This document shows, in pieces, positions 1 to 64,000 of a stretch of 64,000 nt of DNA. The notes below the pieces were generated by a model. It searched no databases and was not told the DNA's origin. It saw only the letters and a program-made list of their open reading frames with translations. Source of the stretch: Geodermatophilus sp. DSM 45219 (GTDB lineage: Bacteria; Actinomycetota; Actinomycetes; Mycobacteriales; Geodermatophilaceae); contig NZ_FNIQ01000009.1 in NCBI RefSeq assembly GCF_900104025.1, positions 62,001 to 126,000 on the forward strand, given 5' to 3'. Numbering within the stretch: position 1 is the stretch's first letter; each line of letters opens with the position of its first letter. Made by a program: the position numbers and the translations under genes.

Positions 1-1
1 C

Positions 2-619
2 CCGACGGCGGCGGTGGCGGTGGAGAACACCCACAACCGGGGCGGCGGGCTCGTCCAGCCGCTGGACGAGCTGCAGCGGCTGTGGGACTGGTCGCGCACG
101 GCCGGCGTCGCGGTCCACCTCGACGGCGCCCGCATCTGGAACGCCGCGGTCGCCACCGGCAAGGACCTCGCCACCTACGGCCGGCTCGCCGACACCGCGT
201 CGGTCTGCCTGTCCAAGGGCCTCGGCGCCCCGGTCGGCTCGGTGCTGGTGGCCTCGGCCGAGCGCATCGCCGCGGCCCGGCTGTGGCGCAAGCGGCTCGG
301 CGGCGGGATGCGCCAGGTCGGCGTGCTCGCCGCGGCCGGGCTGTACGCCCTCGACCACCACTACGACCGGCTGGCCGAGGACCACGAGCACGCGCAGGCG
401 CTGGCCGGCCGGCTGGGCCTGGACCCGGCGGCGGTGGAGACCAACATCGTGGTCGTCGACGGGGTGAACGCGCCGCTGGTCGCCGAGGCGGCGAAGGCGC
501 AGGGCGTGCTGGTCGGTCAGGTCGGTGCCTCGCGGCTGCGGCTGGTCACCCACCTGGACGTCGACCGCGCCGGCATCGACCGCGCCGCCGCCGTCCTCGC
601 CGGGCTGCTCGACCGCTGA
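2..619 (+). CDS. Low-specificity L-threonine aldolase, C-terminal part
   Basis: PLP-dependent aldolase that cleaves L-threonine/L-allo-threonine to glycine and acetaldehyde in the cytosol. Only about the last 205 residues are present; the reading frame is open to the left window edge, so the start lies outside. The fold-type I aldolase signature is clear: HLDGARIWNA (the Asp that contacts the pyridine nitrogen) followed by SVCLSKGLGAPVGS, whose Lys is the Schiff-base lysine. The C-terminal small domain ends with a run of short helices at LLDR. Nothing downstream is co-oriented closely enough to suggest an operon; a palindromic repeat begins 29 bp after the stop. A related beta-eliminating lyase is possible, but the SKGLGAPVGS motif favours threonine aldolase. 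Confidence 0.88.
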   Translation, partial: PTAAVAVENTHNRGGGLVQPLDELQRLWDWSRTAGVAVHLDGARIWNAAVATGKDLATYGRLADTASVCLSKGLGAPVGSVLVASAERIAAARLWRKRLGGGMRQVGVLAAAGLYALDHHYDRLAEDHEHAQALAGRLGLDPAAVETNIVVVDGVNAPLVAEAAKAQGVLVGQVGASRLRLVTHLDVDRAGIDRAAAVLAGLLDR

Positions 620-647
620 GCCGCCGGCGGCGGGTCGGCCGGTGAGC

Positions 648-708
648 CGACGGTGTGCGCTGACGCGCAGCTCCTGACCGCCGACGTGCGCATCCGCGCA
701 CAGCGTCG
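648..708. repeat. Palindromic 61-bp repeat, copy A (left of the DUF559 gene)
   Basis: This 61-bp segment matches 1676-1736 position for position except for an 11-base centre and one base near the right end. Each copy is an imperfect palindrome: the outer 20 bases pair with the last 20 with about two mismatches (arms beginning CGACGGTGTGCGC). The pair brackets the DUF559 gene as direct repeats. A looser relative lies at 40270-40328. Confidence 0.85.
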
Positions 709-770
709 GCAGCTGTCCACAGTTCCCGCGGACCCCGGCCGCAGGGTCCGTCCCCGTCGCGACTGCGGGC

Positions 771-1691
771 GTGGCGCGGAACCCCCGACGACTCGTCGAC
801 GAGCGCGGGTGGATCCCCGCATCCGAGCTGCTCGAGGAGGTCAGCCGGAGCACCGTCCGCACCTGGGTGGCCACGGGCCGGCTGGTCCGTCTCGCGCCCG
901 GCGTCCTCGCCCTGCCGGACGCCGCGGGCAACTGGCGGGTCCGGGTGGCGGCGGCGCTGCACGGGCGCGAGGCCGTCGCCAGTCACACGACCGCCCTGGC
1001 CCTGTGGGAGCTGGCCGACCCCGTGCCCGGGCCGGTCCACATCACCGCCGAGTCCGGCCGGAGCGGACGGGGCTCGCCCGGGGTGGTGGTGCACCGGGCG
1101 CCCGGAGCGTGGGCGGACCGGCGCCGGGTCGAGGGGCTGGCGGTGAGCGCCGTGGAGCGTGCGGTGGTCGACACCTGGGGGCGGCCGGCACTCCTCCCGC
1201 GGGCGCAGGTCAGGGCCGCGGCCATCACGGCTGTTCGTCGCCGGCTGTGCTCGCCCCGCCAGCTGCGCCACGAACTCGCGCGGAACACCCGGCTGCCCGG
1301 TCGGGCGGATCTGGGGGAGCTGGTCGATCTGCTGGCCGACGGCTGCCGGAGCGAGCTGGAGATCTGGGGGTGCCTGCACGTGCTGCGGGCCCCGGGCATG
1401 CCCGCGTTCGTCCAGCAGCGTCCGGTGACCGTCGGCGCGGAGACCTTCGTGCTGGATGCCGCGTGCGAGGAGTCGATGCTGGCCGTGGAGATGGACGGTG
1501 CCGCCTGGCACGGGTCGCGGGCCCAGCGGGAGTCCGACATCCGGCGTGACGCACTGGTCGCGACGGTCGGCTGGCAGACCCTGCGGTTCGGCTACAGCCG
1601 GATGACCGGCTCGCCCGAGGCCTGCCGGCGGGACATCCGAGCGGTGCACGCCGGACGTCTGCGGATGCTGCGCGGCGACGGTGTGCGCTGA
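771..1691 (+). CDS. DUF559 (Vsr/PD-(D/E)XK-like) domain protein
   Basis: 306-residue protein of unknown function. The N-terminal part resembles the winged-helix AbiEi-antitoxin-like domain often found in this family (residues about 1-90). The C-terminal part, about residues 215-300, has the DUF559 pattern: AVEMDGAAWH, then an R/D-rich helix (RESDIRRD) and a GWQTLRF strand, as in very-short-patch-repair-type nucleases. The E-x-D pair and the downstream charged helix fit a nuclease core. The GTG start at 771 has only a weak ribosome site, so the true start could differ. The stop codon lies inside the right-hand copy of a 61-bp palindromic repeat. No toxin partner gene is adjacent, so an antitoxin role is not supported. 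Solitary genes of this type are common in related actinobacteria; function is unproven. Confidence 0.7.
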   Translation: MARNPRRLVDERGWIPASELLEEVSRSTVRTWVATGRLVRLAPGVLALPDAAGNWRVRVAAALHGREAVASHTTALALWELADPVPGPVHITAESGRSGRGSPGVVVHRAPGAWADRRRVEGLAVSAVERAVVDTWGRPALLPRAQVRAAAITAVRRRLCSPRQLRHELARNTRLPGRADLGELVDLLADGCRSELEIWGCLHVLRAPGMPAFVQQRPVTVGAETFVLDAACEESMLAVEMDGAAWHGSRAQRESDIRRDALVATVGWQTLRFGYSRMTGSPEACRRDIRAVHAGRLRMLRGDGVR

Positions 1692-1736
1692 CGCGCAGCT
1701 CCTGGCGGGGAGACCGCGCATCCGCGCACACCGTCG
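1676..1736. repeat. Palindromic 61-bp repeat, copy B (right of the DUF559 gene)
   Basis: Direct repeat of 648-708. It contains the last five codons and the TGA of the DUF559 gene (1689-1691), and its two arms (18 of 20 bases paired) could also act as a transcription terminator between this gene and the convergent protease gene that ends at 1746. Confidence 0.85.
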
Positions 1737-1745
1737 CCTCGTCGA

Positions 1746-2924
1746 TCAGTAGGCGCTGAACAGCAGCCGGTTGGGTGTGCCGGCCCGGGAGGCCGTGCGC
1801 GTGAGGGTCACGTGGTCGGCAGTGGCCGTGCTGTTCACCTGCGTGGCGACCGCGGCGGGCGTCGCGGCCCGGTCGACCGACAGGTACAGCGCGGCGGCAC
1901 CCGCGACGTGCGGGGTGGCCATCGACGTGCCGCTGATCGTGCTCGTCGCCGTGGTCCCCGTGTGCCAGGCGCTGGTGATGCCCACCCCGGGGGCGAACAG
2001 GTCGACGCAGGAGCCGTGGTTGCTGAACGACGCCGCCCGGTCGGTCCGGTCGGTGGCCCCGACGGTGAGCGCGGCGGGCACCCGCGCGGGGGAGGAGGCG
2101 CAGGCGTCCTGGGCCACGCCTGCGGAGTTGCCGTTGCCCGCCGCCACCGCGTAGGTGACTCCGTCGGCGATGGAGTTGCGGACCGCGGTGTCGATCGCGG
2201 TGCTGGCCCCGCCGCCGAGGCTCATGTTGGCCACCGCGGGGGCGCCGGCCGCGTGGTCCGCCGTCACCCAGTCGATGCCGGCGACGACGCCCGAGGTGGT
2301 GCCGCTGCCGTCGCAGCCGAGCACGCGGACGCCGACCAGCCGCACGGACTTGGCCACGCCGTACGTCGTCCCGCCGACGGTGCCCGCGACGTGCGTGCCG
2401 TGGCCGTTGCAGTCGTCCGGGGCGCCGCCGTCCACCGCGTCGTAGCCGGTGCCCAGGCGTCCGGTGAACTCCGCGTGGCCGGCGGCGATGCCAGTGTCGA
2501 CGACGTAGGCGGTGACCCCCTGGCCCGTCGCGGTGTAGCCGTAGGTGCTGTCCAGCGGCAGGTCGCGCTGGTCGGTGCGGTCCAGCCCCCAGGTCGCACC
2601 GGACTGGCTCGCGTCGATGCCGAACACCTGGTCGCGCTCGACGGCGACGACGCCGGGGATGGCCGACAGCCGGGTCGCGGCGGCCTCGGGCAGCGTCACG
2701 GCGAAGCCGGTCAGCGCCGCCGTGTAGACGTGGTCGACCCGCCCGCCGAGCCCGCGGGCCCGGTCGGCCGCCTGGGCGGGGAGCGTCGAGCGGTCGACGG
2801 TGACGACGTAGGTGGCGCGCGGACCGTCGGGCGGTGCGGCGGCCGCGGGTGCGGCGGTGGCGCCGAGGCCGGCGGTGGCCAGGGCGGCGACGACGCCGGC
2901 GGCCAGGGTGCGACGAGTGGGCAA
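1746..2924 (-). CDS. Secreted subtilisin-like serine protease (S8A, proteinase K type)
   Basis: 392-residue extracellular endopeptidase. A TTG start at 2924 is chosen because GAGGAG lies seven bases upstream and the product then begins with a typical signal peptide (PTRR, a hydrophobic stretch, Ala-rich cleavage region to about residue 30). An I9-type inhibitor propeptide spans about 37-103. The catalytic triad is visible as Asp143 (VVDTGI), His175 (GHGTHVAG) and Ser334 (SGTSMATPH), with the oxyanion Asn264 (AAGNGN). Cysteines near 172, 204, 275 and 306 would give proteinase K-like disulfides after export. It faces the DUF559 gene tail to tail and is preceded by endonuclease IV on the same strand, 120 bp away, so it probably has its own promoter. 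Confidence 0.93.
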   Translation of the reverse strand: MPTRRTLAAGVVAALATAGLGATAAPAAAAPPDGPRATYVVTVDRSTLPAQAADRARGLGGRVDHVYTAALTGFAVTLPEAAATRLSAIPGVVAVERDQVFGIDASQSGATWGLDRTDQRDLPLDSTYGYTATGQGVTAYVVDTGIAAGHAEFTGRLGTGYDAVDGGAPDDCNGHGTHVAGTVGGTTYGVAKSVRLVGVRVLGCDGSGTTSGVVAGIDWVTADHAAGAPAVANMSLGGGASTAIDTAVRNSIADGVTYAVAAGNGNSAGVAQDACASSPARVPAALTVGATDRTDRAASFSNHGSCVDLFAPGVGITSAWHTGTTATSTISGTSMATPHVAGAAALYLSVDRAATPAAVATQVNSTATADHVTLTRTASRAGTPNRLLFSAY

Positions 2925-2998
2925 CGGACGGCTCCTCGGGATGGTCGGCCGCGGACGGGCGACCGCGGTGACCTGCAGCCAACGTGGTGGCGGAGATC

Positions 2999-3028
2999 AC
3001 CGCAAGTGACCGCGCGGATGCTTGCGGT
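2999..3028 (-). terminator. Possible terminator after endonuclease IV
   Basis: An 8-bp perfect inverted repeat (ACCGCAAG at 2999-3006, CTTGCGGT at 3021-3028) sits just beyond the stop codon of the endonuclease IV gene. No T-run follows, so this is only a hairpin with suitable position. Confidence 0.4.
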
Positions 3029-3044
3029 CAGGTCCGCGTGTCGC

Positions 3045-3920
3045 TCAGGCGGCGGAGGCGTCGATCCCGGCGGTGCCGTCGCGCAGCGAGCACAGCAGCG
3101 CGATGTCCCTCGCGTGCCCGTCGTCGGCGCTGGGCGTCTCCACGACGACCGGGACGCCGGCCATCGACCGGTGGGTGAGCAGCTCGGCGAACGGGGCGAC
3201 CCCGATCGAGCCCTGCCCGATGGTGGTGTGCCGGTCGCGCTTGGAGCCGCACTCGTCGAGGGAGTCGTTGGCGTGCACCAGGCCCAGCCGGCCGGGGCCG
3301 ACGGTGGCCTCGAGCGTGTCGAGGGTCGCGGCCGTCCCGCCGGGCACGGTCAGCGCGTGGCCGGCCGCCCAGGCGTGGCAGGTGTCGAAGCAGACGCCGA
3401 GCAGCGGGTGGTGCTCGAGCGCGGCGAAGTAGGGGCCGAGGTCCTCGACGGTGGCGGCCAGCGACCTCCCGCCGCCGGCGGTCGGTTCGACGAGCAGCCG
3501 CGGGCCGTCGTCCGGCGCGGCGTCGAGCACCGGCAGCAGCCGCTCGTGCAGCTGGCGCAGCGCGTCCTCGTACCTGTCCTCACCGACCGCCGAGCCGGCG
3601 TGCACGACGACGCCCCGGCAGCCGAGCTTGGCCCCGCGCCGCAGGTTGTGGGCGATCGAGGCGATCGACCGCTCGACCGTCGCCTCGGTGGGGGAGCCGA
3701 CGTTGACCAGGAACGGGGTGTGGACGAACGACGGCACCCCGCGCTCGGCGCAGCCCTCGACGAACCGGGCGTCCTGCTCCGGGTCGCCGTCGGTGAGCCG
3801 CCAGCCGCGCGGGTTGCCCACGAACACCTGCACGGCCCGGGCACCGACGGCGTCGGTGTAGGCCAGCCCGCCGGTGGCCAGCCCACCCTTGACCTGGATG
3901 TGGGCGCCGATCGGCGGCAC
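3045..3920 (-). CDS. nfo: Endonuclease IV (deoxyribonuclease IV)
   Basis: Zinc-dependent AP endonuclease of base-excision repair; cuts 5' of abasic sites and cleans 3' ends. 291 residues, the usual family length, as a TIM barrel. The trinuclear zinc ligands are all visible in order: His in FVHTPF, His in VVVHAGS, Glu in LLVEPTAGG, Asp and His in CFDTCHAWAAG, His in LVHANDS, Asp-His in KRDRHTTIG and Glu in VVVETP. The start is GTG at 3920. It follows the pknL stop by 25 bp on the same strand, so the two are probably co-transcribed. Nothing looks damaged or unusual. Confidence 0.94.
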   Translation of the reverse strand: MPPIGAHIQVKGGLATGGLAYTDAVGARAVQVFVGNPRGWRLTDGDPEQDARFVEGCAERGVPSFVHTPFLVNVGSPTEATVERSIASIAHNLRRGAKLGCRGVVVHAGSAVGEDRYEDALRQLHERLLPVLDAAPDDGPRLLVEPTAGGGRSLAATVEDLGPYFAALEHHPLLGVCFDTCHAWAAGHALTVPGGTAATLDTLEATVGPGRLGLVHANDSLDECGSKRDRHTTIGQGSIGVAPFAELLTHRSMAGVPVVVETPSADDGHARDIALLCSLRDGTAGIDASAA

Positions 3921-3945
3921 CCCTCGCGGAGTGTGCAGCGTGTCC

Positions 3946-5946
3946 TCAGTCCTGCCCGAACGTGACCAGGATGGTCACCGGTGTGCCGATCTCGACCGTC
4001 TCGCCCGCGGCCGGGCTCTGCCGGAAGACCTTGTCCCCGAAGAACTGGCTCACCTGCACCTGCAGGCCCGCCTGCTGGAGCACGGTGCTGGCCTCCGCCT
4101 GGCTGCGACCCACGACGTCGGGCACCTGCACCTGCGGCAGCCCGGCCGACACCTGCAGCGTCACCGTGCTGTCGTAGGGCGCCTGCTCGCCGGCCCCCGG
4201 GGTGACCGCCATGACCTCGCCGGGGTCGACGTCGGCGCTGCGGCCCTCGGTGCGCTCCACGGTGAAGCCCAGCGCCTCCAGGTTCGCCGTCGCCTCCTCG
4301 GGCGAGAGCCCGACCACGGCCGGGACGGCGACCGGCTCGTGCCCGCGGCTGACGTAGACGGTCAGCTCCTGCTCCCGCTTGAGCTCGGTGCCGGGGTCGG
4401 GGTCGAAGCCGGTGACGTGCCCGACCGGGACGTCGTTGTCGTAGTCCTGCACCTCGGTGAGGACCACCGGGACGTCGTCCAGCTCGGCGCGCACGGCGTC
4501 CAGAGGCTGGCCGACCAGCTCGGGCTCGACCTCGAACCGCTCGGGCCCCTTGGACACGACCAGCCGGACGTCGGTGCCGCGGATCACCTCGCCGCCCGCG
4601 GGGTCCGCCGCGATGACCACGCCCTCGGGCACGTCCTCGCTCCACTGCTCCTCGCAGCAGTCGGGGTCGAGCCCGGCCTCCTGCAGCAGGTCGATGGCCG
4701 CGGCCTGCTCCGAGCCGGCCAGCTGCGGCACCGCCGTCCACCGGCCCGAGCCCAGCCACCAGCCGACCGCGCCGATGGTGATCGCGGTGAGCAGCACGAG
4801 GGCGAGCGCCAGCCGGGCGCGGCGCCGGCGGATGTGCGGCGGGACGCCGGGCCGCAGCCGTGCGGGCACGGGCGCGGGGCGCCGTCCGCCGGTGTCGGGG
4901 GCCGGGCCGGGGCCGGTGCCGGGCAGCATCGAGGTGCGCGCCCCGCGGCCGGGGCGGGTGCCGCCCGGGCCGAGCACCTCGGTTCCCGGGTCGCCGGGCT
5001 CGCTGGGGTGGCGGGGCCGGCTGGGCCGGTTGGTCGGCCGCAGCGTGCCGGGGCCGGCGGTGCTGCGCCCGGTGGGCACCGGCACCCGCTCGATGCCCAG
5101 GTCGGTGCGGACGTCCTCGAGGTCGGCGAGGAAGGCGCCGGCGTCCAGCGGCCGGACGGTGGGGTCGCGCCGGGTGGTCCGGGCGACCAGGTCGTCGACC
5201 TCCCACGGCAGGCCCGGCACCTCGTCGGAGGGAACCGGCATGTCGTGGTGCACGTGCTGGTAGGCCACGGCCAGCGGGGTGTCGCCGCCGTACGGCGGGT
5301 GGCCGGTGAGCATCTCGTAGAGCACGACCCCGGCGGCGTAGACGTCGCTGCGGGCGTCGGCCCTCCCGCGCTCGAGCTGCTCGGGCGAGAGGTAGGCGAC
5401 GGTGCCGATGAGGACCCCGCCGGTGTGGCTGGTCTGCCCGGTGCCGGTGAGCGCGCGGGCCAGCCCGAAGTCGGCGACCTTGACCACGCCGTCGGCGCCG
5501 ATGAGCACGTTCTCGGGCTTGATGTCGCGGTGCACGATGCCGGCGCGGTGGGCCGCGGTCAGCCCGGCGAGCACCGGCTCCAGCACGGCGAAGGCCTCGC
5601 CGACGGTGAGCCGGCCGCGGGCCTGCAGCAGGTCGCGCAGCGTGCGGCCGCGGACCAGCTCCATGACCAGGAACACCAGGCCCTGGTCGCTGCCCTGGTC
5701 GCTCACCGACACGACGTTGGGGTGGCTGAGCATCGCCGCGGCGCGTGCCTCGCGGGTGAACCGGTCGACGAACGTCGGGTCGTGGGCGAGGTGCTCGGCC
5801 ATGACCTTCACCGCGACCGTGCGGTGCAGCCGCAGGTCGGTGGCGGCGTAGACGGTGGACATCCCGCCGCGGGCCAGGCGCTCCTCGAGCAGGTATCGCC
5901 CCTCGAGGACGAGGCCGACCACGGGGTCGGTCACGGCGGTGTCCAC
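3946..5946 (-). CDS. pknL: PASTA-domain Ser/Thr protein kinase (PknL/Stk1-like)
   Basis: 666-residue membrane receptor kinase. The kinase domain (about 16-285) has the ATP lysine in VAVKV (Lys47), the catalytic HRDIKPEN loop (His139-Asp141) and the DFG motif (Asp159). A Pro/Gly-rich linker follows, then one transmembrane helix near 378-398 and four extracellular PASTA repeats (about 404-666), which in this family sense peptidoglycan fragments. GTG at 5946 is the most likely start, because it gives a short lead before the glycine loop (ERLARGG); an in-frame ATG lies 81 bases upstream within the palindrome. The Rv2175c-like gene at 7750 is the known PknL substrate partner in mycobacteria; here glyA has been placed between the two. 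Downstream lies nfo. Confidence 0.92.
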   Translation of the reverse strand: MDTAVTDPVVGLVLEGRYLLEERLARGGMSTVYAATDLRLHRTVAVKVMAEHLAHDPTFVDRFTREARAAAMLSHPNVVSVSDQGSDQGLVFLVMELVRGRTLRDLLQARGRLTVGEAFAVLEPVLAGLTAAHRAGIVHRDIKPENVLIGADGVVKVADFGLARALTGTGQTSHTGGVLIGTVAYLSPEQLERGRADARSDVYAAGVVLYEMLTGHPPYGGDTPLAVAYQHVHHDMPVPSDEVPGLPWEVDDLVARTTRRDPTVRPLDAGAFLADLEDVRTDLGIERVPVPTGRSTAGPGTLRPTNRPSRPRHPSEPGDPGTEVLGPGGTRPGRGARTSMLPGTGPGPAPDTGGRRPAPVPARLRPGVPPHIRRRRARLALALVLLTAITIGAVGWWLGSGRWTAVPQLAGSEQAAAIDLLQEAGLDPDCCEEQWSEDVPEGVVIAADPAGGEVIRGTDVRLVVSKGPERFEVEPELVGQPLDAVRAELDDVPVVLTEVQDYDNDVPVGHVTGFDPDPGTELKREQELTVYVSRGHEPVAVPAVVGLSPEEATANLEALGFTVERTEGRSADVDPGEVMAVTPGAGEQAPYDSTVTLQVSAGLPQVQVPDVVGRSQAEASTVLQQAGLQVQVSQFFGDKVFRQSPAAGETVEIGTPVTILVTFGQD

Positions 5947-6000
5947 GGGCCCGAGTCTAGGAAGAGATCCGCGATGCGCCGGGCGTACACGCGGAGCGCC

Positions 6001-6034
6001 GGCCGGTGTGACGAGTTCACCCGTCACACCGGCC
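6001..6034. repeat. Perfect hairpin 1 between pknL and glyA
   Basis: 13-bp perfect inverted repeat (GGCCGGTGTGACG at 6001-6013, its complement at 6022-6034) with an 8-base loop. It lies downstream of glyA and upstream of pknL on the minus strand, so it may end the glyA transcript. Confidence 0.7.
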
Positions 6035-6055
6035 CCCGGCGCTGCAGGCCCTCCG

Positions 6056-6112
6056 CGAGATCGGCGGTCTCGCGGCCGTCAGCGGCTGATCGCCACGAGA
6101 CCGCCGATCTCG
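6056..6112. repeat. Perfect hairpin 2 between pknL and glyA
   Basis: 17-bp perfect inverted repeat (6056-6072 and 6096-6112; arm CGAGATCGGCGGTCTCG) around a 23-base loop, immediately after the glyA stop. The arm is itself nearly symmetric. It may be a terminator or a member of a dispersed palindrome family. Confidence 0.75.
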
Positions 6113-6129
6113 TCGGTGGAGGAGGCGGC

Positions 6130-7587
6130 TCAGGAGAGCTCGAGGCCCGGGTACAGCGGGTGGCGGTCCAGCAGCTCGGCGGCCGCGGCGCGGGTCCGGT
6201 CGGCCAGCCCCTCGGCCGTGACGTACTTCGCCTTGGACGGCGACCCGTCGCGGGTGGCGGTCGGCCGGGTGTCCGACAGGACGTCGACGATCAGCTCGGC
6301 GGTGCGGTCGAACTCGTCCGCCCCGAAGCCGCGGGTGGTCAGCGCCGGGGTGCCCAGCCGGATGCCGGAGGTGTACCAGGCGCCGTTCGGGTCGGCCGGG
6401 ACGGCGTTGCGGTTGGTGACGACCCCGGCGTCCAGCAGCGCGGACTCCGCCTGCCGGCCGGTGAGGCCGAAACCGGAGACGTCGACGAGCACCAGGTGGT
6501 TGTCGGTGCCGCCGGTGACCAGCCGCGCGCCACGGCGGGTGAGGCCCTCGCCCAGCGCGACGGCGTTGTCGACGACCCGCTGGGCGTACCCGGCGAAGGC
6601 CGGCTGGCGGGCCTCGGCCAGGGCCACGGCCTTGGCGGCCATGACGTGCGGCAGCGGACCGCCCAGCACCATCGGGCAGCCGCGGTCGACGGCCTCGGCG
6701 TACTCCGGCTGGGCCAGCACCATGCCGCCGCGCGGGCCGCGCAGCGACTTGTGCGTGGTGGTGGTGACGACGTGCGCGTGCGGCACCGGGTCGAAGTCGC
6801 CGGTGAGCACCTTGCCGGCCACCAGGCCGGCGAAGTGCGCCATGTCGACGACCAGGGTGGCGCCCACCTCGTCGGCGATCTCGCGCATCCGGGCGAAGTC
6901 GACGCGGCGCGGGTAGGCGGAGTAGCCGGCCATGAGGATGAGCGGCCGGAACTCCCGGGCCCGGGCGCGGACGGCGTCGTAGTCCAGCAGCCCCGTCGCG
7001 GGGTCCGTGCCGTAGGAGGACTGCTCGAACATCTTGCCGCTGATGTTCGGGCGGAAGCCGTGGGTGAGGTGGCCGCCGGCGTCCAGGGACATGCCGAGCA
7101 TCCGCTGGTCGCCGAGCTGGCGGCGCAGCGCCGACCAGTCGTCGGCGGTCAGCTCGTTGACGTGCCGCACGCCGGCCTTCTCCAGCGCGGGGGACTCCAC
7201 CCGGGAGGCCAGCACCGCCCAGAAGGCGACCAGGTTGGCGTCGATGCCCGAGTGCGGCTGCACGTAGGCGTACGGGGCGCCGAACAGCTCGCGGGCGTGC
7301 TCGGCGGCCAGCGCCTCCACGGTGTCGACGTTCTGGCAGCCGGCGTAGAAGCGGTGCCCGACGGTGCCCTCGGCGTACTTGTCGGAGAACCAGTTGCCCA
7401 TGGTCAGCAGCACCGCGGGGCTGGCGTAGTTCTCGCTGGCGATCAGCTTCAGCGAGGCCCGCTGGTCGGCGAGCTCGGCGCCGATGGCGTCGGCGACGCG
7501 GGGCTCGACGGCCCCGATGACCTGCAGGGCGCTGCGGTAGGCGGCCGACGCGGCGGCGGCGTCGAAGGCGGGGGTGACGTCGGTCAT
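6130..7587 (-). CDS. glyA: Serine hydroxymethyltransferase
   Basis: 485-residue PLP enzyme that interconverts serine and glycine and charges tetrahydrofolate with a one-carbon unit. The PLP lysine is in [14 protein letters not shown]; other family marks are [12 protein letters not shown] near the N terminus and [13 protein letters not shown]. It is about 60 residues longer than the E. coli enzyme, with an insertion around residues 140-190 and a longer C terminus, as in the long actinobacterial glyA form. ATG at 7587 is chosen because it starts just before the family N terminus. The leader carries a ZTP riboswitch, which ties expression to one-carbon starvation, and metF lies 5 kb away in the window. 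Confidence 0.95.
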
Positions 7588-7616
7588 GGCGGGCTCCAGC
7601 GCGAGGGGACGACGGG

Positions 7617-7697
7617 TGGGTGCCCAGGCGCCCGGCGGGGTGGTGCGGGCCGCTCCCCGGTGGTGGTCCACCTCAGCAGCGCCAGTCACGGCCCCGC
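7617..7697 (-). promoter_or_regulatory. ZTP (pfl) riboswitch upstream of glyA
   Basis: Read on the minus strand, the leader has the conserved pfl-motif blocks in order: GGCCGTGACTGGCG near 7693-7680, a GTGGACCACCACCGGGGAGC hairpin segment, a pairing GGCCC, a variable linker, and GCGCCTGGGCAC near 7631-7620. These are the hallmarks of the ZTP/ZMP riboswitch, which switches on one-carbon and purine genes (commonly glyA, folD, purH) when ZTP accumulates. The block ends about 30 bases before the glyA ATG, so control is probably at translation initiation or a short terminator. Confidence 0.85.
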
Positions 7698-7700
7698 GCC

Positions 7701-7706
7701 ATCGTA
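7701..7706 (-). promoter_or_regulatory. -10 element of the glyA promoter
   Basis: TACGAT on the minus strand lies so that transcription would begin about seven bases later, right at the first base-paired segment of the riboswitch. No convincing -35 is visible. Confidence 0.5.
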
Positions 7707-7735
7707 TCCGGCGGCCGGGCGGGAGAACGGCGTCA

Positions 7736-7741
7736 TAGGCT
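7736..7741 (+). promoter_or_regulatory. -10 element for a leaderless Rv2175c-like transcript
   Basis: TAGGCT ends eight bases before the ATG at 7750. With normal -10 to start spacing the transcript would begin at or next to the start codon. There is no ribosome binding site, which supports leaderless translation. Confidence 0.5.
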
Positions 7742-7749
7742 CGGACGTC

Positions 7750-8073
7750 ATGGAGACGCTCACCCCCGCTGAGGTCGCCGGTGTACTGGGGGTCTCGCCG
7801 AACCGGGTCCGCCAGCTGCTGCGCGAGCACCGGCTCATGGCCGTCCCCGGCAGCGGCAACAGCAGGATCCCGGCCGACTTCCTCCAGGAGGGCGCCGTCC
7901 TCAAGCACCTGCCCGGGCTGATCACCGTGCTCAAGGACGGCGGGTACACCGACGAGGAGGTGTTCGACTGGCTGTTCCGCGCCGACGAGACGCTGCCCGG
8001 CACCCCCGTCGAGGCGCTCCGCGGCGACCGGCACACCGAGGTCACCCGCCGCGCCCAGGCGCTGGCGTTCTGA
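7750..8073 (+). CDS. Rv2175c-like DNA-binding regulator, PknL partner
   Basis: 107-residue winged helix-turn-helix protein. An excisionase/MerR-like helix-turn-helix occupies about residues 3-30 ([20 protein letters not shown]); a C-terminal helical domain follows ([18 protein letters not shown]). In M. tuberculosis Rv2175c lies next to pknL and its DNA binding is blocked by PknL phosphorylation on an N-terminal Thr. Here Thr3 and Thr5 are candidates for the equivalent site (inference). ATG at 7750 is supported by a -10 hexamer eight bases upstream. The stop is 8 bp from the crtYc start, so the regulator may be read into the lycopene cyclase genes. Confidence 0.85.
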
Positions 8074-8080
8074 TCCGCTC

Positions 8081-8425
8081 GTGGGCTCCCTGACGTACCT
8101 GGCGCTGCTGGTCGGCTGCCTGGTGGTCACCGCGCCGCTGGAGCTGCTGCTGCGGGTGCGGGTGTACGCCCGCTGGCGGCGGCTGCTGGCCGCGGTGGCG
8201 CCGGAGTTCACCGTCTTCGTCGTCTGGGTGCTGTACGCGATCGCGCAGGGCCACTGGGACTACTCCGACGAGCTCACCCTCGGCGTCCGGCTGCCCGGGG
8301 GGATCCCGGTGGAGGAGGTGCTGTTCTTCCTCGTCGTGCCGCTGTGCTCGGTGCTGGCGCTGGAGGCGGTGCGCAGGGTGACGGGGTGGGACGCCGGCTA
8401 CCCGGCCGAGGAGGCCGACGCGTGA
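8081..8425 (+). CDS. crtYc: Lycopene cyclase subunit CrtYc
   Basis: 114-residue membrane protein with three hydrophobic segments (about 5-22, 39-57, 70-95) and the PVEEVLFF motif of the lycopene cyclase domain family. It pairs with the next gene product to form the two-part cyclase that closes the end rings of lycopene or a C50 derivative. GTG at 8081 gives the expected N terminus ([12 protein letters not shown]). The stop overlaps the next start by four bases (GTGA), so the two are translated together. Whether the ring is beta or epsilon cannot be read from the sequence. Confidence 0.88.
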
Positions 8426-8769
8426 GCTACTCCACGATCGCGGTGCTCGCGGTGGTCGCCGTCCTCGTCGTCGACCTGGCCGTCTACCGCACCCGGATGG
8501 TGACGCGGCCGGTGTTCTGGGTGGCCTACGCGATCATCATCACGTTCCAGCTGCTGATGAACGGCGTGCTCACCGGACTGGAGGTCGTCACCTACGACCC
8601 GGACACGATCTGGGGCCCGCGGATCGCCTACGCGCCGGTCGAGGACCTGCTGTTCGGCTTCGCCATGGTGACCCTGACCCTGGCCAGCTGGGCGGCGGTC
8701 AACCGGCGGGCGAACACCGCCAGGCGCCGCGGCTTGGACACCCGCACGCGGCGGTCGAGCACCCGGTAG
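8422..8769 (+). CDS. crtYd: Lycopene cyclase subunit CrtYd
   Basis: 115-residue partner of CrtYc with three hydrophobic segments and the APVEDLLFGF motif of the same domain family. The GTG start overlaps the crtYc stop. The basic tail after about residue 95 (Arg-rich) is not typical of the core domain. Its last 142 bases lie antisense to the 3' end of crtB, so the two genes overlap tail to tail. Heterodimer with CrtYc is inferred from the family. Confidence 0.86.
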   Translation: MSYSTIAVLAVVAVLVVDLAVYRTRMVTRPVFWVAYAIIITFQLLMNGVLTGLEVVTYDPDTIWGPRIAYAPVEDLLFGFAMVTLTLASWAAVNRRANTARRRGLDTRTRRSSTR

Positions 8770-9581
8770 TCGGCGCGCTCGATCTCGGTGAGGATGCCGC
8801 CGTAGAGGTCGGTGGCCGCGCGCACGCAGTCGCGGGACTCCGGCGCGAGCATCGGCGTCCCGGGGGCGGCGTCGTCGTAGCGGCGGCGCACGATCGCGAC
8901 CATCTCCCGCATCAGCGCCGCGAACCGGGCGTCGTGGCGCTTCTCGGCGAGCTGCTCGCGGGTGACGCCGTGCGCGGCCATGACGTCGGCGGGCAGGTAG
9001 ACCCGGCCGCGGTCGACGTCCTCGGCGACGTCGCGCAGGAAGTTGGTCAGCTGGAACGCCTCGCCCAGCGCGATCGCGTGCGGTGCGGCCTCCTCCCGGG
9101 CCACGCCGGGGGCGGTGCCCAGCACCGGGAGCACCTGCAGCCCGATGACCGCCGCCGAGCCCCACGTGTAGCGGTCGAGGGCGTCCATGTCCGCGTAGCC
9201 GGTGACGTCGAGGTCGCTGGTCATCGCGGCGAGGAAGTCGACCAGGTGCTCGACGGGGATGGCGTACCGGCGGTAGGTGTGCACGGTCGCCAGCCGCACC
9301 GGGTCGTCCGACCAGCCGGCCTCCAGCTCGGTCAGCAACGCGCGCGACCAGTCGGCGAGGTCGCCGGCCGGGTCGGCGCCGGGGTGGTCGACCAGGTCGT
9401 CGGCGGTGCGGGCGGCGGCGTACAGCGCGTGCACCGCCGGGCGCCTGTCCGGGGTGAGCAGCCGGGTCGCCAGGTGGTAGCTCTTGCCGTGCTCGGCGTT
9501 GATCGCGGCACAGTGCCGATAGGCGGCGTCGAGCAGCGCCTGCCGCTCGGCCTGCGTCCGCGGGGGGTCGACGAGCGTCAT
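8628..9581 (-). CDS. crtB: Phytoene synthase
   Basis: 317-residue head-to-head prenyl transferase that condenses two geranylgeranyl diphosphates to phytoene. The first Asp-rich motif is in RTADDLVDH, the second in LTNFLRDVAEDVDRGRVYLP, both intact. ATG at 9581 overlaps the crtI stop by four bases (ATGA), so it is translated with crtI. The last 30 or so residues (Arg/Ser-rich, ending SSTGA) run into the opposite strand of crtYd and are probably a neutral extension. It is the last gene of the crtE-crtI-crtB operon. Confidence 0.93.
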   Translation of the reverse strand: MTLVDPPRTQAERQALLDAAYRHCAAINAEHGKSYHLATRLLTPDRRPAVHALYAAARTADDLVDHPGADPAGDLADWSRALLTELEAGWSDDPVRLATVHTYRRYAIPVEHLVDFLAAMTSDLDVTGYADMDALDRYTWGSAAVIGLQVLPVLGTAPGVAREEAAPHAIALGEAFQLTNFLRDVAEDVDRGRVYLPADVMAAHGVTREQLAEKRHDARFAALMREMVAIVRRRYDDAAPGTPMLAPESRDCVRAATDLYGGILTEIERADYRVLDRRVRVSKPRRLAVFARRLTAAQLARVRVTMAKPNSRSSTGA

Positions 9582-11062
9582 CCGGTGATCCTCTCGGCGG
9601 CCAACCGGCCGCTGATCACGACCATCGGCACCCCGACGCCGGGCTGCACCGACGAGCCGGCGAGGACGACGTTCTCCGGGCCGCGCCGGGGCAGCGTCGG
9701 CGTCCGGAAGGGGCCGGTCTGGCCGAAGGTGTGCGCGAGCGCGAACGGCGTCCCGGCGGCCATGCCCTGCGCCGCCCAGGTCTGCGGGGTGTCGAGGTGC
9801 TCGACCTCGATGGCGCCGGTGAGGCCGGTCCAGCCGCGGGCCTCCATCACGGCGAGCACCTCGTCGCGGTAGCGGGGGCCCAGCGTCGTCCAGTCCAGGT
9901 CGGGGTTGCCGCCGCTGTGCCGGTCGAGGTTGGGGGTCGGGGCGACGATGCTGAGCACCTGGCCGCCCTCGGGGGCGAGGCTGCGGTCGGTGCGCGAGGG
10001 CATGCTGACCAGCAGGCTCGGGTCGGTCATGGGCCGCCCGTCGCGGGTCAGCTCGGCGAACACCTCCCGCCACGCCTCGCCGAAGCTGATGGTGTGGTGC
10101 GCCTGGCCGGGCAGCTCGCTGCGCACGCCGACGTGCACGGCCACGCAGGACGGCGAGTAGACCGGCCGGCGCAGCCGCCGGAACCCGGGCACCAGCGTCT
10201 CCGGCCGGTCGACGGTGACGACGACGGCGTCGGCGGGCAGCCGATCGCCGTCGTCGAGCAGGACGCCGGTGACCCGGGACCCGCTGAGCTCCAGCTCCCG
10301 CACCCCGGCGTCGTAGCGCAGGGTCACCCCGGCGTCGGCGGCCGCGGCGGCCATCGCGCGGGGGACGGCGGCGATCCCGCCGACCGGGTGCCAGACGCCG
10401 GCGCCGATGTCGAGCTGGGCGATGACCGCGTAGGCGGCGATGGCGCGGTACGGGCTGACCCCGGCGTAGAGCGCCTGGAAGCTGAACAGCCGGCGCAGCC
10501 GCTCGTCGGTGAAGTGCCGCTCGACGTGCCGCGACAGCCGGCCGAAGCCGCCGCGGCGGGCCAGCTGCACCAGCTGGGGGCCGAGCAGGTCCAGCGGGGT
10601 GTCGAGGTTGCGGTCGATGAAGGTGGACAGCTGCAGCCGGTACAGCTCGGCCAGGTCTGCGAGGTAGCCGCGCAGCGCCGTGGCCTCGCCCGGCCCGCAC
10701 AGCGCCTCGACCTCGGCGGCGAACGCGTCGGGGTCGGCGTGCACGTCCAGGTGCGAGCCGTCGGCGAACTGGGCGCGGTAGGTCGTCTCCAGCGGGACCA
10801 TCGGGACCCGGTCCTCGAGCTTCTCGCCGACCGCGGCGAGGGTGTCGGCGACCAGCTCCGGGGCGGTGAACACCGACGGGCCGGTGTCGAGGGCGTAGCC
10901 GCGCTCCTCGATCCGGCCGGCGCGCCCGCCCGGACCGGAGCCGCGCTCGACGACGGTGACCTCGCGGCCGGCGCCCCGCAGCCGCAGCGCGGCCGACAGA
11001 CCGGCGAGGCCGGCGCCGACGACGACGACGCGGTCGGTGCGTCCGGGGACGGTGCGGACCAT
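9578..11062 (-). CDS. crtI: Phytoene desaturase
   Basis: 494-residue FAD enzyme that converts phytoene to lycopene in steps. The N-terminal Rossmann motif is VVVGAGLAGLSAALRL (residues about 12-27), followed by the ERG.GPGGRAG dinucleotide-binding signature. The C-terminal family motif, GSSVQPGVGVPMVVISG, lies near the end. Start ATG at 11062 shares one base with the crtE stop. The gene sits in the middle of a coupled crtE-crtI-crtB unit, which makes the core lycopene pathway. The number of desaturation steps cannot be read from sequence. Confidence 0.94.
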   Translation of the reverse strand: MVRTVPGRTDRVVVVGAGLAGLSAALRLRGAGREVTVVERGSGPGGRAGRIEERGYALDTGPSVFTAPELVADTLAAVGEKLEDRVPMVPLETTYRAQFADGSHLDVHADPDAFAAEVEALCGPGEATALRGYLADLAELYRLQLSTFIDRNLDTPLDLLGPQLVQLARRGGFGRLSRHVERHFTDERLRRLFSFQALYAGVSPYRAIAAYAVIAQLDIGAGVWHPVGGIAAVPRAMAAAAADAGVTLRYDAGVRELELSGSRVTGVLLDDGDRLPADAVVVTVDRPETLVPGFRRLRRPVYSPSCVAVHVGVRSELPGQAHHTISFGEAWREVFAELTRDGRPMTDPSLLVSMPSRTDRSLAPEGGQVLSIVAPTPNLDRHSGGNPDLDWTTLGPRYRDEVLAVMEARGWTGLTGAIEVEHLDTPQTWAAQGMAAGTPFALAHTFGQTGPFRTPTLPRRGPENVVLAGSSVQPGVGVPMVVISGRLAAERITG

Positions 11063-12189
11063 CAGGCGGTACGGGTGGTCGCGGCGACGGCCAGCGCGTC
11101 CAGCGCCGCCCGGGCGTCGGCGGCCAGCGGCGCCTCGGCGATGGCGGTGCGGGCCAGCGCGGTGCGCTCGGCGATCCGCTGCTCGACCTGTGCCCGGGCG
11201 CCGGTGGACTCCAGCAGGGCCCGCAGCGCGTCGAACTCGGCCGGCCCGGCGGTGGGGTCGCCCAGGGTCTCGGCGAGCAGCCGGCGCCCGTCGGCGTCCG
11301 CGGCCTCCTCGGCGAGGGCGACCAGCAGCGTCTGCTTGCCCTCGCGCAGGTCGTCGTCGGCGGACTTGCCGGTGACCGAGGGGTCGCCGAACACCCCGAG
11401 GACGTCGTCGCGCAGCTGGAACGCCTCGCCCAGCGGCAGGCCGATCGCGGTGTAGACCTCCGCGGCCCGCTCGCCGGCGCCGGCGATGGCCGCCCCCAGC
11501 TGCAGCGGGCGCTGCACGGTGTAGCCGGCGCTCTTGTAGCGGGCCACGGTGAGCGCGCCCTGGGCGCCCGGCAGGCCACCGGCGGCGCGCAGCAGGTCCA
11601 GGTACTGCCCGGCGGTGACCTCGGTGCGCATGGTGTCCCAGACCGCGCGGGCCCGGGTCAGCGCGGCGGTCGAGATGCCCGAGCAGCGCAGCAGCTCGTC
11701 GGACCAGACCAGCGCGAGGTCGCCGACGAGGATCGCCGCACCCACGCCGAACGCGTCGCCGTCCCCGGCCAGGGCGCCGTCCCCGTGCCGGGACGCGAAG
11801 CCGACGTGGGTGGCCGGGCGGCCGCGGCGGGTCAGCGCGCCGTCCATGACGTCGTCGTGCACGAGGGCGCTGGCGTGCACGAACTCCAGCGCGGCGACCG
11901 CCCGCAGCACGGCGGCGTCGGACTCGCCCGGGCCCTCGCCCCGCACGCCGCGCCAGCCCCAGTAGGCGAACAGCGGGCGCAGCCGCTTGCCGCCGTCGGC
12001 CAGTGCGCAGACCTCGTCGACCACCGGCGTCAGCGACTCGTCCATCGCGGCCAGGGTCCGCCGCTGGACCTCGAGGAACTCGGAGAGGGCGTCGGAGACC
12101 GCCGCGCGGACGCGGTCGAGCTCGGCCACGGCCGGCGGGGGAGCCGGGGTGCGGTCGGTGGTCTGGCGCTGCTGCGCCCCGGCGATCAC
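11062..12189 (-). CDS. crtE: Geranylgeranyl diphosphate synthase (polyprenyl synthetase)
   Basis: About 375-residue all-helical prenyl transferase supplying GGPP to CrtB. The first Asp-rich motif is VHDDVMDGA and the second is [11 protein letters not shown]; the lysine-Arg GGKRLRP block is also present. The start is uncertain: GTG at 12189 is favoured because GATACT lies six bases before it, while GTG at 12210 is in frame and possible. It is the first gene of the carotenoid operon and is divergent from metF, with about 170 bp between. The position next to metF and pknL matches idsA2 in mycobacteria, so it may also serve other prenyl pathways. Confidence 0.88.
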
Positions 12190-12345
12190 GTCCCGAGTAT
12201 CGCGCGCCACCGGATGTGGCGCGGCCGGGCTGCGGCGGGAGTCGGTCAGGGCCAAGGACTCAGCCTCCTGGGGTGCGTGGGTGCAACGGTGCGGGGGTTC
12301 CTTCGCCGGCGGCCCGCCGCCCGGATGCAGTGCCGCCCCGATCCG

Positions 12346-12351
12346 TATCCT
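12346..12351 (+). promoter_or_regulatory. -10 element for a leaderless metF transcript
   Basis: TATCCT ends eight bases before the metF ATG at 12360, and there is no Shine-Dalgarno sequence. This fits a leaderless transcript. Confidence 0.5.
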
Positions 12352-12359
12352 CGCTGTCC

Positions 12360-13262
12360 ATGACACGGACCGTGCGTGAGCTGCTCGCCGGGGGCCGGCC
12401 GACGTGGTCCTTCGAGTTCTTCCCGCCGAAGAGCCCCGAGGGCGCCGCCCAGCTCTGGACCGCGCTGCGCGAGCTGGAGCGGCTGCAGCCCTCGTTCGTG
12501 TCGGTGACCTACGGCGCCGGCGGGTCGACGCGCGAGGGCACGGTGTCGGTCACCGAGCGCATCGCGACCGAGACGACGATGACCCCGCTGGCGCACCTGA
12601 CCGCCGTGGACCACAGCGTCGCCGAGCTCCGGAACGTGGTGAGCCGGCTGGCCGCCGCGGGGGTGCGCAACCTGCTGGCGCTGCGCGGTGACCCCCCCGG
12701 TGCCGACCCGCAGGCCGAGTGGGTGGCCCACCCCGAGGGGCTGCGGTACGCGGGGGAGCTGGTCGAGCTGATCCGCTCGATGGGCGACTTCTCCGTGGGC
12801 GTGGCGGCGTTCCCCGAGCGGCACCCGCGCTCGCCGGACTTCGACACCGACGTCGAGATGTTCGTGCGCAAGTGCCGCGCCGGGGCGGACTTCGCGATCA
12901 CCCAGATGTTCTTCCGCGCGGAGGACTACCTGCGGATGCGCGACCGGGTGGCCGGCACCGGCTGCGACGTGCCGATCATCGCCGGCGTCATGCCGGTGAC
13001 CAACGCCCGGCAGATCACCCGGATCGTGCAGCTGTCCGGCCAGGCCTTCCCCGAGCAGCTGGCCGCCCGGTTCGCCGAGCTGGACGGCGACGGCCCCGAG
13101 GAGAAGGCGGCGGTGCGGGCCTACGGCGTCGAGGTGGCCACCGAGCTGTGCCGGACGCTCCTCGCCGAGGGCGTCCCCGGCATCCACTTCATCACCATGA
13201 ACCGGTCGACGGCGACCCGCGAGGTCTACGCCAACCTGGCGGCGGTGGGCGCGCCTCACTGA
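12360..13262 (+). CDS. metF: Methylenetetrahydrofolate reductase
   Basis: 300-residue TIM-barrel flavoenzyme that reduces 5,10-methylene-THF to 5-methyl-THF for methionine synthesis. Family marks are the N-terminal [22 protein letters not shown], the FAD-binding LLALRGDPP, and FAITQMFF near the middle. Length is normal. ATG at 12360 lacks a ribosome site but has a -10 hexamer eight bases upstream, which suggests leaderless translation. Its last 7 bp overlap the end of the convergent gene at 13256. The metF-prenyl synthase pair resembles Rv2172c-Rv2173. Confidence 0.93.
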
Positions 13263-13915
13263 GCCGGGTCGGCCGGCCGCCCGCCGGCCCGGGCCGACCG
13301 GGTGTCGGCGGCGAGCAGGGCCGCGGTCTCCGCCGCCGCCCGGCGCAGGCCCTCGCGCTCGGCGGCGTAGCCGCCGATCGTGCCGACGACCGGCAGGTTC
13401 GACAGCGCGCGGTGGTAGAGCCTGCCCTTGGGCCGGGCGTCGAGCGTGTCGTCGATGCGGCCGAGCAGCCGGGCGACCCGCCACACGGTGCGGGCGACGC
13501 CCCGGTCGTCCCTGTCGCCGAGCACCTCGTCGGCGTAGGCGCCGGGGGCCCGCGCCAGCAGCGGCCGCACCCGCTCGGGGGGCAGCTCGCGGTCCAGCAG
13601 CACCTGCGCGAGCAGCGCCACCCGCTCGGCCTCGTCCTCGACGCCGTACTCCGACGCCACCCCGCCGACCACGAGCGCCTGCACCGCGGAGCCGACGGTG
13701 TTCTGCAGCGGCAGCAGGTCGGCGAGCTTCCCGGCGAGGCGGGGGACGGCGCTGACGCCGGCGGCCACGCCGGTGACCCGGTCGGCCCACCAGCGGTCGC
13801 GCTCGGCCTGCGGCAGCTCCGGTGGGCGGCCCAGCCGGCGGACCAGCGGTGCCGTCAGCCGGTCGACCCGGCGGAGGACGTCGACGACGACCGCGTCACT
13901 GATGGGAGGCGCCAT
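13256..13915 (-). CDS. Conserved hypothetical protein
   Basis: 219-residue protein I do not recognise. It has a helical N terminus with RWWADRVTG, a glycine/alanine-rich amphipathic stretch (about 48-90: [21 protein letters not shown] followed by an apolar segment and a [13 protein letters not shown] helix) and a basic C terminus. The pattern of an apolar patch followed by an acidic helix is loosely like EcsC-family proteins, but I cannot confirm it. No signal peptide or clear transmembrane helix is seen. It is transcribed away from the coiled-coil gene's end, in the same direction, about 100 bp downstream, and overlaps metF tail to tail by 7 bp. Confidence 0.6.
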
Positions 13916-14017
13916 GGACCCGCCCTACCCGGTGGAGCGGTTCCACCATGCCTCGGCTTCCCGGCTGATGTGCGGCTGCGGTGCACACCCGCCCGCGCCG
14001 TGCGCCAGGAGTGCACG

Positions 14018-14788
14018 TCACCCGCGCTGCTCGCGGGGCGGCTCCGGCGGCTCGGCCAGCGGCGCACGGGTGCGGGTCATCAGGTCGACCAGCTCGGTGA
14101 CCGCCGTCCGCACGGCCGCGATCTCCTCGGCCACGGCGGCGGGGCCGCCGTCCGCCGGGGCCGGCGCGTAGGCCGTCTCGACGGTGATGCCGTCGATCTC
14201 CGCGGCGCTGCGCTCCAGCCGCTCCAGGTCGGCCAGCTGGCGCAGCTCGGCGGACAGCAGCGCGGCCTGGTCGCGGTGCCGGATCAGCGCGTCGGCCCGC
14301 TCGCCCAGCCGCAGCGCCGCGGCCTCCAGCGCCGCGGACTGGCGGTCCCAGTACTCCGCGGCGGGCCCGGCCGGGCGCAGGCCGAGGGCGGCGCGGGCGT
14401 CCCGGATGCGCATCGCCAGGTCGACGATGCGGTCGACCTCGGCCTGCCCGTCGAAGGCCGCCCGGTTCGCCGCGAGGAACGGCGAGTGCCAGGCCGGCTC
14501 GCGCAGCGTCTCCGCCCAGGCGCGGGACGCCGCCGCGGCGACCCGGGCCTCGGTGGTGTCCCACGCGGCGAGCGCCGCCTCGGGCGGCAGCGCCGGCGGC
14601 TCCGCCTCGGTGGGCGGCGGGCGCCGTCGCAGCCGGGCGCGGGCGGCCCGGTCCAGGCGCAGGACGGCCTCCCGGAGCCGGGACCACCGCGGCACGGGCG
14701 CGCGCCGGGGCGACCGGACGACGACCAGCCGGCCGTCGGTGAGGTACCGGGACGGCCAGAGCGCCGCGCCGTCGTCCGCCGTCCCCAT
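14018..14788 (-). CDS. Hypothetical helical protein
   Basis: 256-residue protein of unknown function. After about 55 residues of basic, Pro/Arg-rich sequence it is almost wholly alpha-helical, with long Ala/Arg/Glu/Leu runs between about 75 and 250 that could form coiled coils. No enzyme motif, signal peptide or membrane segment is visible. ATG at 14788 is chosen because AGGAGG lies at good distance upstream; an earlier in-frame start would add only low-complexity sequence. It may be in an operon with the hypothetical gene downstream (gap about 100 bp). Confidence 0.6.
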   Translation of the reverse strand: MGTADDGAALWPSRYLTDGRLVVVRSPRRAPVPRWSRLREAVLRLDRAARARLRRRPPPTEAEPPALPPEAALAAWDTTEARVAAAASRAWAETLREPAWHSPFLAANRAAFDGQAEVDRIVDLAMRIRDARAALGLRPAGPAAEYWDRQSAALEAAALRLGERADALIRHRDQAALLSAELRQLADLERLERSAAEIDGITVETAYAPAPADGGPAAVAEEIAAVRTAVTELVDLMTRTRAPLAEPPEPPREQRG

Positions 14789-14973
14789 GGTCCTGCCCTC
14801 CTGCTGCGCTCGGTGACCGGCTGGTCGCCCCAGGGTGCCGGTCGCGGCCGCCGGAGCGCGCACCCGAGCCGGGGACCAGGGGCACGTGGGACGGGTGCCC
14901 GCGCGGGGTAGGCCCGGACGGACCACCATGACCCAGACAGCACACCGGTGCTGACCGACCGGAAGGACGTCCC

Positions 14974-16023
14974 GTGGCGGGTGGACTCGTAGCCCTGTTC
15001 GACGATGTGGCGGTGCTGGCGCGCGCCGCCGCCGCCTCGGTGGACGACATCGGGGCCGCTGCCGGACGGGCCAGCATGAAGGCTGCCGGCGTCGTGGTCG
15101 ACGACACCGCCGTCACCCCGCAGTACGTGCACGGCCTGGCCGCCGAGCGCGAGATCCCGATCATCCGGCGCATCGCCCTGGGCTCGCTGCGCAACAAGTT
15201 CGTGTTCATCCTGCCCGCGATCCTGCTGCTCAGCCAGTTCCTGCCCTGGCTGCTCACCCCGATCCTCATGATCGGCGGTGCCTACCTGTGCTACGAGGGC
15301 GCGGAGAAGGTGTGGCACAAGATCAGCGGCCACCACGAGTCCCACACATCCGTGGAGGAGGCGCTCCCGGACGAGAAGACCATCGTGTCCGGGGCCGTGC
15401 GCACCGACTTCATCCTGTCGGCCGAGATCATGGTGATCTCGCTCAACGAGGTGGCGAGCGAGGGCTTCTGGTCCCGGGCGATCATCCTCGCGGTCGTCGC
15501 GCTGGGCATCACCGTGCTGGTGTACGGCGTCGTCGGCGTCATCGTGAAGATGGACGACATCGGGCTGTCCCTGTCCCAGCGCCCCGGGAAGGGTGTGGCC
15601 CGGTTGGGTCGAGGCCTGGTGAAGGGGATGCCGAAGCTGCTCACCGCCCTGACCGTGGTCGGGACCGCCGCGATGCTCTGGGTCGGCGGCCACATCCTGC
15701 TGGTGGGCACCGACGAGCTGGGTTTCCACGTCCTGTACGACGCCCTGCACCACGTGGAGGAGGCGGTGGCAGCGGCCACCGGCGCCCTCGGCGGGGTCCT
15801 GGCCTGGCTCGTCGACACGCTGGCCAGCGCGCTCGTCGGGCTCCTCGTCGGCGGGCTGATCGTGCTGGTGCTGAGCCTCACGCTCCACCGCCGCAAGGCC
15901 CACGCCTCGGGTGGCACCGGCTCGCACGGGCCGGACCGGCACGTCGGCGGAACCGGGTCGCAGCAGCCGGACCGGTACGCCGGCGGGAGCGGGGCGCACC
16001 GGTCGGACCAGCACCCCGGCTGA
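14974..16023 (+). CDS. DUF808 family membrane protein (YedI-like)
   Basis: 349-residue inner-membrane protein of unknown function. The DUF808 hallmark N terminus is present: GLVALFDDVAVLARAAAASV and DDIGAAAGRASMKAAGVVVDD. Several hydrophobic segments follow (about 70-110, 155-190, 225-250, 275-310). The C terminus is a soluble tail of about 40 residues with three imperfect repeats of the form GGTGSxxPDRHV, rich in Gly, Ser, His and Arg, not expected for this family. GTG at 14974 has GGAAGGA upstream. It is flanked by unrelated genes, and its role is not known. Confidence 0.85.
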   Translation: MAGGLVALFDDVAVLARAAAASVDDIGAAAGRASMKAAGVVVDDTAVTPQYVHGLAAEREIPIIRRIALGSLRNKFVFILPAILLLSQFLPWLLTPILMIGGAYLCYEGAEKVWHKISGHHESHTSVEEALPDEKTIVSGAVRTDFILSAEIMVISLNEVASEGFWSRAIILAVVALGITVLVYGVVGVIVKMDDIGLSLSQRPGKGVARLGRGLVKGMPKLLTALTVVGTAAMLWVGGHILLVGTDELGFHVLYDALHHVEEAVAAATGALGGVLAWLVDTLASALVGLLVGGLIVLVLSLTLHRRKAHASGGTGSHGPDRHVGGTGSQQPDRYAGGSGAHRSDQHPG

Positions 16024-16050
16024 GCCCCGGGCCGGGGTGCTGGCCGCACG

Positions 16051-16056
16051 TACCGT
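16051..16056 (+). promoter_or_regulatory. -10 element for a leaderless transcript of the RseB/LolA-like operon
   Basis: TACCGT ends seven bases before the ATG at 16064, with no ribosome binding site in between. This is the same arrangement as at Rv2175c, metF, the 40388 gene and murE. Confidence 0.45.
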
Positions 16057-16063
16057 GGACCGC

Positions 16064-17176
16064 ATGGCGGCGCGCGGGCACGGGGCGCCCGCCCGCTGGG
16101 CCGCGGTGGGGCTGCTGGTGGCGGTGCTCGTCGCGCTGCCCTCGCTCGTCGCAGCGCTGCCGGCGGACGACGCCGACGTGCCCGCCGCGGAGCTGCGCGC
16201 CGCGGTGCTGGCCAGCGCGGACGTCGGCTTCTCCGGCTACGCGGTGTCGGCCGGCGGGCTGGCGCTGCCGGTCTCGGAGCGGCTGACCGACGTGGCCGAC
16301 CTGTTCAGCGACCGGACGCTCGTGCGGGTGTGGTGGCGCGGTCCGGCCGAGCACCGGGTCGACGTGGTCACCGCCGCGGGGGAGACCGGCGTGCACCGCG
16401 ACCCCGGTGGCACCTGGACGTGGGACTTCGAGTCCCGCACCGCCACCCGCGGCACCGCGGCCTCTCTCGCGCTGCCCACCCCGCCGGACCTGCTGCCCGC
16501 CGCGCTGGGCCGGCGGCTGCTGTCCGAGGCCGCCGACGGGGAGGTCACCCGCACCCGCACCGGCGCCCGGCGGGTGGCCGGCCGGGACGCGCTGGGCCTG
16601 CGGCTGGTGCCGGCCGAGCCCGCCGCGTCGGTGGGCCGGGTCGACGTGTGGGTCGACCCGGCCAGCGGCCTGCCGCTGCAGGTCGAGGTGTTCGCCGAGG
16701 GCGCGGACCGGCCCGCGCTGGACACCCGGTTCCTCGACCTCGACCTCGCCGTCCCCCCGGCCGAGGTGGTGGCCTTCGCCCCGCCACCGGACGCCACCCT
16801 GCTGACCGCGCCGGACACCGACGAGCTGATCGCCGACGCCGGGGAGCGGGCGCCGGACGTCGAGCTGCCGGGCGGGCTGGCCGGCCTGCCCCGGCGGACG
16901 TTCGGGGGCGTGCCCGACGCGGTCGGCGTCTACGGCCGCGGGGTGACGCTGCTGGCCGCCGCGCCGGTGCCGGGCCGGCTGGCCGGCGGGCTGCGCGAGG
17001 CGCTGACCGCGAGCCCGGACGCCGTCACCGACGAGCTGGGCACGCGGGTGGCCGCCGGCCCGCTCGGGCTGATGCTGGTCGAGCCCGCCGACGGCCCGGC
17101 CTACGTCCTCACCGGCACCGTCACCCTCGACGCGCTCGCCGATGCCGCCCGCCGGCTCTCCGGGGTGGTGGCGTGA
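16064..17176 (+). CDS. Secreted RseB/LolA-like lipid- or ligand-carrier domain protein
   Basis: 370-residue exported protein. An N-terminal hydrophobic segment (about 13-30) acts as a signal anchor. The rest looks like the half-barrel of the LolA/LppX/RseB superfamily: a stretch with WWRGPAEHRVDVVTAAGETGVHRD, WTWDFESRTATR and a VDVWVDPASGLPLQVEVF strand pair. In actinobacteria such proteins occur beside ABC transporters. It is the first gene of a tightly coupled operon: its TGA overlaps the ABC ATPase start (GTGA). It may present a lipid or peptide to the transporter, or regulate it (inference). No lipobox is seen. Confidence 0.7.
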   Translation: MAARGHGAPARWAAVGLLVAVLVALPSLVAALPADDADVPAAELRAAVLASADVGFSGYAVSAGGLALPVSERLTDVADLFSDRTLVRVWWRGPAEHRVDVVTAAGETGVHRDPGGTWTWDFESRTATRGTAASLALPTPPDLLPAALGRRLLSEAADGEVTRTRTGARRVAGRDALGLRLVPAEPAASVGRVDVWVDPASGLPLQVEVFAEGADRPALDTRFLDLDLAVPPAEVVAFAPPPDATLLTAPDTDELIADAGERAPDVELPGGLAGLPRRTFGGVPDAVGVYGRGVTLLAAAPVPGRLAGGLREALTASPDAVTDELGTRVAAGPLGLMLVEPADGPAYVLTGTVTLDALADAARRLSGVVA

Positions 17177-18093
17177 GCGCGGTGATCCGCACCACCGGGC
17201 TGGTGAAGCGCTACGGCCGGTTGCGCGCCGTCGACGGCATCGACCTCGACGTCCGCGCCGGCGACGTCTACGGCTTCCTCGGCGCCAACGGGTCGGGCAA
17301 GACGACGACGGTGCGGATGCTGCTCGGCCTGGTGCTGCCGACCGCCGGCGAGGTGGAGCTGCTCGGCGAGCGGATGCCCCGCGCCGGGCGCCGCGTGCTG
17401 CCGCGGGTGGGCGCGCTGGTCGAGGGGCCGGCGCACCACGGGCACCTGTCCGGCCGGGCCAACCTGTCGCTGATCGACGCGGCCGGGCCGGGCGGTTCCG
17501 GGCGCACCCGCCGGGCGCGGATCGAGGAGGTGCTCGACCAGGTCGGCCTGGGCGGCATCGACCGGCGGCCCGTGCGCGCCTACTCCCTGGGCATGCGGCA
17601 GCGGCTGGGGCTGGCCGCCGCGCTGCTCCGCCGTCCCGAGCTGCTGGTGCTCGACGAGCCCACCAACGGCCTGGACCCGCAGGGCATCACCGAGATCCGC
17701 GAGCTGCTGCTCGAGCTCAACCGCCGCGGGACGACGGTCTTCCTCTCCAGCCACCTGCTGGCCGAGGTCGAGCAGCTGTGCACCCGCGTCGGCGTGCTCG
17801 ACCGGGGCCGGCTGGTGCTGCAGGACGAGCTGGTCCGGCTCACCGCTCCGACCGGGGCCACCGTCGTCTCCACGCCCGAGGCCGGGCGGGTGCGCGCGGT
17901 GCTCGACGGCCGGGTCCTGGGCGTGGACGGCGACCGCGTCGTGGTGCGCGGCGCCGACCCGGCCGAGGTCAACGCGCGGCTGGTCGCCGCCGGCGTGCCG
18001 GTGAGCGCGCTGGCGCTGCAGCGGCCGACGCTGGAGGAGGTCGTGCTCGCCGCGGCCGGCACCAGCGCCGACCGGGTCGAGGCTCCCCGGTGA
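17173..18093 (+). CDS. ABC transporter ATP-binding protein
   Basis: 306-residue ATPase subunit of the ABC-2/CcmA type. Walker A GANGSGKTTT, Q-loop region, signature YSLGMRQRLG, Walker B LLVLDEPTNGLD and the switch His in LSSHLLAEVE are all intact. The last 80 residues are an extra regulatory domain typical of this drug/bacteriocin export class. Start GTG at 17173 overlaps the previous stop; its own stop overlaps the permease start. It energises the membrane subunit that follows. Substrate is unknown. Confidence 0.92.
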   Translation: MSAVIRTTGLVKRYGRLRAVDGIDLDVRAGDVYGFLGANGSGKTTTVRMLLGLVLPTAGEVELLGERMPRAGRRVLPRVGALVEGPAHHGHLSGRANLSLIDAAGPGGSGRTRRARIEEVLDQVGLGGIDRRPVRAYSLGMRQRLGLAAALLRRPELLVLDEPTNGLDPQGITEIRELLLELNRRGTTVFLSSHLLAEVEQLCTRVGVLDRGRLVLQDELVRLTAPTGATVVSTPEAGRVRAVLDGRVLGVDGDRVVVRGADPAEVNARLVAAGVPVSALALQRPTLEEVVLAAAGTSADRVEAPR

Positions 18094-18899
18094 TCGGCGT
18101 CGAGCTGCGCAAGCTGTTCCGCCGGCCGCGCACCTGGGCCACCATCGCCGTCCTCAACGCGCTCCCGGTGCTGGTCGCCGTCCTGCTGCAGCTGACCGAC
18201 CTCGCGCCGCGGCCGGGGGAGGGCCCGCCGTTCCTGTCCGCCGTGCTGACCAACGGGGCGCTGTTCCCGCTGGCCGCGCTGGCGATCGTGCTGCCGCTGT
18301 TCCTGCCGATCGCGGTCGCCGTCGTGGCCGGGGACGCCGTCGCGGGCGAGGCCCAGGCCGGCACGCTGCGCTACCTGCTGGTCCGGCCGGCCGGCCGGAC
18401 CCGGCTGCTGGTGGCCAAGCTGCTCGCCGTCGTGGCGTTCGTGCTGGTCACCGTGCTGGTCGTGGCCGCGGTCGGCTACGTCGTCGGCGCGACGCTCTTC
18501 GAGGCCCAGCCGACCGGCGGCACGTCGGTGTCGGGCACCTCGCTCAGCCAGGAGGAGCTGGCCGGCCGCAGCCTGCTGGCCATCGGCTACGTGACGGTGT
18601 CGATGCTCGGCGTCGCGGCCTTCGGGCTGTTCTTCTCCACGCTCACCGACTCACCCCTGGCCGCGGCGCTCGGTGCGCTGGCCGTCCTCGTCACGTCGTC
18701 CCTGCTGTTCACCCTGGACGCCGCCTCGCCGATCGCGCCCTACCTGCCGACCCGGTACTGGCTGGCGTTCGTCGACCTGTTCCGCGACCCCGTCCTGTGG
18801 CGTGACGTCGTCCGCGGGCTGGCGCTGCAGGGCGTGTACGTCGGCGTGCTGCTGGCCGCGGCCTGGGCCAACTTCACCACCAAGGACGTCACCAGTTGA
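18090..18899 (+). CDS. ABC-2 type transporter permease
   Basis: 269-residue integral membrane protein. The N terminus (VELRKLFRRPRTW) is the usual cytoplasmic start for this class. About six hydrophobic segments are visible (18-38, 58-82, 108-135, 168-190, 198-218, 240-262). The loop between segments 3 and 4 is Gly/Ser/Thr-rich. It completes the transporter with the ATPase upstream (GTGA overlap). The stop codon overlaps the TTG start of the next gene, so all four genes are likely made together. Confidence 0.88.
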   Translation: MIGVELRKLFRRPRTWATIAVLNALPVLVAVLLQLTDLAPRPGEGPPFLSAVLTNGALFPLAALAIVLPLFLPIAVAVVAGDAVAGEAQAGTLRYLLVRPAGRTRLLVAKLLAVVAFVLVTVLVVAAVGYVVGATLFEAQPTGGTSVSGTSLSQEELAGRSLLAIGYVTVSMLGVAAFGLFFSTLTDSPLAAALGALAVLVTSSLLFTLDAASPIAPYLPTRYWLAFVDLFRDPVLWRDVVRGLALQGVYVGVLLAAAWANFTTKDVTS

Positions 18900-20905
18900 C
18901 GGACCCCCTGCAGAGTGCTGCCGGGCTCCCGTCCACGACCGGCGTCCGCCGGGTGCGTGCGCTCGCGGTCCTCCTGCTGCTCACCGGCGTGCTCCTGGGC
19001 TGCGCGCCGGTCGCCCCGACCGAGCCGCCCCGGCGCTCACCGATCGCGGCCTCGTCGCTGGAGCCCACTGCGTGCCCGGTGCCGGCGCCGGACGGCACGC
19101 GGGTCGAGTGCGGCCGGCTGACCGTGCCGGAGTCCCGACAGCGTCCCGACGGCCGGTCGCTCCGGCTGCTGGTCGCGGTGGCGCCCAGCCTGACGCCGCC
19201 GTCGCTGCCCCCGCTGCTGGTCACGGCCGGCGGCCCCGGCACGAGCAGCACGGGCCTGCTGGGGCTGGCCGGGTCGGGCTACGCGCAGGGTCGTGACGTC
19301 GTCGTCCTCGAACAGCGCGGCACCCGGGAGTCGGAGCCGTCCCTGGACTGCCCCGAGGTCGAGCAGGCCCTCCTCGCCAGCGTGACGACGGCCGACCCGG
19401 TGGCCGAGGAGACCGCGCGGGAGGTCACGGCCGCGCGGGCCTGCGCCGACCGGCTGCGGGCGGAGGGGGTCGACCTGGCCGCCTACACCACCACCGAGAA
19501 CGCGGCCGACGTCGCCGACCTGCGGCGGGCACTCGGGTACGCGGAGTGGGACCTGTGGGGGCTCTCCTACAGCACGCGGCTCGTGCTGACCGTGCTCCGC
19601 GACCACCCCGAGGGCGTCCGCCGTGTCGTCCTGGACTCCGTGGTGCCGCCCGACGTCGCCCGGTACGACGGCCAGGTCTCCTCCCTCCGCGCGGCCTACG
19701 AGCGGCTGGTCGACGACTGCGCGGCCCGGCCGGCCTGTGCGCGCGGCTGGCCGGGCCTCGATACGGCCCTCGTCGACGCGGCGGCGCGGCTGGACGCCCG
19801 GCCGCTGGACGTCGACGCCGTCTCACCGGACACCGGGGAGCCGGTGCGGCTGCGGATGACCGGCGACGACCTGGTGTCGGTGGTGTTCGACGCGCTGTAC
19901 GACCCGTCGACGATCCGGTACGTCCCGCTGCTGGTGGACCGGCTCGGTGCGGGCGACGCCGCGGCCGCCGCGCCCGTCGCCGACGCCGCGCTGGAGGAGC
20001 TGAGCCGCCGCTCGCTGGGGCTGTACTACTCGGTGCAGTGCGCCGAGGAGGCGCCGTTCACCACGCCGGGCGCCGCCGGAGAGGACGCCGGTGCGCTGCC
20101 CGGTCGCGCGGCGACCCACCTGCTGTGGCTGGGCTCGGACCTCGACGTCTGCCGGGGCTGGCCGGTGCCGCCGCGCCCGGAGGCGGCCGTCCCGGTGGTG
20201 ACCGACGTCCCGGTCCTGGTGCTCGCCGGGCGCTACGACCCGGTGACCCCGCCGGCCTGGGGCCGGCAGCTGGCCGCCTCGCTGCCGACGGCGACCTTCG
20301 TCGAGGTCCCCGGCCAGGGGCACACGCCGTCCCTGCAGGGGGACTGCGCGCCCGGCATCGTCATCGACTTCCTCGCCGACCCCCGCGGGGAGCCCGACAC
20401 CTCGTGCCTGGCCGGGCTGGCGCCACCCGACGTGGTCGTCCCCGACGACGTCCACCTCACCGGTGCGGTGTACCGGCTGGCCGGCGAGGCCGAGCGCGGG
20501 CCGGGGCCGGGCCTGGTCCTGCTGGGGACGGCGTCGGCCGGCCTGCTGCTCGGGACGGCAGGCCTGGCGTGGCAGCTGCTCCGCCGCCGCCCGGGCCGGC
20601 GGGCGGCGCCGGTGCTGGCCCTGGCCGCGGGCGTCGTGGACCTGGCTGCGGTCGGCGTCCTGGTCGCCCTCGTCCTCGACACCGCCGCGCGCGACGCGCT
20701 CCTGCTGGGCTTCGGTCTCCCGTCGGTGGCCGGAGGCGTGCTGCTCCTCCCGGTGCTCGCTGCCCTGCTGGCCGCGGGCGCACTCGTGCTGCTCGCGCGC
20801 CGGCCCACCGGGCAGCGCCGGGCGGAGCGGGTGCCCGCCGCCGTCGTGGCGATCTCGGCGCTGGGGCTGCTCGGGGTCCTCGCCGGTGTGGGCCTGCTGC
20901 CCTGA
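18896..20905 (+). CDS. Lipoprotein S33-family peptidase with C-terminal membrane domain
   Basis: 669-residue protein. The TTG start at 18896 overlaps the permease stop. A signal peptide ends in the lipobox LLGC (Cys36). The alpha/beta-hydrolase core (about 60-530) resembles the tripeptidyl aminopeptidase SlpD/SlpE family; the triad is Ser224 (WGLSYS), Asp448 (GRYDPVTP) and His476 (GQGHTP). Unusually for this family, the C terminus adds about four transmembrane helices (roughly 535-668), so it would be held in the membrane at both ends. As the last gene of the RseB/LolA-ABC operon it probably processes something exported by, or sensed through, the transporter (inference). Confidence 0.85.
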   Translation: MTDPLQSAAGLPSTTGVRRVRALAVLLLLTGVLLGCAPVAPTEPPRRSPIAASSLEPTACPVPAPDGTRVECGRLTVPESRQRPDGRSLRLLVAVAPSLTPPSLPPLLVTAGGPGTSSTGLLGLAGSGYAQGRDVVVLEQRGTRESEPSLDCPEVEQALLASVTTADPVAEETAREVTAARACADRLRAEGVDLAAYTTTENAADVADLRRALGYAEWDLWGLSYSTRLVLTVLRDHPEGVRRVVLDSVVPPDVARYDGQVSSLRAAYERLVDDCAARPACARGWPGLDTALVDAAARLDARPLDVDAVSPDTGEPVRLRMTGDDLVSVVFDALYDPSTIRYVPLLVDRLGAGDAAAAAPVADAALEELSRRSLGLYYSVQCAEEAPFTTPGAAGEDAGALPGRAATHLLWLGSDLDVCRGWPVPPRPEAAVPVVTDVPVLVLAGRYDPVTPPAWGRQLAASLPTATFVEVPGQGHTPSLQGDCAPGIVIDFLADPRGEPDTSCLAGLAPPDVVVPDDVHLTGAVYRLAGEAERGPGPGLVLLGTASAGLLLGTAGLAWQLLRRRPGRRAAPVLALAAGVVDLAAVGVLVALVLDTAARDALLLGFGLPSVAGGVLLLPVLAALLAAGALVLLARRPTGQRRAERVPAAVVAISALGLLGVLAGVGLLP

Positions 20906-20920
20906 CCCCGTGCCCTGCGA

Positions 20921-21730
20921 TCAGCCGCTGAGCCGGGCGCAGTCGTCCCGGTCCAGGGGAGCCGGCGGCGCGGTGCCCAGCTGCTCGAGCACCATCGCCT
21001 GCACCAGCGGGTCGCGGGGCAGCTCGCCGTGGGAGACGCGGGCGTCGGCGCACACCGACTGCACCGGGAGCTCCAGCGCACCCGCCAGCCGGGCGGACTC
21101 CGGCGGGGTCACCGTCTCGTCCTGCGTCGTCCAGATCGACACCCAGGCCGGCCCCTCCGGCGTCTCGTCGCCGGCGTTGAGCTCGGCCAGCAGCGCGCTG
21201 CCGGTGGTCAGCTGACGGCAGGCGTCGGGGCACTGCCCGGGGGCGAGCGAGCCGGCCAGGTCGGCCAGCGTGGTGCCGTGGTGCGGCGAGCCGAGGGTGA
21301 CGACCCGCCGGGCGACGTCCGCGCCGCGGTCCGCCGCCCACAGCCGGGCGACCACCCCGCCGGCGGAGTAGCCGACGACGTCCACGCTGCCGGCGCCGGT
21401 GCGCTCCAGCGCCGCACCGGCCGCCTCACCGAGCGCGTCGGCGGCGGCGCCGAGGTCGCCGGTGCCGTCGCCGGGGACGGCGACCACCGTGGCGTCCCGC
21501 CCCTCGGCGGCCAGCCGGTCGGCCAGCGGCCGCAGCGAGGCGACCGACCCGCCGTAGCCGGGCACCAGCAGCACCGGGCCGGGCTCCTCCTGGGACACCG
21601 GCTCGCGGACGGCCGCGTCCGACGTCCGCCCCAGCAGCAGCGCCGCGCCGGCCCCGAGGACGGCGACGACGGCGAGGACCAGGACGCCCACGACCAGGCG
21701 GCGGCGGGCGGGCGAGAGACCGGCGAGCAC
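20921..21730 (-). CDS. Membrane-anchored lipase/esterase (alpha/beta hydrolase)
   Basis: 269-residue hydrolase. An N-terminal transmembrane helix (about 11-33) anchors it outside. The lipase core has the nucleophile elbow VVGYSAGG, the oxyanion region LLVPGYGGS, SPHHGTTLADL as in actinobacterial triacylglycerol lipases, and WTTQDETVTPPES with the catalytic Asp; the His is likely in VSHGELP. Four cysteines could form disulfides. The start is uncertain: GTG at 21730 gives a sensible N terminus, but GGAGG is too close. It faces the S33 peptidase gene tail to tail with 15 bp between. Confidence 0.78.
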   Translation of the reverse strand: MLAGLSPARRRLVVGVLVLAVVAVLGAGAALLLGRTSDAAVREPVSQEEPGPVLLVPGYGGSVASLRPLADRLAAEGRDATVVAVPGDGTGDLGAAADALGEAAGAALERTGAGSVDVVGYSAGGVVARLWAADRGADVARRVVTLGSPHHGTTLADLAGSLAPGQCPDACRQLTTGSALLAELNAGDETPEGPAWVSIWTTQDETVTPPESARLAGALELPVQSVCADARVSHGELPRDPLVQAMVLEQLGTAPPAPLDRDDCARLSG

Positions 21731-21787
21731 CCCTCCACTGTCCCCGTCGCGCGCAGCCTGGTGGACTGCCCCGGTGGAGCGGGTGCC

Positions 21788-22444
21788 GTGCTGAGCCGCG
21801 ACGAGTACCTGGCCGCCTGGTCGACCTGGCACGGCGGGGCCGACCCCGCGCAGAGCCGGCTGGTGCACGGCTGGCTCTCCGGGGCCTACGCGCTGGCCCG
21901 CCGCCTGCACCGGGTCCCGCCCGTCGCGGTGACCGCCGCGGGCTTCCTCGTCGCCGCGGCCGCCGTCCCCCCGGCCGCGGCCGGCGGGGCCTGGCTGGGG
22001 CTGGCCGGGGTGCTGGTCGGGCTGTCCGCCGTCCTCGACGGCCTCGACGGCGCGCTGGCGATCGCCACCGGCCGGGCGTCGCGCCGCGGCTTCGTCCTCG
22101 ACTCCGCCGCCGACCGGCTCAGCGAGGCCGCCTTCGCCGCCGCGTTGTGGGTGGCCGGCGCGCCGGGCTGGCTGGCCGCGGCCTACGGCGCGCTGTGCTG
22201 GCTGCCGGACTACCTGCGGGCCCGCGCCGGCCAGGCCGGGGTCACCGAGACCGGCGAGCTGTCGGTGTGGGAGCGCCCCACGCGGGTGGCGATGACCGGG
22301 TTCACCCTCGGCGGGGCCGGGGTGGTGGCGGGCCTGGGCTGGTCCGGTGCCGTCGTCACCTGCGGGACGGCGGTCGGCTGCCTGCTCGGCGTCGTGGGTG
22401 TCGCCCAGCTGGGGACGGCGTTGCGGCGGTCGCTCGCCCCCTGA
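21788..22444 (+). CDS. CDP-alcohol phosphatidyltransferase family protein
   Basis: 218-residue membrane enzyme of the family that joins CDP-diacylglycerol to a small alcohol. The catalytic motif is visible as VLDGLDGALAIATGR followed by RRGFVLDSAADR, with the four Asp residues at the expected spacing. The usual Arg of the DGxxAR block is replaced by Ile; some actinobacterial subfamilies do this. Several transmembrane helices surround it. GTG at 21788 is the best start. The substrate alcohol cannot be told from sequence; it is not clearly PgsA or the phosphatidylinositol-phosphate synthase. Confidence 0.82.
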   Translation: MLSRDEYLAAWSTWHGGADPAQSRLVHGWLSGAYALARRLHRVPPVAVTAAGFLVAAAAVPPAAAGGAWLGLAGVLVGLSAVLDGLDGALAIATGRASRRGFVLDSAADRLSEAAFAAALWVAGAPGWLAAAYGALCWLPDYLRARAGQAGVTETGELSVWERPTRVAMTGFTLGGAGVVAGLGWSGAVVTCGTAVGCLLGVVGVAQLGTALRRSLAP

Positions 22445-22473
22445 GGCGCTGCGCGCGGGACCCCGGTGACTCC

Positions 22474-22479
22474 TAAGGT
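22474..22479 (+). promoter_or_regulatory. -10 element upstream of the adenosine-kinase-like gene
   Basis: TAAGGT lies about 65 bases before the GTG at 22545 and has the TAnnnT pattern of actinobacterial housekeeping promoters. No clear -35 is seen. Confidence 0.4.
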
Positions 22480-22544
22480 GTGGGTGCCCGTCGTCCGACG
22501 TCCACCGTGCGTCTCACCGAACGCCACCCCGAGGGAGCGCCCCC

Positions 22545-23522
22545 GTGCCCGTCGCCGTCACCGGCTCCATCGCCACCGACCACCTGATGACCTTCCCGGG
22601 CAAGTTCACCGAGCAGTTCGTCGAGGGCCAGATGGAGAACGTCTCGCTGTCGTTCCTGGTCGACGACCTCGTGCAGCACCGCGGCGGCGCCGGCGCCAAC
22701 ATGGCCTACGGGCTGGGCCTGCTCGGGCTCGCGCCGGTGCTGGTCGGCGCGGTGGGCAGCGACTTCGCCGACTACGACGCCTGGCTGTCCCGGCACGGCG
22801 TGGACACCGGCAGCGTGCACTGGTCCGAGCTCAAGCACACCGCCCGCTTCGTGTGCACGACCGACGCGGTGAACAACCAGATCGCGTCGTTCTACTCGGG
22901 CGCGATGAGCGAGGCGTCCGCCATCGAGCTGGCCCCGGTCGCCGCGCGCGTGGGCGGGCTGGACCTGGTCGTCATCGGCCCCAACGACCCGACGGCGATG
23001 GTGCGGCACACCGAGGAGTGCCGGACGCGGGGCTACGCCTTCGTCGCCGACCCCAGCCAGCAGATGGCCTGGGCCGACGGCGGGATGATCCGCGACCTGG
23101 TCGACGGCGCGGACCTGCTGTTCACCAACGAGTACGAGGCCGCGCTGCTGCTGCAGAAGACCGGGTGGAGCGACGCGGAGGTGCTCGACCGGGTCGGCAC
23201 CTGGGTGACCACGCGGGCGGCCAACGGCGTGCTGGTGCGGCAGGCCGGCGCCGGGCCGATCGAGGTGATCGCGGTCCCGGAGACCAAGCCGGTGGAGCCG
23301 ACCGGTGGCGGGGACGCGCTGCGCGCCGGGTTCATCGCCGGCCGGATGTGGGGCCTCGGCCTGGAGCGGGCCACCCAGCTGGGGTCCGCGGTCGCCACCG
23401 AGGCGGTCGAGGTCATCGGCACGCAGGAGTACACGCTGCAGCGCGAGCCCTTCCTCGCGCGCTTCGCCGACGCCTTCGGCAGCGACGCCGCCGACGAGAT
23501 CGCCGTCCACCTGCCCGGCTGA
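22545..23522 (+). CDS. PfkB-family sugar/nucleoside kinase, adenosine kinase-like
   Basis: 325-residue ribokinase-fold kinase. The glycine-rich substrate motif HRGGAGANMAYGLGLLG is near residue 46 and the second PfkB signature is EPTGGGDALRAGF with the catalytic Asp. The usual GAGD reads GGGD. The overall pattern (ATDHLMTFPGKF at the N terminus, ADPSQQMAW) is that of the actinobacterial adenosine kinase Rv2202c (adoK/cbhK), so purine salvage is the likely role. GTG at 22545 follows a GAGGGAGC ribosome site. A strong palindrome follows the stop, shared with the convergent flavin reductase gene. Confidence 0.85.
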   Translation: MPVAVTGSIATDHLMTFPGKFTEQFVEGQMENVSLSFLVDDLVQHRGGAGANMAYGLGLLGLAPVLVGAVGSDFADYDAWLSRHGVDTGSVHWSELKHTARFVCTTDAVNNQIASFYSGAMSEASAIELAPVAARVGGLDLVVIGPNDPTAMVRHTEECRTRGYAFVADPSQQMAWADGGMIRDLVDGADLLFTNEYEAALLLQKTGWSDAEVLDRVGTWVTTRAANGVLVRQAGAGPIEVIAVPETKPVEPTGGGDALRAGFIAGRMWGLGLERATQLGSAVATEAVEVIGTQEYTLQREPFLARFADAFGSDAADEIAVHLPG

Positions 23523-23529
23523 GCTCGCG

Positions 23530-23587
23530 CGACTGCGGGGAACCCGGGCTCCGAACTGCCGACGGGAGCCCGACTTCCCCCGCGGTC
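23530..23587. terminator. Bidirectional hairpin between two convergent genes
   Basis: A long imperfect palindrome (CGACTGCGGGGAA... on the left; ...TTCCCCCGCGGTCG on the right, with a second paired block GGGCTCC/GGGAGCCC inside) fills the gap between the stops at 23522 and 23601. Its CCGACTTCCCCGCGG motif recurs in the hairpins at 54677-54734, so it may belong to a dispersed family. Confidence 0.65.
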
Positions 23588-23600
23588 GTCACCCGGCCGG

Positions 23601-24251
23601 TCAGGCGTCGCGCAGACGCTCGCCGATGGTGGGGTCGTCGGACCAGCGGCGGTAGGGGATCCGCCTGATCTCGCGGACCTCGCCGAGCGCCGTCCACTCG
23701 TTGCCGCCGAGCCGGGCCAGCGGCTGGAGGCGCTCGATGCGCGGCCGGCCGTCCTCGACCGCGCTCTCCCACACGCTGATCAGCTGCACCCGGCCGAACA
23801 CCACCGTGCTGTCGCCCAGCCGGACCGTCGAGTGCAGGGTGCACTCCACCGCGACCGGCGACTCCGCGACCCGGGGGACGCCGACCCGCTCGCTCGGCTC
23901 CAGCGCGATGCCGACCTCCTCGGCCTCGCTGACGCCGTGCGGGAAGTCGGTGCCCGTGGCGTTGACCTGCTCGAACAGCCACTCCGGGGTGAGGCTCACG
24001 GTGAACTCACCGGTCGCCTCGACGTTGTCCAGGGTGTCCTTGCGGCCGACCGAGGTGAACTGCACGACCGGCGGGGACACGCACGCCACCGTGTAGAAGG
24101 AGTGCGGCGCCAGGTTCACCACGCCCTCGGCGGAGCGGCTGGCCACCCAGGCGATCGGGCGGGGCACCACGACCGAGTTGAGCACCCGGTAGAAGGCGCC
24201 GGCGTCCATGGCCGTGGGGTCGAAGTGCACGCGCGCGTTCGGGCTGGTCAC
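23601..24251 (-). CDS. Flavin reductase-like, FMN-binding split-barrel protein
   Basis: 216-residue FMN-binding protein of the flavin-reductase/HpaC-like family. Family marks are SVVVPRPIAWVAS and GVVNLAPHSFYTVA near the N terminus and FTVSLTPEWLFEQVNATG. Such proteins supply reduced flavin or reduce small substrates. GTG at 24251 overlaps the glycosyltransferase stop by four bases, so it is the last gene of the second carotenoid operon. An alternative start is the ATG at 24210. A redox role in carotenoid tailoring is only suggested by position. Confidence 0.85.
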   Translation of the reverse strand: MTSPNARVHFDPTAMDAGAFYRVLNSVVVPRPIAWVASRSAEGVVNLAPHSFYTVACVSPPVVQFTSVGRKDTLDNVEATGEFTVSLTPEWLFEQVNATGTDFPHGVSEAEEVGIALEPSERVGVPRVAESPVAVECTLHSTVRLGDSTVVFGRVQLISVWESAVEDGRPRIERLQPLARLGGNEWTALGEVREIRRIPYRRWSDDPTIGERLRDA

Positions 24252-25387
24252 CCGGCCATCGTCTCCCGGGCCGCCGGGACGCCGCCGACCGGGCGACCGC
24301 GCCAGGCCAGCGTGCCCCGCCGCCGCCCGGCCACCGACCCGGCCAGCAGGACGTCGAACAGCAGCATCGACACCGGGTGCGCCAGCGAGTCGGGCCAGAC
24401 GCGGCTGCCGGTCGCCGCGGCCGACACCGCCCGCCCGGCCACCCCGGCGGCGTAGCCCAGCAGCCCCGCCCGCGAGCCGCGCAGTGCGGCCACGGCGGGC
24501 AGCACCCAGACGGCGGTCAGCCCGGCCGCCACCGCGACGCTCGCCCCCGGCGACCCGCCGACCGAGGCCCACAGCGACTTGGCGTAGCCGGCCCGCAGCG
24601 CCTGCCAGCCGTCGTACATCCGGCAGGCGGCCAGCCGGGACCCGTCGACCGGCACCGCCCGCCCACCGGCCCGCTTCACCGCCCGCGCCAGCGCGACGTC
24701 CTCGATGACCTCGCCGCGCACCGCGCGGTGCCCGCCGGCCCGCGCGTACGCCGAGCGGCGGACGAGGAGGAACTGCCCGTTCGCGGCGGTCAGCGACGGC
24801 CGCGCCGACCGCTCGGCCAGCCGCACCGGCAGCGTGGTGACCCACAGCCAGGGCCCGAGCGGCTGCACGAGGCGCTCGGCCGCGGTGGCGGTGACCGGCC
24901 GCGGCCAGGGGGAGACCAGGTCCAGGCCGTGCGCGTCGAGGACGGCGACCGCACCGGCCACCGCGTCGGGGAACAGCCGGACGTCGGCGTCGAGGAACAC
25001 CAGCACGCCGTCGTCGCCGGGGTCGCCCGCGTCCGCCCCGGTCGCGCAGGCGTGCGGCTTGCCCAGCCAGCCCGGCGGCGGCTCGTCGGCGGCGACCAGC
25101 CGCACCCGCGGGTCGGGGACCGCGCGCACGACCGCGGCAGTGCCGTCGGTGGAGCCGTCGTCCACCACGACCACACGCAGGCCCGGCACGCCCTGCTGGG
25201 CCAGCACCGCGGCCAGGCAGCCGGCGACCTGCGCCTCCTCGTCGCGGACCGGCAGCACGACGGTGACCGGCCGGCGCACCTCCGGCGGCCGCGCGGGGGG
25301 ACGGCGCAGCAGCGCCACGTTGACCGCCGCGTGCAGGGCCCCGGCGACCGCCGCGCCGGACAGCACCCGCAGCAGCCGGCCGCTCAC
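24248..25387 (-). CDS. cruC: Family 2 glycosyltransferase, CruC-like (carotenoid)
   Basis: 379-residue membrane-associated glycosyltransferase. A short N-terminal helix, then the GT2 fold with VTVVLPVRDEE, VVVDDGSTDGTA, GWLGKPHAC and the FLDADVRL metal-binding motif; further on, EVIEDVALARAVKRAGG. C-terminal hydrophobic segments (about 290-370) hold it to the membrane. It lies next to a CruF-like hydratase and a CrtI-like desaturase, which is the setting of CruC, the enzyme that glycosylates 1'-hydroxy carotenoids. A hopanoid-type HpnB relative is the alternative. Start GTG at 25387; 56 bp separate it from the gene upstream. Confidence 0.75.
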   Translation of the reverse strand: MSGRLLRVLSGAAVAGALHAAVNVALLRRPPARPPEVRRPVTVVLPVRDEEAQVAGCLAAVLAQQGVPGLRVVVVDDGSTDGTAAVVRAVPDPRVRLVAADEPPPGWLGKPHACATGADAGDPGDDGVLVFLDADVRLFPDAVAGAVAVLDAHGLDLVSPWPRPVTATAAERLVQPLGPWLWVTTLPVRLAERSARPSLTAANGQFLLVRRSAYARAGGHRAVRGEVIEDVALARAVKRAGGRAVPVDGSRLAACRMYDGWQALRAGYAKSLWASVGGSPGASVAVAAGLTAVWVLPAVAALRGSRAGLLGYAAGVAGRAVSAAATGSRVWPDSLAHPVSMLLFDVLLAGSVAGRRRGTLAWRGRPVGGVPAARETMAG

Positions 25388-25443
25388 GGGTCCTCCCCGC
25401 GGTACCCGTCGGCCGCTGCTGCTTCCAGAGCTCGCCAGCGCGC

Positions 25444-26253
25444 TCACCTCCGGCGGGCCTGCACCGCCAGCGCCACCAGCACCGGGACGGCCAGCAGCAC
25501 CCCCCACGCCGCCGATCCGGGCAGCCCCAGCCAGCCGGCGTGCGCCAGCGCACCGCCGAGGGTCATCCACGCCAGCACCAGCAGCGGTGCGCCGTCGCCG
25601 GTGCGCGGCGGCTCCACGGCGGTGCGCTCGACCAGCACGTCGAGGAGGGTCATGAGGACGAGCCCGGCCAGCAGCCAGCCGGCCAGGTTGGTCAGCGGGA
25701 CCGTGTCGATGCCCGGCAGCGACGGTTGCGGGTGCGCCCAGGTCCAGTAGCCGGCCTGCACCAGCTGCGGGTCCAGCACCACGTCCCAGGCGGCGAACAC
25801 CGCGGCCGCCACGGCCACCCGGGCGACCCGCTGCCGGCCGGGCCGCACCCCGCCGGTGAGCCGGCGGGCCAGCAGCCAGCTCGGCCAGGCCATCATCAGC
25901 CAGGCCAGCGGCACCAGGAACGGGACGCCGAGCAGCGTGGGGCCGAGGTCGTCGCTGTAGGTGTACTCGCCGTAGGGGAAGCCGGTGGCCAGGCCGACCG
26001 ACTCGAACACCACCGCGGTCGCCGCGGTGACCAGCAGGACACCGGCGCCGGTGCGCGCGCCCCGGCTCACGGCCGCGTGCGCCACCGACACCGTCGAGCC
26101 GAGCAGCACGATCGTCCAGCTGATGACGTCGCGGACGGCGGCGCCGTCCTCGGTCAGCGGGTAGGCGATCGCGGTGAGCACCAGCAGCACCGCGGGTACC
26201 CAGGGGAGCGCGGCCGGCCGGCTGTCCGCACGGACCGCGACGGGTCCGCTCAC
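25444..26253 (-). CDS. cruF: Carotenoid hydratase, CruF-like
   Basis: 269-residue integral membrane protein of the CruF/DUF422 family, which adds water to the psi end of acyclic or monocyclic carotenoids. About seven hydrophobic segments are visible. Conserved features include VFESVGLATGFPYGEYTYSD and WDVVLDPQLVQAGYWTW, both with charged residues inside membrane segments, as in the family. GTG at 26253 overlaps the desaturase stop by four bases. With the genes on either side it would yield hydroxylated and glycosylated carotenoids (inference). Confidence 0.85.
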   Translation of the reverse strand: MSGPVAVRADSRPAALPWVPAVLLVLTAIAYPLTEDGAAVRDVISWTIVLLGSTVSVAHAAVSRGARTGAGVLLVTAATAVVFESVGLATGFPYGEYTYSDDLGPTLLGVPFLVPLAWLMMAWPSWLLARRLTGGVRPGRQRVARVAVAAAVFAAWDVVLDPQLVQAGYWTWAHPQPSLPGIDTVPLTNLAGWLLAGLVLMTLLDVLVERTAVEPPRTGDGAPLLVLAWMTLGGALAHAGWLGLPGSAAWGVLLAVPVLVALAVQARRR

Positions 26254-27887
26254 CGGCGCACCCGGGCCAGCCCCCGCACGAGCGCCTCGCGGACGCGCGC
26301 GGTGACGCCGCGGTCGGCGAGGACGGTGCGGGCCGCCGTCCGCCCGGAGTTGCCCGAGACCCCGCCGCCGGGGTGGGTGGACGCACCGGCCAGGTAGAGG
26401 CCGGCCAGGCCGGGCACCCGGTAGCCCGACAGCGCCGGCGTCGGCCGGAAGCCGAACATGCTGGCCAGCCCCATCTCCACGTGCATGACGTTGCCACGCA
26501 GCAGCGACAGTTCCCGTTCGAGCAGCAGCGGGGTCTGCACGTACGTCCGCCGCACCGAGGCGGAGAAGCCGGGCGCGAAGCGGTCGACCGCGGCGATCAG
26601 CCGGTCGGCCTCGGCCTGCGCGAGGGCGTCCCAGTCGGCGCCGTCGGCGAGCGCGTAGGGGTACCACTGGCCCCACACGGTGACCACGTGCCGGCCGGGC
26701 GGGGCGAGGGTGTCGTCGGTGGCGGAGAAGCACATCGCCAGCGGCACCGGCTCGCGGGGCAGCCGGCCGGCCAGCCAGTCGCCGTGGGCGGCGGCCAGCT
26801 GCGCGCGGTCGGTGCACAGCAGCTGCAGCCCGCCCAGCGCGGCCGCGGGGTCGGCCCCCGGGTAGGACGGCGGGGCGTCGGTCAGCGCCCGGACGACCAG
26901 GCCGAAGCCGTTGCCCACCGGCGGGGCGGCGTCGGCCAGCGCCGGCGGGGCGTGCTCCCCGGCCAGGTCGCGGGTGGCCAGCACGTGGCACGCGGCGACC
27001 ACGACCGGGGCCGAGACCCGCCGTCCCGACTCGGTCTGCACGCCGGTCACCCGGCCGTCCTCGGCCAGCAGCCGCGCGGCGCCGTCCCCCAGGGTGACGT
27101 GCCCGCCGTCGGCCTCCAGCCGGGCGCGCAACGCCTGGGTGAGCCCGCCCGAGCCGCCCACCGGGTGGCCGGGCGGGACGTCGTGCAGCAGCGTCGCCCA
27201 GGCGACCATCGCCGCGGTGCCGGGCTCGGACATCGGGGGGCCGGACTGCGCGCCGAACCAGGCCAGCGCGGCCTTGAGCCGCTCGCTGGTGAACCAGCGG
27301 TCCAGCAGCGCGTCGCCGGAGCCCAGGAAGTCGACGGCGATGTCGCCGCCGGGGGTCCGCGGCCGGCCCTCGGCCGGTGCGCCGATCGGCCAGAAGGAGC
27401 GGGCCAGCCCGCCCACCGTCGGCCGCCGCGCGAACGAGCCGACGACGGCGCGGCTGCGCGGGGCCCACACCGCCACGAACTCGCGGTAGGCGGCGGCGTC
27501 CTGCTCGCCGCAGGCGGCGGCGATCGAGGCGCAGGTGGCGTCCAGGTCGACGGAGAAGACCAGCGGCCGGCCGTCGGGCCCCGGGTCGCCGGGGGAGGGC
27601 GCCGGCGCGAAGCCCCACGGGTCGCAGTCGACGTAGCGCAGGCCGTGGGCGGCGAGGTCCAGCTCCTCGACGATGCCGCTCTGCCGGACGATGACGTGCG
27701 CGCTCGAGCCCCGGTCGACCCGCACGCCGGGCCAGCGCTCGACGGTGGAGACCGCGCCGCCGAGCACCTCGTCGCGCTCGACGACCTCCACCCGCAGCCC
27801 CGCGCGGGCCAGGTAGCAGGCGGCGACCAGCCCGTTGTGCCCGGCGCCGACGACGATCGCGTCGACCGAGGTGTGCCCCGCCGTCAC
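26250..27887 (-). CDS. CrtI/CrtD-like FAD-dependent carotenoid desaturase
   Basis: 545-residue oxidoreductase of the phytoene desaturase superfamily (COG1233). The FAD-binding N terminus is AIVVGAGHNGLVAACYLARAG with VVERDEVLGGAVST; the C-terminal signature is LYLAGASTHPGGGVSGNSGR. It differs clearly from the CrtI at 9578 and is about 50 residues longer. Its operon partners suggest a late step such as 3,4-desaturation (CrtD-like), but a ketolase or isomerase cannot be ruled out. GTG at 27887 overlaps the GNAT stop by four bases. Confidence 0.85.
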   Translation of the reverse strand: MTAGHTSVDAIVVGAGHNGLVAACYLARAGLRVEVVERDEVLGGAVSTVERWPGVRVDRGSSAHVIVRQSGIVEELDLAAHGLRYVDCDPWGFAPAPSPGDPGPDGRPLVFSVDLDATCASIAAACGEQDAAAYREFVAVWAPRSRAVVGSFARRPTVGGLARSFWPIGAPAEGRPRTPGGDIAVDFLGSGDALLDRWFTSERLKAALAWFGAQSGPPMSEPGTAAMVAWATLLHDVPPGHPVGGSGGLTQALRARLEADGGHVTLGDGAARLLAEDGRVTGVQTESGRRVSAPVVVAACHVLATRDLAGEHAPPALADAAPPVGNGFGLVVRALTDAPPSYPGADPAAALGGLQLLCTDRAQLAAAHGDWLAGRLPREPVPLAMCFSATDDTLAPPGRHVVTVWGQWYPYALADGADWDALAQAEADRLIAAVDRFAPGFSASVRRTYVQTPLLLERELSLLRGNVMHVEMGLASMFGFRPTPALSGYRVPGLAGLYLAGASTHPGGGVSGNSGRTAARTVLADRGVTARVREALVRGLARVRR

Positions 27888-28471
27888 GCGCGGTCGGACC
27901 GGGGCGCGGGGGAGGGCAGCGGCAGGCGGGCGCCGAGGATGGCGAACGGGCGGGAGTCGCCGGGGAAGCGGTGGTTGCGGGCCAGGTCGACGAAGCCGTC
28001 GGCGTGGTACAGCCGGAATGCCTTGGTGTCGTTGTCCGGGGTCGACAGCAGCGCCGCCGGGTAGGGCAGGCCGGCCACCAGGGCGTGCAGCAGCTGGCGG
28101 CCCAGCCCGCGGCTCTGGTGGTCGGGGTGCACGTGCAGCTCGCAGACCTCGAAGGCGTCGGGCAGCCAGCGCTTCGCCGTCCGCCGGTCGAGGGCGGCCC
28201 GCACCTGGTCGTGCCACCACTGGCCGGGAGCGATCAGGTAGCCGTAGCCGAACCCGACGAGCACCTCGCCGTCCCGGGTCTGCACGAAGGCGCCGACCGC
28301 CCGGAAGCCGGGGCGCTCGGTGTGCTGGACGGCGTAGCCGTACCGGCCGGCGACCACCGAGGGGCTGTAGCCCATCGCCTCGCCGTAGATGGCCAGGGCC
28401 TCGTGCATGTGGTCGCGCAGCCACCCGGTCGGCAGCTCGGCGATCCGCGCGGCGGGCGTCGTCCCGGTCAC
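27884..28471 (-). CDS. GNAT-family N-acetyltransferase
   Basis: 195-residue acetyl-CoA-dependent acetyltransferase. The acetyl-CoA-binding motif A is CELHVHPDHQSRGLGRQLLHALV, with the R/Q-x-x-G-x-G/A core QSRGLG. The substrate is unknown. GTG at 28471 overlaps the YbaK-like stop by four bases and its own stop overlaps the desaturase start, so it is embedded in the carotenoid operon. No link to carotenoid chemistry is known for the family, so the placement may be simple co-transcription. Confidence 0.85.
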   Translation of the reverse strand: MTGTTPAARIAELPTGWLRDHMHEALAIYGEAMGYSPSVVAGRYGYAVQHTERPGFRAVGAFVQTRDGEVLVGFGYGYLIAPGQWWHDQVRAALDRRTAKRWLPDAFEVCELHVHPDHQSRGLGRQLLHALVAGLPYPAALLSTPDNDTKAFRLYHADGFVDLARNHRFPGDSRPFAILGARLPLPSPAPRSDRA

Positions 28472-28980
28472 GGCCGGGCCGCCTCGGTCAGTGCCACGGG
28501 GCCGGCGCCGACCTCGGCCGGGGTCCCGCCGGTCAGCCGGAGCAGCTCCTCGTAGCTGGTGGGGAAGACCGCGTGCGGGTGCCCGGCGGCGGCCCACACC
28601 CGGTCGTGGCGGGCCAGCTCGACGTCGACGAGCGTGCCGATCGGCTCCGGGTGCCCGATCGGCGAGACGCCGCCGATCGGCTGGCCGGTGTGCCGCCGCA
28701 CGAAGTCGGCGGACGCCGGCCGGACCTCCCGGACGCCGAGCAGCGCGGCCACCCGGTGGACGTCGACCCGGTGGGCGCCGCTGGTGAGGACCAGCAGCGG
28801 CGCGTCCTCGACGTCGAACACCAGGCTGTTGGCGATGGCCCCGACCGGGACGCCGAGCTCCGTCGCGGCCTCGGCGGCGGTGCGGGCGCTGCCGGTGAGC
28901 TCGAGCACCTGCCCGCTGGCGCCGGCGTCGGTCAGGAGGTGGGAGACGGCGGCCACCCGGGGGTGCTCGGGTCGGCTCAT
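28468..28980 (-). CDS. YbaK/EbsC-family aminoacyl-tRNA deacylase-like protein
   Basis: 170-residue single-domain protein of the YbaK/ProX editing family, which hydrolyses mischarged tRNAs in trans. Family marks are ANSLVFDV, LTSGAHRVDVHRVAALLG and IGGVSPIGHPEPIGTLVD; the invariant Lys of YbaK is replaced by His-Arg here, so the substrate may differ. ATG at 28980 is the first gene of a six-gene coupled operon that continues into the carotenoid genes. Confidence 0.82.
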   Translation of the reverse strand: MSRPEHPRVAAVSHLLTDAGASGQVLELTGSARTAAEAATELGVPVGAIANSLVFDVEDAPLLVLTSGAHRVDVHRVAALLGVREVRPASADFVRRHTGQPIGGVSPIGHPEPIGTLVDVELARHDRVWAAAGHPHAVFPTSYEELLRLTGGTPAEVGAGPVALTEAARP

Positions 28981-29213
28981 GGCCCGATCCTGCCATCGGG
29001 CTGGGCGGTCCGCTGCCGGCCCGGGCGTGAGGCAGCCGCCCCGCCCCGACACCGGTCCGGTCCCCGTCGTTGCTGGCTCTCCACCGACCGTGACGGACCA
29101 GATGCCTGTCGTCATGGGCGCAGATCACCGGGTTCTGCGACTGGCCGGTGCCGCAACGCCGTTCACACGATGCTGCCGTGACACTGGGTGGCCGGACGGG
29201 GACCGATCACCAC

Positions 29214-32045
29214 ATGGCCCGGGCCGGTGGTGACGACGTACGCCAGGGTCTCGTGGGGCGCGACGCCGAGCTGGGCGTCCTCGAGGGCGCTCTGACGGAC
29301 GGCGCCGCCTCGGCAGGCCGGCTCGTCGTCCTCGAAGGCGAGGCGGGGGCGGGCAAGAGCCGATTGGTGGAAGCGGCTGCCGCTCGGGCGCGCGAGCTCG
29401 GGTTCCAGGTGTTCCGCGCCCGCGGCGCGATACTCGAGGAAGACCTGTCCTTCGGCATCGTGCGGCAGTTGTTCGAACGGCCTCTGGCAGAGCTCCCACC
29501 CGCCGCGCGCGAGGACCTCCTGGCCGGGGCGGCCCAGCTGGCCGGGCCACTCGTGGACGTCAGCCGGACGCCGGAAGTGCCCGGCCCGGACACGCATGGG
29601 CTCTTGCACGGGCTGTACTGGCTGACGGCCGGTCTCTGCCGAGCGGGCCCGCTGCTCCTCACGGTCGACGACGTGCAGTGGGCGGACGCCTCGTCGGGCC
29701 GGTGGTTGGACCACCTCACGCGACGGCTCGACGGGTTGCCCCTGGTCGTCGTCCTGGCGCGGCGTCCGGCGCGTACCCCTGCTCGCTGGCCGGGCGCCGC
29801 CGCGGAGGACCCCGGAGGCACCTGCCGCCTCGTCCTGGGCGGACTCGACGCGGCCTCTGTCGGGGTGCTGGTGCGCGCCGCGCTGGAGGACCGGGCGACG
29901 CCGTCGGTGGTCGCCGCGTGCGCCACGCAGACGGGGGGGAATCCGTTCCTGCTGCGCGAGTTGCTGGCCGCGCTGCCGTCGGGCGCGCTGGACGTCCCCA
30001 TCGTCCGCGCCTGCGGTCCCGAGCGGCTCGCGCAGGCGGTCTCGGCGCGCATGGCAGCGGCGGGACCGGGCGCGTCCGCCCTGGCCGACGCGGTCGCCGT
30101 CCTCGGCGATGGCGTGGAACTGCGGCTGGCCGCCAGGCTGGCCGGCATCGGGGTGCGGCAGGGGGAGCTCGCGGCCGACACGCTGGCGGATGTCGGCGTC
30201 CTCGCTCCCGGCCGGCCACTCGCCTACGTGCACGCGATCGTCCGTCAGGCCCTCCACGGGCGCCGTCCGGCGGGTGAGCGCGCGCTGGCCCACGCAGCCG
30301 CGGCGCGGCTCCTGGCTCGAGAGGACGCGCCGGTCGAGCAGGTCGCAGCGCACCTGGTGCGGACCGACCCGGCGGGGAGCAGGTGGGCGGTCGACCAGCT
30401 GCGGGCGGCGGCTCGTCGTGCGCTCGACCAGGGCGCCCCGGACAGCGCCGTCAGCTACCTGCGCCGGGCCCTCAGGGAACCCCCGCACCAGCGTTACGAC
30501 GTGCTCCTCGAGTTGGGACGGGCGGAGGCGCGGGTGCACCATCCCGACGCCGAGGACCACCTGGAGGCCGTCTTCGCCAGGGCACGGGCCCCGGAGCGCC
30601 GTGCGACCGCCGCCCTCGAGCTCGCCCGGCTGCTGCTGGCCGCCGGTCGGCCCGGCCGGGCGACCGACGTGCTCGACTGCGCAGTCATCGGTCTCGAGGG
30701 GGCTCGCCCCGAGTTCGCCTTGGTGTTGGAGTGCGAGCGGATGGCCGCGGCGATGGGCTCACTGTGCCGGGCCACGGGTTCCGTGGAGCGGTTCGAGGCC
30801 GTGGTCGCCAGGGCTGCGCCGGTCGACCCGTCCCAGGGCCGCCTGCTGATGGCCCTGCGCGCGGTGGGCTGGCTCGCCATGGGGGACGACCGAGCCGGGA
30901 GCCTGGCGTTGGCCCGCAGCGCCCTCGCCGGTGGGCGGCTGCTCGCGGAGCAGGGGTGCGAGTCGATGGCCTACTACTTCGCCTGCAACGCCGTGGCGGG
31001 GTGCGACGAGCTGGCCGAGGGCTGTGCTGCTCTGAGCGCCGCTGTGGAGGAGGCCCAGCAACGCGGGTCGCAGCACGGGTACGGGTTCGCCTCGGCTTGG
31101 CGGTCGTGGGCGCTGCTGCGTAGCGGCGACATCGGTGGTGCGGAGCTGGACGCCTCGGTGGTCGACCAGTGGGAGGGCGAGACCGGGCACGGGTTCAACC
31201 AGGCCGTGGCCGCCAGCGTCCTCGCCGAGGTCCAACTCGAGCGTGACGACGTCTCGGGTGCGCGGGCCACTGTGACCCGTGCATGGGCGCAGTGCCAGGA
31301 CGACCAGGTCACCAACGTGTACCTGCGCTTCGTGGACGCGCGGCTGCAGCTCCTCAGTGGTGACCCGCGGAGCGCACTGGAACAGGCGTGGGCCGCCGGC
31401 CAGCAGGCCAGGACGACCGGCTATCCCTTCCCGAGTCTGCTGCCGTGGCGCAGTACCGCCGCCCTCGCCCACTGGGCGCTGGGCCACGAGGACGTGGCCT
31501 GGGACCTCGTCACGGAGGAGGTCGAACTGACGCGACGTTTCAGAGCCCCTCGGGCTCTCGGGATGGCTCTCCGTGCCCAGGCCCTGACCGGACCCCTGGC
31601 CGACCGCGTCGACGTGCTGTGGGAAGCGGTGGCGGTCCTGGAGGCGAGTCAGGCGCGCCTGGAGCACGCCCGGACGCTGCTGGAGCTCGGGGCGGCTCTG
31701 CGCCGCGCGGGGCATCGGGAGGACGCTCGCCGTCCGCTCCGGGAGGCGCTCGACCTGGCCAACCGCTGCGGGGCCGTCCGCGAGGCGCGGCGCGCGTCGG
31801 AGGAACTCGTGGTCACCGGCGCCCGACCTCGCCGTCCAGCGCTGTCCGGCCTGGACGCGCTGACCCCGGCCGAGATGCGTGTCGCCCGGTGTGCCGCCCA
31901 GGACCTGACGACACGGGAGATCGCACAGCGACTGTTCGTGACGATCAAGACGGTGGAGACCCACCTCACCCGCACCTACCGGAAGTTGGGCATCACCTCG
32001 CGACCCGAGCTCAAGGACGTCTTCGCTCGCTGTGCGGTCGCCTGA
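29214..32045 (+). CDS. LuxR-family transcriptional regulator with AAA ATPase (LAL type)
   Basis: 943-residue cytosolic regulator. After a short lead, an ATPase domain begins with LVGRDAELGVLEGAL and Walker A EGEAGAGKSRLV; Walker B is LLLTVDDVQWAD. The middle (about 400-860) is TPR-like helical repeats. The last 65 residues are a LuxR helix-turn-helix: LTPAEMRVARCAAQDLTTREIAQRLFV followed by IKTVETHLTRTYRKLGI. ATG at 29214 is preferred; earlier in-frame starts add only a short unconserved tail. LAL regulators commonly control a neighbouring gene; the unknown membrane-type protein at 32201 is 155 bp downstream, in the same direction. Confidence 0.92.
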   Translation: MARAGGDDVRQGLVGRDAELGVLEGALTDGAASAGRLVVLEGEAGAGKSRLVEAAAARARELGFQVFRARGAILEEDLSFGIVRQLFERPLAELPPAAREDLLAGAAQLAGPLVDVSRTPEVPGPDTHGLLHGLYWLTAGLCRAGPLLLTVDDVQWADASSGRWLDHLTRRLDGLPLVVVLARRPARTPARWPGAAAEDPGGTCRLVLGGLDAASVGVLVRAALEDRATPSVVAACATQTGGNPFLLRELLAALPSGALDVPIVRACGPERLAQAVSARMAAAGPGASALADAVAVLGDGVELRLAARLAGIGVRQGELAADTLADVGVLAPGRPLAYVHAIVRQALHGRRPAGERALAHAAAARLLAREDAPVEQVAAHLVRTDPAGSRWAVDQLRAAARRALDQGAPDSAVSYLRRALREPPHQRYDVLLELGRAEARVHHPDAEDHLEAVFARARAPERRATAALELARLLLAAGRPGRATDVLDCAVIGLEGARPEFALVLECERMAAAMGSLCRATGSVERFEAVVARAAPVDPSQGRLLMALRAVGWLAMGDDRAGSLALARSALAGGRLLAEQGCESMAYYFACNAVAGCDELAEGCAALSAAVEEAQQRGSQHGYGFASAWRSWALLRSGDIGGAELDASVVDQWEGETGHGFNQAVAASVLAEVQLERDDVSGARATVTRAWAQCQDDQVTNVYLRFVDARLQLLSGDPRSALEQAWAAGQQARTTGYPFPSLLPWRSTAALAHWALGHEDVAWDLVTEEVELTRRFRAPRALGMALRAQALTGPLADRVDVLWEAVAVLEASQARLEHARTLLELGAALRRAGHREDARRPLREALDLANRCGAVREARRASEELVVTGARPRRPALSGLDALTPAEMRVARCAAQDLTTREIAQRLFVTIKTVETHLTRTYRKLGITSRPELKDVFARCAVA

Positions 32046-32200
32046 GGAGCGCGGCCCCTCGACGTCCGATGGCCACTGACGGACCAGGACGTTTCGTCGG
32101 GGTCGGGAAGCCCGAACGTCAGGGTCTCCGCCCTGACGACGGCCGCTGGTCTCGATGTGACGGTCGTGCTCCGACCCACCCAGGAGGAGGAGCTCAGCTC

Positions 32201-33367
32201 ATGCCCGCCATCGCAGTAGCCGGTCGCCCCCGGGATCCCGACTTCGCCAACGTGACGCAGGCCGTGGTGCACGCGGTCCTTGCTTCGGCCACGCGTGCCA
32301 GCGTTGCCGGACGCGGCGTTCCCAACGTGCAGATGCCTCAGGATCCCCAGTCGCTGGAGCACACCTTCATGGCGATGTTCTCGGACTCGAACACCAGAGC
32401 CCGCCAATTGCGTCGGGCCTTCGCACGTCAGAGCGGGAGGTTGTCGGGGAGCCTGACCGGCGTGGACTTCCGGGACAGCCGGCCGGTGATCGAACAGGTG
32501 CTGGGCAAGCGGGCGGCGAACTCGCCCATCATGAGCCGGAGCGCCCTCGAGGTCTTCAGGCGCAGCCCGAGGACGCAGTGGTCGGACCTGGTCCTCAAGA
32601 ACATGGGTTTCCCACGCTTGGCGGCCGTACCGGATGACGAGCCGGAGCCGCAGTCACCGCCCCGCGAGGCCAAGCAGCTCGTCCTCCGGGTGAAGCGAGT
32701 GCACTGCGTACAGCGCGTCGGATGGGAGGCCACTGACTGGGACGGGAAGGACGTGATCCTGTGCGGCGGTCTGGGTTTCGACTCGACGCTGCAGTCCCCG
32801 CCGCCGGCCGGGAGCCCGAGCAGTGCTCACTACAGGAAGGTTCCCCAGTTCACGGTCGGGACGTTCCCCGTCGACGGCGGGAAGAAGGAGTACGACCCGG
32901 ACAAGACCTTCTGCACGTGGGACCTCACCGCCTCCGGTGACTGGCCCCGGGCCTTCTTCGCGGTGATCGCCGTGGCCGAGCAGGACAGTGGTGAGGAGTT
33001 CGCACAATTGATGGAGGAGATCTGGCAAATCCTCTCCCCGGTGGTGCTTCAGGCAGTTTCGATCGCAGCGGTGGCTCTGACGGGCTTCGCGATCGGGTCC
33101 CTGGTCGGCACGGAGATCGCCCCGCTGATCGGGACGGCAGTTGGCGGCGCTGTCGGCGCCGCCATCGGTGCCGTGGTGGGAGTGGTGATCGACTCCCTCC
33201 GCGATGATGTCCTGGAGACGGCGGACACGCCGGTCTCGCTCTTGCTGCCGAGTCGCTCCCAAACCTTCCCTGGGGGGAGCGCGAGCGACGTCTACACCTC
33301 GGAGTACGTGCGCCCACGCGCATCGGGGAACTACAACCTCAGCTATCAGTGGAAGTTGACCTACTGA
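32201..33367 (+). CDS. Unknown protein with beta domain and glycine-zipper hydrophobic region
   Basis: 388-residue protein I cannot assign. The first 145 residues are polar and helical. A linker (145-158) leads to a beta-rich domain (about 158-262) with short strands LVLRVKRVHCV, DVILCGGLGFD and FFAVIAVAEQDSGEEF. Then comes a hydrophobic hairpin (about 282-331) packed with G-x-x-x-G spacing, as in pore-forming or membrane-inserting peptides, then DSLRDDVLE and a Ser/Tyr-rich tail. There is no signal peptide. ATG at 32201 has a very strong AGGAGGAGG ribosome site. The codon use is somewhat less GC-extreme than that of its neighbours. Likely controlled by the LuxR-type regulator upstream. Confidence 0.75.
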   Translation: MPAIAVAGRPRDPDFANVTQAVVHAVLASATRASVAGRGVPNVQMPQDPQSLEHTFMAMFSDSNTRARQLRRAFARQSGRLSGSLTGVDFRDSRPVIEQVLGKRAANSPIMSRSALEVFRRSPRTQWSDLVLKNMGFPRLAAVPDDEPEPQSPPREAKQLVLRVKRVHCVQRVGWEATDWDGKDVILCGGLGFDSTLQSPPPAGSPSSAHYRKVPQFTVGTFPVDGGKKEYDPDKTFCTWDLTASGDWPRAFFAVIAVAEQDSGEEFAQLMEEIWQILSPVVLQAVSIAAVALTGFAIGSLVGTEIAPLIGTAVGGAVGAAIGAVVGVVIDSLRDDVLETADTPVSLLLPSRSQTFPGGSASDVYTSEYVRPRASGNYNLSYQWKLTY

Positions 33368-33497
33368 GTCGGCCGGGGGCGAGTTGGGTCGACAGGGGCG
33401 GTCCACCGTGAGGGGACCACTCCTGTCGGCTCCCTCCCACATGATGACGGGGCGGTGCAGGAGTCCTCGGGTCCAGACGAGGTTGGTGCGCTCTCGC

Positions 33498-33526
33498 TTG
33501 ACGTCGTCAGTGGAGTGAGGTCTACT
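33498..33526 (+). promoter_or_regulatory. Promoter of the DUF6504-HEPN-dnaE2 operon
   Basis: TTGACG (33498-33503), 17 bases, TCTACT (33521-33526). The expected transcription start falls at the left edge of the LexA box at 33536, so LexA would block initiation. Confidence 0.6.
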
Positions 33527-33535
33527 CGACGTCGT

Positions 33536-33551
33536 TCGAACACCCGTTCGA
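33536..33551. promoter_or_regulatory. LexA (SOS) box of the dnaE2 operon
   Basis: TCGAACACCCGTTCGA is a perfect match to the actinobacterial/Bacillus-type SOS box TCGAAC-N4-GTTCGA. It sits in a longer perfect inverted repeat of 15 bp per arm (33527-33541 and 33546-33560). It lies about 95 bp before the DUF6504 start. Confidence 0.9.
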
Positions 33552-33644
33552 ACGACGTCGGCCTCCCGCCGCACCCGGGTCCTTCCCCACCCGGTGCGGC
33601 GGGTCGGGGCTGGTGGGGCGGCGCAGAGCGGTGGGGAGTCTGTC

Positions 33645-33971
33645 ATGAGCCGGGTGCTGGGCGGGGTCGGCGAGCGGGTCGGCGAGGAGGTGCAGGTCGA
33701 GCGCGGGCCGCTCGGGCCGGCGCAGTTCTGGCGCGGGCAGTCCCGCTACGTCGTGGGCGAGCTGCTCGACTCGTGGGTGGAGACCGCCCCGTGGTGGCAG
33801 CGCGGTGCCGTGGGAGCCGGTGGCGCCTCCGCCGAGCTGGTTGCCACCCGCCAGGTGTGGCGGGTCGAGGCGGTCCGGGCCGGCCGGTCGCGGATGAGCT
33901 TCGCCGGCGTCTTCGACCTCAGCTGGGAGTCCGCGGACAACCGCTGGTCGCTCGTGCGGGTGCACGACTGA
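33645..33971 (+). CDS. DUF6504 family protein
   Basis: 108-residue protein of unknown function from a family found beside dnaE2 or dinB-type polymerase genes in actinobacteria. It is beta-rich: VQVERGPLGPAQFWRGQSRYVVGELLDSW, then WRVEAVRAG and FDLSWESADNRWSLVRV, with many Trp residues. ATG at 33645 is chosen as the start that follows the LexA box and keeps the conserved part. Its TGA shares a base with the ATG of the HEPN gene. The shared SOS box with dnaE2 suggests an accessory role in damage-induced synthesis. Confidence 0.8.
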   Translation: MSRVLGGVGERVGEEVQVERGPLGPAQFWRGQSRYVVGELLDSWVETAPWWQRGAVGAGGASAELVATRQVWRVEAVRAGRSRMSFAGVFDLSWESADNRWSLVRVHD

Positions 33972-34456
33972 TGGGAGCCGTCCGCGTCATGGCCGACCAG
34001 CTGCCCCTGCCCCCGGCGCTGCCGCCGGCCGCCCGCCAGCTGCTCGACCAGGCCTCCCGGGCGCTGGCCGAGGCGGCGGCGAGCACCGACGCCCGGCAGC
34101 GCTACGCCACCGCCCACCTGGGCGCGCTGCGCGCGGCCGCCGCGGTGCTGGCCGCCCGCACCCGGCCGGAGTCCGGCCGCCGCCGCCCGCGCAGCGCCTG
34201 GGTGCTCCTCGGCCAGATCTCACCCGAGCTGGGGGAGTGGGCCACCTTCTTCGCCGCCGGGGCGGCCAAGCGGGCCGCCGCCGAGGCGGGGCTGTCCCAC
34301 GCGGTCACCGACCGCGAGGCCGACGACCTGGTCCGCGACGTCCGCGCCTTCCTCGACGTCGTGGAGCACGCGCTGGGCAGCACGCCGCCGCCGGAGTCGC
34401 CCCGGCACGGGCGTCCCCGGGTGGTCGGCGGGTCCGAGCACCGGAACGGGAGGTGA
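33971..34456 (+). CDS. SAV_6107-type HEPN domain protein
   Basis: 161-residue all-helical protein of the SAV_6107 HEPN family. The conserved block is ASTDARQRYATAHLGALRAAAAVLAARTRP followed by AWVLLGQISPELGEWATFFAAGAAKRAAAEAG. HEPN proteins often bind or cut nucleic acids, but the RxxxxH nuclease motif is not evident here. ATG at 33971 overlaps the DUF6504 stop (TGATG) and its TGA overlaps the dnaE2 start (GTGA), so the three proteins are translated together from one LexA-controlled message. Confidence 0.82.
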   Translation: MGAVRVMADQLPLPPALPPAARQLLDQASRALAEAAASTDARQRYATAHLGALRAAAAVLAARTRPESGRRRPRSAWVLLGQISPELGEWATFFAAGAAKRAAAEAGLSHAVTDREADDLVRDVRAFLDVVEHALGSTPPPESPRHGRPRVVGGSEHRNGR

Positions 34457-37400
34457 GGGCCGACCCCTTCGTCCACCTGCACGTCGCCTCGGGCTACTCC
34501 ATGCAGTACGGGGCCAACCACCCGGTCGACCTGGTCGAGCGGGCGGCCGAGCACGGCATGCGGTCCCTGGCGCTCACCGACCGCGACGGGCTGTACGGCG
34601 CGGTGAAGTTCGCGCTGGCCTGCCGGGCGGCCGACGTGCGCCCGCTGTTCGGGGTGGACCTGGCGGTGACGCCCTCGGTGGACTCGACCGTCCCGCCGGC
34701 CCTCGCCCCGGTGGTCGGCGGCGCGCACTCGGCGCAGCGGGCACGGTCCCGCCGGCCCGGCGCGCCGGACGACGAGCCGGGCCGGACCGGGCGCCGCTCA
34801 CCGGCCCGTGGCGGGGCCGGTGTCGACCCGCGGCTGCCGCGGGTCACCTTCCTCGCCCGGGACGGCGCCGGCTGGCGGTCGCTGTGCCGGCTGACCAGCG
34901 CCACCCACCTGCGCGGCACGCGCGGGGAGCCGGTGAGCTCGCTGGCGCTGGCCGCCGAGCACGCCCCCGGGCTGGTCGCCCTGCTCGGCCCCGACTCCCC
35001 GGTCGGCCGGGCGCTGGCCGCCGGCCGGGCCGACGTGGCCTCCGCCCGGCTGTCGGCCTGGCGCGCGGTGTTCGGCCCCGGCTCGCTGGTGCTGGAGGTC
35101 GTGCACCACCGCGGCCGCGGCGACCGCTCGCGGGCGCAGGCGCTGCTGCGCTTCGCCGAGGCCGAGGGCGTGCCGGTGGTGCTGACCAACGCCGTCCGCT
35201 ACGTCGACGCGCTGGACGCGCCGACCGCCGACGTCCTGGACGCGGCGCGCCGGCTGGTCCCGCTGGACGCCCGGCACGTCGACCGGCGCACCGCCGAGGG
35301 GTACCTGAAGTCGGGCAAGGAGATGGCCGAGGTCGCCGAGGACCTCGCCGGCCCCGACCGTGACGCGGCGGTGCGGCTGCTCGAGCGCACCGCCCGCCTG
35401 GCCGAGCAGTGCGCCGTCGACGTCCGGGCCGACCTGGGCATCGGCACCGTGCGCTACCCGGAGCTGGACGTGGTGACCACCCCGGCCGAGCAGGGGATGG
35501 GTCCCTCGGCGGTGCTGCGCGTCCGCTGCGAGGCGGGGCTGGGCCGGCGGGGGATGGCCCGCACGCAGGAGGTGGTGCGCCGGCTGGACGACGAGCTGGC
35601 GGTCATCGACGCGCTCGGCTACCCGTCCTACTTCCTCACCGTCGCCGACGTGGTGGACCTCATCAAGAGCCTGAGGGTCCGGGCCGCGGCGCGGGGATCG
35701 GGCGCGGGCAGCCTGGTCACCTACCTGCTGGGCATCTCCGACGTCGACCCGATCCGCTACGGCCTGCTGATGGAGCGCTTCCTCTCCCCGCTGCGCCACC
35801 AGCTGCCCGACGTCGACATCGACGTGGAGTCCGCGCGGCGGATGGAGGTCTACGACGCGGTCATCGACCGCTTCGGCGCCCACCGGGTCAGCTGCATCTC
35901 GATGATGGACACCTACCGGGTGCGGCACGCCATCCGCGACGTCGGTGCCGCGCTCGGGCTGCCGCCGGCCGAGGTCGACGCGGTCGCCAAGGCCTTCCCG
36001 CACATCCGGGCCAACCAGGTGCACGCCGCGCTCAAGGACCTCCCGGAGCTGCGCGCCAGCCGGCTGGGCTCGCGGCGCGGTGGCGGCACCGGCGACCTGG
36101 ACCTGCTGTTCGACCTCGTCGCCCGGCTCGACGGGCTGCCACGGCACATCGCCCTGCACCCGTGCGGGGTGCTGCTCTCCGACGCCACGCTGCTCGACCG
36201 CACCCCGGTGGAGAACAGCTACCTGGGTTACCCGATGAGCCAGTTCGACAAGGACGACGTCGAGGAGCTCGGGCTGCTCAAGCTCGACCTGCTGGGCATC
36301 CGGATGCAGTCGGCGATCGCGCACGCCCTCGACGAGGTGGCCCGGGTCGACGGCGAGACCGTCGACATCGACGCCGTCCCGCGCGACGACCCGACGACGT
36401 TCGAGCTGATCCGCAGCACCCGCACGCTCGGCATGTTCCAGATCGAGTCGCCGGGGCAGCGGGAGCTGGTCGGCAAGTTCGGGCCGCGGACGTTCGAGGA
36501 CGTCGTCATCGACATCTCGCTGTTCCGGCCCGGACCGGTGAAGAGCGACATGGTCACCCCGTTCCTGCTGGCCCGGAACGGCTGGCGCGACCCGGTCTAC
36601 CCGCACCCCGACCTCGCGCCGTACCTGGCCGAGACCGCCGGGGTGGTCGTCTTCCACGAGCAGGTGCTGCAGATCGTGGCGCAGATGACCGGCTGCGACC
36701 TGGCCCAGGCCGACGAGGCGCGCCGCGCGCTGGGCAGCCGGGAGCTGCATGCCGAGGTGCGGGCGTGGTTCATGCCGGAGGCGGTGCAGCGCTACCCGGT
36801 CGAGGTGGTCGAGCAGGTGTGGGAGGTGCTGGTCGCCTTCGGCTCCTTCGGCTTCTGCAAGGCCCACGCCGCGGCGTTCGCGCTGCCCACCTACCAGTCG
36901 GCCTGGCTCAAGACCCACCACCCGGCGGCGTTCCTCGCCGGGGTGCTCACCCACGACCCGGGCATGTACCCGAAGCGGTTGATCCTCGACGACGCCCGGA
37001 ACTTCGGCGTGCGGGTGCTGGGCCTGGACGTCAACGCCTCGACCGGCGCCTACCGGGTCGAGCGGCTCGGGTCCGGCGTCGACCCCGAGGGTGAGCCTGA
37101 GGTCGAGACCCATGGGTGGGTGCGGCCGGAGTGGATGCCGGTGGCGATGGCCGACCCGTCCCGCTACGGCATCCGGCTGTCCCTGACCGACGTCAAGGGC
37201 ATCTCCGCCGACGAGGTCGAGCGGGTCGTGGCCGGGCAGCCCTACCGCTCGCTCACCGACTTCTGGCACCGGGCGTCGGTGTCCCGGCCGGTGGTGGAGC
37301 GGCTGGTGCTGGCCGGCGGCTTCGACTCCCTCTACGGCTTCGGCGTCCGCGACCGCGAGGCCGGCCGGCCCACCCGCGGCCGCCGGCAGGTCACCCGCCG

Positions 37401-38250
37401 CGACCTGCTGCTGCAGATCGGCGAGCTCGACCGGTGGAGCCGCAGCGGCGCCCGGGCCGCCACCACCGGGCAGCTCAGCCTCGACCTCATGGGGCTGGAG
37501 CTGCCCGGTGAGGAGGAGGCACAGGACCCCGGGCTGGACTGGGCCGAGGGCAGCGGGCTGCCGGAGTTCACCGACGCCGAGCTGGTGCGCGCCGAGCTGG
37601 AGGTGCTCGGCCTGGACGCCAGCCGGCACGTCGTCGACTTCTACCGGCCGTTCCTGGCCGCCATCGGCGCGGTACCCGCCGGTGAGCTGCTCGGCAGCCG
37701 CAGCGGCGCGGAGGTGCTGGTCGCCGGGGTCAAGGTGGCCACCCAGACGCCGCCGATCCGCTCCGGCCGGCGGGTGGTCTTCGTGACCCTCGACGACGGC
37801 ACCGGCTGCACCGACTCCACCTTCTTCGAGGACGCGCAGGGTCCCTACGCCGCGACGGTCTTCCACTCGTGGTTGCTGGTGATCCGCGGGGTGCTGCGGC
37901 GCACCGGCCCGCGCGGGATGTCGATCCGCGCCACCGGGGCGTGGGAGCTGCCGGCGCTGTACGAGGCGTGGGAGGCCGGCGGGCTGGACGCCGTGGCCGA
38001 GCAGATGGCCGCGGAGGGGGAGTACACGGAGGAGTCGATCGCCGGGGCGGCGGCCTCGCGCGGGTCGCGGCCGGTGGTGGTCAAGCCGGTGCTGGTGCAC
38101 CCCACCGGGTTCCGGATGTCGCCCTACGCCGACATCAAGCCCGCCGGTGAGGACGCGATGACCGTGGCCCGGCGCGACGCCACCCGCCGGGGGACGACGT
38201 CGGCGCCGCGCAAGCTCTGGCACTCCAGCCCGGGCAGCTCCGGCCAGTAA
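34453..38250 (+). CDS. dnaE2: Error-prone DNA polymerase III alpha subunit
   Basis: 1265-residue C-family polymerase used in damage-induced mutagenesis. The PHP domain begins FVHLHVASGYSMQYGA; the polymerase core carries the catalytic acidic motif LPDVDIDVESARR and RAAARGSGAGSLVTYLLGI. The fingers and helix-hairpin-helix follow, and the C-terminal OB fold includes VVFVTLDDGTGCTDSTFF. The protein is long for DnaE2; a low-complexity Arg/Pro/Gly insert occupies about residues 76-130 in the PHP domain. GTG at 34453 overlaps the HEPN stop. The operon begins with a perfect LexA box, so the gene is SOS-induced; the usual imuA/imuB partners are not in the window. Confidence 0.92.
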   Translation: MRADPFVHLHVASGYSMQYGANHPVDLVERAAEHGMRSLALTDRDGLYGAVKFALACRAADVRPLFGVDLAVTPSVDSTVPPALAPVVGGAHSAQRARSRRPGAPDDEPGRTGRRSPARGGAGVDPRLPRVTFLARDGAGWRSLCRLTSATHLRGTRGEPVSSLALAAEHAPGLVALLGPDSPVGRALAAGRADVASARLSAWRAVFGPGSLVLEVVHHRGRGDRSRAQALLRFAEAEGVPVVLTNAVRYVDALDAPTADVLDAARRLVPLDARHVDRRTAEGYLKSGKEMAEVAEDLAGPDRDAAVRLLERTARLAEQCAVDVRADLGIGTVRYPELDVVTTPAEQGMGPSAVLRVRCEAGLGRRGMARTQEVVRRLDDELAVIDALGYPSYFLTVADVVDLIKSLRVRAAARGSGAGSLVTYLLGISDVDPIRYGLLMERFLSPLRHQLPDVDIDVESARRMEVYDAVIDRFGAHRVSCISMMDTYRVRHAIRDVGAALGLPPAEVDAVAKAFPHIRANQVHAALKDLPELRASRLGSRRGGGTGDLDLLFDLVARLDGLPRHIALHPCGVLLSDATLLDRTPVENSYLGYPMSQFDKDDVEELGLLKLDLLGIRMQSAIAHALDEVARVDGETVDIDAVPRDDPTTFELIRSTRTLGMFQIESPGQRELVGKFGPRTFEDVVIDISLFRPGPVKSDMVTPFLLARNGWRDPVYPHPDLAPYLAETAGVVVFHEQVLQIVAQMTGCDLAQADEARRALGSRELHAEVRAWFMPEAVQRYPVEVVEQVWEVLVAFGSFGFCKAHAAAFALPTYQSAWLKTHHPAAFLAGVLTHDPGMYPKRLILDDARNFGVRVLGLDVNASTGAYRVERLGSGVDPEGEPEVETHGWVRPEWMPVAMADPSRYGIRLSLTDVKGISADEVERVVAGQPYRSLTDFWHRASVSRPVVERLVLAGGFDSLYGFGVRDREAGRPTRGRRQVTRRDLLLQIGELDRWSRSGARAATTGQLSLDLMGLELPGEEEAQDPGLDWAEGSGLPEFTDAELVRAELEVLGLDASRHVVDFYRPFLAAIGAVPAGELLGSRSGAEVLVAGVKVATQTPPIRSGRRVVFVTLDDGTGCTDSTFFEDAQGPYAATVFHSWLLVIRGVLRRTGPRGMSIRATGAWELPALYEAWEAGGLDAVAEQMAAEGEYTEESIAGAAASRGSRPVVVKPVLVHPTGFRMSPYADIKPAGEDAMTVARRDATRRGTTSAPRKLWHSSPGSSGQ

Positions 38251-38273
38251 GGCGCTCGCTGACCGCCCGCAGT

Positions 38274-39407
38274 TTATTGCTTCTGGCGAAACCCGTTGAA
38301 GATTCGCAGCAACTTCATTGTGGCTTCGTAATCCAGTTTTCCTCCGGCAAATCGAGCCTGATAAAGGCCCTGGAGATTGCTGGGAAGTTCAGCTCCTTCC
38401 TCCACCAAGAGGATCAGTCGGCCGCGATAAAGTGCGAGAGCGGCGCCGATCTCAATCAAGACATTCGGGTTTAACGTCCTATGTTCGTTGCCGTCTCGGT
38501 CAAGAAGGGCAAGTTCGTGCCCTACATGGACAATTCCTGCGGAGCAGGAGCGCATATCGTCCATGACCTTGTCTGGCACGGGCTTCGCGGCCGTCTCTAT
38601 CTCCACAGAAACCACGGGCTCGAAGCCGCCGAAAGCTAGCACTTCCTTGAGCTGTGCCACGATCTCGCGGTTCTTGCCATGACTAACAAAAACTCGATTG
38701 TTTGTAGACGTGTCCAGTGGCGCTGCCACCAGCGCACCCTCACGGTTTGAGCGCTCGGTCGGAGGGTCGGTTGTAGAGGCGCCGACCTCATTTTCAGCGG
38801 ACGGGGCGCCCGCCCTGTGCTCCTCGGGGTCCGGCTCCCTTACTCGGGTGTCAGCTCCTTCAAGAGTGACATACTGACTGCCTTTTACTGTTTCGAGAAA
38901 ACCGTAATCCCTGGCGTTTTCGAGGATAGTCTCGAGAGCTCGGGCGGTCGCGTCCACCGACACCCCTAGTTCCTCGAGAACATTGAGTGCGATCTTCTCG
39001 TTTGGGACTCTATTTTTATCGTAGCGCGCGAGAAACTCGCGCGGGATACGCGGCGAAAGGGCAGCCTCGCGCTGGGCCGCCAGGTCGTCGCCCTCTTCCG
39101 TCGGAGCAACCGCTCGCCGGCCGCGCTCAGTGAGACCAATTCGATCGGCGTATCCACCCGCATCCGTCAGCCCATACGCGGTCGCTGCCCCAGTGAGCAT
39201 CCGGAAAGTGCTTGACCGGGGGCTCAGGTTGAGCGCCTTCGCCAGCATGAGCGCGGATGCAGGCTGCTTCCCGAACTGATCCCGGAGTGCCTCCGCGACT
39301 GTGAGCGCCTGCTTCAAGGTGTACGCGGGGATGTCCGACTGGAGGACTCGTGCACGCTTCTTCGGGGAGTCTTCGCTGGGTGATGGTGCTGCTGCTAGAC
39401 GTGCCAC
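38274..39407 (-). CDS. TIR-domain protein with N-terminal winged helix (anti-phage effector-like)
   Basis: 377-residue protein. The N-terminal half (about 28-185) is a helical, winged-helix-like domain (TLKQALTVAEALRDQFG, LTERGRRAV) similar to DUF5343-type modules. An acidic, Pro-rich linker runs 186-236. The C-terminal domain (237-377) fits the PF10137 CAP12/Pycsar TIR family: NRVFVSHGKNREIV, then NPNVLIEIGAALALYRGR with Glu319 at the place of the catalytic NADase Glu, and LPSNLQGLYQARF. Such domains degrade NAD+ when triggered by phage. GTG at 39407 has a good AGGAGG site. The gene is visibly richer in A/T than everything around it, which suggests recent transfer. No cyclase or other partner gene is adjacent. 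Confidence 0.8.
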   Translation of the reverse strand: MARLAAAPSPSEDSPKKRARVLQSDIPAYTLKQALTVAEALRDQFGKQPASALMLAKALNLSPRSSTFRMLTGAATAYGLTDAGGYADRIGLTERGRRAVAPTEEGDDLAAQREAALSPRIPREFLARYDKNRVPNEKIALNVLEELGVSVDATARALETILENARDYGFLETVKGSQYVTLEGADTRVREPDPEEHRAGAPSAENEVGASTTDPPTERSNREGALVAAPLDTSTNNRVFVSHGKNREIVAQLKEVLAFGGFEPVVSVEIETAAKPVPDKVMDDMRSCSAGIVHVGHELALLDRDGNEHRTLNPNVLIEIGAALALYRGRLILLVEEGAELPSNLQGLYQARFAGGKLDYEATMKLLRIFNGFRQKQ

Positions 39408-39771
39408 AGGGCCCTCCTTCGTGGGACTCCCTCGACGCTACGCCGACTTGTGGTGGACGTCACACGGTTCGGAGACCGGGTTTGAAGTCGCACAAACCCA
39501 TGCGTCAGTCCGCGTTGACCAGCGCATTCGTGTCATGACTCACCAAAGTGGATTTGCCTGCCACCGTCATCCCCCTGCCGAGTCGCGCGCAGTCGCGTAG
39601 TCGTCGATCACGCAGCGGGTCGGTGCGTTGACCGGTTGCCCAACTGAGGTCCACTTCGCAATGCCGCGAGCGCGGATGTATGGGCCGCCCCGGGCCGATG
39701 ACTCCGCGGGCCGACGGCGGTCTACTCCTCGACACCACGGCTCCCGCTCCGCCCCCAGAGAGGACACCCCG
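39408..39771. other. 364-bp gap between the TIR gene and the VOC gene
   Basis: The left part (to about 39650) shares the lower GC of the TIR gene, with TTGAC-like hexamers (for example near 39516 and 39628), but no convincing promoter pair or coding frame. The right part is ordinary GC-rich leader. It probably holds the divergent promoters and the right edge of the transferred segment. Confidence 0.4.
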
Positions 39772-40251
39772 ATGCCCAAGCAGATCCCGTGTCTGTGGTT
39801 CGACGGCGCCGCCGAGGAGGCCGCGGCCCACTACACCTCGATCTTTCCGAACTCCTCGATCGGCGAGGTCACCCGCTACGGACCGGGCATGCCGATGCCC
39901 GAGGGCACCGCCATGACCGTCGGCTTCACCCTCGACGGCCAGGAGTACACCGCCCTCAACGGCGGCCCGCAGTTCCCGTTCACCGAGGCCGTCTCCTTCC
40001 AGATCATGTGCCGCGACCAGGAGGAGGCCGACCACTACTGGACCCGGCTGACCGACGGCGGGGAGGAGAGCATGTGCGGCTGGCTCAAGGACCGCTTCGG
40101 CGTCTCGTGGCAGGTCGTGCCCACCGAGCTGACCAGCCTGCTCAGCGATCCCGACCCCGGCCGCGCCCGGCGGGCCACCGAGGCCATGCTGCAGATGCGC
40201 CGCATCGACATCGAGGAGATCAAGCGGGCGGCCGACGGCGTCAGCGCCTGA
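39772..40251 (+). CDS. PhnB/VOC-superfamily protein
   Basis: 159-residue glyoxalase-fold protein of the PhnB / 3-demethylubiquinone methyltransferase-like family. Family marks are PCLWFDGAAEEAAAHYTSIFPNSS, MTVGFTLDGQEYTALNGGPQFPFTEAVSFQI and WLKDRFGVSWQVVPTEL. Despite the old family name no methyltransferase activity is implied; function is unknown. ATG at 39772 has GAGAGGA upstream. No operon partner is seen; a palindromic repeat follows 18 bp after the stop. Confidence 0.88.
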   Translation: MPKQIPCLWFDGAAEEAAAHYTSIFPNSSIGEVTRYGPGMPMPEGTAMTVGFTLDGQEYTALNGGPQFPFTEAVSFQIMCRDQEEADHYWTRLTDGGEESMCGWLKDRFGVSWQVVPTELTSLLSDPDPGRARRATEAMLQMRRIDIEEIKRAADGVSA

Positions 40252-40269
40252 GCGCACGCCGCGGCGGGA

Positions 40270-40328
40270 GGTGGTGTGCGCGGACGGCGCGTCCTGGGCC
40301 CGCGAACGCGCCACGAGCGCACACCACC
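40270..40328. repeat. Palindrome related to the DUF559-flanking repeats
   Basis: 59 bp with outer arms GGTGGTGTGCGC and GCGCACACCACC, and further inner pairing (18 of 22 arm bases). It shares the GTGTGCGC...GCGCACAC arms and a central TCCTG with the repeats at 648 and 1676, but here no gene is enclosed. Confidence 0.7.
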
Positions 40329-40374
40329 GACGGCCCGGTCGGTGAGCGGACCGGTGGCCCGCGCCGGCCGCCAC

Positions 40375-40380
40375 TAGGCT
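40375..40380 (+). promoter_or_regulatory. -10 element for a leaderless methyltransferase transcript
   Basis: TAGGCT, the same hexamer as before the Rv2175c-like gene, ends seven bases before the GTG at 40388. No ribosome binding site is present. Confidence 0.5.
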
Positions 40381-40387
40381 CCGACGG

Positions 40388-41143
40388 GTGCCGCCGTCTG
40401 CTCCCGCCTCACCCGCCGCGGACCAGGTGCCCGCCCGCGCGGCCGCCGTCTGGGCCGCCCTCGACCCGCTCGTCGCGGCCGGCCGCCCGTTGCGGGTCCT
40501 CGACGTCGGCGGCGGCAGCGGCACCCTCGCCGTCCCGCTGGCCCGGCTCGGTCACGACGTCACCGTGGTCGATCCCAGTGCCGACGCCCTCGCCACCCTG
40601 ACCCGGCGGGCCCAGACCGCCGGCGTCGGGGAGCGGGTGCACGGCGTGCAGGGCGACGGCGACCAGCTGCACGAGGTCGTGCCCGCCGGCGAGGACGGCG
40701 GCAGCTGGGACCTGGCGCTGTGCCACTCGGTGCTCGAGGTGGTCGACGACCCCGCCGCGACGCTGCGCGAGCTCGCCCGGGCCCTGCGCCCCGGCGGCAC
40801 CGCCAGCGTCGCCTCGGCCAACCGGGCCGGCGCGGTGCTCGCCCGGGCCGCCGCCGGGCACCCCGTCGAGGCCCTCGCCCTGCTGGAGGACCGCGACCCC
40901 GCCCCGCGGCGCGCCGCCCGCCCGGCCCGCCGCCGGTTCAGCCCGGAGGACCTGCTCGCGCTGGTCGAGGGCGCGGGGCTGCAGCCGGGCAGCTGGCGCG
41001 GGGTCTCCGTCGTCGCCGACCTGCTCGACGCCACGTCCGGCGCCGCTCCCGATGCGGTCCGCCGGCTGGAGCTGGCGCTGGCCGAGAGCTCGCCCTACCG
41101 CGACGTCGCGGCCGGGCTGCACCTGCTCGCGACCCGCCCGTGA
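40388..41143 (+). CDS. Class I SAM-dependent methyltransferase
   Basis: 251-residue methyltransferase of the Methyltransf_11 type. The SAM-binding motif I is LRVLDVGGGSGTLAVPLA (residues about 37-54), motif II lies in VTVVDPSADAL, and LALCHSVLEVVDDPAATL is the post-II acidic loop. The substrate is unknown. GTG at 40388 is supported by a -10 hexamer at leaderless spacing. The stop overlaps the start of the phosphodiesterase gene (GTGA), and this pair is a recurring neighbour set beside the SAV_6107 and dnaE2 genes in actinobacteria (from memory of gene order; not checked here). Confidence 0.85.
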   Translation: MPPSAPASPAADQVPARAAAVWAALDPLVAAGRPLRVLDVGGGSGTLAVPLARLGHDVTVVDPSADALATLTRRAQTAGVGERVHGVQGDGDQLHEVVPAGEDGGSWDLALCHSVLEVVDDPAATLRELARALRPGGTASVASANRAGAVLARAAAGHPVEALALLEDRDPAPRRAARPARRRFSPEDLLALVEGAGLQPGSWRGVSVVADLLDATSGAAPDAVRRLELALAESSPYRDVAAGLHLLATRP

Positions 41144-42324
41144 CCGCTCCGGCCGCGGTGCTCCCGCCCGACCTCGCCCGCCCCGACTACGGCCGGTCCA
41201 CCCTCGCCGACGTGCTGCCCGGCGCCGCCACCGCGCTCGGCGTCCCGGTCGAGCGCGGGGACCTGCCGGCCGACCCGCTCGACCTCACGGCCGCGCTCGG
41301 TGGCGCCCGCCGGGTCGCCGTCCTGCTGGTCGACGGGCTGGGCGCGGACCTCGTCCGCGCGCACGCCGGCATCGCCCCCACCCTCGCCGCGCTGGCAACA
41401 CCGGCCGGTGACCTCTCCGCTCCCTGCCCGAGCACCACCCCGGTCAGCCTCACCACCCTCGGCACCGGCCTGCCGCCGGGCAGCCACGGCGTGCTCGGGT
41501 TCGTGACGGCGGTGCCGGGGGAGGAGCGCACCCTCAACCACGTCCAGTGGGCCGACGACCCCGACCCCGCCGTCTGGATGTCGCGGCGCAGTGTCTTCGA
41601 GCAGGCCGCCGACGCCGGCGTCGAGGTCACCGCCGTCGCGCCGTACGCGTTCCGCGGGTCGGGCCTGTCGAACGCCGCCTACCGCGGCGCCCGCTACGCC
41701 GGCACCGTGGGCGCCGGGGACCTGGCCGCGGTCCTGGTGGAGTCGCTGGCCGCCGCGCCGCGCACCCTCGTCTACGGCTACACCGCCGAGCTCGACCTCA
41801 CCGGCCACGTGCGCGGGCTCGACTCGGCCAGCTGGCGCGCCCAGCTCGCGCTGGTCGACCGGCTCGTCGAGCAGGTGGTCGACGGCCTGCCCGAGGACGC
41901 CGCCCTGCTGGTCACCGCCGACCACGGGATGCTCGACGTCCCGGCGGACACCCGGCTCGACCTCGACGCCCACCCCGAGCTCACCGCGGACGTGCGGCTG
42001 CTCGCCGGGGAGCCGCGGGCCCGTTACCTGCACGCCGTCCCCGGCGCCGAGGCCGACCTGCTCGCGCGCTGGCGGGAGGTGCTCGGCGAGCGGGCCTGGG
42101 TGGCCAGCCGCGACGAGGCGATCGCCAGCGGTGTCTTCGGGCCGGTGGACGACGACCTGGCCGGCCGCATCGGCGACGTCGTGGCGCTGGCCCGGGGCAC
42201 CTGGGCGCTGACGGCCACCGAGCAGGAGCCCGGTCCGAGCCGGCTGGTCGGCTACCACGGCTCACTCACCGCGACCGAGCTGGCCATCCCGCTGCTCGCC
42301 GCGCGGGGGCGCGCGCTGGCCTGA
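41140..42324 (+). CDS. Alkaline phosphatase superfamily phosphodiesterase/nucleotide pyrophosphatase
   Basis: 394-residue metal-dependent hydrolase of the phosphodiesterase/NPP class. Metal-site segments are AVLLVDGLGADLV (first Asp), CPSTTPVSLTTLGTGLPPGSHGVLGF (Thr nucleophile, zinc pocket), YTAELDLTGHVRG (Asp/His) and LLVTADHGMLDVP (Asp-His), with a last His in VGYHGSLT. There is no signal peptide, so it appears cytosolic. GTG at 41140 overlaps the methyltransferase stop. A serine-hydrolase pseudogene follows 100 bp later. Confidence 0.88.
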   Translation: MTAPAAVLPPDLARPDYGRSTLADVLPGAATALGVPVERGDLPADPLDLTAALGGARRVAVLLVDGLGADLVRAHAGIAPTLAALATPAGDLSAPCPSTTPVSLTTLGTGLPPGSHGVLGFVTAVPGEERTLNHVQWADDPDPAVWMSRRSVFEQAADAGVEVTAVAPYAFRGSGLSNAAYRGARYAGTVGAGDLAAVLVESLAAAPRTLVYGYTAELDLTGHVRGLDSASWRAQLALVDRLVEQVVDGLPEDAALLVTADHGMLDVPADTRLDLDAHPELTADVRLLAGEPRARYLHAVPGAEADLLARWREVLGERAWVASRDEAIASGVFGPVDDDLAGRIGDVVALARGTWALTATEQEPGPSRLVGYHGSLTATELAIPLLAARGRALA

Positions 42325-42425
42325 CCCGACGCGGCTGCCGCGGGCGTTGACGGCCCGGAGGCGGCGGGACGACAGTGCCCCACGACCGGAGCCCCAGGTC
42401 CTGACCCCGTCAGGTCGGAGTCCCG

Positions 42426-43696
42426 ATGACCGCCAGCCCAGCACGCCGCCTCTCCACCGTCGTCGCGGCGTCGGTCCTGACGACCGTCCTGCTCGCCCCC
42501 GGTGCCGCGGCGGCCCCGGCCCAGCCGTCGCCGACCGCCCCGGTGGCAGCGAGCGCGGCCGCCGACCCCGCGCTGCTGGCCGACCTGCGGGGGGACCTCG
42601 AGGAGTACCTGCAGGCGCGCGGTGCGGCCGAGCACGTCTCCGCCGCCGCGCTGAGCGTCAGCCTCCTGGGTCAGGAGGCGACCATCGACGTCACCGCCGG
42701 GACGACGGAGTTCGGCGGGTCGGTGCCCGTGCAGCCCGATGCCCTCTGGCAGATCGGCAGCAACACCAAGGCGTTCACCTCGGTGCTGCTGCTGCAGCTC
42801 GAGGCGGAGGGCCGCCTCTCGATCGACGATCCCCTCGGCCGGTGGCTGCCGCAGTACCGCAGTGGGGCGAGGTCACCATCCGGCGGCTGCTGAACATGAC
42901 CAGCGGCATCCCGACCTACGACGGCCAGCCGGCCTTCCGCACCGACTACGCCGCCGACCCGCTCAGGCAGTTCACCGCCGAGGAGCTGGTCGACTACGTG
43001 GTCGGGGCCCCGGCCACCTCCGGGTTCAGCTACTCGAACACCAACTACGTGCTCGCCGAGATGATCGTCGAGCGGGTGACCGGGACCGGGTACGCGGCCC
43101 AGCTGTCCGCCCGGCTCCTGGGGCCGCTGGGCCTCCGGGACACCCACTACCGCTCGCACCGCCATCCCGCGGGGATCGCCGACCGCCAGCCGGCCGGCTA
43201 CTACAGCGGGACCATCGCGCCGGAGTTCGTACCGCTGGAGGGCCGGGACGTCAGCCAGGCCAGCTTGTCCTGGGCGCGCGGCGCGGGCGGCATCCTGAGC
43301 ACGACGGCCGATGTCACGTCGTGGGCGCGCCTGCTGTACGCGGGGTGGCTGCTGCCGCCGCAGCAGCAGGCCGAGCTGCTCAGCCTGGTGTCGACGGCCA
43401 CGGGGGAGCCCATCGAGGCCACGTCCCCCGAGGACCCGTCGGGGTTCGGCCTGGGGGTCGCCCAGGTGACCGACGCCATGGGCACCTTCTGGGCCTACGA
43501 GGGCCAGACCCTCGGTTTCCGGTTCCTGCACGCGTACTTCCCGGAGTCCGGGCTCATCGTCGCCATCGGCCTGAACAGCTCACCCGACGAGGACCAGATC
43601 GTCGCCCTGGTGACGTCGGTGTACGACACGCTGGTGGCGCGCGGTCTGGTCGAGGCCGTGCTGGTCGAGGCCGTGCCGGCCGGTGCCGGGGCCTGA
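42426..43696 (+). pseudogene. Secreted beta-lactamase-fold serine hydrolase, frameshifted
   Basis: Two adjoining frames together make one class C beta-lactamase/PBP-like hydrolase of about 423 residues. The first frame (from ATG 42426, good signal peptide to about residue 31) holds the SxxK motif SNTK (Ser112, Lys115) and ends RWLPQY. The second frame continues PQWGEVTIRRLLNMTSGIP, the YSN motif (GFSYSNTNYV), and the C-terminal domain to 43696. The shift occurs at 42857-42858, where a run of two C would be in frame if it were three. The first frame runs on only to a stop at 42893. Either a true one-base deletion or a sequencing error. Confidence 0.85.
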
Positions 43697-43711
43697 CGTC
43701 CCGACGGGGCC

Positions 43712-44710
43712 TCAGACGCCGGACAGCAGCCGCACGTGCCACGTGCGGCCGTGCGCGGCGTGCACCGCCCGGCAGGTCAGCGGCGCCGGCTCCTCCGACG
43801 GGCGGCTCTCCACCTCGGTGACCACGTCGCCGTCCGGACCGGCGAGGGTGACCACCCACCGCTCGACCTCCGCCCCCGCCGGGGTCAGCCGGCGCACCTC
43901 GCGGGGCGGCAGGTCGTCGACGCCGAGCAGCGCCAGCTCCTCGCGGGCGGTGTGCTGAGCCGCCTGCGCGGGCGCGGGCATCCCGGAGCGGCCGCGCAAC
44001 CAGGGCAGCGCGACCCGGCCGCCGGCGTGCGCGGCGACCAGCTCGGCGCCGTCCCCGGGGACCTGCCCGTAGTAGAAGCCGTGCGGCAGCACGAGCACGT
44101 TGCTGGCGAAGCGGCAGCCGCCCAGGTGGCTGCACTCCCACACGTCGGGAGCGGGCATCGTCCGGGCCAGCGGCCGCCCGCGCAGTGCGCAGCAGGCGTC
44201 GTGGGCGCCGTGCGCGCAGACCAGGTACAGCGGTGCGTCGCTGCGCTCGCCGACCGACCCGTCCCACGGCGCGTCGACCAGCTCGGCGTCGGTGTCGCGG
44301 ACCGACCACCACACGCCCTCGGCGCCGGGGCGGCCGTCGACGTAGGCCCAGCGCCGCTGCGAGTCGGCCAGTCTGTCGCCCGGACGGCGGATCAGCAGCA
44401 CCCGCACCTCCTCGGCCCGCGCCCGGTGCGCCAGCCGCGGCGCCACGGCGGGGTCGAACCGGGACTGGGTGAGCGCGTCGGCACCCCACGGGCCGGGCTG
44501 CTCCACCAGCAGCCAGCGCTGGGCCGGCGAGGCGGTGGCGACGCCGGAGTCACCGCGGACCAGGGCCTGCACCGAGCAGCGGTCCGCGGCGAGCCGGCCC
44601 GCTGGGAGGCCGGGGGCCGCGGGGACCCGGCAGAAGTCGGCCGGGGCCGTCACGCCCGCGGGTCCGGCCGGGTCACGGTCCGTTCCCGGGCGTGCGCTCA
44701 CGCCCCCCAT
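43712..44710 (-). CDS. Sucrase/ferredoxin-like (Apd1-type) 2Fe-2S protein
   Basis: 332-residue thioredoxin-like ferredoxin-family protein. The metal-binding motif CAHGAHDACCALRG and the following ECSHLGGCRFASN supply Cys and His residues as in yeast Apd1-type 2Fe-2S proteins; LPHGFYYGQV follows. It may carry electrons to a partner enzyme. ATG at 44710 has GGAG four bases upstream and overlaps the end of the cupin gene by 38 bp, so the two are co-expressed. GTG at 44701 is an alternative. It is the third gene of the repeat peptide-cupin-ferredoxin unit. Confidence 0.85.
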   Translation of the reverse strand: MGGVSARPGTDRDPAGPAGVTAPADFCRVPAAPGLPAGRLAADRCSVQALVRGDSGVATASPAQRWLLVEQPGPWGADALTQSRFDPAVAPRLAHRARAEEVRVLLIRRPGDRLADSQRRWAYVDGRPGAEGVWWSVRDTDAELVDAPWDGSVGERSDAPLYLVCAHGAHDACCALRGRPLARTMPAPDVWECSHLGGCRFASNVLVLPHGFYYGQVPGDGAELVAAHAGGRVALPWLRGRSGMPAPAQAAQHTAREELALLGVDDLPPREVRRLTPAGAEVERWVVTLAGPDGDVVTEVESRPSEEPAPLTCRAVHAAHGRTWHVRLLSGV

Positions 44711-45986
44711 GGTGCTCCGCGCTCGCCCCGGGCACGGTCGCGATCGACTCGGTCACCAGCCGCCGCGCCAGGGTGAGCTGGTCGGCGGCCTCGAGCCCGG
44801 GCAGGTCGGCGACCTTGAGCTCGCCGGCGGCCAGCAGCCCGGCCACGGCTTCCCGGGTCTCGGCGGGCAGCTCGAGGGAGCGCCGGCCGGCGACCAGGGT
44901 GACCCGGCCGGCGGCGGCCTCGCGCAGCTGGCAGCGCAGCCGGGCGCGCAGCCGGAGCACGGTGTCGGGGGAGAGGGCCGCGGCGGCGGTCGCCTGGGCC
45001 AGCGGGGCCACCGGTTCGGGGCGGACCTGCGACCAGGTGCGGGCGCGCAGCCGGTCGGCGACCTCGGCCGGGTCGACGCGGTCCAGCCAGCCCCGGAGCG
45101 CGGTGACGACCGTAGCGACGTCGTCGGCCACCGAGGCCGGGTCGGCGAGGTCGACGCCCAGCGGCAGCGAGCGGCGCAGCTCGGGGTCCTCGGCGGCGAG
45201 CACGCGCACGAGGTCGAGCGCGGACTCCGCCGCCGACCAGCGGGTCACCGAGTGGATCCCGACGGTCAGGTGCGCGCTGATCTCGCCCAGCGCCGTCGCC
45301 GAGTGCAGGTAGCCGCGCGGCAGGTAGAGCGCGTCCCCGGGGCGCAGCACCGCGTCGATCACCGGCTCGCGCTCGGCGGCGGCGGCCACGGCGGCGGCCC
45401 GGTCGTCCCACGGCTGGGTGCGCAGCGGGTCGGTCAGCACCGGCTCGTGGATGCGCCAGTGCTTCTCACCGGCGACCTGCAGCACGAACACGTCGTGGAC
45501 GTCGTAGTGCGGGGAGAACCCGCGCGAGGACGGCGGGGTGACGTAGGCGTTGACCTGCGTGGGGTGGCCGAGGTCGGCGGCGAGCTGGTCGGCGAACTCG
45601 ATCAGCGGTGGCCACAGCCGGTGCAGCCCCTGCAGGACGACGGTGCTCCCGTCGGCGAACAGCCGGAGCACCGCGTCGGAGGAGACCTGGTCGGCCACCT
45701 CCGCGCCGGCGCCGCCCGAGGTGGTGAAGCGCTTGGGGTCGACGACCGCGCCGTCCTTGGCGATCCGCAGGAACGGGGTGCGCAGCCCGCGGCGGGACAG
45801 CAGCTCGTCGACCGCGGGCAGGTCGAGCAGGTCGGCGAAGGAGTTGCCGGTGTCCTCCGCGCGCGACAGCAGCGGCCGGCGGGCCCAGTACTCCTCGGCG
45901 AAGACCCGCGGGTCGATGGGGGCGGTGCACCGACGCAGGGCCGGCCGGTCGCCCGGCCGGCCCTGCGCGGTGGGGTCCTCGGTCAG
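44673..45986 (-). CDS. JmjC-type cupin oxygenase (ribosomal-oxygenase-like)
   Basis: About 437-residue Fe(II)/2-oxoglutarate-dependent oxygenase of the JmjC_2/RoxA-like cupin family. The conserved N terminus is FAEEYWARRPLLS; the iron ligands are His160 and Asp162 in FSPHYDVHD and His228 in LPRGYLHSA. A C-terminal winged-helix-like region follows. No ATG, GTG or TTG lies in frame before the conserved N terminus; the only fitting start is the CTG at 45986, which overlaps the stop of the upstream repeat peptide (CTGA). A GTG at 45698 would remove 96 conserved residues. The position directly behind a repeat peptide suggests that the peptide may be the substrate. Confidence 0.8.
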   Translation of the reverse strand: MTEDPTAQGRPGDRPALRRCTAPIDPRVFAEEYWARRPLLSRAEDTGNSFADLLDLPAVDELLSRRGLRTPFLRIAKDGAVVDPKRFTTSGGAGAEVADQVSSDAVLRLFADGSTVVLQGLHRLWPPLIEFADQLAADLGHPTQVNAYVTPPSSRGFSPHYDVHDVFVLQVAGEKHWRIHEPVLTDPLRTQPWDDRAAAVAAAAEREPVIDAVLRPGDALYLPRGYLHSATALGEISAHLTVGIHSVTRWSAAESALDLVRVLAAEDPELRRSLPLGVDLADPASVADDVATVVTALRGWLDRVDPAEVADRLRARTWSQVRPEPVAPLAQATAAAALSPDTVLRLRARLRCQLREAAAGRVTLVAGRRSLELPAETREAVAGLLAAGELKVADLPGLEAADQLTLARRLVTESIATVPGASAEHHGGRERTPGNGP

Positions 45987-46273
45987 GCGGAACCGTCCGC
46001 GCCGCCGTCGGCGCCACCGTCCGCACCGCCGTCCGCACCGCCGTCGGCGCCACCATCCGCGCCACCGTCCGCACCGCCGTCGGCGCCACCGTCGGCGCCA
46101 CCGTCGGCACCGCCGTCCGAACCGCCGCCGGCAGCCCCGCCGTCGGCCGGGCCGTGGCCGGCGCCGCTGTCGGCCCCGCCGTCGGCACCGCCGTCCGAAC
46201 CGCCGCCGGCAGCCCCGCCGTCGGCCGGGCCGTGGCCCTCGGTGCTGGTCATGTCGTCGTCGTCGAGAGCCAT
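45983..46273 (-). CDS. Ala-Asp-Gly repeat peptide (possible precursor peptide)
   Basis: 96-residue peptide. After MALDDDDMTSTEGHGPADGG it is made almost only of Gly, Ala and Asp, ending in about a dozen exact GGAD-type four-residue repeats and the end ADGSA. A 24-residue block (GHGPADGGAAGGGSDGG and following) occurs twice. There are no Cys, Lys, Arg or aromatic residues. ATG at 46273 has GGAGA four bases upstream. The stop overlaps the cupin start, so the two are translationally coupled. The acidic leader-like start, short length, repeats and an adjacent oxygenase recall ribosomally made, modified peptides, but this is inference. It could also be a structural acidic protein. Confidence 0.65.
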   Translation of the reverse strand: MALDDDDMTSTEGHGPADGGAAGGGSDGGADGGADSGAGHGPADGGAAGGGSDGGADGGADGGADGGADGGADGGADGGADGGADGGADGGADGSA

Positions 46274-46460
46274 GGGGTCTCCATCACGTCGGGTTCCGGA
46301 CCGCCGGCCGGCGGCCCTCCGAAGGGTGCTGTACCTCCCGCATCCTGCTCTCACACACCGGCCGTGACCAGCGCGGACGGCGGGTGGGCGACGTCTCGGT
46401 CACGACGGCCGCGTCGACGTGCCGGAGCGGTGCCGCAGGCGTTAGCGTCCTCCGGTCAGG

Positions 46461-46476
46461 TCGAACACGCGTTCGA
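46461..46476. promoter_or_regulatory. LexA (SOS) box of dinB
   Basis: TCGAACACGCGTTCGA is a perfect SOS box, 11 bp before the dinB ATG and 12 bp after a -10-like TAGCGT (46443-46448). LexA bound here would block the dinB transcript. Confidence 0.9.
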
Positions 46477-46487
46477 GAGGAGGTGGG

Positions 46488-47687
46488 ATGGCGTCGTCCC
46501 GTGCCGCCGGGTGCACCGTGCTGCACGTCGACATGGACGCGTTCTTCGCCAGCGTCGAGGTGCGCCGCCGCCCGGAGCTGGCCGGCACGCCGGTGGTCGT
46601 GGGCGGGGCCGGCAACCGCGGGGTGGTCACCTCAGCCACCTACGAGGCGCGCCGCTACGGGGTGCACGCGGCGATGCCGACGTCCCGCGCGCTGCGGCTG
46701 TGCCCGACGGCGACGGTGCTGCCGGGGGACATGGCGCTCTACGCCGAGGTGTCTCGCTCGGTCATGGCGCTGTTCCGCTCGATCACGCCGCTGGTGGAGC
46801 CGCTGAGCCTGGACGAGGCCTTCCTCGACGTCGGCGGCAGCGGACGGCGGCTGGGCGACGCCGCGGAGATCGGCGAGTACCTGCGCGCCCGCGTCTTCGA
46901 CGAGCAGGGGATCACCTGCTCGGTGGGCGTGGCCGGCACCAAGTTCGTGGCCAAGCTCGCCTCCACCGCGGCCAAGCCCGACGGGCTGCTCGTCGTCCGG
47001 CCGGCCGAGGTCATGGCGTTCCTCCACCCGCTGCCGGTCGGCGCGCTGTGGGGGGTGGGCGCCAAGACCGAGGAGGTGCTGCTGCGGCTGGGGCTGCGCA
47101 CCGTCGGTGACCTCGCGCACGTCCCGGTGCGCACGCTGCAGCGGGCGGTGGGTCCGGCGGCCGGCGCGCACCTGCACGAGCTGTCCTGGGGCCGCGACCC
47201 GCGCCGGGTGGTGCCCGACGAGCCGGAGAAGTCCACCGGGCACGAGGAGACCTTCGGCACGGACGTCGACGACCCGGCGGTGATCCACCGCGAGCTGCTG
47301 CGGCTGTCGGAGCGGACGGCGGGCCGGCTGCGCTCGGGCGGCTGGCTGGCCCGCACGGTGACGATCAAGGTGCGCTTCGCCGACTTCGCCACGATCACCC
47401 GCAGCCGCACCCTCGACGTCCCCAGCGACGTCGGGCAGGAGCTCTACGACACCGCCCGCGCGCTGTTCGACGCCCTGGGTCTGGACCGGGCCCGCATCCG
47501 GCTGGTCGGCGTGCGGGCCGAGCGGCTGGTGCAGGCCGGGTCGACACCCCGGCAGCTGGAGCTGGGCGCCCGGGAGCACGGCCGCCGCGAGGCCGAGCTC
47601 GCCGCCGACCGGGCCGCCCGCCGGTTCGGCGCCGGCGCGGTCCGCCCCGCGACGCTGCTGCCCCGCGACGGGTGGCGCGCCCGGTGA
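46488..47687 (+). CDS. dinB: DNA polymerase IV
   Basis: 399-residue Y-family translesion polymerase. Catalytic motifs are VLHVDMDAFFASVE (first Asp) and PLSLDEAFLDV (Asp-Glu); the steric-gate aromatic pair FF follows the first motif. The helix-hairpin-helix (ALWGVGAKTEEVLLRLGLRTVGDL) and the little-finger domain are complete. The C terminus lacks an obvious beta-clamp pentapeptide; QLELG near residue 363 may serve. ATG at 46488 has GAGGAGG upstream. A perfect LexA box in the leader makes it part of the same SOS response as the dnaE2 operon. Confidence 0.95.
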   Translation: MASSRAAGCTVLHVDMDAFFASVEVRRRPELAGTPVVVGGAGNRGVVTSATYEARRYGVHAAMPTSRALRLCPTATVLPGDMALYAEVSRSVMALFRSITPLVEPLSLDEAFLDVGGSGRRLGDAAEIGEYLRARVFDEQGITCSVGVAGTKFVAKLASTAAKPDGLLVVRPAEVMAFLHPLPVGALWGVGAKTEEVLLRLGLRTVGDLAHVPVRTLQRAVGPAAGAHLHELSWGRDPRRVVPDEPEKSTGHEETFGTDVDDPAVIHRELLRLSERTAGRLRSGGWLARTVTIKVRFADFATITRSRTLDVPSDVGQELYDTARALFDALGLDRARIRLVGVRAERLVQAGSTPRQLELGAREHGRREAELAADRAARRFGAGAVRPATLLPRDGWRAR

Positions 47688-47703
47688 GCCGGGCGCCCAC
47701 CCG

Positions 47704-47721
47704 CCGGTCGCCTCCGACCGG
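47704..47721 (+). terminator. Possible dinB terminator
   Basis: 7-bp perfect stem (CCGGTCG / CGACCGG) with a 4-base loop, 16 bp after the dinB stop. No T-run follows. Confidence 0.35.
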
Positions 47722-47904
47722 ATCGCGGGAACTCCGGCGGGGTCCCGTTCGTCTCCCCGCCGAGGCCGCGAGCCACCCTCGGGGGTGATCACGGCGAGCC
47801 GGGCACGGGTCGCCTTTCGAACCCCGCGCAGGGCTCGTATCCTCGGTGTCACCGACGGCGGGCACCGCCGTCGGGTACTGGCTTTGGCCCACGTGGAGGT
47901 CGAC

Positions 47905-48315
47905 GTGCCGCTCTCCGAGCACGAGCAGCGACTGCTGGAGCAGATCGAGCGCGCCCTCGTCGATGACGATCCCAAGTTCGCCTCGTCGGTGCGCACCGGC
48001 GACCGCCGCGGCAAGGCGCGCCGCATGCTGCAGGTGGGCGTGCTGCTGTTCTTCGTCGGCATGGCCGCGCTCATCGGTGGCGCGGTGGTCCCCTCCGTGC
48101 CGCTGGGGGTCCTCGGCTTCCTGGTGGCCTTCGGCGGCCTGGTCCTCGCCGTCCTGAACTACCGCTCGGCCACCAACGCGGTCGAGGCCGGTCCCGCCGG
48201 CCCGGCCGGCGGCGCGCCCGGCCGCGGCGGACGCGGCGCGCGCGGCGGCAAGGTCCGCCGGCAGCCGCTGAAGAACCGCCTCGAGGAGCGCTTCCGCCGC
48301 CGCTACGACCAGTAG
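47905..48315 (+). CDS. DUF3040 membrane protein
   Basis: 136-residue small membrane protein, the counterpart of Rv2169c, which also sits beside the mraZ cluster. The family start is PLSEHEQRLLEQIERAL followed by DDPKFASSVR; two transmembrane helices (about 51-70 and 75-95) form a hairpin, and the C-terminal tail is Gly/Arg-rich and basic. GTG at 47905 has GGAGG at good distance. Function is unknown. A strong hairpin follows the stop. Confidence 0.9.
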   Translation: MPLSEHEQRLLEQIERALVDDDPKFASSVRTGDRRGKARRMLQVGVLLFFVGMAALIGGAVVPSVPLGVLGFLVAFGGLVLAVLNYRSATNAVEAGPAGPAGGAPGRGGRGARGGKVRRQPLKNRLEERFRRRYDQ

Positions 48316-48331
48316 CCCCCGGGTCCTCCCC

Positions 48332-48364
48332 GACAGCCGTCGTCCCGCCCGGACGGCGGCTGTC
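48332..48364 (+). terminator. Hairpin after the DUF3040 gene
   Basis: GACAGCCGTCGTCC pairs with GGACGGCGGCTGTC (about 13 of 14 bases) around a 5-base loop, flanked by an outer CCCGGG pair. It lies 16 bp after the stop codon. Confidence 0.6.
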
Positions 48365-48397
48365 GTCGTCCCCGGGCCCTTCGACGCAGGAGGCACA

Positions 48398-48736
48398 GTG
48401 ACCGACCCGGACCCGTCCGGCGTGTGGGCCGACCTCGCCGCCGCCGACGGCCTGTGGGCCTGGGGCGACGAGGACGGCGTCGCACCCTGGACCGACGGCG
48501 GAGGGCACGAGGTCGTCCCGCTGTGGACGACCCAGGAGCAGGCCGAGGCGGAGTCGCTGGCCGACGCCGAGCCCGGTGAGGGGCCGGTGTTCCTCGACGT
48601 CGACGCGCTGCTCGACGCCATCCCCGAGTGGGTGGCCGCCGGGGTCGGCGAGGCCGGGCTGCAGTCCGAGGGCGGGCGGTTCACGCTCACCGTCCCGCTG
48701 ATCGAGCTCACCGAGCGGCTGCTGCGCCTGCAGTAG
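48398..48736 (+). CDS. DUF2750-like protein
   Basis: 112-residue acidic protein resembling DUF2750: LWAWGDEDGVAPWT, EVVPLWTTQEQAEAES, then FLDVDALLDAIPEWVAAGV and FTLTVPLIELTERL. Function is unknown in that family. GTG at 48398 follows GCAGGAGG. Its TAG stop is the first three bases of a palindromic repeat. No operon partner; the next gene is convergent. Confidence 0.75.
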   Translation: MTDPDPSGVWADLAAADGLWAWGDEDGVAPWTDGGGHEVVPLWTTQEQAEAESLADAEPGEGPVFLDVDALLDAIPEWVAAGVGEAGLQSEGGRFTLTVPLIELTERLLRLQ

Positions 48737-48844
48737 AAGGACCCCCTTGCCCCCGCCACTCGCAGGCTGGCCTCGCCCGGAGGCTCAGCCCGAGCGTGCG
48801 AGGGTTGAGAGGGGCGAGGTCCTTCTACCTGCAAGGGGGCCGTC
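48734..48844. repeat. AAGGACCCC palindromic repeat, copy 1
   Basis: A nested palindrome: TAGAAGGACC (48734-48743) pairs perfectly with GGTCCTTCTA (48819-48828), and CCCCCTTGC pairs with GCAAGGGGG further out. It shares CCCCCGCCACTCGCAGGC with the copy at 58739. Related copies lie at 56243 (inside ftsL) and 62953. Confidence 0.8.
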
Positions 48845-48920
48845 AGGGCTCGGGGCGGTGCCCTGGACGGGGCCGCCCGGCACGGGTCACGTCAGGCGGG
48901 CCGGTCGACCCAGTCCTCCT

Positions 48921-51272
48921 TCAGCCGCGCAGCGCCGTCCGCCCCCACCGGGGCCGGGGCAGGCGCTCGACCAGCCCGGTCACCAGCGAGGGGGGCAGGA
49001 GCAGCGCGCGCAGCCGGACCGCCCGCGGCGCCGCGGCGAGCAGGCCGCGGCGCGCGGTGGCCAGGTCGGCCCGCAGCTCCGGGCCGACGGCGGGAGCGCT
49101 GCCGGGCCGGGCGTAGCTGGCGGCCTCCTCGGCGCGGGCCAGCCGCGCCACCGCCTCGGCCAGGCCCGGCACCCCGGCCGGCCGGCCCGGCCGGTGCGCA
49201 CCTCCCGGGCCGGCGGCGGTGGCCACCAGCTGCTCGGCGGCCTGCCGGGGCGTCTGCGCCGGGTCGGCGGTGCGACCCAGGTCCAGCGCGGTGGCGGCCA
49301 GCTCGTCCCACAGCGCCGCGGGGCTGCCGGTGGACAGCCGGCGGCGACGCTGCAGCACCCTCAGCCCGGCGGGGACGGCGGCCAGTGCCAGCCCACCGAG
49401 CACCAGGCCGGCCGTCTGCAGCACCGGGATGAGCCGGTCGGCGGCCTGCGGCGCGGTCTGCGGCAACGGGGCGTCCTGCGGCAGTGGCTGCTGCGGCTGC
49501 GGCGCCTGGGGGGTCGGCGCGGGGGCCGGTGCGGTCGTGGGGTCCGTGCGCGGGTCCAGCTCCTGGTCGGGCGCGCGCGGCGCCCACGGCAGCTCCACCG
49601 CGCGGTCGGTGTCGATCGGCGTCGGGTCGTAGGGCACCCAGCCCAGGTCGTCGAAGTAGACCTCGACCCAGGCGTGCGCGTCGTCGCTGGTGACCAGCCG
49701 GCTGCCGTCGGGCTGCGCCGTCCCCGGGGTGTAGCCGAGCACCACCCGCGCCGGGACGCCGGCCGCCCGCACCAGCGCCGCCATCGCCCCGGCGTACTGC
49801 TCGCAGTAGCCCTGCCGCAGCCGGAGGAAGTCGGCCAGGTCGTCCCCGCCGGTGCCCGGGGCCGTGGACAGCGAGTACTCGTAGTCGTTGGCCGGGTCGG
49901 TGAAGTGCCCGTACACCGCCTGCACCCGCTCGTACGGCGTCTGCGCGTCGGCGGTCAGCGTCGCGACCAGCTCGTCCACGGCGGGGTCGAGGTCGGGCAG
50001 CGCGGTGTACCGCTGCGCCAGGGGCAGGTCGGCGGGCAGTTCCCCGGCGGCGGCCAGGTCCTCGGCCGTCGGCCGCGGCTCCACCGCCGCCACCGACCAG
50101 GTCATCCCGGCGGTGGACGCGTCGCGGCCGAACACGGTGCCGGTGCCCGGGTCGTAGCGCCACTGCTGGGCGTCGGCCACGTTCACCGACTGGGGCGCGT
50201 AGAGCAGCGGCAGGAAGCGGTCCTCGTGGCCCAGGGCGGTGAGCAGTGCGTCGACCGGCCGGCCACCGCGCCGCCCGGGCAGCGCGCTGAGCTCGCCGGG
50301 GTCACCCACGGTCGACTCGCCGTCGAGGTTGCCGATCGTCCAGCCCTCGTCGGCGTCGTAGACCTCCAGCGCGACGACCCGCAGGTGCCCGGGGTCGGGC
50401 ACCGAGGCGTTGACCCGCAGCAGGTCGACCGGCTCGTCGAGGGTGAGCTGGCCCTGCAGCGCCGCGGCCGGGTCCAGCGCCGTCCCGGTCGAGCCGCCGC
50501 CCCCGCCGCGGCCGAAGCCGCCGGAGAAGGCGCCCTCGGTCAGCGTGGGGACGACGGCCCCGACGACCAGCCCGAGCACCACGGCCACCGCGCCGGTGCG
50601 GACGGCGGTGAGCGTGCCGGCCCCCAGCAGCGGACGCGTCCCCTCCCGCGGGCCCCCGCCCAGCCGGCGGTGCTGGTCGGCGAAGAGCAGCAGCGCCAGC
50701 CCGGCGGCGGGGGCGGCCACCGGCAGCACGCCGATCGAGCCGGTCACCGTGCTCACCGGCACGCAGAAGAGCACCAGCAGGCCGAGCCCCGCCAGCGCCG
50801 GCTGCCGCACGCCGACCGCCACCGCGTCCACCGCGACGGCGACCAGGCCGACCAGCAGCGTGGTCAAGGCCAGCAACCCGGTCAGCGGCAGCGCCGGCGT
50901 CGTCTGCTCCTGCAGCTCGACCGTGCCGTCGGCCAGCACCGTGCCGAGCTCGTCGAGGCTGGCGCCGGTCGGCAGCCAGCCGCCCCAGGCCTCCCCAGGG
51001 GCGAACAGCAGGGTCAGCACGCAGACCAGCACGAGCAGCTGCCCGAGGGGGACGGCGACCCGGACGAGCGCGGCCCACCAGGCCGGCGCCGTACGCCCGC
51101 CGGCCGCCGCCGCGCCGGCCACCCGCAGCAGCAGCCCGCCCGCGGCGACGGCGGCGATCACCGCCAGCACCGGGAACAGCCAGTCGGCGGCGGTGAAGAC
51201 CGGCACCAGGGCCAGGGCGCCCAGGGCGGTGGCCGCGGCGGCGGCCAGCGTCGTCCCGGCGTCGCGCGTCAC
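48921..51272 (-). CDS. Membrane transglutaminase-like protein (TgpA/DUF3488 type)
   Basis: 783-residue membrane protein. The first 260 residues hold about seven transmembrane helices (DUF3488/TgpA_N). An external transglutaminase-like domain follows (about 300-600) with the catalytic Cys in RQGYCEQYAGAM, His in DDAHAWVEVYF and Asp in WVPYDPTP. A Pro/Gln-rich linker (about 605-650), one more helix and a cytosolic C terminus (DUF4129-like) complete it. GTG at 51272 overlaps the DUF58 stop (GTGA). With MoxR and DUF58 it forms a standard three-gene unit, thought to act in cell-envelope protein processing or crosslinking. Confidence 0.92.
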   Translation of the reverse strand: MTRDAGTTLAAAAATALGALALVPVFTAADWLFPVLAVIAAVAAGGLLLRVAGAAAAGGRTAPAWWAALVRVAVPLGQLLVLVCVLTLLFAPGEAWGGWLPTGASLDELGTVLADGTVELQEQTTPALPLTGLLALTTLLVGLVAVAVDAVAVGVRQPALAGLGLLVLFCVPVSTVTGSIGVLPVAAPAAGLALLLFADQHRRLGGGPREGTRPLLGAGTLTAVRTGAVAVVLGLVVGAVVPTLTEGAFSGGFGRGGGGGSTGTALDPAAALQGQLTLDEPVDLLRVNASVPDPGHLRVVALEVYDADEGWTIGNLDGESTVGDPGELSALPGRRGGRPVDALLTALGHEDRFLPLLYAPQSVNVADAQQWRYDPGTGTVFGRDASTAGMTWSVAAVEPRPTAEDLAAAGELPADLPLAQRYTALPDLDPAVDELVATLTADAQTPYERVQAVYGHFTDPANDYEYSLSTAPGTGGDDLADFLRLRQGYCEQYAGAMAALVRAAGVPARVVLGYTPGTAQPDGSRLVTSDDAHAWVEVYFDDLGWVPYDPTPIDTDRAVELPWAPRAPDQELDPRTDPTTAPAPAPTPQAPQPQQPLPQDAPLPQTAPQAADRLIPVLQTAGLVLGGLALAAVPAGLRVLQRRRRLSTGSPAALWDELAATALDLGRTADPAQTPRQAAEQLVATAAGPGGAHRPGRPAGVPGLAEAVARLARAEEAASYARPGSAPAVGPELRADLATARRGLLAAAPRAVRLRALLLPPSLVTGLVERLPRPRWGRTALRG

Positions 51273-52624
51273 CGGACACCCGCCGGCAGCACCCCGGGCC
51301 GCACGACGCGGGCCCACACGTCGGCGACCCCGTCCCCGGCGCCGGCGACGGCGACCTGCCAGCCGCCGGCCCGCAGCAGGTCCGCGGCCGCCTCCTGCTG
51401 CCGGGTCAGCTCGGCCCGCGCCGCCGCGCCGACCGGCCGCCGGCGGCGGGCGCCGTCGGCCTCCGCCCAGCCGCCGACGTCGACCAGGACGGCGAGGTCG
51501 GTCGCCGGCCCGGAGCGGACCCGGGCCAGCTCGGCGGCCTCCTCGGGACCGATCGCCCCCAGCAGCGCCACGACCGGGCCCTCCCCGGCGGCGCGGGCCA
51601 GCAGCCCCAGGCCGGGGGCCAGCCCCGGCAGCCGGGACGGCGTCACCGTGGCCAGCCGGTCCAGCAGCTCCGCGGGCCCGAGCCCGGCGCGGTGCTCTAT
51701 CCCGGTCAGCTCGCCGCTCTCGGTGACCACCCGCAGCGTGGCGCCCCGGGCGACCAGCTCGGTGCCGATGCTGGCCGCGGCCTCGACGAGCCACTCCAGG
51801 CTGTCCGGCGGCGGGGCGTCGGGGTCGGCGGGCACCCGTCGCTCGGCGGGGGAGGGCCGGGCGATGAGGTGGGCGCGGGCCCGGGTGTCCAGCAGCAGGG
51901 TGGCCTCCGCCCGCCACGGCCGTTCCTCCAGCCGCACCATCAGCTCACCGCTGCGCGCGGTCGCCCGCCAGTGCACCTTGCGCAGGTCGTCGCCCTGCCG
52001 GTACGGGCGGGTGCTGACGTCGTCCTCCCCGTGGACGGCGATCGACCGGTGCGCGCCCGACCCCCCGCCGCCGTGCCCGCCGCCCGGTCCGCCGGGCCCC
52101 AGCGGCACGACCCGGGGCACCACGACCAGCGCGGCGGTGTCCGCACCGGTGACGCTGCGCAGCACCAGCCCGAAGGGGTCCACCAGCCGCAGCCGCAGCG
52201 GGCCGAGCCGGTAGCGGCCGCGGCGCCCGCCGTGCACCCGGTAGTGCAGCATCGTGGACCGGCCGCCGGGCAGCCGGTCCACGACGAACTGCGGGGCCGG
52301 TCCCAGCTCGGGCGGGAGCGACTCGGACAGCAGCCACAGCCCGCCGGTGCCGTGCCCGGCGTTGCTCAGCTCCAGGCGCACCTCGGCGTCCCGCCCGCGC
52401 GGCACCCGGGCGGGGGTGACCGTGCGGCGGGAGGCGACGCGGAAGCGGTGCCGGGCCACGGCCAGCGCCGAGAGCAGCGGCAGCGCCAGCACGAACACCG
52501 CGACCTGCACCAGCGGCTGCTCGCCCAGCAGGACGCCGAGCAGCAGCAGGGTGAGCCCGGCGGCGACCAGGCAGCGGCCGCGCAACGTCAGGCTCGCCAG
52601 CGCGGTGGCGACCGGGCCGGCCAC
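51269..52624 (-). CDS. DUF58 domain protein
   Basis: 451-residue membrane-attached protein. Two transmembrane helices at the N terminus (about 17-55), a beta domain, then the DUF58 block with DDVSTRPYRQGDDLRKVHWRATARSGELMVR, and a von Willebrand A-like C-terminal region (LLLDTRARAH). A Gly/His-rich loop near residues 175-190 is unusual. DUF58 proteins partner with MoxR ATPases. GTG at 52624 is 1 bp from the moxR stop and the stop overlaps the transglutaminase start, so all three are co-translated. Confidence 0.9.
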   Translation of the reverse strand: MAGPVATALASLTLRGRCLVAAGLTLLLLGVLLGEQPLVQVAVFVLALPLLSALAVARHRFRVASRRTVTPARVPRGRDAEVRLELSNAGHGTGGLWLLSESLPPELGPAPQFVVDRLPGGRSTMLHYRVHGGRRGRYRLGPLRLRLVDPFGLVLRSVTGADTAALVVVPRVVPLGPGGPGGGHGGGGSGAHRSIAVHGEDDVSTRPYRQGDDLRKVHWRATARSGELMVRLEERPWRAEATLLLDTRARAHLIARPSPAERRVPADPDAPPPDSLEWLVEAAASIGTELVARGATLRVVTESGELTGIEHRAGLGPAELLDRLATVTPSRLPGLAPGLGLLARAAGEGPVVALLGAIGPEEAAELARVRSGPATDLAVLVDVGGWAEADGARRRRPVGAAARAELTRQQEAAADLLRAGGWQVAVAGAGDGVADVWARVVRPGVLPAGVR

Positions 52625-52625
52625 C

Positions 52626-53600
<975 letters not shown>

Positions 53601-53609
<9 letters not shown>

Positions 53610-53841
53610 GCAGCCTCCTCGCTGGCGCTCGTCGGCCGCGTGCCCGACGGTGCTCTTCCCCTGTGCGACCTCGCGAGCTCGGTCACGAAGCCTCCCCGCT
53701 GGCGCTCGTCGGCCGCGGGCCCGACGGTGCTATTCCCCTGGGTGACCTCGCGAGCTCGGTCACGAAGCCTCCCCGCTGGCGCTCGTCGGCCGCGTGCCCG
53801 ACGGTGCTCTTCCCCTGCGTGACCTGGTGCGCTCGGTCACG
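53601..53841. repeat. 77-bp tandem repeat, three copies, covering the moxR start
   Basis: The marker CTCGGTCACG recurs at 53601, 53678, 53755 and 53832, exactly 77 bp apart. The copies differ at only a few bases (for example GTG/GGG near the centre). On the minus strand each copy carries a GAGG/GGAGG site and GTGACCGAG, that is, the moxR ribosome site and first three codons, so three tandem translation starts are present; 77 is not a multiple of three, so the upstream ones are out of frame. Confidence 0.88.
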
Positions 53842-53974
53842 TCCTCAACCGTACGTGCCCGGGCGCCTCCCGGGCGTGTCGCCGCGGCCGGCGACGGCTG
53901 TCCGGCGCCCCGCCCGGGGTCCCCACCCGACCCCCACGGCTCCCGCCCGGGGTCGCCGTCCGCACCCCCGTGCC

Positions 53975-54011
53975 ATGGGGCGCGGTGGGGCGGCTCCCCA
54001 CCGCGCCCCAC
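53975..54011. promoter_or_regulatory. Inverted MraZ-like box cluster upstream of mraZ
   Basis: ATGGGG (53975) and GTGGGG (53985), 10 bp apart, face CCCCAC (53996) and CCCCAC (54006), also 10 bp apart. The four units form a near-perfect palindrome of two head-to-head pairs of MraZ-type half sites. Confidence 0.45.
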
Positions 54012-54089
54012 CCGTGCGGCGCCGCCCGCGGGCGGCGCGCTGACCTGCGGGAGCGGGGGTGGAGGAGCCCTGTCACGACATGGTGTCGA

Positions 54090-54135
54090 GTGGTCTCAGG
54101 TGGGGCGTGGTGGGTTAGTGTGTGGCCCAGTGGGG
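54090..54135 (+). promoter_or_regulatory. MraZ operator: GTGGG direct repeats at 10-bp spacing, with -10
   Basis: GTGGTC (54090), GTGGGG (54100), GTGGGT (54110), GTGTGG (54120) and GTGGGG (54130) recur every 10 bp. This is the known layout of MraZ boxes, which give autorepression of the mra operon. A TAGTGT -10 element (54116-54121) lies inside the array, so MraZ binding would cover the promoter. The mraZ start is 62 bp further on. Confidence 0.8.
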
Positions 54136-54197
54136 AGGCACGGCCCGTCCCGGGGGCGCCCCGGAGTGCGAGGAGGACCTGTGGGGGAGGTGATCCG

Positions 54198-54632
54198 GTG
54201 TTCGTCGGCAGCTACCCGTTGCGCCTCGACGAGAAGGGCCGGCTCGCACTCCCCGTCCGCTTCCGCGAGCAGGTGGCCGGCGGCATGGTGATCAAGAAGG
54301 GCCAGGAGCGCTGCGTGTACGGCCTCACCATGGCCCGGGTCGCCGAGCAGAGCGCCGCGGCCGCCGCGATGGCGCCCTCCGACACCGCTGCGGCGCGCAT
54401 GCGCGCCCGCATGAGCTTCGGGTCGATGGTCGAGGTCGAGCCGGACAAGACCGGCCGCATCACCATCCCCGTCGCCCTCCGCGAGTACGCCGGCCTCGAC
54501 CGCGACGTGGTCGTCGTCGGCGTCGACACCCGGTTCGAGATCTGGGACGCCGCCACCTGGGACGCCTACGTGGCGGAGCAGGAGGCCTCCTACGCGGACA
54601 TGGAGAGCGAGGGGATGCCCACCCTCTCGTGA
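54198..54632 (+). CDS. mraZ: Transcriptional regulator MraZ
   Basis: 144-residue AbrB-fold regulator that forms a ring and represses the division/cell-wall operon by binding GTGGG boxes. Two repeats of the fold are visible, each with a DxxGR core: [16 protein letters not shown] and [24 protein letters not shown] at 54198 follows a strong GGGAGGTGATCC ribosome site. It heads the cluster mraZ-rsmH-ftsL-ftsI-murE-murF-mraY-ftsW. The box array upstream fits autoregulation. Confidence 0.95.
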
Positions 54633-54676
54633 CCCGACGTCCCGTCCCCCCGACCCTCCGGGCCCTCCTCCCCGAC

Positions 54677-54734
54677 CGAGCCGACTTCCCCGCGGCTCGA
54701 CCGGACCGGCCCGAGCCGTCTTCCCCGCGGCTCG
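54677..54734. repeat. Two tandem hairpins with 35-bp period
   Basis: A 23-base unit occurs at 54677-54699 and 54712-54734, differing at one base. Each unit is a hairpin with arms CGAGCCG and CGGCTCG around CTTCCCCG. The core CGACTTCCCCGCGG also occurs in the palindrome at 23530-23587. Confidence 0.75.
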
Positions 54735-54894
54735 GACCCCCAGTGGCTCCGGAGGAGACGCACCGCCCACCGGGCGCGCCGCCGGTCCCCACCGGCGCGC
54801 GCCTGCCCGTCCCCGCGGGGCTCCACCTGACGTACTTCCCCGGCGCCAGGCGGACCCCGCGGGGGGCGGGCCGGGCCGGTGCCGCGGGCGGGCG

Positions 54895-54929
54895 CCCCAC
54901 CACGCCCCACGATCCCCACCGCGCCCCAC
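54895..54929 (-). promoter_or_regulatory. Inverted MraZ-like boxes upstream of rsmH
   Basis: CCCCAC (GTGGGG on the minus strand) occurs at 54895, 54905, 54914 and 54924, with spacings of 10, 9 and 10. This mirrors the operator before mraZ and lies about 165 bp before the rsmH ATG. A second point of MraZ control inside the operon is possible. Confidence 0.45.
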
Positions 54930-55093
54930 CGTCCGTCGCGCGCCCCTCCCTCCCCAGCGCGCCCCGTCGGCCCGCGCGCCCCAGCGTCACCGCCGAAACG
55001 CCGCTCTCCTCCACCCGCCGACCGCAGCCGGGCCCCACCATGGACGGGCCCCGCACCCCCAGGGCGACCCGACCCGTTGAGGAGCAGCCGACG

Positions 55094-56071
55094 ATGAGCA
55101 GCACGGAGCCCGCGCCGCGCGCGGTGCACGTGCCCGTGCTGCTCGACCGGGTCACCGAGCTGCTCGGGCCAGCCTGTGCCGCCGAGGGCGCCGTCCTCGT
55201 CGACGCCACGCTGGGCCTGGCCGGGCACTCCCTGGCGCTGCTGCGCGCCCACCCCGGGCTGCGGCTGGTCGGCCTGGACCGCGACCCGGACGCCCGGGCC
55301 GAGGCCACCCGCCGGATCGCCGACGCCGGGGTGGCCGACCGGGCCACCGTCGCCCCCGCGGTCTTCGACGAGCTGCCCGAGGTGCTCGACCGGCTCGGCC
55401 TGGCCGAGGTGCAGGCGGTGCTGTTCGACCTCGGCGTCTCCTCGCTGCAGCTGGACCGCCCCGACCGCGGCTTCAGCTACGCCGCGGACGCCCCGCTGGA
55501 CATGCGCATGGACCCCTCGGGCCCGCGCACGGCCGCCGACGTCGTGAACACCTACCCGGTCGGCGAGCTGGCCCGCGTGCTGCGCGTCTACGGCGAGGAG
55601 CGGTTCGCCACCCGGATCGCCCAGGCCGTCGTCCGCGAGCGGGCGCGCGCGCCGTTCACCTCCACCGAGCGGCTGGCGCACCTGGTGCGCGACTCGATCC
55701 CCGCGGCCACCCGGCGCACCGGCGGGCACCCGGCCAAGCGCACGTTCCAGGCGCTGCGGATCGAGGTCAACGACGAGCTCGGGGTGCTGGAGCGGGCGCT
55801 GCCGGCCGCCCTGGACGCGCTGGCCGTCGGCGGGCGCCTGGCCGTCATCACCTTCCACTCCCTCGAGGACCGCATCGTCAAGCAGACCCTCGCGGCCGGC
55901 GCCGTCGACCGCACGCCGCCGGGGATGCCGGTGCCGCTGCCCGAGCTGAGCCCGACGCTGCGGCTGCTGACCCGCGGCGGCGAGGCGCCGTCGGAGGCGG
56001 AGGTCGCGGCCAACCCGCGGGCCGCGTCGGCCCGCGTGCGGGCCGCCGAGCGCATCCGGCGGGCCACGTGA
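55094..56071 (+). CDS. rsmH: 16S rRNA (cytosine(1402)-N(4))-methyltransferase
   Basis: 325-residue SAM-dependent enzyme that N4-methylates C1402 in 16S rRNA. Family marks are [28 protein letters not shown] (SAM site), [30 protein letters not shown] and [15 protein letters not shown] at 55094 has TTGAGGAG upstream and gives the usual N terminus. Part of the mra operon; the next gene, ftsL, begins 100 bp on. Confidence 0.95.
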
Positions 56072-56171
56072 CCGGGCCGGCGCCGTCCCGTCGACGCGCG
56101 GGGGACACCACGGGGACGACGACGCGCGGGCCGCGCACACGGCCGGCGCGCGACGGTGAGGAGGAGGCCGC

Positions 56172-56906
56172 ATGAGCGCCACCGCCCGTGCGGCGGGGAG
56201 CCCGTCCGGGGACCTCCCCGGCCGCCGCACCCCGCCGCCGCTGAGGAAGGACCCCGTCCCGCTCCCCCTCGCGGAGGCCCGCCGCGGTCCCGTCGCAGGT
56301 CCCACCCCGGGCTCCCGGAGGGTGGGGAGGACGGGGTCCCTCCAGGGGCTGCCGGCGACCGGTGAGCGGCCCGGGGCCGGTACCGAGGCACCGGCCCGCC
56401 CGGTCCGCGCGCACACCGCACCGGTCCGGGCCGGCACGCTGCGGGCCCGGACCGGCACCCGCCCCACCCCGGCCCCTGCGCCGGTGCCCCGGCCGGTCGC
56501 GGACGGCTCGCCCGCAGCCCGCGTCCGCAGCGCCGTCGGTGCCCCTCGCGCCCGGCTGGTGCTGCTCGTGGTGACCCTGCTCGTCGCCACCACCCTGGGG
56601 CTGCTGTTCCTCAACACCGCGATCGCGGTCAACTCGCTCAAGGCGACCCAGCTCGCGGCGGCCAACGAGGACCGCGCCCAGGAGGTCCAGCGGCTCGAGC
56701 GCCGGGTCATCGCCGGCGACACCCCCGTGGAGCTCGCCGAGGCGGCCCGGGCGGCCGGCATGGTCCCCGCCGGGCCGGCCGGGTACCTCGTCGTCGGCGA
56801 GGACGGCACGGTGACGCTGCGCGGCGAGCCCGTCCCGGCCGAGGCGCCGGAGCCCGAGGAGGAGCCGGAGCTCCCCGCGGAGCCGGTCACCGGCGGTGAG
56901 GACTGA
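56172..56906 (+). CDS. ftsL: Cell division protein FtsL-like
   Basis: 244-residue bitopic membrane protein in the ftsL position. A long Pro/Arg-rich cytoplasmic part (1-125), one transmembrane helix (about 127-149) and a periplasmic coiled coil (about 152-185) typical of FtsL/DivIC, then an acidic tail (PEEEPELPAEP). FtsL joins FtsB and FtsQ to activate FtsWI. ATG at 56172 follows GAGGAGG. Codons about 24-59 are formed by a copy of an intergenic palindromic repeat, so part of the cytoplasmic tail is repeat-derived. Confidence 0.85.
   Translation: MSATARAAGSPSGDLPGRRTPPPLRKDPVPLPLAEARRGPVAGPTPGSRRVGRTGSLQGLPATGERPGAGTEAPARPVRAHTAPVRAGTLRARTGTRPTPAPAPVPRPVADGSPAARVRSAVGAPRARLVLLVVTLLVATTLGLLFLNTAIAVNSLKATQLAAANEDRAQEVQRLERRVIAGDTPVELAEAARAAGMVPAGPAGYLVVGEDGTVTLRGEPVPAEAPEPEEEPELPAEPVTGGED
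56243..56346. repeat. AAGGACCCC palindromic repeat, copy 2, inside ftsL
   Basis: GAGGAAGGACCCCGTCCC begins at 56243; GGACCCCGTCC (56249-56259) pairs perfectly with GGACGGGGTCC (56329-56339). It is a relative of the intergenic copies at 48734, 58739 and 62953 (closest to 62953), but lies within the ftsL reading frame. Confidence 0.7.
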
Positions 56907-56908
56907 CC

Positions 56909-58741
56909 GTGCCCGCCGCACCCCGACCGCCCGCCCCCCGCCGGCGTCCGGCCGACCGCACCCCGCTGCACGAGGGCGGTACCGGCGCCTTCGCCTCCCG
57001 CCGTGCGCCGGGCAGCCGGCGCGCCCCCGCGGCGCTGCGGACCAGCCACCGCCGCTTCTCCATCGGCTTCGTGCTCGTCGTCGTCCCGCTGCTGGTGATC
57101 ACCGGCAAGCTGTGGCTCCTGCAGGGCGTCGACAGCGGCGAGTACGCCCTCGCCGCCACCCAGGACCGCATCGACACCAACGTCATCGCGCCGCTGCGCG
57201 GCTCGGTGGTCGACCGCGACGGCAACCCGCTGGCCTACACGCTCGCGGCCTCCCGGATCACCGCCGACCCGACGCTGATCGCCGACCCGGCCCGCACCGC
57301 CCTGGCGCTGACCACGCTGCTCGACGTCCCGGCCAGCGAGCTCACCGAGCTGCTGTCCGAGGACGGCCGCTACGTCGTGCTGGCCTCGCAGGTCGAGCCG
57401 GAGGTCGTCGACGAGGTCGAGGAGCTGGGCCTGCCCGGCGTCTTCTCCGAGGACGACCCGGTGCGCGCCTACCCGGCCGGGTCGGTCGCCGGGCAGGTCG
57501 TCGGCTTCGTCGGCCGGGAGGGCTCCGGGCTCGCCGGCATCGAGCAGACCTTCGACGAGCAGCTCGCCGGGACGCCGGGGGAGCGGCGGGTCGAGGTGGG
57601 CAGCGGCGGGCACCCGATCCCCTCGGGCATCGACGAGTCCACCCCGGCCGTCGACGGCCGCGACGTGGAGCTGACCATCGACTCGGACCTGCAGTTCGTC
57701 ACCGAGCAGCGGCTGCAGCAGGCCTGCCAGGACGGCTACACGACCCGGGCCTCGGCCGTCGTCCTGGACGTGCACACCGGGCAGGTCGCCGCGATGGGCT
57801 CCTGCCCGGGCTACGACCCCGGCAACTACTCGCAGACCGATCCGGACCTGCTGGGCAACCCGATCGTCTCCAGCGTCTTCGAGCCCGGCTCGGTGCTCAA
57901 GGCGGTCACCCTGGCCGCGGCGATCGAGGAGGGGGCGGCAACCCCCGTCACCGTGCTCAGCGTGGACGGCTCCATCGAGGCAGGGGACGTCGTGGTGCGC
58001 GACGCCCACCCGCACGAGCCGATCGACTGGACGGTCACCGGCATCCTCGCCAAGTCGAGCAACGTCGGCACGATCATGCTGGCCCGCGAGGTCGGGGACA
58101 CCACGATGGAGGAGTACCTCCGGGCGTTCGGCCTGGGCCGCACCACCGGCATCGAGCTGCCCGGCGAGAGCGCCGGCATCCTCGAGGAGTCCGGCGAGTG
58201 GACCGCGAGCCGGGCGGCCAACGTGCCGATCGGCCAGGGCGTCTCGGTCACCACGCTGCAGATGGCGTCGGTGTACCAGGCGATCGCCAACGACGGCCTG
58301 CGCATCGAGCCGCGCATCGTCTCCTCGGTCGGCGGCGAGCCCACGCCGGCGCCGGACACCACCCAGGTGCTCAGCGAGTCCACCGCCGAGGACGTCGCGT
58401 ACATGCTCGAGGCCGTCGTCGGCCCTGGGGGCACCGCACCGCTGGCGCAGGTCGACGGCTTCCGGGTGGCCGGCAAGACCGGCACCGCCCAGCGGGCCAA
58501 CCCCGAGTGCAACTGCTACGCCGGCGGCGGCTACGTGACCACGTTCGTGGGCTTCGCCCCGGCCGACGACCCGCAGTACGTCGTGGCCGTCGACCTGGAG
58601 CGGCCGGGGAGCGACGCCGAGGGCGGCCAGGTGGCCGCACCGGTCTTCGCCGACATCCTGCGCCAGGCGCTGACCGCCGACGGCATCGTGCCGTCCGGGA
58701 CGCCGCGACCGGACTTCGTGCTCACCGGGCCCGAGGAGTAA
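56909..58741 (+). CDS. ftsI: Septal peptidoglycan transpeptidase FtsI (PBP3/PbpB)
   Basis: 610-residue class B penicillin-binding protein that crosslinks septal peptidoglycan with FtsW. A short basic cytoplasmic tail, a transmembrane helix (about 50-72), the dimerisation/pedestal domain, and the transpeptidase domain with SVLK (Ser328), SSN (383-385) and KTGT (Lys523). Cysteines near the end of the domain (NPECNCYAGGG) may form a disulfide or bind metal. GTG at 56909 is 2 bp after the ftsL stop. The stop codon lies at the start of a palindromic repeat. Confidence 0.95.
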   Translation: MPAAPRPPAPRRRPADRTPLHEGGTGAFASRRAPGSRRAPAALRTSHRRFSIGFVLVVVPLLVITGKLWLLQGVDSGEYALAATQDRIDTNVIAPLRGSVVDRDGNPLAYTLAASRITADPTLIADPARTALALTTLLDVPASELTELLSEDGRYVVLASQVEPEVVDEVEELGLPGVFSEDDPVRAYPAGSVAGQVVGFVGREGSGLAGIEQTFDEQLAGTPGERRVEVGSGGHPIPSGIDESTPAVDGRDVELTIDSDLQFVTEQRLQQACQDGYTTRASAVVLDVHTGQVAAMGSCPGYDPGNYSQTDPDLLGNPIVSSVFEPGSVLKAVTLAAAIEEGAATPVTVLSVDGSIEAGDVVVRDAHPHEPIDWTVTGILAKSSNVGTIMLAREVGDTTMEEYLRAFGLGRTTGIELPGESAGILEESGEWTASRAANVPIGQGVSVTTLQMASVYQAIANDGLRIEPRIVSSVGGEPTPAPDTTQVLSESTAEDVAYMLEAVVGPGGTAPLAQVDGFRVAGKTGTAQRANPECNCYAGGGYVTTFVGFAPADDPQYVVAVDLERPGSDAEGGQVAAPVFADILRQALTADGIVPSGTPRPDFVLTGPEE

Positions 58742-58795
58742 GGACCCCCTGCCCCCCGCCACTCGCAGGCCCGCGGCGGGACCCTGCAGGGGGCC
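58739..58795. repeat. AAGGACCCC palindromic repeat, copy 3
   Basis: Starts with the ftsI stop codon and includes CCCCCTGC paired with GCAGGGGG, with the shared CCACTCGCAGGC core. It may act as a terminator or processing site between ftsI and murE. Confidence 0.75.
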
Positions 58796-58887
58796 GTTCC
58801 CGTACGTCACCGGGCCGGGGACGGGGCCGCCGTCGACGGGTGGCGCGCCCACCGTGTGTGGGCGGCGGCCCGGGACCGGGCCGCCGG

Positions 58888-58893
58888 TAGATT
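58888..58893 (+). promoter_or_regulatory. -10 element upstream of murE
   Basis: TAGATT ends eight bases before the murE GTG. A GGAG lies in between at ribosome-site distance, so either a leaderless transcript starts here or the site is only a chance match in the operon. Confidence 0.35.
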
Positions 58894-58901
58894 GGAGTCC
58901 C

Positions 58902-60470
58902 GTGAGCGAGAGCGGGAGGGGGACGGCGCCCCGAGGGACGGACACCGGCCCGCTGACCCTCGCCGACCTCGCCGACCTGCTCGGTCCGCCGGTCCAGGGG
59001 GACGCCGCCACCGCGGTCACCGGGGTGACGCTGGCGTCGTCCGAGGTGGGGCCCGGTGACCTCTACGCGGCCCTGCCCGGCGCGCGCACGCACGGCGCCC
59101 GGTACGCCGCCGACGCCGCCTCCCGTGGCGCGGTCGCCGTGCTCACCGACCCCACGGGCGCCGCCGAGTCCACCGCCACCGGCCTCCCGGTGTGCGTCGT
59201 GGACGACCCGCGCGGGCTGCTCGGCGCGGTCGCCGCCCGCGTCTACGGGGAGCCGGCCCGGCGGCTGCAGGTCATCGGGATCACCGGCACCAACGGCAAG
59301 ACGACGACCAGCTACCTGGTCGAGGCGGGCCTGGCCGCCGCGGGCCGGGCCACCGGACTGGTCGGCACCGTGGAGACCCGCACCCGCGGCCGCGCCGCGG
59401 ACGGCACGCCGACGGTCACCGCCCTGCCCAGCGTGCGGACGACCCCGGAGGCCCCGGCCCTGCACGCGCTGCTGGCCCGGATGGCCGACGCCGGCGTGCA
59501 GACGGTCGTCATGGAGGTCTCCAGCCACGCGCTGGTGCTCGGCCGGGTGGGCGGCATCCCGTTCGCCGCCGCCGGGTTCACCAACCTCGGCCGCGACCAC
59601 CTGGACTTCCACACCGACCTCGAGGACTACTTCCGCGCCAAGGCCCGGCTCTTCGACGGGCGGGCCGCCGTCGAGGTGGTCGACGTCGACGACCCGTACG
59701 GGCGGCGGCTGGCCGGCATGCTCGGCGACCGCGCGGTCACCGTCTCGACCCGTGGTGCGCCGGCGGACTGGACGGCGACCGGCCTGACCCCCGCCCCCGG
59801 CGGCGGGACGGCGTTCACCCTCACCGGCCCCGGCGGGCGCCGCCGGCCCGGGCGGGTGCGGCTGCCCGGGGCGTTCAACGTCGCCAACGCCGTCCTCGCC
59901 GTGGCGCTGCTCGACGCGGTCGGCGTGCCCGTGGAGACGGCCCTGGCCGGGGTCGCCGAGACCGTGGTGCCCGGCCGGATGGAGCCGGTGGACGCCGGCC
60001 AGCCCTTCGTCGCCGTCGTGGACTACGCGCACACCCCCGACGCCGTCGCCACCGCGCTGGCCGCGCTGCGCGCCTCGACCCCGGGCAGGGTGATCACCGT
60101 GCTCGGCTGCGGCGGCGACCGCGACCCCGGCAAGCGGGCGGCGATGGGGGAGGCCGCGGCGCGGTGGAGCGACCTGCTCGTGGTCACCGACGACAACCCG
60201 CGCTCGGAGGACCCCGCCGCCATCCGCGCGGCGGTGCTGGCCGGCGTCCCTGCCGACGGACGGGGCCGCGTGGTCGAGATCGGCGACCGCCGCGCCGCGA
60301 TCGCCGCCGCCGTCGCCCGCGCCGGGCCCGGGGACGCCGTCCTGGTGGCCGGCAAGGGCCACGAGACCGGCCAGGACGTGGCCGGCACCCTGCACCCGTT
60401 CGACGACCGCGCCGTGCTGCGCGAGGCCCTGGCGGAGTCCGCCCGGGCCGGAGTGGAGCCTCCCGCGTGA
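58902..60470 (+). CDS. murE: UDP-MurNAc-L-Ala-D-Glu:meso-DAP ligase
   Basis: 522-residue Mur ligase that adds the third amino acid of the stem peptide. The P-loop is TGTNGKTTT (128-136); the carbamylated Lys lies in DYFRAKARLF; the C-terminal DNPR motif (about 431-434, followed by SEDP) marks specificity for meso-diaminopimelate rather than lysine. GTG at 58902 has GGAG five bases upstream. The stop overlaps the murF start (GTGA). Confidence 0.95.
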   Translation: MSESGRGTAPRGTDTGPLTLADLADLLGPPVQGDAATAVTGVTLASSEVGPGDLYAALPGARTHGARYAADAASRGAVAVLTDPTGAAESTATGLPVCVVDDPRGLLGAVAARVYGEPARRLQVIGITGTNGKTTTSYLVEAGLAAAGRATGLVGTVETRTRGRAADGTPTVTALPSVRTTPEAPALHALLARMADAGVQTVVMEVSSHALVLGRVGGIPFAAAGFTNLGRDHLDFHTDLEDYFRAKARLFDGRAAVEVVDVDDPYGRRLAGMLGDRAVTVSTRGAPADWTATGLTPAPGGGTAFTLTGPGGRRRPGRVRLPGAFNVANAVLAVALLDAVGVPVETALAGVAETVVPGRMEPVDAGQPFVAVVDYAHTPDAVATALAALRASTPGRVITVLGCGGDRDPGKRAAMGEAAARWSDLLVVTDDNPRSEDPAAIRAAVLAGVPADGRGRVVEIGDRRAAIAAAVARAGPGDAVLVAGKGHETGQDVAGTLHPFDDRAVLREALAESARAGVEPPA

Positions 60471-61870
60471 TCCAGATGAGCCTGGCCGAGGTCGCCGAGG
60501 CGGTGGGTGGCGAGCTGACCGCAGGCGAGGGCAGCGTCACCGGGAAGGTCACCGTGGACTCCCGCGCCGTGGCCTCCGGGGACCTGTTCGTCGCCATCCC
60601 CGGGGAGCGGGTCGACGGGCACGACTACCTCGGCGCCGCCGCGGCCGCCGGCGCGGTCGCCGCGCTGACCACCCGCCCCGACGGCGCGCTGCCCTGCGTC
60701 GTCGTCGACGAGCCGGTCGCCGCGCTGGGCCGGCTGGCCGCGGCCGTGCACCGCCGGCTGTCCGCCGGCGACCTGACGACGGTGGGCATCACCGGCTCCT
60801 CGGGCAAGACCAGCACCAAGGACCTGCTGGGCCAGGTGCTGGCCACCGCCGGCGCCACGGTCAGCCCACCCGGCTCCTTCAACAACGACATCGGCCTGCC
60901 GCTCACCGTGCTCGACGCCGACGAGGACACCCGCTTCCTCGTGCTGGAGATGGGCTCCCGCGGTCCGGGGCACATCGCCCGGCTGTGCCGGGTGGCCCGC
61001 CCCGACGTCGGCGTCGTGCTCAACGTCGGCTCGGCCCACCTGGGCGAGTTCGGCTCGGCCGACGGGATCGCCGTCGCCAAGGGCGAGCTGGTGGAGGCGC
61101 TCCCGGCCGAGGGCACCGCCGTCCTCAACGCCGACGACCGTCGCGTGATCGGCATGGCGCCGCGCACCCGGGCCCGCGTGGTCACCACCGGCCGGGCCGG
61201 GGACGCCGACGTCCGCGCCGAGGACGTCGTCCTCGACGACTCCGGGCGGGCCGGCTTCGCCCTGCTCGCCGGCGGCGAGCGGGCCCCGGTGCGGCTGCAG
61301 GTGGTCGGCGAGCACCAGGTGGCCAACGCGCTGTCGGCCGCGGGCGCCGCCCTGGCCGCCGGGATGACGCCGGGAGCGGTCGCCGCCGCGCTGTCGGCGG
61401 CCGAGCCGCGCAGCCGCTGGCGGATGGAGGTCACCCGACGGGCCGACGGCGTCACCGTGGTCAACGACGCCTACAACGCCAATCCCGAGTCGATGCGCGC
61501 GGCGCTCGCGGCGCTGGCCGGGCTGCCCGCCCGCCGGCGGGTCGCCGTCCTCGGCGCGATGGCCGAGCTCGGCCCCGGAGCGGCGGACGAGCACGAACGG
61601 CTGGGCCGCGACGCGGTGGCCGCCGGGGTGGACCTGGTCGTGGCCGTCGGGCCCGATGCGGTAGGGATAGCCGACGGTGCGCTCGCCGCCGGGGTGGGTC
61701 GGGGCGAGGGCACGGACGAGGGCGCGGTGCGCGTGCCCGACCGGGCGGTCGCCCGGGAACTGCTGACGGAGGTGCTGGTGCCCGGAGACGTCGTGCTGGT
61801 GAAGGCCAGCCGGTCCTACGGGCTGGAGGTCCTCGCGGCCGAGCTGCTCGACGCCGGGGCAGGCGCGTGA
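60467..61870 (+). CDS. murF: UDP-MurNAc-tripeptide:D-Ala-D-Ala ligase
   Basis: 467-residue Mur ligase that adds D-Ala-D-Ala to the stem peptide, completing UDP-MurNAc-pentapeptide. The P-loop is TGSSGKTSTKD, followed by NNDIGLPLTVL and EMGSRGPGHIA; the C-terminal domain has VNDAYNANPESMRAAL and LGAMAELG. GTG at 60467 overlaps the murE stop, an ATG three codons later is an alternative. The stop overlaps the mraY start in the same way. Confidence 0.95.
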   Translation: MIQMSLAEVAEAVGGELTAGEGSVTGKVTVDSRAVASGDLFVAIPGERVDGHDYLGAAAAAGAVAALTTRPDGALPCVVVDEPVAALGRLAAAVHRRLSAGDLTTVGITGSSGKTSTKDLLGQVLATAGATVSPPGSFNNDIGLPLTVLDADEDTRFLVLEMGSRGPGHIARLCRVARPDVGVVLNVGSAHLGEFGSADGIAVAKGELVEALPAEGTAVLNADDRRVIGMAPRTRARVVTTGRAGDADVRAEDVVLDDSGRAGFALLAGGERAPVRLQVVGEHQVANALSAAGAALAAGMTPGAVAAALSAAEPRSRWRMEVTRRADGVTVVNDAYNANPESMRAALAALAGLPARRRVAVLGAMAELGPGAADEHERLGRDAVAAGVDLVVAVGPDAVGIADGALAAGVGRGEGTDEGAVRVPDRAVARELLTEVLVPGDVVLVKASRSYGLEVLAAELLDAGAGA

Positions 61871-62946
61871 GGTCGATCCTCGTCGCGGCCGCGTTCGGCC
61901 TGATCATCTCGATCCTGGCCACGCCGGTCGCCGTCCACCTGTTCCGCCGCAAGGGCTTCGGCCAGGAGATCCGGGACGACGGCCCGGAGAGCCACCTGTC
62001 GAAGAAGGGCACGCCCACCATGGGCGGCACCGTCATCGTCGGGGCCACGGTCGGCGGCTACTTCATCGCCCACCTGTTCCTGCTCGACCAGCCCGGTCGC
62101 GGGGTCACCGCCAGCGGCCTGATGGTGCTGTTCCTGATGGTGGGCCTGGGCACCGTCGGCTTCCTCGACGACTACCTGAAGATCCGTTTCCGGCGCAGCC
62201 TGGGGCTCAACAAGACCGCCAAGCTGGTCGGGCAGCTGGTGATCGGCGTGGCCTTCGCCGTGCTGGCGCTGAACTTCCCCGACGAGGCCGGCATCACCCC
62301 GGCCTCGCAGTTCGTCTCCTACGTCCGCGACATCGAGCCGCTCTACCTCGGCTCGATCGGCTTCGTGCTGCTGGCGTACCTGTTCATCGCCGGGTTCTCC
62401 AACGCGGTGAACCTGACCGACGGCCTGGACGGGCTGGCCGCCGGCTGCTCGGCGATGGTCTGTGGCGCCTACACGATCATCTCGTTCTGGCAGTTCACAC
62501 ACGACTGCACCGGCGAGGCGATCGCCGGGTGCTACACCGTCCGCGACCCCCTCGACATCACCCTGGTCGCCGCCGCCGGGCTCGGCGCCTGCCTCGGGTT
62601 CCTGTGGTGGAACACCAGCCCGGCGCGGATCTTCATGGGCGACACCGGATCGCTCGCCCTGGGCGGGCTGCTCGCAGGGCTGGCCGTCGTCACCCGCACC
62701 GAGCTGCTGCTCGTCGTCCTCGGCGGGCTCTTCGTCGCGGTCACCCTGTCGGTGGTCATCCAGGTGGCCTTCTTCCGGGCCACCCGCCGCCGGGTGTTCC
62801 GGATGGCCCCGCTGCACCACCACTTCGAGCTGGCCGGCTGGACCGAGAACACGGTCATCGTGCGCTTCTGGCTGGTGACCGGGATGTCGGTGGCGTTCGG
62901 GCTGGGCCTGTTCTACGCCGACTGGCTGGCGATCGCGGGCCTGTGA
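61867..62946 (+). CDS. mraY: Phospho-MurNAc-pentapeptide translocase
   Basis: 359-residue polytopic enzyme that moves phospho-MurNAc-pentapeptide to undecaprenyl phosphate, giving lipid I. Signature segments are SHLSKKGTPTMGG, FLDDYLKIRF (catalytic DD), AVNLTDGLDGLAAG, FMGDTGSLALGG and PLHHHFELAG. About ten transmembrane helices are visible. GTG at 61867 overlaps the murF stop. The usual next gene, murD, is absent; instead a palindromic repeat and then ftsW follow. Confidence 0.95.
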   Translation: MRSILVAAAFGLIISILATPVAVHLFRRKGFGQEIRDDGPESHLSKKGTPTMGGTVIVGATVGGYFIAHLFLLDQPGRGVTASGLMVLFLMVGLGTVGFLDDYLKIRFRRSLGLNKTAKLVGQLVIGVAFAVLALNFPDEAGITPASQFVSYVRDIEPLYLGSIGFVLLAYLFIAGFSNAVNLTDGLDGLAAGCSAMVCGAYTIISFWQFTHDCTGEAIAGCYTVRDPLDITLVAAAGLGACLGFLWWNTSPARIFMGDTGSLALGGLLAGLAVVTRTELLLVVLGGLFVAVTLSVVIQVAFFRATRRRVFRMAPLHHHFELAGWTENTVIVRFWLVTGMSVAFGLGLFYADWLAIAGL

Positions 62947-62952
62947 AGGAGG

Positions 62953-63016
62953 TAGAAGGACCCCGTCCCCCTCACCACCCGCACGCTCGTGGCGAGCCTC
63001 CGGACGGGGCCGTCCC
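62953..63016. repeat. AAGGACCCC palindromic repeat, copy 4
   Basis: TAGAAGGACCCCGTCCCC, then a CACGCTCG core, then GGACGGGGCCGTCC, whose GGACGGGG pairs with CCCCGTCC. Located where murD is expected to begin, between mraY and ftsW. Confidence 0.75.
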
Positions 63017-63128
63017 CCACGCCTCGCACGCTCGGCGCGGGCCCCTGGAGCGTGGCCGCTCCAGCACCTCACCGCGACACGCCCGGACGGTCCACCGGGA
63101 GGGCCGTCCCACCGGTCACGATGGCCCG

Positions 63129-64000
63129 ATGCAGTCTCCCGGCGTCCCGACCGCCCCCGGGCGGCGCCGGGGCGTGCCGACCGGCCGCCGGGCGCCGGTC
63201 CGCCGGTTCCCCGCCCCCGCCTGGCTCGACGGCCCGATGACCAGCTTCCAGCTGGTGGTCGGCGCGGCCGGCATGCTGCTGGCCATCGGCCTGGTCATGG
63301 TCTTCTCCGCCTCGGCCATCGAGGCCGCGCTCGACGACCAGCCGGCCTGGCGGCCCGGCATCGACCAGCTGGTCTTCGCCTGCATCGGGCTGGTCGCCCT
63401 GCTGGTCGCGGTGCGGCTGCCGGTCGCCTTCGTCCGCCGCTGGGCACCGGTCGGGCTGATCGTGTCCGCGGTGCTGCTGGTCGCGGTGCTGGTCCCGGGC
63501 ATCGGCCTGGAGCTGAACGGCTCGCGGGCCTGGATCGACCTGGGGTTCACGCAGTTCCAGCCCTCGGAGCTGGCCAAGCTGGTCTTCGCGCTGTGGGGCG
63601 CGCACATCCTGGCGCTCCGCGACCGCTTCCAGACCCTGAAGACGCTCCTGGTGCCGCTGCTGCCCGTGTTCGGCGTCCTGTCGGTCCTGCTCCTCCAGGA
63701 GCCGGACTTCGGCGCGATCGTCAGCCTCGGCCTGGTGCTGGCCGGACTGCTGTGGGCCGGGGGGCTGCCGCTGCGGTACTGGGCCGGCTTCGCCGTCGTC
63801 GGCGCCGGTGCCCTGTTCCTCATGGCGTGGACCGCCCCGTACCGCTGGGAGCGGATCACCTCGTTCCTGGACCCCTTCGCCGACCCCTCCAACGCCGGCT
63901 TCCAGGCCATCCGCGGCTTCTACGCGCTGGCCACCGGCGGGCTGTGGGGCGTGGGCCTGGGCAACAGCGCGATGAAGTGGAACCTGCTGCCCGAGGCCGA
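63129..64000 (+). CDS. ftsW: Lipid II polymerase FtsW, N-terminal part
   Basis: SEDS-family septal glycosyltransferase that polymerises lipid II together with FtsI. About 290 residues are present before the window ends. After a basic cytoplasmic tail (about 1-36) come multiple transmembrane helices; the SEDS signature ELNGSRAWIDLGFTQFQPSELAKL is intact and the large extracytoplasmic loop includes PYRWERITSFLDPFADP with the conserved Trp-Arg and Asp residues. ATG at 63129 is the best start visible. It is separated from mraY by 182 bp, in contrast with the overlapping genes before it. Confidence 0.92.
   Translation, partial: MQSPGVPTAPGRRRGVPTGRRAPVRRFPAPAWLDGPMTSFQLVVGAAGMLLAIGLVMVFSASAIEAALDDQPAWRPGIDQLVFACIGLVALLVAVRLPVAFVRRWAPVGLIVSAVLLVAVLVPGIGLELNGSRAWIDLGFTQFQPSELAKLVFALWGAHILALRDRFQTLKTLLVPLLPVFGVLSVLLLQEPDFGAIVSLGLVLAGLLWAGGLPLRYWAGFAVVGAGALFLMAWTAPYRWERITSFLDPFADPSNAGFQAIRGFYALATGGLWGVGLGNSAMKWNLLPEA

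Follow-up and report, generated by a model that had tools for sequence, protein, structure and literature searches.

An Asp-rich repeat peptide, a JmjC_2 oxygenase and a 2Fe-2S protein form a widely conserved actinobacterial cassette: a candidate system of peptide hydroxylation

What is the purpose of a small gene encoding a peptide of GGAD-type repeats that overlaps the gene of a JmjC-type oxygenase placed directly behind it? The question is raised by a locus of Geodermatophilus sp. DSM 45219 (host genome, 5 Mb) within the window, i.e. the whole 64,000-nucleotide stretch of DNA analyzed here, in which three minus-strand ORFs overlap one another: the repeat peptide, then the oxygenase (referred to below as the cupin) and then a Suc_Fer-like protein, whose ATG at 44710 overlaps the 3' end of the cupin gene at 44673. 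The features of the locus are the following:

46356..46332, minus strand: promoter-like element GTGT-N15-GAGGTA, ending 58 bp 5' of the peptide ATG
46273..45983, minus strand: GGAD-repeat peptide ORF, ATG start, 96 aa, with the leader MALDDDDMTSTEG; proposed substrate
45984..45986, minus strand: probable CTG start of the cupin, lying over the peptide TGA (CTGA) and kept across family loci
45986..44673, minus strand: JmjC_2 (ROX-fold) 2-oxoglutarate oxygenase (cupin), 437 aa counted from the CTG; proposed peptide Asp hydroxylase
44710..43712, minus strand: Suc_Fer-like (thioredoxin-like) 2Fe-2S protein, 332 aa; proposed electron donor or ferric reductase

The first-pass annotation had read these overlapping genes as one system. 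The overlap is real, its extent is wider than first supposed, and the peptide-oxygenase-2Fe-2S cassette is widely conserved. The peptide has the composition G40 A21 D20 S5 M2 T2 H2 P2 L1 E1, which bears out the earlier remark that it lacks Lys, Cys and aromatic residues, and it runs from the acidic leader MALDDDDMTSTEG through PADGGA/SDGGAD modules to a GGAD array with the terminus GGADGSA*. A comparison of eleven consecutive, in-phase repeat 12-mers (55 pairs) gave 98 third-position differences against 30 at the first and second positions together, a pattern expected under selection on the protein, and therefore the ORF is not a product of chance; only unconditioned 12-mers entered this test, and a count inside DGGA motifs was discarded as circular. 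No Pfam or NCBIfam match at E<=1 was found for the window peptide, nor any Pfam match at E<=10 for four of its relatives. One of these four matched accessory_MacP in NCBIfam (E 0.081, 13.4 of 45 bits), which we took as chance.

Loci were then picked by cupin similarity alone, giving 219 distinct ones: 90 from the host family, 49 from the scans of the order and phylum, and 80 named (the best 80 of 569 confirmed places in the named-genome scan). The survey includes some near-copies, L089 and L230 being apparently one MAG. Of the 112 genomes of the host family (Geodermatophilaceae), 108 carry the cupin; the figures are 248 of 397 for the order at E<=0.001, with weak matches counted, and 39 of 396 for the phylum at E<=1e-40. 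The order-scan loci checked for peptides are those with the stronger cupin matches, at E no higher than 1e-60. Among the named loci (best 80 of 569) are those of Streptomyces, Arthrobacter, Pseudarthrobacter, Brevibacterium, Brachybacterium, Leucobacter, Nocardioides, Terrabacter, Pseudonocardia, Kineosporia and others. Directly 5' of the cupin, script and manual reading of the odd cases together identified an Asp-rich repeat ORF at 216 of the 218 testable loci (90/90 family, 48/49 order/phylum and 78/79 named, the last from the best 80 of 569). The co-occurrence in distant genera that had been put forward as support for a functional pair is thus strongly positive. The script alone had called an Asp-rich upstream ORF in 216 of 219 loci, and the manual reading accounted for the odd ones: the peptide is present in L122 though missed by the script, is fused in frame with the cupin in L202, and is not recognisable in L224, where the script call was a false positive; in L127 the upstream ORF is acidic and unrepeated, and L189, with only 121 bases of upstream sequence, falls outside the testable set. 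Absence or decay of the peptide beside an orthologous cupin, which the first-pass annotation would have counted against the pairing, is, among the 218 testable loci, confined to L224 and, partly, L127.

The search was also run the other way round. Outside the family, 90 genomes of the order have two or more matches to the DNA pattern for HDGGADG; the cupin is present at E<=1e-60 in 86 of these, and in the other four the matches sit on different contigs. Matches to the reversed control pattern were confined to 3 of 397 genomes. Single HDGGADG matches are found also in genomes without the cupin (e.g. G117 and G131). These results support the conclusion that peptide and cupin belong together. The third gene recurs as well: of the 103 family loci (duplicates counted), 102 have a Suc_Fer gene 3' of the cupin, and the exception, L090, stops at a contig end. 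The gene is also present in 41 of 49 loci of the scans and, by tblastn, in 69 of 80 named ones (best 80 of 569); the other 11 of these 80 show no Suc_Fer within the available stretch. Some of the loci without it are cut short.

The peptides vary in sequence. D, G and A are present in every upstream ORF taken across the three sets of the 219-locus survey (named set, best 80 of 569), the mean number of Asp per peptide is 16-20 in the surveyed sets, and the residue after Asp is mostly Gly and the one before it mostly Ala. In the family, order/phylum and named sets (the last again the best 80 of 569), His occurs in 84, 71 and 85% of the peptides and Lys in 10, 27 and 8%; Lys, Cys and aromatics are uncommon, Asn is missing from most peptides and His from part of them. 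A rule of exactly three Asp per module was considered and dropped, as it holds for 70/120 named modules (best 80 of 569 loci) and 16/34 scan modules and fails for the family, with 11/80. At loci of other classes with a cupin 37-41% identical (L136-L152), the repeats are DADGTDGD, TDGD or GTDQG...YGPRDA units and the leader type is kept (TDEDI, SDDDI and DEDI, compared with NDDDI and DDDDM of GGAD peptides); a constant DDDI/DDDM-type leader before cores that shift from GGAD to DADG/TDGD is a trait resembling RiPP precursors. Streptomyces and Arthrobacter peptides carry other leaders (PEQDPNQ and others), and one genome (G032, locus L029) has a second GGAD ORF upstream with a different leader.

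A PF08007 search of 246 class genomes yielded 30 loci, to which 20 more were fetched. The 23 loci close to the window cupin all have an Asp-rich repeat peptide (six are genomes already in the 219-locus survey). Among the 27 remote JmjC_2 loci, 21 have different short Asp-Gly peptides directly upstream, in classes that we named by eye as EVEVEDLAEVTSRDITAGGDSDGTDSSSDFI-like (9), SDGGGTGRSD-like (6), DPDGSDG-like (4) and GENRDG-like (2), and the other six show no recognisable peptide there. Asp, besides Gly, is common to all peptide classes, and the AspRep class has lost the GGA context and kept Asp. On a tree of 60 enzymes, the distribution of the peptide classes can be explained by 9 changes, where the minimum is 7 and shuffled labels average 36.5, none of 200 shuffles giving so low a number. 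The GGAD clade, L127 included, is supported at 100/100; L263, a remote Streptomyces cupin, has no peptide and yet groups with the AspRep enzymes. The class of the peptide tracks the clade of the enzyme. As near-copies will cluster any label, the tree shows an association and not causation.

The translation start of the cupin, a point missed in the first-pass annotation, is unusual. The cupin frame has no ATG, GTG or TTG until an internal GTG at 45698, already within the conserved domain, and an in-frame CTG lies over the peptide TGA in 88 of 90 distinct family loci (87 plus L010). At 67 family loci there is no canonical start from 30 bases before the peptide stop to the RPALRRC motif, and at 20 further ones a GTG lies slightly downstream of the CTG; the two exceptions are L044 (GTG in place of CTG) and L068, in which peptide and cupin share one frame. 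Given the lack of a canonical start and the retention of the CTG, the cupin most likely starts at the CTG at 45986, by reinitiation after the peptide stop. A programmed frameshift into the cupin is disfavoured: the sequence ahead of the junction is variable (GSA*, GGA*, GQA*, RPV*), CTGA is kept and L044 has GTG. In other families of the order, the cupin frame offers a GTG or ATG close to the match or ahead of it at 18 of 20 loci, with the peptide still present, and the two without (L110 and L114) have a CTG in the cupin frame over the peptide TGA. A conserved CTG start over the stop codon of the substrate would represent an unusual coupling of enzyme synthesis to substrate synthesis.

The cupin itself belongs to PF08007, JmjC_2 (E 2.5e-28, 98.6 bits against a gathering cut-off of 22), and its catalytic centre is intact. 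The iron ligands had been correctly numbered as His160-x-Asp162 and His228, counting from the CTG, and alignment assigns the 2-oxoglutarate lysine to K175. The iron triad and this Lys are invariant in 32 of 32 enzymes (H160, D162, H228 and K175 also in 60 of 60), and the catalytic pocket is unchanged in all 54 peptide-linked enzymes compared. In structure alignment, residues 13-421, almost the entire protein, matched the ROX fold, the closest structures being those of the NO66 family; these nearest relatives in the PDB act on ribosomal proteins, an activity that the cupin may share. A plasmid search with the cupin returned 31 records, none of which reached 60% identity or 80% query coverage.

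In its surroundings, as seen with rough gene calls within 4 kb at the 80 named loci (best of 569), only Suc_Fer recurs widely besides the pair; these calls found it in 41/80, against 69/80 by tblastn. At the same loci and with the same rough calls there is no recurring protease or RRE-like gene and no further recurring RiPP modifying enzyme, and a generic ABC ATPase-like cluster (judged by eye) appears at 10/80, on both strands and at a median distance of 3 kb. Upstream of the peptide, GTGT-N15-GAGGTA is found in 54 of 88 family loci, where shuffled sequences would lead one to expect 0.01, the pattern being derived from these same loci; the genome holds 2 exact copies, and 1 of the reversed control. 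We take this element to resemble, loosely, stress-sigma promoters. Control by IdeR/DtxR was rejected for the GGAD operon, as in 203 GGAD-type loci the best upstream scores against the box consensus that we assumed were like those of shuffled sequences.

Three other explanations have to be weighed against a substrate role of the peptide. The structural relatives suggest that the cupin might be a ribosomal oxygenase of the NO66/MINA53/YcfD type and the peptide its regulator, be it a pseudo-substrate inhibitor or a uORF acting through the CTGA overlap. The full-length ROX fold with NO66 as nearest family and the coupling to a weak CTG start in 88/90 family loci agree with this, and non-hydroxylated analogue peptides inhibit NO66 and MINA53 according to PMC9994133. 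However, Gly243 sits where NO66 and MINA53 have the Ser (Ser421/Ser257) that contacts the substrate His, a position mapped by the 93 residues from Tyr328 to Ser421, with equal spacing in the alignment. This residue is Gly in 54 of 54 peptide-linked enzymes, all of which thus lack the Ser contact of the ribosomal His hydroxylases. Besides, it would be surprising for a simple uORF to preserve Asp-rich repeats and a leader in different classes and to switch class together with the enzyme, and the peptide is retained at the 18/20 loci of other order families whose cupin has a GTG or ATG start. We regard this explanation as unlikely.

If the peptide is modified, the target could also be His, Asn, Ala or Gly instead of Asp, or the reaction could be another oxidation, such as desaturation. 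HDGGADG is frequent and His occurs in 71-85% of the peptides, NO66 and MINA53 are His hydroxylases, and Gly and Ala are as universal as Asp; but part of the peptides have no His and most no Asn, the AspRep class drops the GGA context and retains Asp, and the His-binding Ser is lost, all of which makes such a target quite unlikely. Finally, the peptide may be a Gly-rich, disordered, hydrophilin-like stress protein, cytosolic or exported, that is left unmodified and shares the operon by chance. Its hydrophilic, Gly-rich composition would suit this role, as would a family promoter element that is not IdeR-like and presumably stress-sigma-like in a loose sense. The pair is kept, however, in differing surroundings where only Suc_Fer also recurs widely within 4 kb by rough gene calls, and no cupin-less genome of the order has at least two HDGGADG matches on one contig; we therefore consider it very unlikely.

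We favor, on balance, the explanation that the peptide is hydroxylated repeatedly by the adjoining oxygenase to yield a beta-hydroxyaspartate product. We consider it very likely that the oxygenase has the GGAD-repeat peptide encoded in front of it as its dedicated substrate. The enzyme would bind either the repeats or the acidic leader; using Fe(II), O2 and 2-oxoglutarate, it would introduce multiple hydroxylations, most likely at the beta-carbon of Asp in x-Asp-Gly settings, resulting in a Gly/Ala peptide with many beta-hydroxyaspartates. Asp as the modified site is consistent with everything seen, and we consider it the probable one. Since the peptide stop overlaps the probable CTG start, the oxygenase would be translated only after its substrate, by ribosomes fresh from translating it.

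What such a product would do is a more tentative matter. Beta-hydroxyaspartate is a ligand type for hard metals, and hydroxyaspartate ligands occur in non-ribosomal siderophores. Some of the paralogous clusters suggest a role in iron handling. S9 prolyl oligopeptidase, confined to the DGTDSSSDFI clusters, is found in 9/9 of them and a FhuF-like gene in 5 (BLAST clustering), and Suc_Fer in 4/4 DPDGSDG-type clusters; checked with Pfam in one member each, S9 and Suc_Fer score above cut-off, FhuF_C above and FhuF below. In a partly overlapping set of 25 paralogous enzymes, 10 have FhuF inside 1.5 kb downstream, and all 10 have an IdeR-like box directly behind the cupin, scoring 15-16 of 19 against our assumed consensus (shuffled maximum, 14), compared with best scores of 11-13 for the 15 without FhuF; by the same consensus, boxes scoring 15-17 of 19 are present at all four DPDGSDG loci. 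As no IdeR-like box is found at the GGAD operon, iron is a lead from relatives and not established for the operon itself, and we hold an iron or metal role of the cassette as possible at low confidence. The paralogous clusters also point to the 2Fe-2S protein as a ferric reductase: its electrons would most likely reduce Fe(III) held by the peptide and, less likely, re-reduce the oxygenase, although keeping the cupin iron reduced, as originally proposed, is possible. It is tempting to speculate, and we do so with more doubt, that Actinobacteria make ribosomal beta-hydroxyaspartate iron chelators from Asp-Gly peptides, from which a Suc_Fer/FhuF reductase releases the iron, GGAD being a polymeric intracellular or wall-associated iron buffer and the DGTDSSSDFI, SDGGGTGRSD and DPDGSDG peptides secreted ribosomal siderophores. 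Three or four Asp per short core or canonical module could then provide a hexadentate Fe(III) site.

The cassette is widespread in Actinomycetota, including Streptomyces and Arthrobacter, and would represent a large overlooked class of ribosomal peptide modification, marked by only one recurring modifying enzyme, which is of the ribosomal-oxygenase type. The cassette would also offer a candidate native substrate for a bacterial JmjC_2 branch whose best-known relatives act on ribosomes and, should its products bind iron, a way in which hydroxyaspartate ligands are made ribosomally. Many RiPP clusters include protease or RRE-like genes; the trait found here is a short precursor-like gene next to a modifying enzyme across taxa (216/218 loci). 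Within the open-licence PMC literature, to which the search was limited, none of the matches listed was a paper about these peptides, and GGADGGA, GPADGGA, HDGGADG, DGTDSSSDF, SDGGGTGRSD and TSRDITAGG appear in none of the papers searched. JmjC enzymes that act on RiPP precursors are already known; the widespread Asp-repeat peptide cassette appears to be undescribed in that literature.

Among known systems, BipG/BpmG and PbsQ of the biphenomycins are JmjC hydroxylases that act on RiPP precursors by Orn hydroxylation (PMC12707348, PMC12257519). They share with the proposed cassette a JmjC or cupin-like 2-oxoglutarate enzyme on a ribosomal precursor; they are set apart in hydroxylating one Orn after an MNIO and an arginase, whereas the cassette has, by rough gene calls, no other recurring modifying enzyme and its peptides average 16-20 Asp. 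The aspartyl/asparaginyl beta-hydroxylases FIH and AspH, which hydroxylate C-3 of Asp or Asn (PMC9994133), resemble the cupin in the chemistry proposed for it. For the 2Fe-2S partner (PF06999, E 7.3e-15, 56 bits against a Pfam cut-off of 34.9), the comparison is with the thioredoxin-like ferredoxins Aim32/Apd1, whose ligand motif is given as CX8CXnHX3H in PMC8482512. The Pfam family and the Cys spacing (CX7C/CX8C) are common to both, but the ligand region of the window protein, CAHGAHDACC...WECSHLGGCR, like the usual motif across loci, CxHGxHDxCCA...[ST]HxGG[DC]R, has Asp, Cys or Glu for the second His, i.e. HX3D/C/E instead of the bishistidinyl HX3H. FhuF ferric-siderophore reductases, also of 2Fe-2S type, stand beside the pair of JmjC_2 enzyme and Asp/Gly peptide in paralogous clusters, whereas the GGAD operon has Suc_Fer in the place of FhuF. 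With NO66 (RIOX1), MINA53 (RIOX2) and YcfD, finally, the cupin has in common the JmjC_2 fold, the HxD...H triad, the Lys and the Tyr328 equivalent, at 18-26% identity in the structure alignment; it differs from NO66, which has Ile and Ser421 at the positions of the invariant His164 and Gly243 of the cupin, and from all three in that its gene stands behind that of a small Asp-rich peptide.

Upstream of the GGAD-repeat peptide lies a promoter-like element that is conserved in the loci from the window's own family, Geodermatophilaceae, and of which only two exact copies occur in the genome. This element and two other features of the window are:

46332-46356, minus strand: promoter-like element GTGT-N15-GAGGTA
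46488-47687, plus strand: divergent ORF, putative DNA polymerase IV (DinB)-like, recognised by eye
53601-53841: tandem repeat, 77-bp unit, 3.1 copies, 92% matches

The arrangement of the peptide varied at two cupin loci. At L029, from a family genome, an extra GGAD ORF precedes the GGAD peptide and has its own, different leader (MTTIPENDPPRGG...), and there are therefore two putative precursors at a single locus. At L202 (Streptomyces sp. WAC08241), upstream of 4001, cupin and repeat peptide form a single in-frame reading, as one protein, which is either a natural fusion or a sequencing slip.

More remote JmjC_2 enzymes are mostly preceded by other short peptides. A separate group (L234-L236, L238, L245, L252, L308-L309) carries upstream peptides with SDGGGTGRSDxND-like ends; an aldo/keto-reductase-like gene, recognised by eye, lies downstream in part of these loci. 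The paralogous clusters of L266-L267, L270-L276 and L285-L307 encode a precursor of 32-38 aa with the C-terminal end DGTDSSSDFI, together with an S9 prolyl oligopeptidase, and only some of them contain FhuF, positioned downstream of an IdeR-like box (a candidate iron-regulator site). These DGTDSSSDFI-type clusters look like iron-regulated RiPP clusters.
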